From NCBI GenBank assembly GCA_003448025.1, contig DLXL01000585.1:5054-21787 (forward strand): a DNA stretch of 16,734 nt. The letters run 5' to 3'. The notes below the pieces were generated by a model. That model ran no database searches. It saw only the letters and a program-made list of their open reading frames with translations, and was not told where the DNA came from. Below are positions 1-16,734 of this stretch, piece after piece. Position numbers and translations under genes: made by a program. This DNA comes from Saprospirales bacterium (GTDB lineage Bacteria; Bacteroidota; Bacteroidia; Chitinophagales; Saprospiraceae). Positions within the stretch are counted from its first letter, which is position 1; each line of letters opens with the position of its first letter.

Positions 1-749
1 GCATTGGAAACAGCAAGAGAATCCATGCCCCTTGTGTAATAAACAGAATCCAACATCAACTTTTGCTGCATTACTACCATGCGGGTTTTCATTTGTTCTT
101 CAGTCAGATTTTCCAATTCGGCTTCCTTGGCGGCGAGTGCATCTTGTAAAGCTTTACTGCTTTGAAGCATTTTAGCTTGTTCTTCTCTGAACTTTATCTG
201 ATTTTCCAGCAGTTGTCGCTGGGCATCAGTTAGCTCCTTCTGGATTTCCTGACGGTTAACTGGTGCGTCTTCTGTTAGGGTTCCGCCACTTTTGATACGA
301 AGTATCTGGACGTCATATTGTTGCACCAATTGGGGTTTTCCTGCACTTTTTGCAATCGTTTTAAGGCTTTCAAGGTTATCAAGTGCCAGGGTATTGTTCT
401 GGATTCGCTGTGTCCGGAGAATGGCAAGACTTTGTTCAAATTTCCGGTCTGCCCGTTTTTTTCCAGCCAACAGCAAAGCTTTACCTTCCCTGTTCATGGC
501 ATTGGCGCGGAGTTCAGGAAGTCGCAATCTTTCGGCCAAATCTTCTGCATCATCGGCTGAAGCAATGGCTTTTTCCAAATCCCCGGCATACATTTGGGCG
601 TCAGCCAGTGCAATAAGCGCTTCAATTTTAGCAGCGCCTTTTGCATTTGCCGCCTCCGTTTCCAACTGTTTGATTTTGTTGGATTGAGCCCAAATATTTT
701 GGCCAGCCAACATCAAGCAGAGCATAAATAAGATTGCTTTCCTGTTCAC
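1..749 (-). CDS. Secreted helical-repeat/coiled-coil protein, 3' part cut by window edge
   Basis: An open frame runs on the minus strand from a GTG at 747-749 to the left edge (249 codons visible, no stop). The N-terminus, MNRKAILFMLCLMLAGQNIW followed by Ala-Gln, is a clean signal peptide. Residues ~23-150 are Ala/Leu/Glu-rich helical pairs that look like tetratricopeptide repeats, and ~165-235 are strongly charged coiled-coil sequence rich in Gln, Glu, Lys and Leu. In Bacteroidota this order (signal peptide, TPR-like repeats, coiled coil) often precedes a membrane segment and a histidine kinase, SpoIIE/PP2C phosphatase or nucleotide cyclase domain, but none of that is visible here, so the output domain is unknown. 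An internal ATG at codon 9 would shorten the signal peptide and lose its basic residues, so GTG is preferred. The gene lies 32 bp downstream of the fucosidase in the same direction and may be co-transcribed with it. Confidence 0.75.
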   Translation of the reverse strand, partial: MNRKAILFMLCLMLAGQNIWAQSNKIKQLETEAANAKGAAKIEALIALADAQMYAGDLEKAIASADDAEDLAERLRLPELRANAMNREGKALLLAGKKRADRKFEQSLAILRTQRIQNNTLALDNLESLKTIAKSAGKPQLVQQYDVQILRIKSGGTLTEDAPVNRQEIQKELTDAQRQLLENQIKFREEQAKMLQSSKALQDALAAKEAELENLTEEQMKTRMVVMQQKLMLDSVYYTRGMDSLAVSN

Positions 750-781
750 AACGCAAAATTTAAAGTGGTGACGAAGTAGTA

Positions 782-2944
782 TTAATGTCCAAGCATGGCG
801 CTTTCAATGGATCTTTTAGCCTCTCCCAATGGGGCATAATGGACTTTAAGATTTGCATCCCCGCCAGAGTTGAAGTAAATAATGCGAATGGAGTGCCATC
901 CTTTTTGCAAATGAGCAATGCCTGATTTTTCAACAGTTCCATGATCACCATCATTGTTGACTACAACATCGCCATCGATAGAGAGAATGGAGCCGTCATC
1001 AGAGGTGGTCCAGAACTCATATCCACCTGTTTCAGGAACATTGATATAGCCTTTCCAGATCATACCGCATTTTCCTGTTTTGCAGGTAGGGTCCAGTTCA
1101 ATTTTTGTCACATCTTCTGCCCTTTCCAGATTTCCTCTCAGGATTTTGTCTGAAGTATATTTTTCATCCTCAATGGTGCGCAACTCTTCCCGCAAACCTG
1201 TTGCAGGTTCTCTTAGCATGTTTTGCGCAGGCATGATCCGGAATACCTTGACCTGCACAGAATCTACATTGCTGGCAATCAAACCAGGCTTATAGGCTCT
1301 TGCTTTTATCGTAGCAGCAGTGGCTGGTGTAAGAGGAGTGGTATAGGTTGGAGAAGTTTCGGAGGGTTCTCTTCCATCCGTAGTGTAGCGAATAACAGCG
1401 CCTGCTGTGCTTGTGCTCAGTTTGACTGTAGGCTTCACGGTTTCAGGATCATAAAACACTTCCAATTTTGGCTTTGCCACATAATCTCCGTAACCACTGA
1501 TTTTAACCACAAACGCATGGCCTGATTTGATCTTGTTAGGGTTGTATTCCGGAAGGGTAATTACCATGTTGCCTGCCAGATTTTCGGCCTTGACCTTTTC
1601 TTTGGTAGCCAAAAAAGTGACTTCAGCTCCTGTTGCAGGCAATTGCAACCCTTTTAATACAAGCTTTTTATCGTTAGGATAACGCGGGAAAATAGCGTAA
1701 ACTGCTTTGGTTTTCGGATTCCAGGTATAGAATACTTCCTTGACAGCAAAACCATTATCCGGATCAACCGTTTGCTTTAATAACGCATCAATATGCCCTT
1801 TTACGCTCGGATCAGGCTTCCAGTCGCGTCTGCCTGCACTCCACTGTGAAGTTGTTTTCCAGCGGCGGGTATTGAAGATGGCCTCCCCGTTGATATTTAA
1901 CCATTTGCCGATTTCAAGCAGGCGTTCCTGCATAATGGGTGGAATCTTTCCATGAGCATCGGGGCCAATATCCAGCAAAAAGTTGCCCCCCCGGGATACC
2001 TTATCCACCAGGTGCAATACCAAAGATTGCGCGCTGTTGTAATCCCAGGCGTCTTCATGCCGGTTGTATCCATAGGAAGCACCCATGCCTCTGCTTTCTT
2101 CCCATGCATGGTCTTCGAAGTCAAGATCCGGTTGATATTCTGGGGTGTAGATCCCTCCGTGTCTAAATCTGGTATCGCTTCCCCAGCGATCATTGGCAAC
2201 TATATAATCTTTAACCGAGCTTTCATTATATAACCAACTCATGAATTGAGGGGTTTGCCATACCTCTGACGGAGCGTCCCAGTCACCGTCAGACCAAATA
2301 ACCCATGGTTCATAACGCTGGATTAGTTCGTATAGTTGAGGCATGGCATGCTCCTTGGCATATTGAGCTTTGTCGTACTGCCAAATTGGATTAAACCATT
2401 CATATAGAGAAAAGTACAATCCGGGCTTAACTTTGGTTTTGTTGAGGGATTCGAAAAGCTCACCAACCAAGTCGCGCCCCGGGCCACGAACTTCAGCATT
2501 CCATGGCATGCCCCAGGTTCTGTTGGCGTCTTCGTTAGGCCAAAGGCAGAATCCATCATGATGTTTGGAAGTGAGCACTACATATTTAGCCCCTGCCCGT
2601 TCAAAGAGCCTTGCCCAATCGTCGGGGTTATATAGTTCCGCGTGGAAGTCGTCGGCAAGATCATAATAACTGCGATCCCCATAATTGACTTCATGAAACT
2701 GCTTGACCTTTCCTTTGTGTGAATTGTTTTCTAAAGAATGCTGGTACCATTCCGCATAATTTCCTTTTGCGGTAAATGCAGGAACAGAATATACCCCCCA
2801 GTGGATAAAGATACCAAACTTGGCATCAAGCCACCATTCAGGCGTTGGCCTGGAATCAAGCGATTCCCATTCTGGTGTGTACGTCTTTTGTGCATAAAGA
2901 TGTAAAAAAAGAAAGGCAAACAAGGAAGTCAGTAGGATGCGCAT
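782..2944 (-). CDS. Secreted GH29 alpha-L-fucosidase with CHB_HEX_C-like and PA14 modules
   Basis: 720 residues. A signal peptide (residues 1-19, ending Tyr-Ala-Gln) sends it to the periplasm or cell surface. Residues ~25-360 form the GH29 barrel, a retaining hydrolase that removes terminal alpha-L-fucose. Diagnostic blocks are GIFIHWGVYSVPAF near residue 44, SKHHDGFCLWP near 126 and WSDGDW at 217-222, where Asp219 (positions 2288-2290) matches the nucleophile of the family. WEES at 281-284 lies where the human enzyme has its proposed acid/base, making Glu282 the best candidate. The active-site region resembles animal FUCA1 and the broad-specificity GH29-A group. Residues ~380-485 are the usual C-terminal beta domain, ~490-568 resemble the chitobiase/hexosaminidase C-terminal module (RYTTDGREPS), and ~580-712 resemble a PA14 module (GGYEFWTTSDDGS). 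No T9SS sorting domain is present. A degenerate -7 element (TACTTTG on the minus strand, 2983-2989) lies ~40 bp upstream. Substrate linkage cannot be read from sequence. Confidence 0.95.
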   Translation of the reverse strand: MRILLTSLFAFLFLHLYAQKTYTPEWESLDSRPTPEWWLDAKFGIFIHWGVYSVPAFTAKGNYAEWYQHSLENNSHKGKVKQFHEVNYGDRSYYDLADDFHAELYNPDDWARLFERAGAKYVVLTSKHHDGFCLWPNEDANRTWGMPWNAEVRGPGRDLVGELFESLNKTKVKPGLYFSLYEWFNPIWQYDKAQYAKEHAMPQLYELIQRYEPWVIWSDGDWDAPSEVWQTPQFMSWLYNESSVKDYIVANDRWGSDTRFRHGGIYTPEYQPDLDFEDHAWEESRGMGASYGYNRHEDAWDYNSAQSLVLHLVDKVSRGGNFLLDIGPDAHGKIPPIMQERLLEIGKWLNINGEAIFNTRRWKTTSQWSAGRRDWKPDPSVKGHIDALLKQTVDPDNGFAVKEVFYTWNPKTKAVYAIFPRYPNDKKLVLKGLQLPATGAEVTFLATKEKVKAENLAGNMVITLPEYNPNKIKSGHAFVVKISGYGDYVAKPKLEVFYDPETVKPTVKLSTSTAGAVIRYTTDGREPSETSPTYTTPLTPATAATIKARAYKPGLIASNVDSVQVKVFRIMPAQNMLREPATGLREELRTIEDEKYTSDKILRGNLERAEDVTKIELDPTCKTGKCGMIWKGYINVPETGGYEFWTTSDDGSILSIDGDVVVNNDGDHGTVEKSGIAHLQKGWHSIRIIYFNSGGDANLKVHYAPLGEAKRSIESAMLGH

Positions 2945-3019
2945 ATAATTGTATTCTAGAATGGTGGTTTGGATTTCGGCTGCAAAGTATTCATTTTCAG
3001 GAGATAAAAAGAAATAGAC

Positions 3020-3547
3020 TCAGGAAATTGCTCTTTTAATCTGCCTTTTGTGTCGGTTAAAATGTGTGGATAAAAACGAAATGGTTTGTAGCCAGCTGAT
3101 CAATCCAATTATGGGATGGCGATATACAGCCTTGTTCAGTAGATTTTCAGGCATCGATTCAAAGAAAAACGTCCAGTCTGACCTCGTTTTCATCCATCTC
3201 GATTTAACAGATTCCAGGGTGTCTGTTTCAGGTATTTTGTCACTTCCGGCTGATTTTGGCGCTTTAAATTTGATAGGCAAGGCCAATGTGGTTTTTAAGA
3301 GTAACATTTTGAGTCCCGCTAACCATCCAGGAGGTTTTAATTCCGGATCAAAACTTAGCTTTTTACGGAGGTAAGCCATGGCATTTTCCTCCACCAAAAT
3401 CAGATGGTGAATGGTTTGAATGGCCGACCATCCCTGGTCTGACGGCTTTCGATTAAGGTGTAAGTCGGAACAACCGCTCAATTCTTTTAACAGATCAGCT
3501 ACTTCTTTGCTGTATGCTTCGTTGGCCCTGATAATGCTCTCCTTCAT
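3020..3547 (-). CDS. DinB-family (DinB_2-like) four-helix protein
   Basis: 175 residues with no signal peptide, so cytoplasmic. The size, the helical character, the early GWSAIQTIHHLILVEENA block and the late STHFNRHKRQIKR block fit the DinB/YfiT superfamily, whose members bind a divalent metal with one His from helix 2 and two from the last helix. Candidate ligands are His47 or His48, His162 and His166, the last two spaced H-x3-H as the fold requires. The family includes mycothiol- and bacillithiol-dependent transferases and many proteins of unknown role; nothing here picks a substrate. It is transcribed divergently from folK across a 107 bp gap, and lies 75 bp upstream of the fucosidase in the same direction. 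A promoter-like element 20 bp before the ATG supports this start. Confidence 0.8.
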   Translation of the reverse strand: MKESIIRANEAYSKEVADLLKELSGCSDLHLNRKPSDQGWSAIQTIHHLILVEENAMAYLRKKLSFDPELKPPGWLAGLKMLLLKTTLALPIKFKAPKSAGSDKIPETDTLESVKSRWMKTRSDWTFFFESMPENLLNKAVYRHPIIGLISWLQTISFLSTHFNRHKRQIKRAIS

Positions 3548-3566
3548 GATGCAATTTTATCTATAA

Positions 3567-3595
3567 CGAAGGTATGGGCTTCGGAATAAATCAAA
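3567..3595 (-). promoter_or_regulatory. Bacteroidota-type promoter for the DinB-family gene
   Basis: Read on the minus strand, TTTG (3592-3595) is followed after 17 bases by TACCTTCG (3567-3574), one change from the Bacteroidota -7 consensus TAnnTTTG; spacing is slightly short of the usual ~19-21. The start codon follows about 20 bases later. The element faces away from the folK -7 element at 3612-3619. Confidence 0.45.
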
Positions 3596-3611
3596 GGCAA
3601 AACTCTTTTGC

Positions 3612-3619
3612 TACCTTTG
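3612..3619 (+). promoter_or_regulatory. -7 promoter element upstream of folK
   Basis: TACCTTTG is a perfect match to the Bacteroidota -7 consensus TAnnTTTG. No convincing -33 TTTG lies at the right distance. Transcription would start near 3626, downstream of the ATG at 3574, so that upstream in-frame ATG cannot be the start; the ATG at 3655 would give a ~29 nt leader. Confidence 0.55.
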
Positions 3620-3654
3620 CACGACGCAGCAACAGAAGTGCTGCCACCAACAAC

Positions 3655-4161
3655 ATGCAAACATTTGGACAGAAAAAATACATTAACGTATTTCTTAGCA
3701 TTGGGAGTAACATAGGCGACCGCATGACCAATCTTCGGCAAGCCTTGGGTTTGATTGAGAAAAACATTGGTAAAGTTGCCAAGAAAAGCCATATTTATGA
3801 AACACAACCCTGGGGAGAGCCTAATCAGGATGCCTTTCTGAATCAGGTCGTGATGATCAATACTTCACTTGAGCCTCGTGAAATGCTGGAAAAAATCACG
3901 AGGATAGAGCGGGAAATGGGTAGGGAAAGGAAAGAAAAATGGGGCCCCAGAATCATTGACGTGGATATTTTATTCTATGGCAAGCGAATTATTCGTGATA
4001 AAGGTCTTGAAATACCTCATCCTGAATTACACAAACGGGGTTTTGTGTTGGTTCCTATGATGGAAATTGCGCCAGAGTTTGAACACCCCATTCTGCTGAA
4101 GCAAATAGATGAGTTGTATATGGATTGTGAGGATAATAATGATGTGGTAATGCTGGACTAA
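3655..4161 (+). CDS. folK: 2-amino-4-hydroxy-6-hydroxymethyldihydropteridine pyrophosphokinase (HPPK)
   Basis: HPPK transfers pyrophosphate from ATP to 6-hydroxymethyl-7,8-dihydropterin, the step before dihydropteroate synthase in folate synthesis; it is cytosolic. From the ATG at 3655 the protein is 168 residues, close to the ~160 usual for the family. Family blocks are plain: FLSIGSNIGDR (13-23), TQPWGEPNQDAFLNQV (~50-65), the Mg-binding GPRIIDVDILFYG (97-109, Asp102 and Asp104) and IPHPELHKRGFVLVPMMEIAP (two pieces, 120-140). The frame is open 27 codons further up to an ATG at 3574, but that extension is low-complexity, has no family similarity and overlaps the -7 element. A deoxynucleoside kinase gene starts 6 bp after the stop, so the two are very likely one transcript. 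Confidence 0.95.
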   Translation: MQTFGQKKYINVFLSIGSNIGDRMTNLRQALGLIEKNIGKVAKKSHIYETQPWGEPNQDAFLNQVVMINTSLEPREMLEKITRIEREMGRERKEKWGPRIIDVDILFYGKRIIRDKGLEIPHPELHKRGFVLVPMMEIAPEFEHPILLKQIDELYMDCEDNNDVVMLD

Positions 4162-4167
4162 CAGGAT

Positions 4168-4806
4168 ATGAGCGTTCCATACCCGTTTATCGCTATTGAA
4201 GGCAACATTGGAGCTGGCAAAACGACCCTTTGCCATTTGTTATCCGAGCGTTTGGGTTGCTCACTCGTGCTTGAGCAATTTACAGACAATCCTTTCTTAC
4301 CGCCCTTTTATGAACAACCAGAGCGTTATGCTTTCCCGGTTGAGTTGTTTTTCATGACAGAGAGGCATAAGCAGTTATTGGAACACTTCAGCAATCCTGA
4401 TCTGTTCCGAAACTTTACGGTTGCGGATTATTTCTTTGTAAAAACATTGTTATTTGCTAAAAACAACCTCAGTGAAGAGGAATTCAGATTGTTTCAGCGG
4501 CTTTTTTCTGTGCTGAATGCCACATTTCCTAAACCAGATTTATTATTATACCTGCACAGACCTGTGGAGGTACTGCTTCAACATATCAAAAAAAGGGGAA
4601 GGAGTATAGAACAACAGATCTCGGCAGATTATCTAACTGAAATCCAGGAAGCCTATTTTGAGTATTTGAAAACGGAATCCGATACGCCAGTGGTCATACT
4701 GGATTTGGGGGGAGTTGACTTTCAGCGGGATCCTGAAAATTTCAAAGCTATTTTGGAAGTGATACAAGCCCCCCACCCTGTCGGTGTTAAGCGAATCAGA
4801 TTATAA
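4168..4806 (+). CDS. Deoxynucleoside kinase (dAdo/dGuo kinase type)
   Basis: 212 residues, cytosolic. It phosphorylates deoxynucleosides at the 5' position with ATP for dNTP salvage. Seen in the sequence: P-loop GNIGAGKT (residues 12-19) straight after strand 1; Glu36 in LEQF, the position of the substrate-binding/catalytic Glu region; a TERHKQLL block; a VADYFFVKTLLFAKNNL helix; strand PDLLLYLHRP; and the LID-like KKRGRSIEQQI with arginines that contact phosphates. The length and motif order fit bacterial deoxyadenosine/deoxyguanosine kinases of the dNK family; which base it prefers cannot be told. It follows folK by 6 bp, and its last 6 bases overlap the end of the convergent membrane-protein gene. 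Confidence 0.9.
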   Translation: MSVPYPFIAIEGNIGAGKTTLCHLLSERLGCSLVLEQFTDNPFLPPFYEQPERYAFPVELFFMTERHKQLLEHFSNPDLFRNFTVADYFFVKTLLFAKNNLSEEEFRLFQRLFSVLNATFPKPDLLLYLHRPVEVLLQHIKKRGRSIEQQISADYLTEIQEAYFEYLKTESDTPVVILDLGGVDFQRDPENFKAILEVIQAPHPVGVKRIRL

Positions 4807-5523
4807 CCTTTGATTTGTTGTGCCAGCTGTTGCTTCTGCTCCTAATAAAAAGCACCAAAATGCGCTACACATAATCAGATGTGCAAAGTCAAAAAAGCTG
4901 AACCACACACCCAGGGAAATCTTGCCGATATGAAATAGAACGGCAGATACTAGCAACCCGATACCCCAAAGCATATACCTGCTTGTTTCGTTACCAGTTT
5001 TTTGGAATAATGACCATTCCAGTGGCAATATCAAACTAAATAGCCCAAAGGCTGCATGAAATTCCACAATTGGGAACCATATGGCCCCGATTAACCAGAA
5101 TGAGGCAGCCAAAAGTGAAAGACTATTAAGCCAGGAAAGTTTTTGCGTGTACACGCCATTTCCGATTCTGGCATTCCGGTAAATGCTGGCTTGAGCCAGC
5201 GCTGCCAAAGCAACCATGCCAAGCATCCAACCCGGTACTTTAAACGCAAATGGGAGCAGATATAAAAACAAATGCCCTACAACTGATCCTAAAAAGGCAG
5301 AAATGCCCATTAGAAGGAAAAACAGGCGAAAATATACCAGCTCAGGATGAACTATAGCTAGTTTTTGCAACCGAAACCAGGCCACTAGGCATACCAGCGC
5401 CATTATCAGACTGGTAAGTGCAATCACAGGTTCGCCTAATCTTAATCCTCCAAAAATCAAATCCGGCTGATAATTATTGGTCAACAATACCTCCATGAGC
5501 GCTAAGGTAAGGCCCTGAATCAA
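4801..5523 (-). CDS. Multi-pass inner-membrane protein, about seven TM segments
   Basis: 240 residues, not a family I can name with certainty. Hydrophobic stretches at about 33-50, 66-90, 98-112, 133-150, 154-172, 183-199 and 207-228 suggest six to seven membrane spans, with a short C-terminal tail. The polar residues buried in these spans include Glu31, Ser80-x3-His84, His156, His198 and FDFAH (Asp212, His215). This pattern loosely recalls the CREST superfamily of membrane hydrolases (alkaline ceramidase-like, Ser-x3-His in one span and Asp/His in later ones), but the last His-x3-His pair of ceramidases is absent, so that is only a suggestion. The gene is convergent with the nucleoside kinase (6 bp overlap of stop regions) and divergent from ruvB (93 bp gap). 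The ATG at 5521-5523 is the first in frame. Confidence 0.75.
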   Translation of the reverse strand: MIQGLTLALMEVLLTNNYQPDLIFGGLRLGEPVIALTSLIMALVCLVAWFRLQKLAIVHPELVYFRLFFLLMGISAFLGSVVGHLFLYLLPFAFKVPGWMLGMVALAALAQASIYRNARIGNGVYTQKLSWLNSLSLLAASFWLIGAIWFPIVEFHAAFGLFSLILPLEWSLFQKTGNETSRYMLWGIGLLVSAVLFHIGKISLGVWFSFFDFAHLIMCSAFWCFLLGAEATAGTTNQRL

Positions 5524-5616
5524 CTTTAATGAAGAGGTTCACAAGATAAATTTTGATTTCAAAACAAAATATTTGAATTTTGCCCTGCAATAAGCAACAT
5601 AAAAATCTATTTAAAG

Positions 5617-6633
5617 GTGTCAAAAGCACTTGCACAAGAACAAGGCGGTAACGAGGATAAACTTGTTGAAAAAGCGCTGCGCCCCAAGCTGCTGGATGAA
5701 TTCAGCGGACAGCGAAAAATAGTGGACAACCTTCAAGTGTTCATTCAGGCCGCCAAGCAAAGGGGTGATGCATTGGATCATGTCTTGTTGCATGGGCCTC
5801 CGGGACTGGGCAAAACAACGCTTTCGCATATCATCACCAATGAGATTGGCGCAAGCCTGAAACTAACTTCCGGGCCTGTATTGGAAAAGCCTGGCGATCT
5901 GGCAGGATTGTTGACCAATCTGGAACCTGGGGATGTATTGTTTATTGATGAAATCCACAGGTTAAACACGGTGGTTGAAGAATACTTGTATTCCGCGATG
6001 GAGGATTACAGGATTGATATTATGATTGACTCCGGGCCTAGTGCAAGAAGCATTCAGATCACACTCAATCCGTTTACTCTGATAGGAGCCACCACTCGAA
6101 TGGGACTATTAACCTCGCCATTGCGAGCCAGATTTGGCATAACATGCCACCTGGATTATTATGATGTGCCCACCCTGGAACGAATTATCAACCGATCGGC
6201 TGCTATCCTGGAAATTTCGATTTCTCCGGAAGGCGCTCATGAAATTGCTCGTAGAAGTCGTGGTACACCACGAATCGCCAATGCATTATTGAGAAGGATC
6301 CGGGATTTTGCACAAATTAAAGGTAATGGTTCTGTGGATCAGGAAATAGCTCGTTATGGTCTTGCTGCCTTGGATGTGGATGAATCAGGATTAGATGATA
6401 TGGATATCCGCATACTCAACACTATTGTCCACAAGTTTAAAGGAGGACCGGTTGGATTGACCACAATTGCTACTGCCGTTGGCGAAGCAGCTGGTACAAT
6501 TGAAGAAGTCCACGAGCCTTTTCTAATTATGGAAGGGTTTATTCAAAGAACCCCCCGTGGCCGTATTGCTACCGAAAAGGCTTATAAACATATTGGAGCC
6601 GTTCCTCCCCGCAAGGAAGGAACATTGTTTTGA
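5617..6633 (+). CDS. ruvB: Holliday junction branch-migration ATPase RuvB
   Basis: RuvB forms hexameric AAA+ rings that drive branch migration with RuvA. The 338-residue protein shows Walker A GPPGLGKT (60-67), Walker [11 protein letters not shown] (Asp111, Glu112), sensor 1 IGATTR (156-161), the arginine-finger block SPLRARFG (167-174), sensor 2 [18 protein letters not shown], and the C-terminal winged-helix ending [16 protein letters not shown]. Length is typical. The start is GTG at 5617-5619: no in-frame ATG lies near the N-terminus, and the family N-terminus ([13 protein letters not shown]) begins at residue 20, so the GTG is required. No clear Shine-Dalgarno sequence precedes it. ubiX follows after 42 bp on the same strand, without a terminator between. 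Confidence 0.97.
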
Positions 6634-6675
6634 ATATAAAGTCGAACCTTCCTGCACCGGCTCTGTTTACCAAAC

Positions 6676-7242
6676 ATGAAACTCATCATTGCTATAACAG
6701 GCTCTTCCGGTTCCATTTACGCTAAAGTACTCATGGATCGTCTGGTCCAACTCCAATCCCAATGGGAAAAAGTAGGTGTTGTCTTGTCAGACAATGCTGT
6801 GATCAACTGGAACCTGGAAATTGGTGAAGAGGATTTTAGTAAGTACCCGTTCGATTTTTATAAAAAAAATGATTTCTACGCTCCTTTTGCATCCGGATCT
6901 GCGAAGTACAATACAATGATTGTATGTCCCTGCTCCATGGGTACCTTATCCAGAATAGCTACCGGAATCAGCAATGATCTGGTAACCAGGGCAGCAGATG
7001 TAGTGTTGAAAGAAAGGCGAAGATTAATCCTGGTAACCCGTGATACGCCCCTAAGTCTGATTCATATCAACAATATGAAAGCCGTCACGGAAAGCGGCGG
7101 TATCATTTGTCCTGCCAGCCCGTCTTTTTATTCCCGACCCACCACCGTGGCAGAAATTGCCGGAACGGTGGTGGATCGGGTATTAGACCTGGCAGGATTC
7201 CAGCAACAGGTATATCGCTGGGGCGAGATGGATGATCAGTGA
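6676..7242 (+). CDS. ubiX: Flavin prenyltransferase UbiX
   Basis: UbiX joins a dimethylallyl group to FMN to make prenylated FMN, the cofactor of UbiD-type decarboxylases; it is a cytosolic flavoprotein that forms dodecamers. The 188-residue protein has the N-terminal FMN-binding ITGSSGSIYAKVL (7-19), CPCSMGTLSRIATG (84-97), the long diagnostic block from NDLVTRAADVVLKERRR to TPLSLIHINNM (100-134), and PASPSFYSRP (146-155) with the Tyr and Arg that bind the prenyl phosphate. No ubiD partner is in the window. The stop codon lies 3 bp from the stop of the convergent tpiA, and both stops sit inside a short inverted repeat (7240-7253). Confidence 0.95.
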   Translation: MKLIIAITGSSGSIYAKVLMDRLVQLQSQWEKVGVVLSDNAVINWNLEIGEEDFSKYPFDFYKKNDFYAPFASGSAKYNTMIVCPCSMGTLSRIATGISNDLVTRAADVVLKERRRLILVTRDTPLSLIHINNMKAVTESGGIICPASPSFYSRPTTVAEIAGTVVDRVLDLAGFQQQVYRWGEMDDQ

Positions 7243-7245
7243 AGA

Positions 7246-8001
7246 TCACTTCATAGCCGCAACAATTACAGCAAAATCATCCGCTTTTAAGGACGCTCCG
7301 CCTATCAGACCTCCATCTACATCAGGTTGTGATAACAGTTCTGCCGCATTTTGAGCGTTGCAGGATCCGCCATAAAGTATGCTGGTACTATCAGCTACAC
7401 CCTTACCGTATTTTTTGGCTATAAGTACCCGGATTGCATGGTGCATTTCCTGGGCCTGCTGACTAGAGGCGGTTCGTCCGGTGCCGATAGCCCAGATTGG
7501 CTCATAAGCAATAACTACCTTTCTGAAATCTGCTTCATTCAGATGAAAAAGACTTGCTTTCAATTGCTTGGCCACATAACCAACATGGGTATCCACTTCC
7601 CGAATGTGTAAGGGTTCTCCGCAACAGAAGATTGGTCGCATTCCTTTGGAAAGCACCACATTCACTTTGGCAGCCAGCACATCGTTTTTCTCCTTGAAAT
7701 ACTGTCGTCTTTCAGAATGTCCAATAATCACAAATTCGCAACCCACTGAAGCGAGCATATTGGCCGACACCTCGCCAGTATATGCTCCTTTTTCTTCCTG
7801 GTGGCAATTTTGAGCTCCAAGATGGAAGTGCTTGCGCACTTTCAGCATTTTACCAATTTCTTTTAAGTGTGTAAGGGGAGGAGCAATGACAACCAACCCC
7901 TTTGGTTTGTCAATTTTTTCCAAAATCAACCTGGTAAGTTCGATTCCTTCCTCCAGGGTTTGGTTCATTTTCCAGTTTCCGGCTACAATTTGCTGGCGCA
8001 T
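7246..8001 (-). CDS. tpiA: Triosephosphate isomerase
   Basis: Interconverts dihydroxyacetone phosphate and glyceraldehyde 3-phosphate in glycolysis and gluconeogenesis; a cytosolic dimer with a TIM-barrel fold. In the 251 residues the complete active site is visible: Asn9 and Lys11 in AGNWKMN, His95 in IGHSERR, catalytic Glu167 in AYEPIWAIGTG (which also holds mobile loop 6), and the phosphate-binding YGGS (210-213) and IGGASL (233-238). Length is typical. It is convergent with ubiX and lies downstream of the giant gene on the same strand, but a rho-independent terminator separates them, so it has its own transcript. A TACCTTCG element is 20 bp before the ATG. Confidence 0.98.
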   Translation of the reverse strand: MRQQIVAGNWKMNQTLEEGIELTRLILEKIDKPKGLVVIAPPLTHLKEIGKMLKVRKHFHLGAQNCHQEEKGAYTGEVSANMLASVGCEFVIIGHSERRQYFKEKNDVLAAKVNVVLSKGMRPIFCCGEPLHIREVDTHVGYVAKQLKASLFHLNEADFRKVVIAYEPIWAIGTGRTASSQQAQEMHHAIRVLIAKKYGKGVADSTSILYGGSCNAQNAAELLSQPDVDGGLIGGASLKADDFAVIVAAMK

Positions 8002-8021
8002 GGTTTAGATATAGTTTTGCG

Positions 8022-8029
8022 CGAAGGTA
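8022..8029 (-). promoter_or_regulatory. -7 promoter-like element upstream of tpiA
   Basis: The minus strand reads TACCTTCG, one change from TAnnTTTG and identical to the element before the DinB-family gene. It would give a leader of roughly 14 nt. No -33 TTTG was found at the right spacing (a TTTTG lies only 13-14 bases upstream). Confidence 0.4.
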
Positions 8030-8043
8030 AAGCTGCCTGACTC

Positions 8044-8082
8044 AAAATAAAAACGGGCCGTCCCTTATTAAAAGGACAGCCC
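8044..8082 (-). terminator. Rho-independent terminator of the giant PKD protein gene
   Basis: On the minus strand an RNA hairpin forms with arms GGGCUGUCC and GGACGGCCC (8074-8082 and 8055-8063) around a ~10 nt AU-rich loop, followed by a U-rich tail (GUUUUUAUUUU, 8044-8054). The central pair is a U-G wobble on this strand but a C-A mismatch on the other, which together with the U tract fixes the orientation. It lies 33 bp past the stop at 8115. Confidence 0.88.
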
Positions 8083-8114
8083 GCACGAAATCATTTAAAT
8101 CCTGTATGCCAGGA

Positions 8115-11100
8115 TTATCTTGTAATAGTCACTTTGGCGTACATCGCCTGGCCATTTGCCTGAACACGAAGCGTGTACATGCCGGAAGCCAGATTGCCGT
8201 AATCAAAGTTGCGCATCAGGTTACCTGTACCAAAATCAGTCGTTTCACGCTTGATTTGTTGGCCAATGGCATTGAATAGCACAAATTCAACTTCTTCCTG
8301 CGGAATTCCGTTCATCTCCACGACAAATGTACCGTTGTTTGGATTAGGGAACAGGCGGAAGTTTTCCATCCAGGTTGCCTCTCCCAAGCCTGAAGACAAG
8401 GTTATACTTTGCTGGAATATGGTAGTACCACAACTGTTACTTGCCGACAGGCTAACAGTATAGGTGCCTGGATTTGCATACGTATGAACAGGATTCTGGT
8501 CTGTGCTTGAGTTGCCATCACCAAAGTTCCAGGAATAAGAAACTGCTCCCTGAGAGGTGTTGGTGAATGTTACGGTATTTTGCACTGAAGCAAAGGTAAA
8601 TCCAGAAACTGGTGTTGTCTGAGTAGTCACATACGCCGGGAACGTTTGTGTATTTCCACCAAAAGCGTTGGTTACCTGAAGGGTAACATCATGCACTCCG
8701 GGAGTGCTATACTCAACTACCGGATTCTGTGCGTTGCTGGTACCAGGAGTACCACCAGGGAATGTCCAGCTCCAGGCGGTTGGATTGCCTGCAGACTGAT
8801 CTGTAAACTGTACGGTTAGCGGCACGCAACCACTTTGCTGGTTTGCACTGATGGCTGCTGTTGGAGCAGAACCCTCAATAACTACAGTTTGGGTAGCGGT
8901 TGCAGTACCACAGTCATTAGTAGCAGTAAGTGTAACCACATATGTTCCTGGCTGATTGTAGCTATACGTTGGATTTTGAATGGCACTGCTACCGGTACCA
9001 TCACCAAAATCCCATGCATAGGAAGTAGCGCCTGAAGACGTGTTGGAGAAGTTTACAGACAAACCATTAGACTGTGAGGTAAATCCGGCAGATGGACCTG
9101 CGCCAACCGTAATCGTAGCGGTACTGGTGCTATTGCCAGCCCCGTTGGATGCTGTTAGTGTAACCACATAAACCCCGGCAGCATTCCAGGTAACCACCGG
9201 ATTGGCATCTGTTGAGGAGCTTGGGTTACCACCTGGCAAATTCCAGGACAGGCTCGTTGCATTACTGCTGGAAGCATTATTGAACTGGACTGTGAATGGC
9301 GCGCAACCAGAATTGCTATTGTAGTTAAACCCTGCCACAGGAGGCGTGGATACAGTGACCGTTTGTTCAAAAATAGTGGTACCACAATTGTTGGTAGCTG
9401 CCAGCGTCACGTTATAAACACCATCATTCAGATAAGTGTGTGATGGATCCGGGTCAGCGCTGGTGCTATTGTCGCCAAAGTTCCAGGCATAAGAAGTGGC
9501 GCCGGAAGACAAGTTAGTGAAGTTCACGGTCGTTCCATTGTTGCTGGAGGAGAATCCGGCAACAGGAGCACCATTTACTGTTATAATATCATTTTGTGTA
9601 AATGAGCTGGTAACACCATTCACAGAAGTAACCACCAGTGTTACATCATATACACCAGGCGTGAAGTAGTTAACAGATGGGTTCTGTGCAGACGACGTTG
9701 CAGGAGTACCACCTTCAAATGTCCACTCCCATGAAACTGGATTGCCTGAAGAAATATCTGAAAAATTAACGGTTAAACCTGCGCAACCATTAGTGGTATT
9801 AGCAGAAAATCCTGCACCAGGAGAGGTATTGATGAGCACATTTTGCGAAACAGAACTGGTGCCACAGGCATTAGATACTGTAAGGATGACGGTGTAGGTG
9901 CCATCAGTCGTGTATATGTGCGTTGGGTTTTGATCTGCACTGCTTCCTCCATCGCCAAAGTCCCAGGAGTAAGAAAGACCATTGACGGATGTATTATTAA
10001 ACGTAGCGGTCTGCCCGGTAACATTAGAAGAGAAGTTGGCCGATGGGCCTCCATTCACTACAATGGTTTGTGTTGATGAGCTGGATCCGGCTGCGTTAGA
10101 TACCGTTAATGTGATCGTATAGGTTCCAGGCAGCGTATATACCAGACCGGTTGGATTCTGTACACTGGAGCTGGACGGTGTACCCCCAGGAAACTGCCAA
10201 TCATAGGAAGTGGCATTTGTGCTGGACGTATTGGTAATCTGGATAGACAACGGAGCACATCCGGTATTGCTGGACACTGTGAATCCGGAGCTGGGCGCAG
10301 TTGAAACGGTTACCGTTTGGGTGCTGGTTACTGTTCCACAAGCATTAGTGGCAGACAGTGTAACCGTATATGTGCCATCGGATGAATACGTATGGCTTGG
10401 ATTCTGCTGCGTACTTGAGCCCCCATCACCAAAATTCCATGCATAGGAGGTAGCGCCGGAAGAACTGTTCGTAAAGTTGACGGTCAATCCATTGGCCGAA
10501 GAGTTAAATCCGGCAGTTGGCGCCGGGTTTACGACAATGAAATTGTTTTTAACAATGGTGTCACGACCAGCGCTATTAATGGAAATAAGCGTCACAGGAT
10601 AAGAACCCGGAGTGTTATACACTACAGAAGGATTTTGCAGCGTGGAGGTATTCGGAGTTCCTCCCGGGAATTGCCACTGGAAAGAAGTAGCATTCGGCGT
10701 AGATTGATTGTTCATCTGAACCGTCAACGGGCCACATCCGCTGGTAGGTACAGCACTGAAATTCGCCTTTGGTTCTGTGATAATCGTTACCTGTTGGGTG
10801 TCAGAAACGGTTCCGCAATCGTTGGTTGCAAACAGGATTACCTGGTAAGTGATAATATCGTCAGATACCGGATATTCATGAACTGGGTTTTCCACCAGAC
10901 TGCTATCGCCGTCGCCAAAAGTCCACAGGAAGCTTGTGCCGCCAAGAGACTCATTGGTGAAAGAGATGGAAGTGTTTGTGTTGGCAGAATGGCTGAATGC
11001 GGCTGTAGGTACGGTATTAACCGTAATGGTAGAGGTGGTGGTGCTGCTGCCACTGCCATTGGTTGCGGTAAGAGTTACGGTATAAACCCCTGTGTTTCCG

Positions 11101-14100
11101 TAGGATACAGTTGGATTTGCAGCGGTTGATGTATTTGGAATACCGCCAGGGAACGACCAGCTGTAAGAAACAGCACCGGTAGAGTTGTTGGTAAAACTCA
11201 CTACCAATGGAGAGCCTGCAGGATCCCAGCAGTTTTCTACCGGATCAACATTTTCAGCTTCTCCTGCATGCTCGGTAAGTCTGCATGCTTCCTCAATGGT
11301 TCTCAGAACATTGTAGTGATTAATCGATTGGTTGTAGTTTCCTTGCTCAACGTGCGCACCATAAAATACGGTAGCAATCTTATTGTCGTTGGAGAAAGGA
11401 TTCTCATCATAAGTAACAATGAGCAATGAATTGTGGTCAACACACCACTGCTTGTAGGCATCCAGATTGGCCTGGAGCCAATTGTCAAACTGTTTTACCG
11501 GGTTGTTTAATGGCGCGCATGCGTCATGCCCGCCCCCGCAGATATCCGGAATCACAAATGCGACATTAGGAAGGCTGTCAAAAATGGCTGGGAATGCAGA
11601 AAATGGCTGGTTAGTAGTTGCAGGAATCTGATTTAAACCATTACCCATCCAGTTGGCGGCCGGGTTGTGCGCTCTGGTATAATTTCCATTTTGAGCACCA
11701 TTGAATCCAACAGATGGCAACCCTTCGGAATAAGTCCGGTAGGATTTTTGGGCATTGATTAATGCGCTGCCGAGGTTTTCTGTGGTAAAAGATGCTGGAA
11801 TAAGGTTATCATTCGTTATACCCTGGTTACTGCCGGAAAAAAGTGCCAGATAGTTGGGTTGGCTTTCATCGAAAACAGCATAAGCATTACCGAATTTGGC
11901 TCCGGTGTTCGCTAGTGCATTCAGGTAGGGAGCACTGGGGTCTCCAAATACAGGGTCAGGGCTGTCCATTCCACCTACTACCACTACAATATGATCATAA
12001 GCTGGAACAGGATTAGAAGGTATACAGCCTGATGAAGGAGTTGCTGTAAATGCAGCAATTGGTGATCCCTGAGATATCACCACCACTTGTGATGTTTTGG
12101 TACTGACACCGCATTCATTGGTTATGGTCAGCACAACGGTATAAGTTCCGGGGCTGGGGTACGTATGTATTGGGTTTTTGACTATGCTGGTGTCGCCGTC
12201 CCCAAAACTCCAATGATAGGTATTGACGGTACCAATCGAGGTGTTGGTGAAAGTTACCGTTGCGCCATTTATGGAAGAGGAGAAATTGGCCACCGGGGGA
12301 GCTTTTACGGTGATATAGGAAACCCTGGTCAAGGTGTCAGCTCCACTTTGATTGGAAGCCCGAAGTGTTATAGGGTAAGTTCCAGCTATGGGATAAACCA
12401 CAGTTGGATTTGGCTGGTTGGATGCAGCTGGAGTGCCTCCAGGAAAGGTCCATTGATAGGCAAGTGCATTCGGCGACGACTGGTTGGTGAGGGTAATTAC
12501 CAGCGTAGCACAACCAGTGGTAGGCTCTGCTTCAAAATTAGCTGTAGGAGCCGTATTGATCAAAGTCGACTTTGTTACCGTACCACAGGCATTGGTTACT
12601 TTTAATGTAACAGTATAAAAGTTAGCGTCCTGGTATTCATGGACGGGGTTTTCTTCAAAACTACTATTGCCATCTCCAAAATCCCATTCATAGGAAACAC
12701 CAAACTGAGAAGTATTGGTGAAAGTCAAAACCCGGCCATTTACCGTGTAGGTAAAACTTGCAATCGGCAAGGGATCGATAGTGATGGTATGTATTTTGGT
12801 AGATGAGCCGCTGGGGCCAGTTGCAGTGAGTGTCACATTACGTGTGCCAGGGGTATTCCAAATAACACTTGGGTTTTGCTGATTGGACGTAGCCGGGTTG
12901 CCGTTGGGGAATACCCAGGCCCAACTAGTCACGTTTCCGGTAGTTAAATCCGTGAATTGAACTGGAGAGCCTTCACATCCAGGGTCAGGACTCCAGGTAA
13001 AGTCTGCAACCAAAGCCGGTCCACAAGCGGAAAGGCAGCCGTTATTAATACGGCCCTGAGCATAGTTATTGATGGCATTAATGGATTGGTTACTCCATTG
13101 ATCAGAAGTATTCACCGTTGGACACATAATCCACTGATCACATCCATTGGGATCGTGTCCACTTGAAAAATTATGTCCCAATTCATGGGAGGTAAGCACG
13201 CGAAGAAATTGCGCATTACCGCTGAAGTCCTGTAAGCAGTGATATTTGACATTATTACATATACCACTCAGGTAGGCGATACCAATCGTTCCGCCATTAA
13301 AATCACGGTCAGTCCATAATTCCCCTACGTCAAAATTAACCCCGAAACCACCATTATTTCCCCAGGTTCTGAAGCTATCCAACAGGGTTCCTGCATCCGT
13401 AGAGGCCGTCCAAGGGTCATTATCTGATACAAACTGAGTTACAATAACAAAAATTAGATCATGGTTAAAACTACCGGTATAATCGCCCTGTACATTGTTG
13501 AGTACTGCAATGTTATGGTCTTCCACGGCCCCCACAGAACCATAACTGTTCAGCATTAATTCATCTGATGCAATAGCGATTTCTACTTCATAGCATGCCA
13601 TATTTTCAGCGCCTCCTTGATTTGCTTTGTCGTTTAGAGCATCTTCAAGGTGTTGCATTTCTATCATTTCTTCCGTAACCCCACACGCATCGGGCGCTAA
13701 TGGGTTTACTGCGCTGCCAGGATAAAGCACAAAAAGATCTTTGCTGGCCTGAGGCTCAAAATACCACAATGGTTCAATATAGTACCGTTCTAATCCCTCC
13801 ATTACATAACCATACATAAATTCGTTGTGTATGGTAAGCCGGACATTTCCACCTCCATTCAATTCATTTCCTTTAAATGCAATTTGAGGCTTGTCATAGC
13901 TTACGGAAACACCTTCAGTTGTTTGGAACTGAACCGAATAGTTGTCGGCGAGAATTCTACTTGGCGTGAGTGCCAGATTCCAGTTGTGTGTGCCAACAAT
14001 CAGCTGGATAGAAGATTCTGTGTTGGATTTCATTTGTTTATCCAACATCTTGGCATCCAAACGGAATACCTGATACTCCGAAAATTGGCTTGCCAATGTG

Positions 14101-14216
14101 GATGATGTATGTGGCTCGATATCTGCCACAAAGGATTGTGCATTGAGTAGACTGGTCAGACTTTGCAGAACCATTACCAATACTATACAACCCCACAGAC
14201 GTAGTAACTTGACCAT
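8115..14216 (-). CDS. Giant T9SS-secreted metzincin / 16-PKD protein with an embedded phosphoesterase domain
   Basis: 2033 residues. Order: signal peptide (1-26, ending Asn-Ala-Gln); propeptide-like beta-rich region (~27-205); metzincin zinc protease, reprolysin-like (~208-395); PKD domains 1-4 (401-715); PKD 5 split by a phosphoesterase-family domain (734-1002); PKD 6-16 (1068-1941); T9SS type A sorting domain (~1954-2033). The protein should cross the outer membrane by T9SS, lose the sorting domain and be released or anchored to surface lipopolysaccharide. PKD chains usually act as spacers or adhesive stalks; the protease head could cut host, prey or matrix proteins. Amino acid use (Thr, Ser, Asn, Gly-rich; almost no Lys in the PKD part) is typical of secreted Bacteroidota adhesins. 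The reading frame is unbroken. A -7 element lies ~155 bp upstream and a strong terminator follows. Activity of the protease and target are inferred, not shown. Confidence 0.95.
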   Translation of the reverse strand: MVKLLRLWGCIVLVMVLQSLTSLLNAQSFVADIEPHTSSTLASQFSEYQVFRLDAKMLDKQMKSNTESSIQLIVGTHNWNLALTPSRILADNYSVQFQTTEGVSVSYDKPQIAFKGNELNGGGNVRLTIHNEFMYGYVMEGLERYYIEPLWYFEPQASKDLFVLYPGSAVNPLAPDACGVTEEMIEMQHLEDALNDKANQGGAENMACYEVEIAIASDELMLNSYGSVGAVEDHNIAVLNNVQGDYTGSFNHDLIFVIVTQFVSDNDPWTASTDAGTLLDSFRTWGNNGGFGVNFDVGELWTDRDFNGGTIGIAYLSGICNNVKYHCLQDFSGNAQFLRVLTSHELGHNFSSGHDPNGCDQWIMCPTVNTSDQWSNQSINAINNYAQGRINNGCLSACGPALVADFTWSPDPGCEGSPVQFTDLTTGNVTSWAWVFPNGNPATSNQQNPSVIWNTPGTRNVTLTATGPSGSSTKIHTITIDPLPIASFTYTVNGRVLTFTNTSQFGVSYEWDFGDGNSSFEENPVHEYQDANFYTVTLKVTNACGTVTKSTLINTAPTANFEAEPTTGCATLVITLTNQSSPNALAYQWTFPGGTPAASNQPNPTVVYPIAGTYPITLRASNQSGADTLTRVSYITVKAPPVANFSSSINGATVTFTNTSIGTVNTYHWSFGDGDTSIVKNPIHTYPSPGTYTVVLTITNECGVSTKTSQVVVISQGSPIAAFTATPSSGCIPSNPVPAYDHIVVVVGGMDSPDPVFGDPSAPYLNALANTGAKFGNAYAVFDESQPNYLALFSGSNQGITNDNLIPASFTTENLGSALINAQKSYRTYSEGLPSVGFNGAQNGNYTRAHNPAANWMGNGLNQIPATTNQPFSAFPAIFDSLPNVAFVIPDICGGGHDACAPLNNPVKQFDNWLQANLDAYKQWCVDHNSLLIVTYDENPFSNDNKIATVFYGAHVEQGNYNQSINHYNVLRTIEEACRLTEHAGEAENVDPVENCWDPAGSPLVVSFTNNSTGAVSYSWSFPGGIPNTSTAANPTVSYGNTGVYTVTLTATNGSGSSTTTSTITVNTVPTAAFSHSANTNTSISFTNESLGGTSFLWTFGDGDSSLVENPVHEYPVSDDIITYQVILFATNDCGTVSDTQQVTIITEPKANFSAVPTSGCGPLTVQMNNQSTPNATSFQWQFPGGTPNTSTLQNPSVVYNTPGSYPVTLISINSAGRDTIVKNNFIVVNPAPTAGFNSSANGLTVNFTNSSSGATSYAWNFGDGGSSTQQNPSHTYSSDGTYTVTLSATNACGTVTSTQTVTVSTAPSSGFTVSSNTGCAPLSIQITNTSSTNATSYDWQFPGGTPSSSSVQNPTGLVYTLPGTYTITLTVSNAAGSSSSTQTIVVNGGPSANFSSNVTGQTATFNNTSVNGLSYSWDFGDGGSSADQNPTHIYTTDGTYTVILTVSNACGTSSVSQNVLINTSPGAGFSANTTNGCAGLTVNFSDISSGNPVSWEWTFEGGTPATSSAQNPSVNYFTPGVYDVTLVVTSVNGVTSSFTQNDIITVNGAPVAGFSSSNNGTTVNFTNLSSGATSYAWNFGDNSTSADPDPSHTYLNDGVYNVTLAATNNCGTTIFEQTVTVSTPPVAGFNYNSNSGCAPFTVQFNNASSSNATSLSWNLPGGNPSSSTDANPVVTWNAAGVYVVTLTASNGAGNSTSTATITVGAGPSAGFTSQSNGLSVNFSNTSSGATSYAWDFGDGTGSSAIQNPTYSYNQPGTYVVTLTATNDCGTATATQTVVIEGSAPTAAISANQQSGCVPLTVQFTDQSAGNPTAWSWTFPGGTPGTSNAQNPVVEYSTPGVHDVTLQVTNAFGGNTQTFPAYVTTQTTPVSGFTFASVQNTVTFTNTSQGAVSYSWNFGDGNSSTDQNPVHTYANPGTYTVSLSASNSCGTTIFQQSITLSSGLGEATWMENFRLFPNPNNGTFVVEMNGIPQEEVEFVLFNAIGQQIKRETTDFGTGNLMRNFDYGNLASGMYTLRVQANGQAMYAKVTITR
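8118..8357 (-). other. T9SS type A C-terminal sorting domain (residues 1954-2033)
   Basis: The last ~80 residues begin with the hallmark RLFPNPNNGTFVVEM, continue with VEFVLFNAIGQQI and end with SGMYTLRVQA and a Lys-containing final strand. This order is the standard Bacteroidota secretion-sorting signal recognised by the PorU-V-Q-Z machinery. It is joined to PKD 16 by a short linker. Confidence 0.93.
8394..13016 (-). repeat. Array of 16 PKD domains in eight A-B doublets (residues 401-1941)
   Basis: Type A domains (approx. 401-480, 556-638, 719-733+1003-1066, 1149-1230, 1307-1387, 1465-1547, 1625-1704, 1784-1865) carry a Gly-Cys near the first strand and usually a W-x-FPGGTP core. Type B domains (483-553, 640-715, 1068-1146, 1232-1304, 1390-1462, 1550-1623, 1707-1780, 1868-1941) carry the classic W-x-FGDG core and an N-x-CG motif near the end. 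The A-to-A period is 155-162 residues (~465-486 bp). At DNA level the copies are clearly diverged, so this is a protein repeat rather than a recent DNA tandem duplication. Confidence 0.93.
11211..12017 (-). other. Phosphoesterase-family domain inserted in PKD 5 (residues 734-1002)
   Basis: The segment matches the small acid-phosphatase/phospholipase-C-like phosphoesterase family (PF04185 type): YDHIVVVV (740-747), SAPYLNALA, ESQPNYLALFSGS (784-796), YSEGLPSVGFNG (829-840), HNP (850-852), GGHDAC (895-900), LLIVTYDENP (931-940), NHYNVLRTIEE (966-976) and a terminal CWDP (996-999). The usual Glu-Glu-Asn-His after the first strand is replaced by Gly748-Gly749-Met750-Asp751. The domain is flanked directly by the two halves of a type A PKD domain. 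Function is therefore doubtful: it may be inactive, or bind rather than cleave. Confidence 0.88.
13032..13595 (-). other. Metzincin zinc-protease domain (residues ~208-395)
   Basis: Zinc site HELGHNFSSGHD (His344, Glu345, His348, His354, with Asp355), Met-turn at Met364 in WIMCP, and downstream SDQWSNQSINAINN, an order typical of reprolysin-like (M12B-type) proteases of Bacteroidota. Upstream strand/helix blocks (DLIFVIVTQFV, DAGTLLDSFRTW, GIAYLSGICN) fit the N-terminal subdomain. The usual Gly at position 8 of the zinc motif is Ser351. Catalytic activity is likely. Confidence 0.9.
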
Positions 14217-14370
14217 AAACTAGTTTGACTAAACGTGATGGTTAGAAGATGAACAATGAAAACGAAATCGGTGAATTGGGATGATGAAAAAGGATGACGT
14301 CTTCAGCCAGTAAATAAACAGGGAATTAGTAACTGCAAAATATTATTGCAGGAAGCGATTAAACTGCGGG

Positions 14371-14378
14371 CGAAAGTA
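14371..14378 (-). promoter_or_regulatory. -7 promoter-like element for the giant gene
   Basis: The minus strand reads TACTTTCG, one change from TAnnTTTG. It would give a ~150 nt untranslated leader before the ATG at 14216. The 281 bp divergent gap (14217-14497) otherwise holds AT-rich sequence and no recognisable small gene or riboswitch. Confidence 0.4.
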
Positions 14379-14455
14379 GTACTTCCTTTAGAAATGATTT
14401 TGGAATAATAAAAAAAAGCTCGTTTTGCAAAAACCCGACTTTATCTAATTGTTGC

Positions 14456-14463
14456 TAAATTTG
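14456..14463 (+). promoter_or_regulatory. -7 promoter element upstream of the outer-membrane protein gene
   Basis: TAAATTTG matches TAnnTTTG exactly; the start codon follows 34 bases later, a normal leader of about 28 nt. The only TTTG upstream (14424-14427) is ~28 bases away, too far for a standard -33 box. Confidence 0.5.
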
Positions 14464-14497
14464 CCCCGCCTACCAAACTAAACGCCATTATCCATTT

Positions 14498-15091
14498 ATG
14501 CAAATGCAACAAAAAATCGCGGCGTTCGTCGCTTTGTCACTCTTTTTGACACTTTCCTCTTCAACTCATGCCCAAAGATCCAGGGATCGCAAAAAGGAAG
14601 AAAAGGAATCTCCACAAGGCTTTACCTCCAAACTTTGGTATGGAGGAGGGGTAATTGTTGGGTTGGGTGGTTTTAACGGTTATTCCAGCTTTAACTTTGG
14701 GTTGTCTCCGATGGTTGGCTATAAAATCGTCGGGCCACTTTCCGTTGGCCCAAGGGTGGCTTATGATCTTATTTCCAACAAACAACGTGGCTTTAAAGCT
14801 ATTAACCTGCACAGTTTTGACGTAGGTGGTTTTGTGCGCTGCAGGGTGTTTAGAGGCTTATTTGTCCAGGGAGAAGTTTCAAACCAATGGTTTCAGAATT
14901 TTGATCCGAATACCGGCGATAAATTCAGTGACGAAAGGGTTAATCAACGATTAGGAGCAGGCTGGAATTTTGGCTCCCCAGGCGGCAGTGGTTCCGAGAT
15001 AAGCCTGATGTATAACTTTCGCATAGCAAACGACATCAATACCTGGCAAACACCTATGGAATACCGATTCGGGTTTACCTGGAAATTCTAA
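14498..15091 (+). CDS. Small outer-membrane beta-barrel protein
   Basis: 197 residues. Signal peptide MQMQQKIAAFVALSLFLTL continuing to Thr-His-Ala-Gln (residue 26), then a short charged stretch (RSRDRKKEEKE) and about 150 residues of alternating aromatic/glycine strands, for example WYGGGVIVGLGG, FNFGLSPMVGYKI, LSVGPRVAYDLI, HSFDVGGFVRCRV, GLFVQGEVSNQWF, RLGAGWNF, EISLMYNF and the end YRFGFTWKF. The terminal Phe fits recognition by the BAM complex, and the strand count suggests an eight-stranded barrel of the OmpA/porin-like kind. No enzymatic motif is visible and the role is unknown. A second ATG at 14504 could also serve as start. It is divergent from the giant gene and followed by fbaB after 75 bp. 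Confidence 0.82.
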   Translation: MQMQQKIAAFVALSLFLTLSSSTHAQRSRDRKKEEKESPQGFTSKLWYGGGVIVGLGGFNGYSSFNFGLSPMVGYKIVGPLSVGPRVAYDLISNKQRGFKAINLHSFDVGGFVRCRVFRGLFVQGEVSNQWFQNFDPNTGDKFSDERVNQRLGAGWNFGSPGGSGSEISLMYNFRIANDINTWQTPMEYRFGFTWKF

Positions 15092-15126
15092 GTTCCCAAG
15101 TGGAAGCAAAAAGAACTTAATGCCCC

Positions 15127-15160
15127 CACTCACTCATTCACTCAATCACTCACTCACTCC
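15127..15160 (+). repeat. Imperfect CACT tetranucleotide tract in the fbaB leader
   Basis: Eight near-tandem units (CACT CACT CATT CACT CAAT CACT CACT CACT) fill most of the 75 bp gap between the outer-membrane protein gene and fbaB, ending 7 bases before the fbaB start codon at 15167. The tract is pyrimidine/adenine-rich, lacks G, and so should be unstructured as RNA. Confidence 0.9.
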
Positions 15161-15166
15161 ATAACT

Positions 15167-16219
15167 ATGTCAAAGACATCCGACATTTTAGGCAAAGACG
15201 CCGCTTATTACCTTGATTATCAAAGTAAAACATTCGATAAAAAAACACTTCATGCACCTTCTAAAAATCATGTAAATGAAATTTGGATGCAGAGCAACCG
15301 AAACGGACAAACGCTCAGAAGCATGCAACAACTTTTGGGTACAGGTCGGTTGAAGGATACCGGTTATATTGGAATTCTTCCGGTGGATCAAGGCATTGAG
15401 CATGCTGCCGGAGCTTCTTTTGCTCCAAATCCTATCTATTTTGATCCTGAAAATATCGTAAAGTTAGCTGTGGAGAGTGGATGCAATGCAGTTGCATCAA
15501 CGTATGGTGTGCTGGGAATAGTTGCGCGAAAATACGCGCACAAAATTCCTTTTGTAGTAAAAATCAACCACAATGAGTTCCTCTCCTACCCCAACAGGTA
15601 TGATCAGGTAATGTTCGGTACGATTAAAGATGCATGGAATATGGGAGCTGTAGCGGTAGGTGCTACCATATATTTCGGCTCTCCAGAAAGCCCCCGGCAA
15701 ATCATTGAGGTTAGCAAAGCCTTCGAAATGGCGCACGAACTTGGCATGGCTACCATTCTTTGGTGCTATACCCGTAATAACAACTTCAAGGTGGATGGTA
15801 TTGACTATCATACCTCTGCCGACCTTACCGGTCAGGCCAATCACCTGGGAGTAACCATTCAGGCAGATATCATCAAGCAGAAAATGGCTACCAACAATGG
15901 TGGCTATAACGCAACCAAGCACGGTAAAACACACCCAAAGGTTTACTCTGAACTTACAACTGATCACCCGATCGACCTTTGTCGCTATCAGGTGGCAAAT
16001 TGCTACATGGGGCGGGTTGGCTTGATTAACTCAGGCGGTGAGTCCAAAGGATCCAGCGATTTACAGGAAGCGGTTACGACAGCTGTGGTGAATAAGCGTG
16101 CGGGTGGAATGGGCCTGATCCTGGGTAGAAAGGCTTTCCAGCGTCCATTTAACGATGGTGTCAAACTACTGAACGCCGTACAGGATGTTTACCTGGACAA
16201 AAGTATTAAGCTGGCGTAA
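15167..16219 (+). CDS. fbaB: Class I fructose-bisphosphate aldolase (FbaB/DhnA family)
   Basis: Splits or forms fructose 1,6-bisphosphate through a Schiff-base lysine, without metal; it serves glycolysis and especially gluconeogenesis. The 350-residue protein is collinear with E. coli FbaB (also 350) over its whole length. Blocks include [20 protein letters not shown] (66-85), ASTYGVLG (110-117), [15 protein letters not shown] (129-143), [16 protein letters not shown] (160-175), [12 protein letters not shown] (217-228), ADIIKQK (233-239; Lys237 is the likely Schiff-base lysine by comparison with archaeal-type aldolases), [15 protein letters not shown] and [15 protein letters not shown]. The ATG at 15167 gives the family N-terminus. 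A tetranucleotide repeat lies immediately upstream. A glycosyltransferase gene begins 28 bp after the stop, so the two may be co-transcribed. Confidence 0.97.
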
Positions 16220-16247
16220 TTTTCCGGATTGGAATTGACTTATCTAT

Positions 16248-16734
16248 ATGCGCATCTTGTTCGATCACCAGGTATTTTCCTGGCAAACTTATGGCGGAAT
16301 ATCAAGGTATTTCGTTGAGCAAATGCGTGAACTGCAAGCGCTGGGGCAAATGGTTTATTTGCCCCAGCATTTTTTTTCAGAGAATGTTTATTTAAGGCAA
16401 TTGCCAGACTTTAAAAGGAAAAGTCTGTTGCCAATTTCTTTTAAAGGCAAAAAGTGGCTGCAACTGCAATTGGGGAAGTGGAGCTCTACCCGTGCTTTAA
16501 AATCCGTTCAACCGGATGTGTTCCATCCCACCTATTTTGATCCTTATTTTTTCTCACAAGTTAACCAACTTGGTGTTCCCTGGGTTGTTACGGTGCACGA
16601 TATGATTCATGAAATCTATGAACATGGAAGTCGTGGTTTTTTTTCCCTGGATAAGGATGTAATAGCGAATAAAAAGTTCCTGGCAGAAAAAGCTGGTGCT
16701 ATTATTACTGTTTCGGCAAGTACCCGAGAAGATT
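16248..16734 (+). CDS. GT4-type glycosyltransferase, N-terminal half, cut by window edge
   Basis: 162 codons are visible from the ATG at 16248, open to the right edge. The N-terminus MRILFDHQVFSWQTYGGISR followed by YFVEQMREL is the typical first strand and glycine-rich loop of GT-B fold family 4 glycosyltransferases. PDVFHPTYFDPYF, VPWVVTVHDMIHE and AGAIITVSASTRED are the usual blocks of the acceptor-binding N-terminal domain. The nucleotide-sugar-binding C-terminal half, with its E-x7-E motif, lies outside the window. Members build cell-surface polysaccharide or lipid-linked glycans; sugar and acceptor cannot be predicted. No signal peptide is present, so it acts at the cytosolic face. Confidence 0.88.
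   Translation, partial: MRILFDHQVFSWQTYGGISRYFVEQMRELQALGQMVYLPQHFFSENVYLRQLPDFKRKSLLPISFKGKKWLQLQLGKWSSTRALKSVQPDVFHPTYFDPYFFSQVNQLGVPWVVTVHDMIHEIYEHGSRGFFSLDKDVIANKKFLAEKAGAIITVSASTRED

Follow-up and report, generated by a model that had tools for sequence, protein, structure and literature searches.

A phosphoesterase-fold domain nested within a PKD domain of a T9SS-exported Saprospiraceae metalloprotease and its apparent exchange as a loaded cassette

The window, by which is meant the whole stretch of 16,734 nucleotides that was analysed, carries on its reverse strand a long gene (the host gene) within which a second protein fold is embedded. The features of the host gene, with protein residues in host numbering, are as follows.

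8115..14216, minus strand: host gene, one open frame, 2033 amino acids
13017..13586, minus strand: reprolysin-like (M12B) metalloprotease domain, residues about 211–400 (Pfam PF13574 at 229–400, PF01421 at 211–387)
12018..12062, minus strand: first strand segment of PKD domain 5 (A3), residues 719–733 (from alignment with empty orthologues)
11211..12017, minus strand: nested phosphoesterase-fold domain, residues 734–1002 (homology core about 735–997)
11967..11972, minus strand: residues 749–750 (Gly-Met), Glu-Asn in short relatives (from residue counts)
11001..11210, minus strand: rest of PKD domain 5 (A3), residues 1003–1072 (from alignment; strands from 1004–1010 onward)
8124..8354, minus strand: T9SS C-terminal sorting domain, residues 1955–2031 (PF18962 and TIGR04183)

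The host protein consists of a signal peptide (assigned by eye), an M12B-like metalloprotease, a PKD array with 16 PKD stretches recognized by Pfam and a T9SS type A sorting tail. Its zinc motif, HELGHNFSSGH, has the HExxH and third histidine of an M12B-like protease, and all of the best 120 host proteins, from a total of 248, have HExxH with a histidine at position 11. The tail scores as that of a T9SS cargo against both PF18962 (34.8 bits, cut-off 27) and TIGR04183 (30.2 bits, cut-off 23). Of the 42 genomes compared within the genus, 41, its own among them, have a counterpart of residues 1–406. The host gene is adjoined by a gene for a 197-residue protein (14498–15091) that has no Pfam match and appears outer-membrane-like by eye; this neighbour adjoins the host gene in 26 of the 31 relatives' loci searched. 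An α-L-fucosidase with CHB_HEX and PA14 domains (782–2944), a secreted-looking glycosidase, is encoded close to the host gene.

The insert interrupts the fifth PKD domain, A3, after its first strand and before its second; the two parts of A3 read AAFTATPSSGCIP ahead of the insert and PLVVSFTNNSTGAVSYSW behind it. The original prediction had placed a phosphoesterase domain inside this PKD domain at residues 734–1002 (12017–11211), and these coordinates hold: the excised residues match PF04185 (Phosphoesterase) in a profile search with 95.5 bits (cut-off 23; E = 4.7e-27). Similarity to short relatives spans about residues 735–997; Ser734 and residues 998–1002 are linkers. It had also been proposed that the normal A-to-A cysteine spacing returns when the insert is removed, and the spacing is indeed 430 in the window (730 to 1160) versus 160 in the uninterrupted orthologue of genome G064 (732 to 892), a net gain of 270 residues made up of the 269 of the insert and one extra proline. 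The empty site of G064 reads PPTAAFTANPSSGCAP directly followed by LTVNFTNNTTGAVSYLWTFPGG, and the window reads SPIAAFTATPSSGCIP, then 269 residues, then PLVVSFTNNSTGAVSYSWSFPGG. In a search for a target-site duplication only one proline codon was found on each side (CCT/CCA in the window, CCT/CCG in G020, CCA/CCG in G033), which is not evidence of one.

PF04185 was not reported when the full-length window protein was scanned with Pfam, and the same was true of the related proteins P0002, P0003 and P0005; P0007 is the only one of five full-length proteins in which the scan shows it. Routine annotation may miss such nested domains.

When 5.8 billion proteins were searched with P0001's insert region as query, 29 long proteins were listed, the query included. 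Seven others among those listed (P0002–P0007 and P0009) are the same kind of protein, with inserts 75–95% identical. Both junctions recur in P0002–P0007, on contigs separate from the window; P0009 begins inside the insert and has the right junction only, and G060, found through its host gene, ends inside the insert and has the left junction only. The insert is present in two of the 36 same-genus genomes searched, G020 and G033, which correspond to P0005 and P0004, so that eight distinct sequences stand beside that of the window. Among GTDB genomes eight loci were matched, three of them nested (JAFLBO010000001, a contig of 710,705 bp, JACMMM010000445 and JAEUUS010000344); these are G020, G033 and G060 again and add no cases. 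The homologue search suggested earlier thus recovered both junctions in six further proteins and one junction in two. The window comes from a draft metagenome-assembled genome of 648 contigs in which repeats are present, circumstances that would favour a mis-assembly or a chimera of two genes, but the same junctions occur on independent contigs, one of them the contig of 710,705 bp. Because both junctions recur in independent genomes, mis-assembly was rejected; it is in practice excluded, and we assign it virtually no probability.

Among the best 120 of 248 host proteins, the insert motif was found only in the seven already known. Other nested inserts were sought in the same 120 proteins as gaps of more than 130 residues between PKD landmarks, which occur in 52 proteins, the seven included. 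Outside the seven, the gaps above 200 residues in P0181, P0193, P0204 and P0210 proved to be tandem Ig/PKD domains or missed landmarks; the one in P0182, also above 200 residues, equals that of P0181, and gaps of 156–161 were taken as one missed landmark. In P0181 (about 840–1180) and P0204 (about 1000–1170) a different Ig-like repeat (ACGGxPV...FNGT) replaces the PKD domains, in tandem and not nested.

The fold of the interrupted domain was modelled with AlphaFold2 on residues 640–1160 (521 residues) from 45 alignment rows, the empty-site orthologues being absent from the rows. The model has a mean pLDDT of 90.1 and a pTM of 0.68. Strand 1 of A3 is modelled at 723–726 and 729–731 (block pLDDT 87), and the A3 strands (84–87 and 90–92, then 365–371, 378–382, 397–400, 404–414 and 417–428 in model numbering) follow the order seen in the neighbouring PKD domains B2 and B3. 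In a control model, for which the same slice was ended at residue 1003, slice residues 77–93 (716–732) have pLDDT values below 50, strand 1 is absent and the block mean falls from 87 to 40; blocks of the insert mostly have pLDDT values of 90–98 in both models. The modelled insert has the alkaline-phosphatase-like fold of AcpA and of non-specific phospholipase C. As strand 1 is ordered with residues 1004–1160 and disordered without them, it is predicted to need a partner 270 residues downstream. PKD domain A3 is therefore predicted to fold from both halves, closing round the insert, with packing judged in silico by secondary structure and pLDDT and not by coordinates or contacts. The models with and without the downstream part thus support the original prediction that the PKD fold closes around the insert, with residues 723–731 predicted to be coupled to the downstream part and not apart from it. 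That the junction lies in the loop following strand 1 of the PKD domain is borne out by sequence, orthologues and model alike, and display of the insert from the side of the stalk is consistent with the model only. In a Foldseek search with the model of residues 640–1160, the first row was a fragment of GhpA, the Aureispira grappling hook protein.

Sequence searches of the PDB with the insert, and with a profile of short relatives, gave nothing significant. The catalytic residues were therefore assigned from NPC4 according to their order and to where they lie among the predicted strands and helices; the residue correspondence rests on order and secondary structure, not on structure alignment. 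In the short relatives that were counted (the best 120 of 2894), the Glu and the Asn that follow the first strand are each present in 119 of 120 and the third Asp in 116 of 120. The nested copies lack this Glu-Asn pair: residue 749 is Gly in all seven, residue 750 is Met in one, Lys in five and Asn in one, and Asp939 is replaced by Asn in all seven. Asn750 is kept in P0005 and also in G060, which covers only positions 749, 750 and 783 (Gly, Asn and Pro). Ser785, His850, His897, Asp937, Glu938 and His967 are kept in seven of seven nested copies, so that the nucleophile Ser/Thr, the Asp-Glu pair and a His (Ser785, Asp937, Glu938 and His897) are retained. In NPC4, replacement of E23 or N24 by alanine is reported to leave dramatically less activity or none (PMC9837106).

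Since its fold is conserved although the Glu and, in six of seven copies, the Asn are lost, the nested domain is probably a pseudo-phosphoesterase with a putative use in binding. The six residues kept throughout mean that some activity is possible, and together with the conserved fold they speak for a domain with the same nesting that still works as a phosphoesterase through its remaining Ser, Asp, Glu and His, the host then displaying two enzymes. Against this stand the loss of Glu749 in all seven copies and of Asn750 in six of seven, the change of Asp939 to Asn throughout and the effect of the NPC4 substitutions, and a working enzyme is accordingly judged unlikely.

The loss of catalytic residues would also suit a neutral passenger, a chance in-frame insertion that the host tolerates and that is now decaying. 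The frame is, however, open in every copy seen, pairwise identity of the inserts between the seven full copies remains at 72–87%, and dN lies below that of the flanking PKD domains (dS being saturated). By the NG86 method, dN of the insert is 0.170 for G000–G020, 0.148 for G000–G033 and 0.171 for G020–G033, and that of the 240-residue PKD flanks is 0.22–0.32 for the same three pairs. The corresponding values for the protease part are 0.163, 0.294 and 0.266, so that in the closest pair, G000–G020, the insert is no lower than the protease part. For 11 of 12 comparisons no dS could be computed by NG86; YN00 succeeded for eight of 12 and, with dS saturated at 1.05–1.96, gave dN/dS values of 0.10–0.12 for the insert versus 0.16–0.29 for the flanks where computable. 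These comparisons indicate that the fold of the insert is kept, and a decaying passenger seems very improbable. Base composition gives no clear signal of recent acquisition (GC of insert versus flanks 0.461/0.480 in the window, 0.473/0.477 in G020 and 0.456/0.501 in G033).

Host genes were compared within the genus (n = 40, excluding the two matched genomes G003, with a best identity of 31%, and G016). Three carry the insert, 33 extend past A3 without the first motif of the insert and four end before A3. The gene order 197-residue protein, host, TIM, UbiX, RuvB is common to the window and G020, both with the insert, and to G064 and G025a, both without; the gene we take to be UbiX is one with a Pfam Flavoprotein match. 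TIM also follows the host gene in G033, which has the insert. Two empty orthologues (G064 and G025a) are thus at the same syntenic locus. G025 has two copies of the host gene (L054 and L055), both without the insert, which group with different insert-bearing proteins.

The inserts form one clade (SH-aLRT 100; 100/100 in a second tree), and the group nearest to this clade in the tree consists of the T9SS-tailed phosphoesterases P0030, P0032, P0033, P0035 and P0044. A short copy that could have served as donor was sought in the window's own genome, which is 84.5% complete, and none was found at E 0.001. In a host tree of the first 405 residues, with rows from the first 33 of 113 newly listed hosts, at least six changes in insert state are required, all forced by well supported branches; six gains suffice, and one gain would need 18 losses. 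This tree counted G010 as without the insert although its contig ends before A3, and G010 sits among empty rows. In an earlier host tree with other rows, grouping all insert-bearing rows in a single clade was rejected (AU p = 0.0007); G010, G024, G061 and G063b, whose contigs stop short of A3, entered that tree as lacking the insert, and G062, G015 and G006, which have no N-terminus, were omitted. Sister alleles also differ: P0007 has the insert and P0163 does not (N-termini 92% identical), and likewise P0006 and P0167 (89%). Vertical descent is not rejected by the insert tree alone, in which P0003 and P0006 could be held together (AU p = 0.24); P0001, P0005 and G060 are together in the best insert tree (support 50/69).

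A mosaic is most readily seen in P0007, a metagenome protein that, like P0163, was read as protein sequence. The two are 58–63% identical over residues 1001–1080, and their identity is 82–100% in each of the remaining 40-residue bins. Where P0163 and P0002 carry different residues, P0007 resembles P0002 at 20 sites and P0163 at four within the A3 shell; elsewhere the numbers are 32 and 287, respectively (Fisher p = 7.6e-15). The switch points lie near residues 714–725 and 1070–1073 in window numbering, at the edges of one PKD domain, and the P0007 insert groups with that of P0002 (88/86). The next relative, the empty P0162, has an A3 of the P0163 kind (by eye), which points to import of a loaded domain, that is, one with its insert, into the P0007 lineage.

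Wider tests (nearest neighbours, excess identity and site counts) used the first 31 of 113 newly listed hosts, with G060 and P0009 omitted. The nearest neighbour of the A3 remainder is itself insert-bearing for six of seven insert-bearing proteins; for other parts this holds for two of seven (N-terminus), two of seven (B2), none of seven (the stretch before B2), none of seven (the next PKD domain, B3) and three of seven (the following 160 residues). In site-count tests (n = 42), P0001, P0002, P0003, P0006 and P0007 each gave at least one value below 0.0012; P0004 and P0005 gave no mosaic signal after correction over the 42 comparisons. Across 18 windows, the same-state signal is strongest directly after the junction (p = 0.0002 in the first 40 residues, then 0.0088); four other windows reach a nominal 0.05 and only the first survives Bonferroni correction, the signal there including similarity among empty A3 shells. 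Co-transfer as a general rule was rejected, as the excess of with–with over with–without similarity at A3 falls short of significance once N-terminal distance is allowed for (p = 0.20 and 0.18).

One early gain, at the root of the host clade, with many precise losses thereafter and no exchange between lineages, would agree with a single, deeply diverged insert clade and with host clades that the insert tree does not reject. It would require the 18 losses to be independent and precise; moreover, the A3 shell of P0007 sides with P0002, the remainder of the gene siding with P0163, its empty sister, empty P0162 and P0163 have an A3 of their own kind in common, and localized A3 discordance is found in five of seven insert-bearing proteins (Bonferroni, 42 tests). 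We hold such a history to be rather unlikely. From the P0007 mosaic and the patchy distribution, loaded PKD domains are apparently exchanged as cassettes between relatives; the mosaic is clear in one protein and has weaker support in four more.

The explanation that we favour as a whole, and regard as likely, is that of a T9SS-exported protease with a nested pseudo-phosphoesterase binding module whose loaded PKD domain is swapped as a unit. A T9SS-exported M12B-like metalloprotease carries an AcpA/NPC-like phosphoesterase-fold domain in the strand 1–2 loop of its fifth PKD domain, as sequence, orthologues and model show; this PKD domain is predicted to fold from two halves and so to hold the insert at two points. 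The insert would descend once from a short T9SS-tailed phosphoesterase of Bacteroidota. Loss of the catalytic/metal-site Glu (the neighbouring Asn belonging to the same site) would have preceded its spread, the fold remaining conserved. The insert is most likely a putative binding module on the protease stalk, for which phosphate- or sulfate-bearing polymers or head groups, for example, may be ligands. Loaded and empty PKD domains would be exchanged as a unit by recombination in the surrounding homologous sequence, which would explain why close relatives differ in having a loaded one. The broader proposition, that the PKD strand 1–2 loop is a natural docking site and that loaded and empty PKD domains are interchangeable single-domain cassettes between Saprospiraceae species at one conserved locus, is put forward tentatively, at somewhat less than even odds.

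The closest known proteins differ in several respects. The short T9SS-tailed phosphoesterases of Bacteroidota (P0030–P0062, the best 33 matches) share 59–65% identity over 96–100% of the insert, and 30 of the 33 have a PF18962 tail, but they stand alone and, unlike the nested copies, keep the Glu-Asn pair and the third Asp. AcpA (PDB entry 2d1g), fungal RePLC (8k3g) and plant non-specific phospholipase C (8haw) are enzymes and are not nested; AcpA presumably has the same Glu-Asn pair. In the large proteins P0013, P0008 and P0010, PF04185 occurs in one chain in tandem with PKD or FN3 domains, likewise beside Ig-like domains, but between whole domains and not inside one, and with Glu-Asn present except in the first of the two copies of P0008 (these two differences by eye). 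The pair that the window's nested copy lacks is E23 and N24 in NPC4 (PMC9837106).

Module shuffling of surface proteins is already known (PMC5266723, PMC8416519). The gingipains of Porphyromonas gingivalis are T9SS proteases, and their adhesin modules differ from strain to strain through rearrangement and allelic exchange; there, whole tandem modules are exchanged within one species, and the sections available mention no nested domain (PMC5266723). VARTIG proteins of Thermococcales are Ig-domain surface proteins that recombine between species in situ, with a variable C-terminal domain and, in the excerpts at hand, no mention of a nested enzyme fold (PMC8416519).

Nested domains and pseudo-enzymes are in general known kinds. 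A search of the open-licence PMC literature turned up no paper in which a PKD domain houses another domain, none on a PF04185 pseudo-enzyme and none on Saprospiraceae with a PKD domain; the earlier statement that no described family with such a layout was known agrees with this search. Beyond that statement, the present analysis adds the loss of catalytic residues, presence and absence among close relatives and the exchangeable loaded PKD domain.

The insertion of one domain into another is often deduced from a lone, fixed example. In the present case close relatives have loaded and empty orthologues at one locus, and tolerance, gain, loss and exchange can therefore be followed in nature. The analysis identifies a PKD loop that is permissive and could serve to display a payload. 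It also identifies a probable pseudo-phosphoesterase in which the fold would be kept for something other than the known catalysis. If the cassette reading is true, a surface protease would gain or shed a side-mounted binding module with its stalk unharmed.
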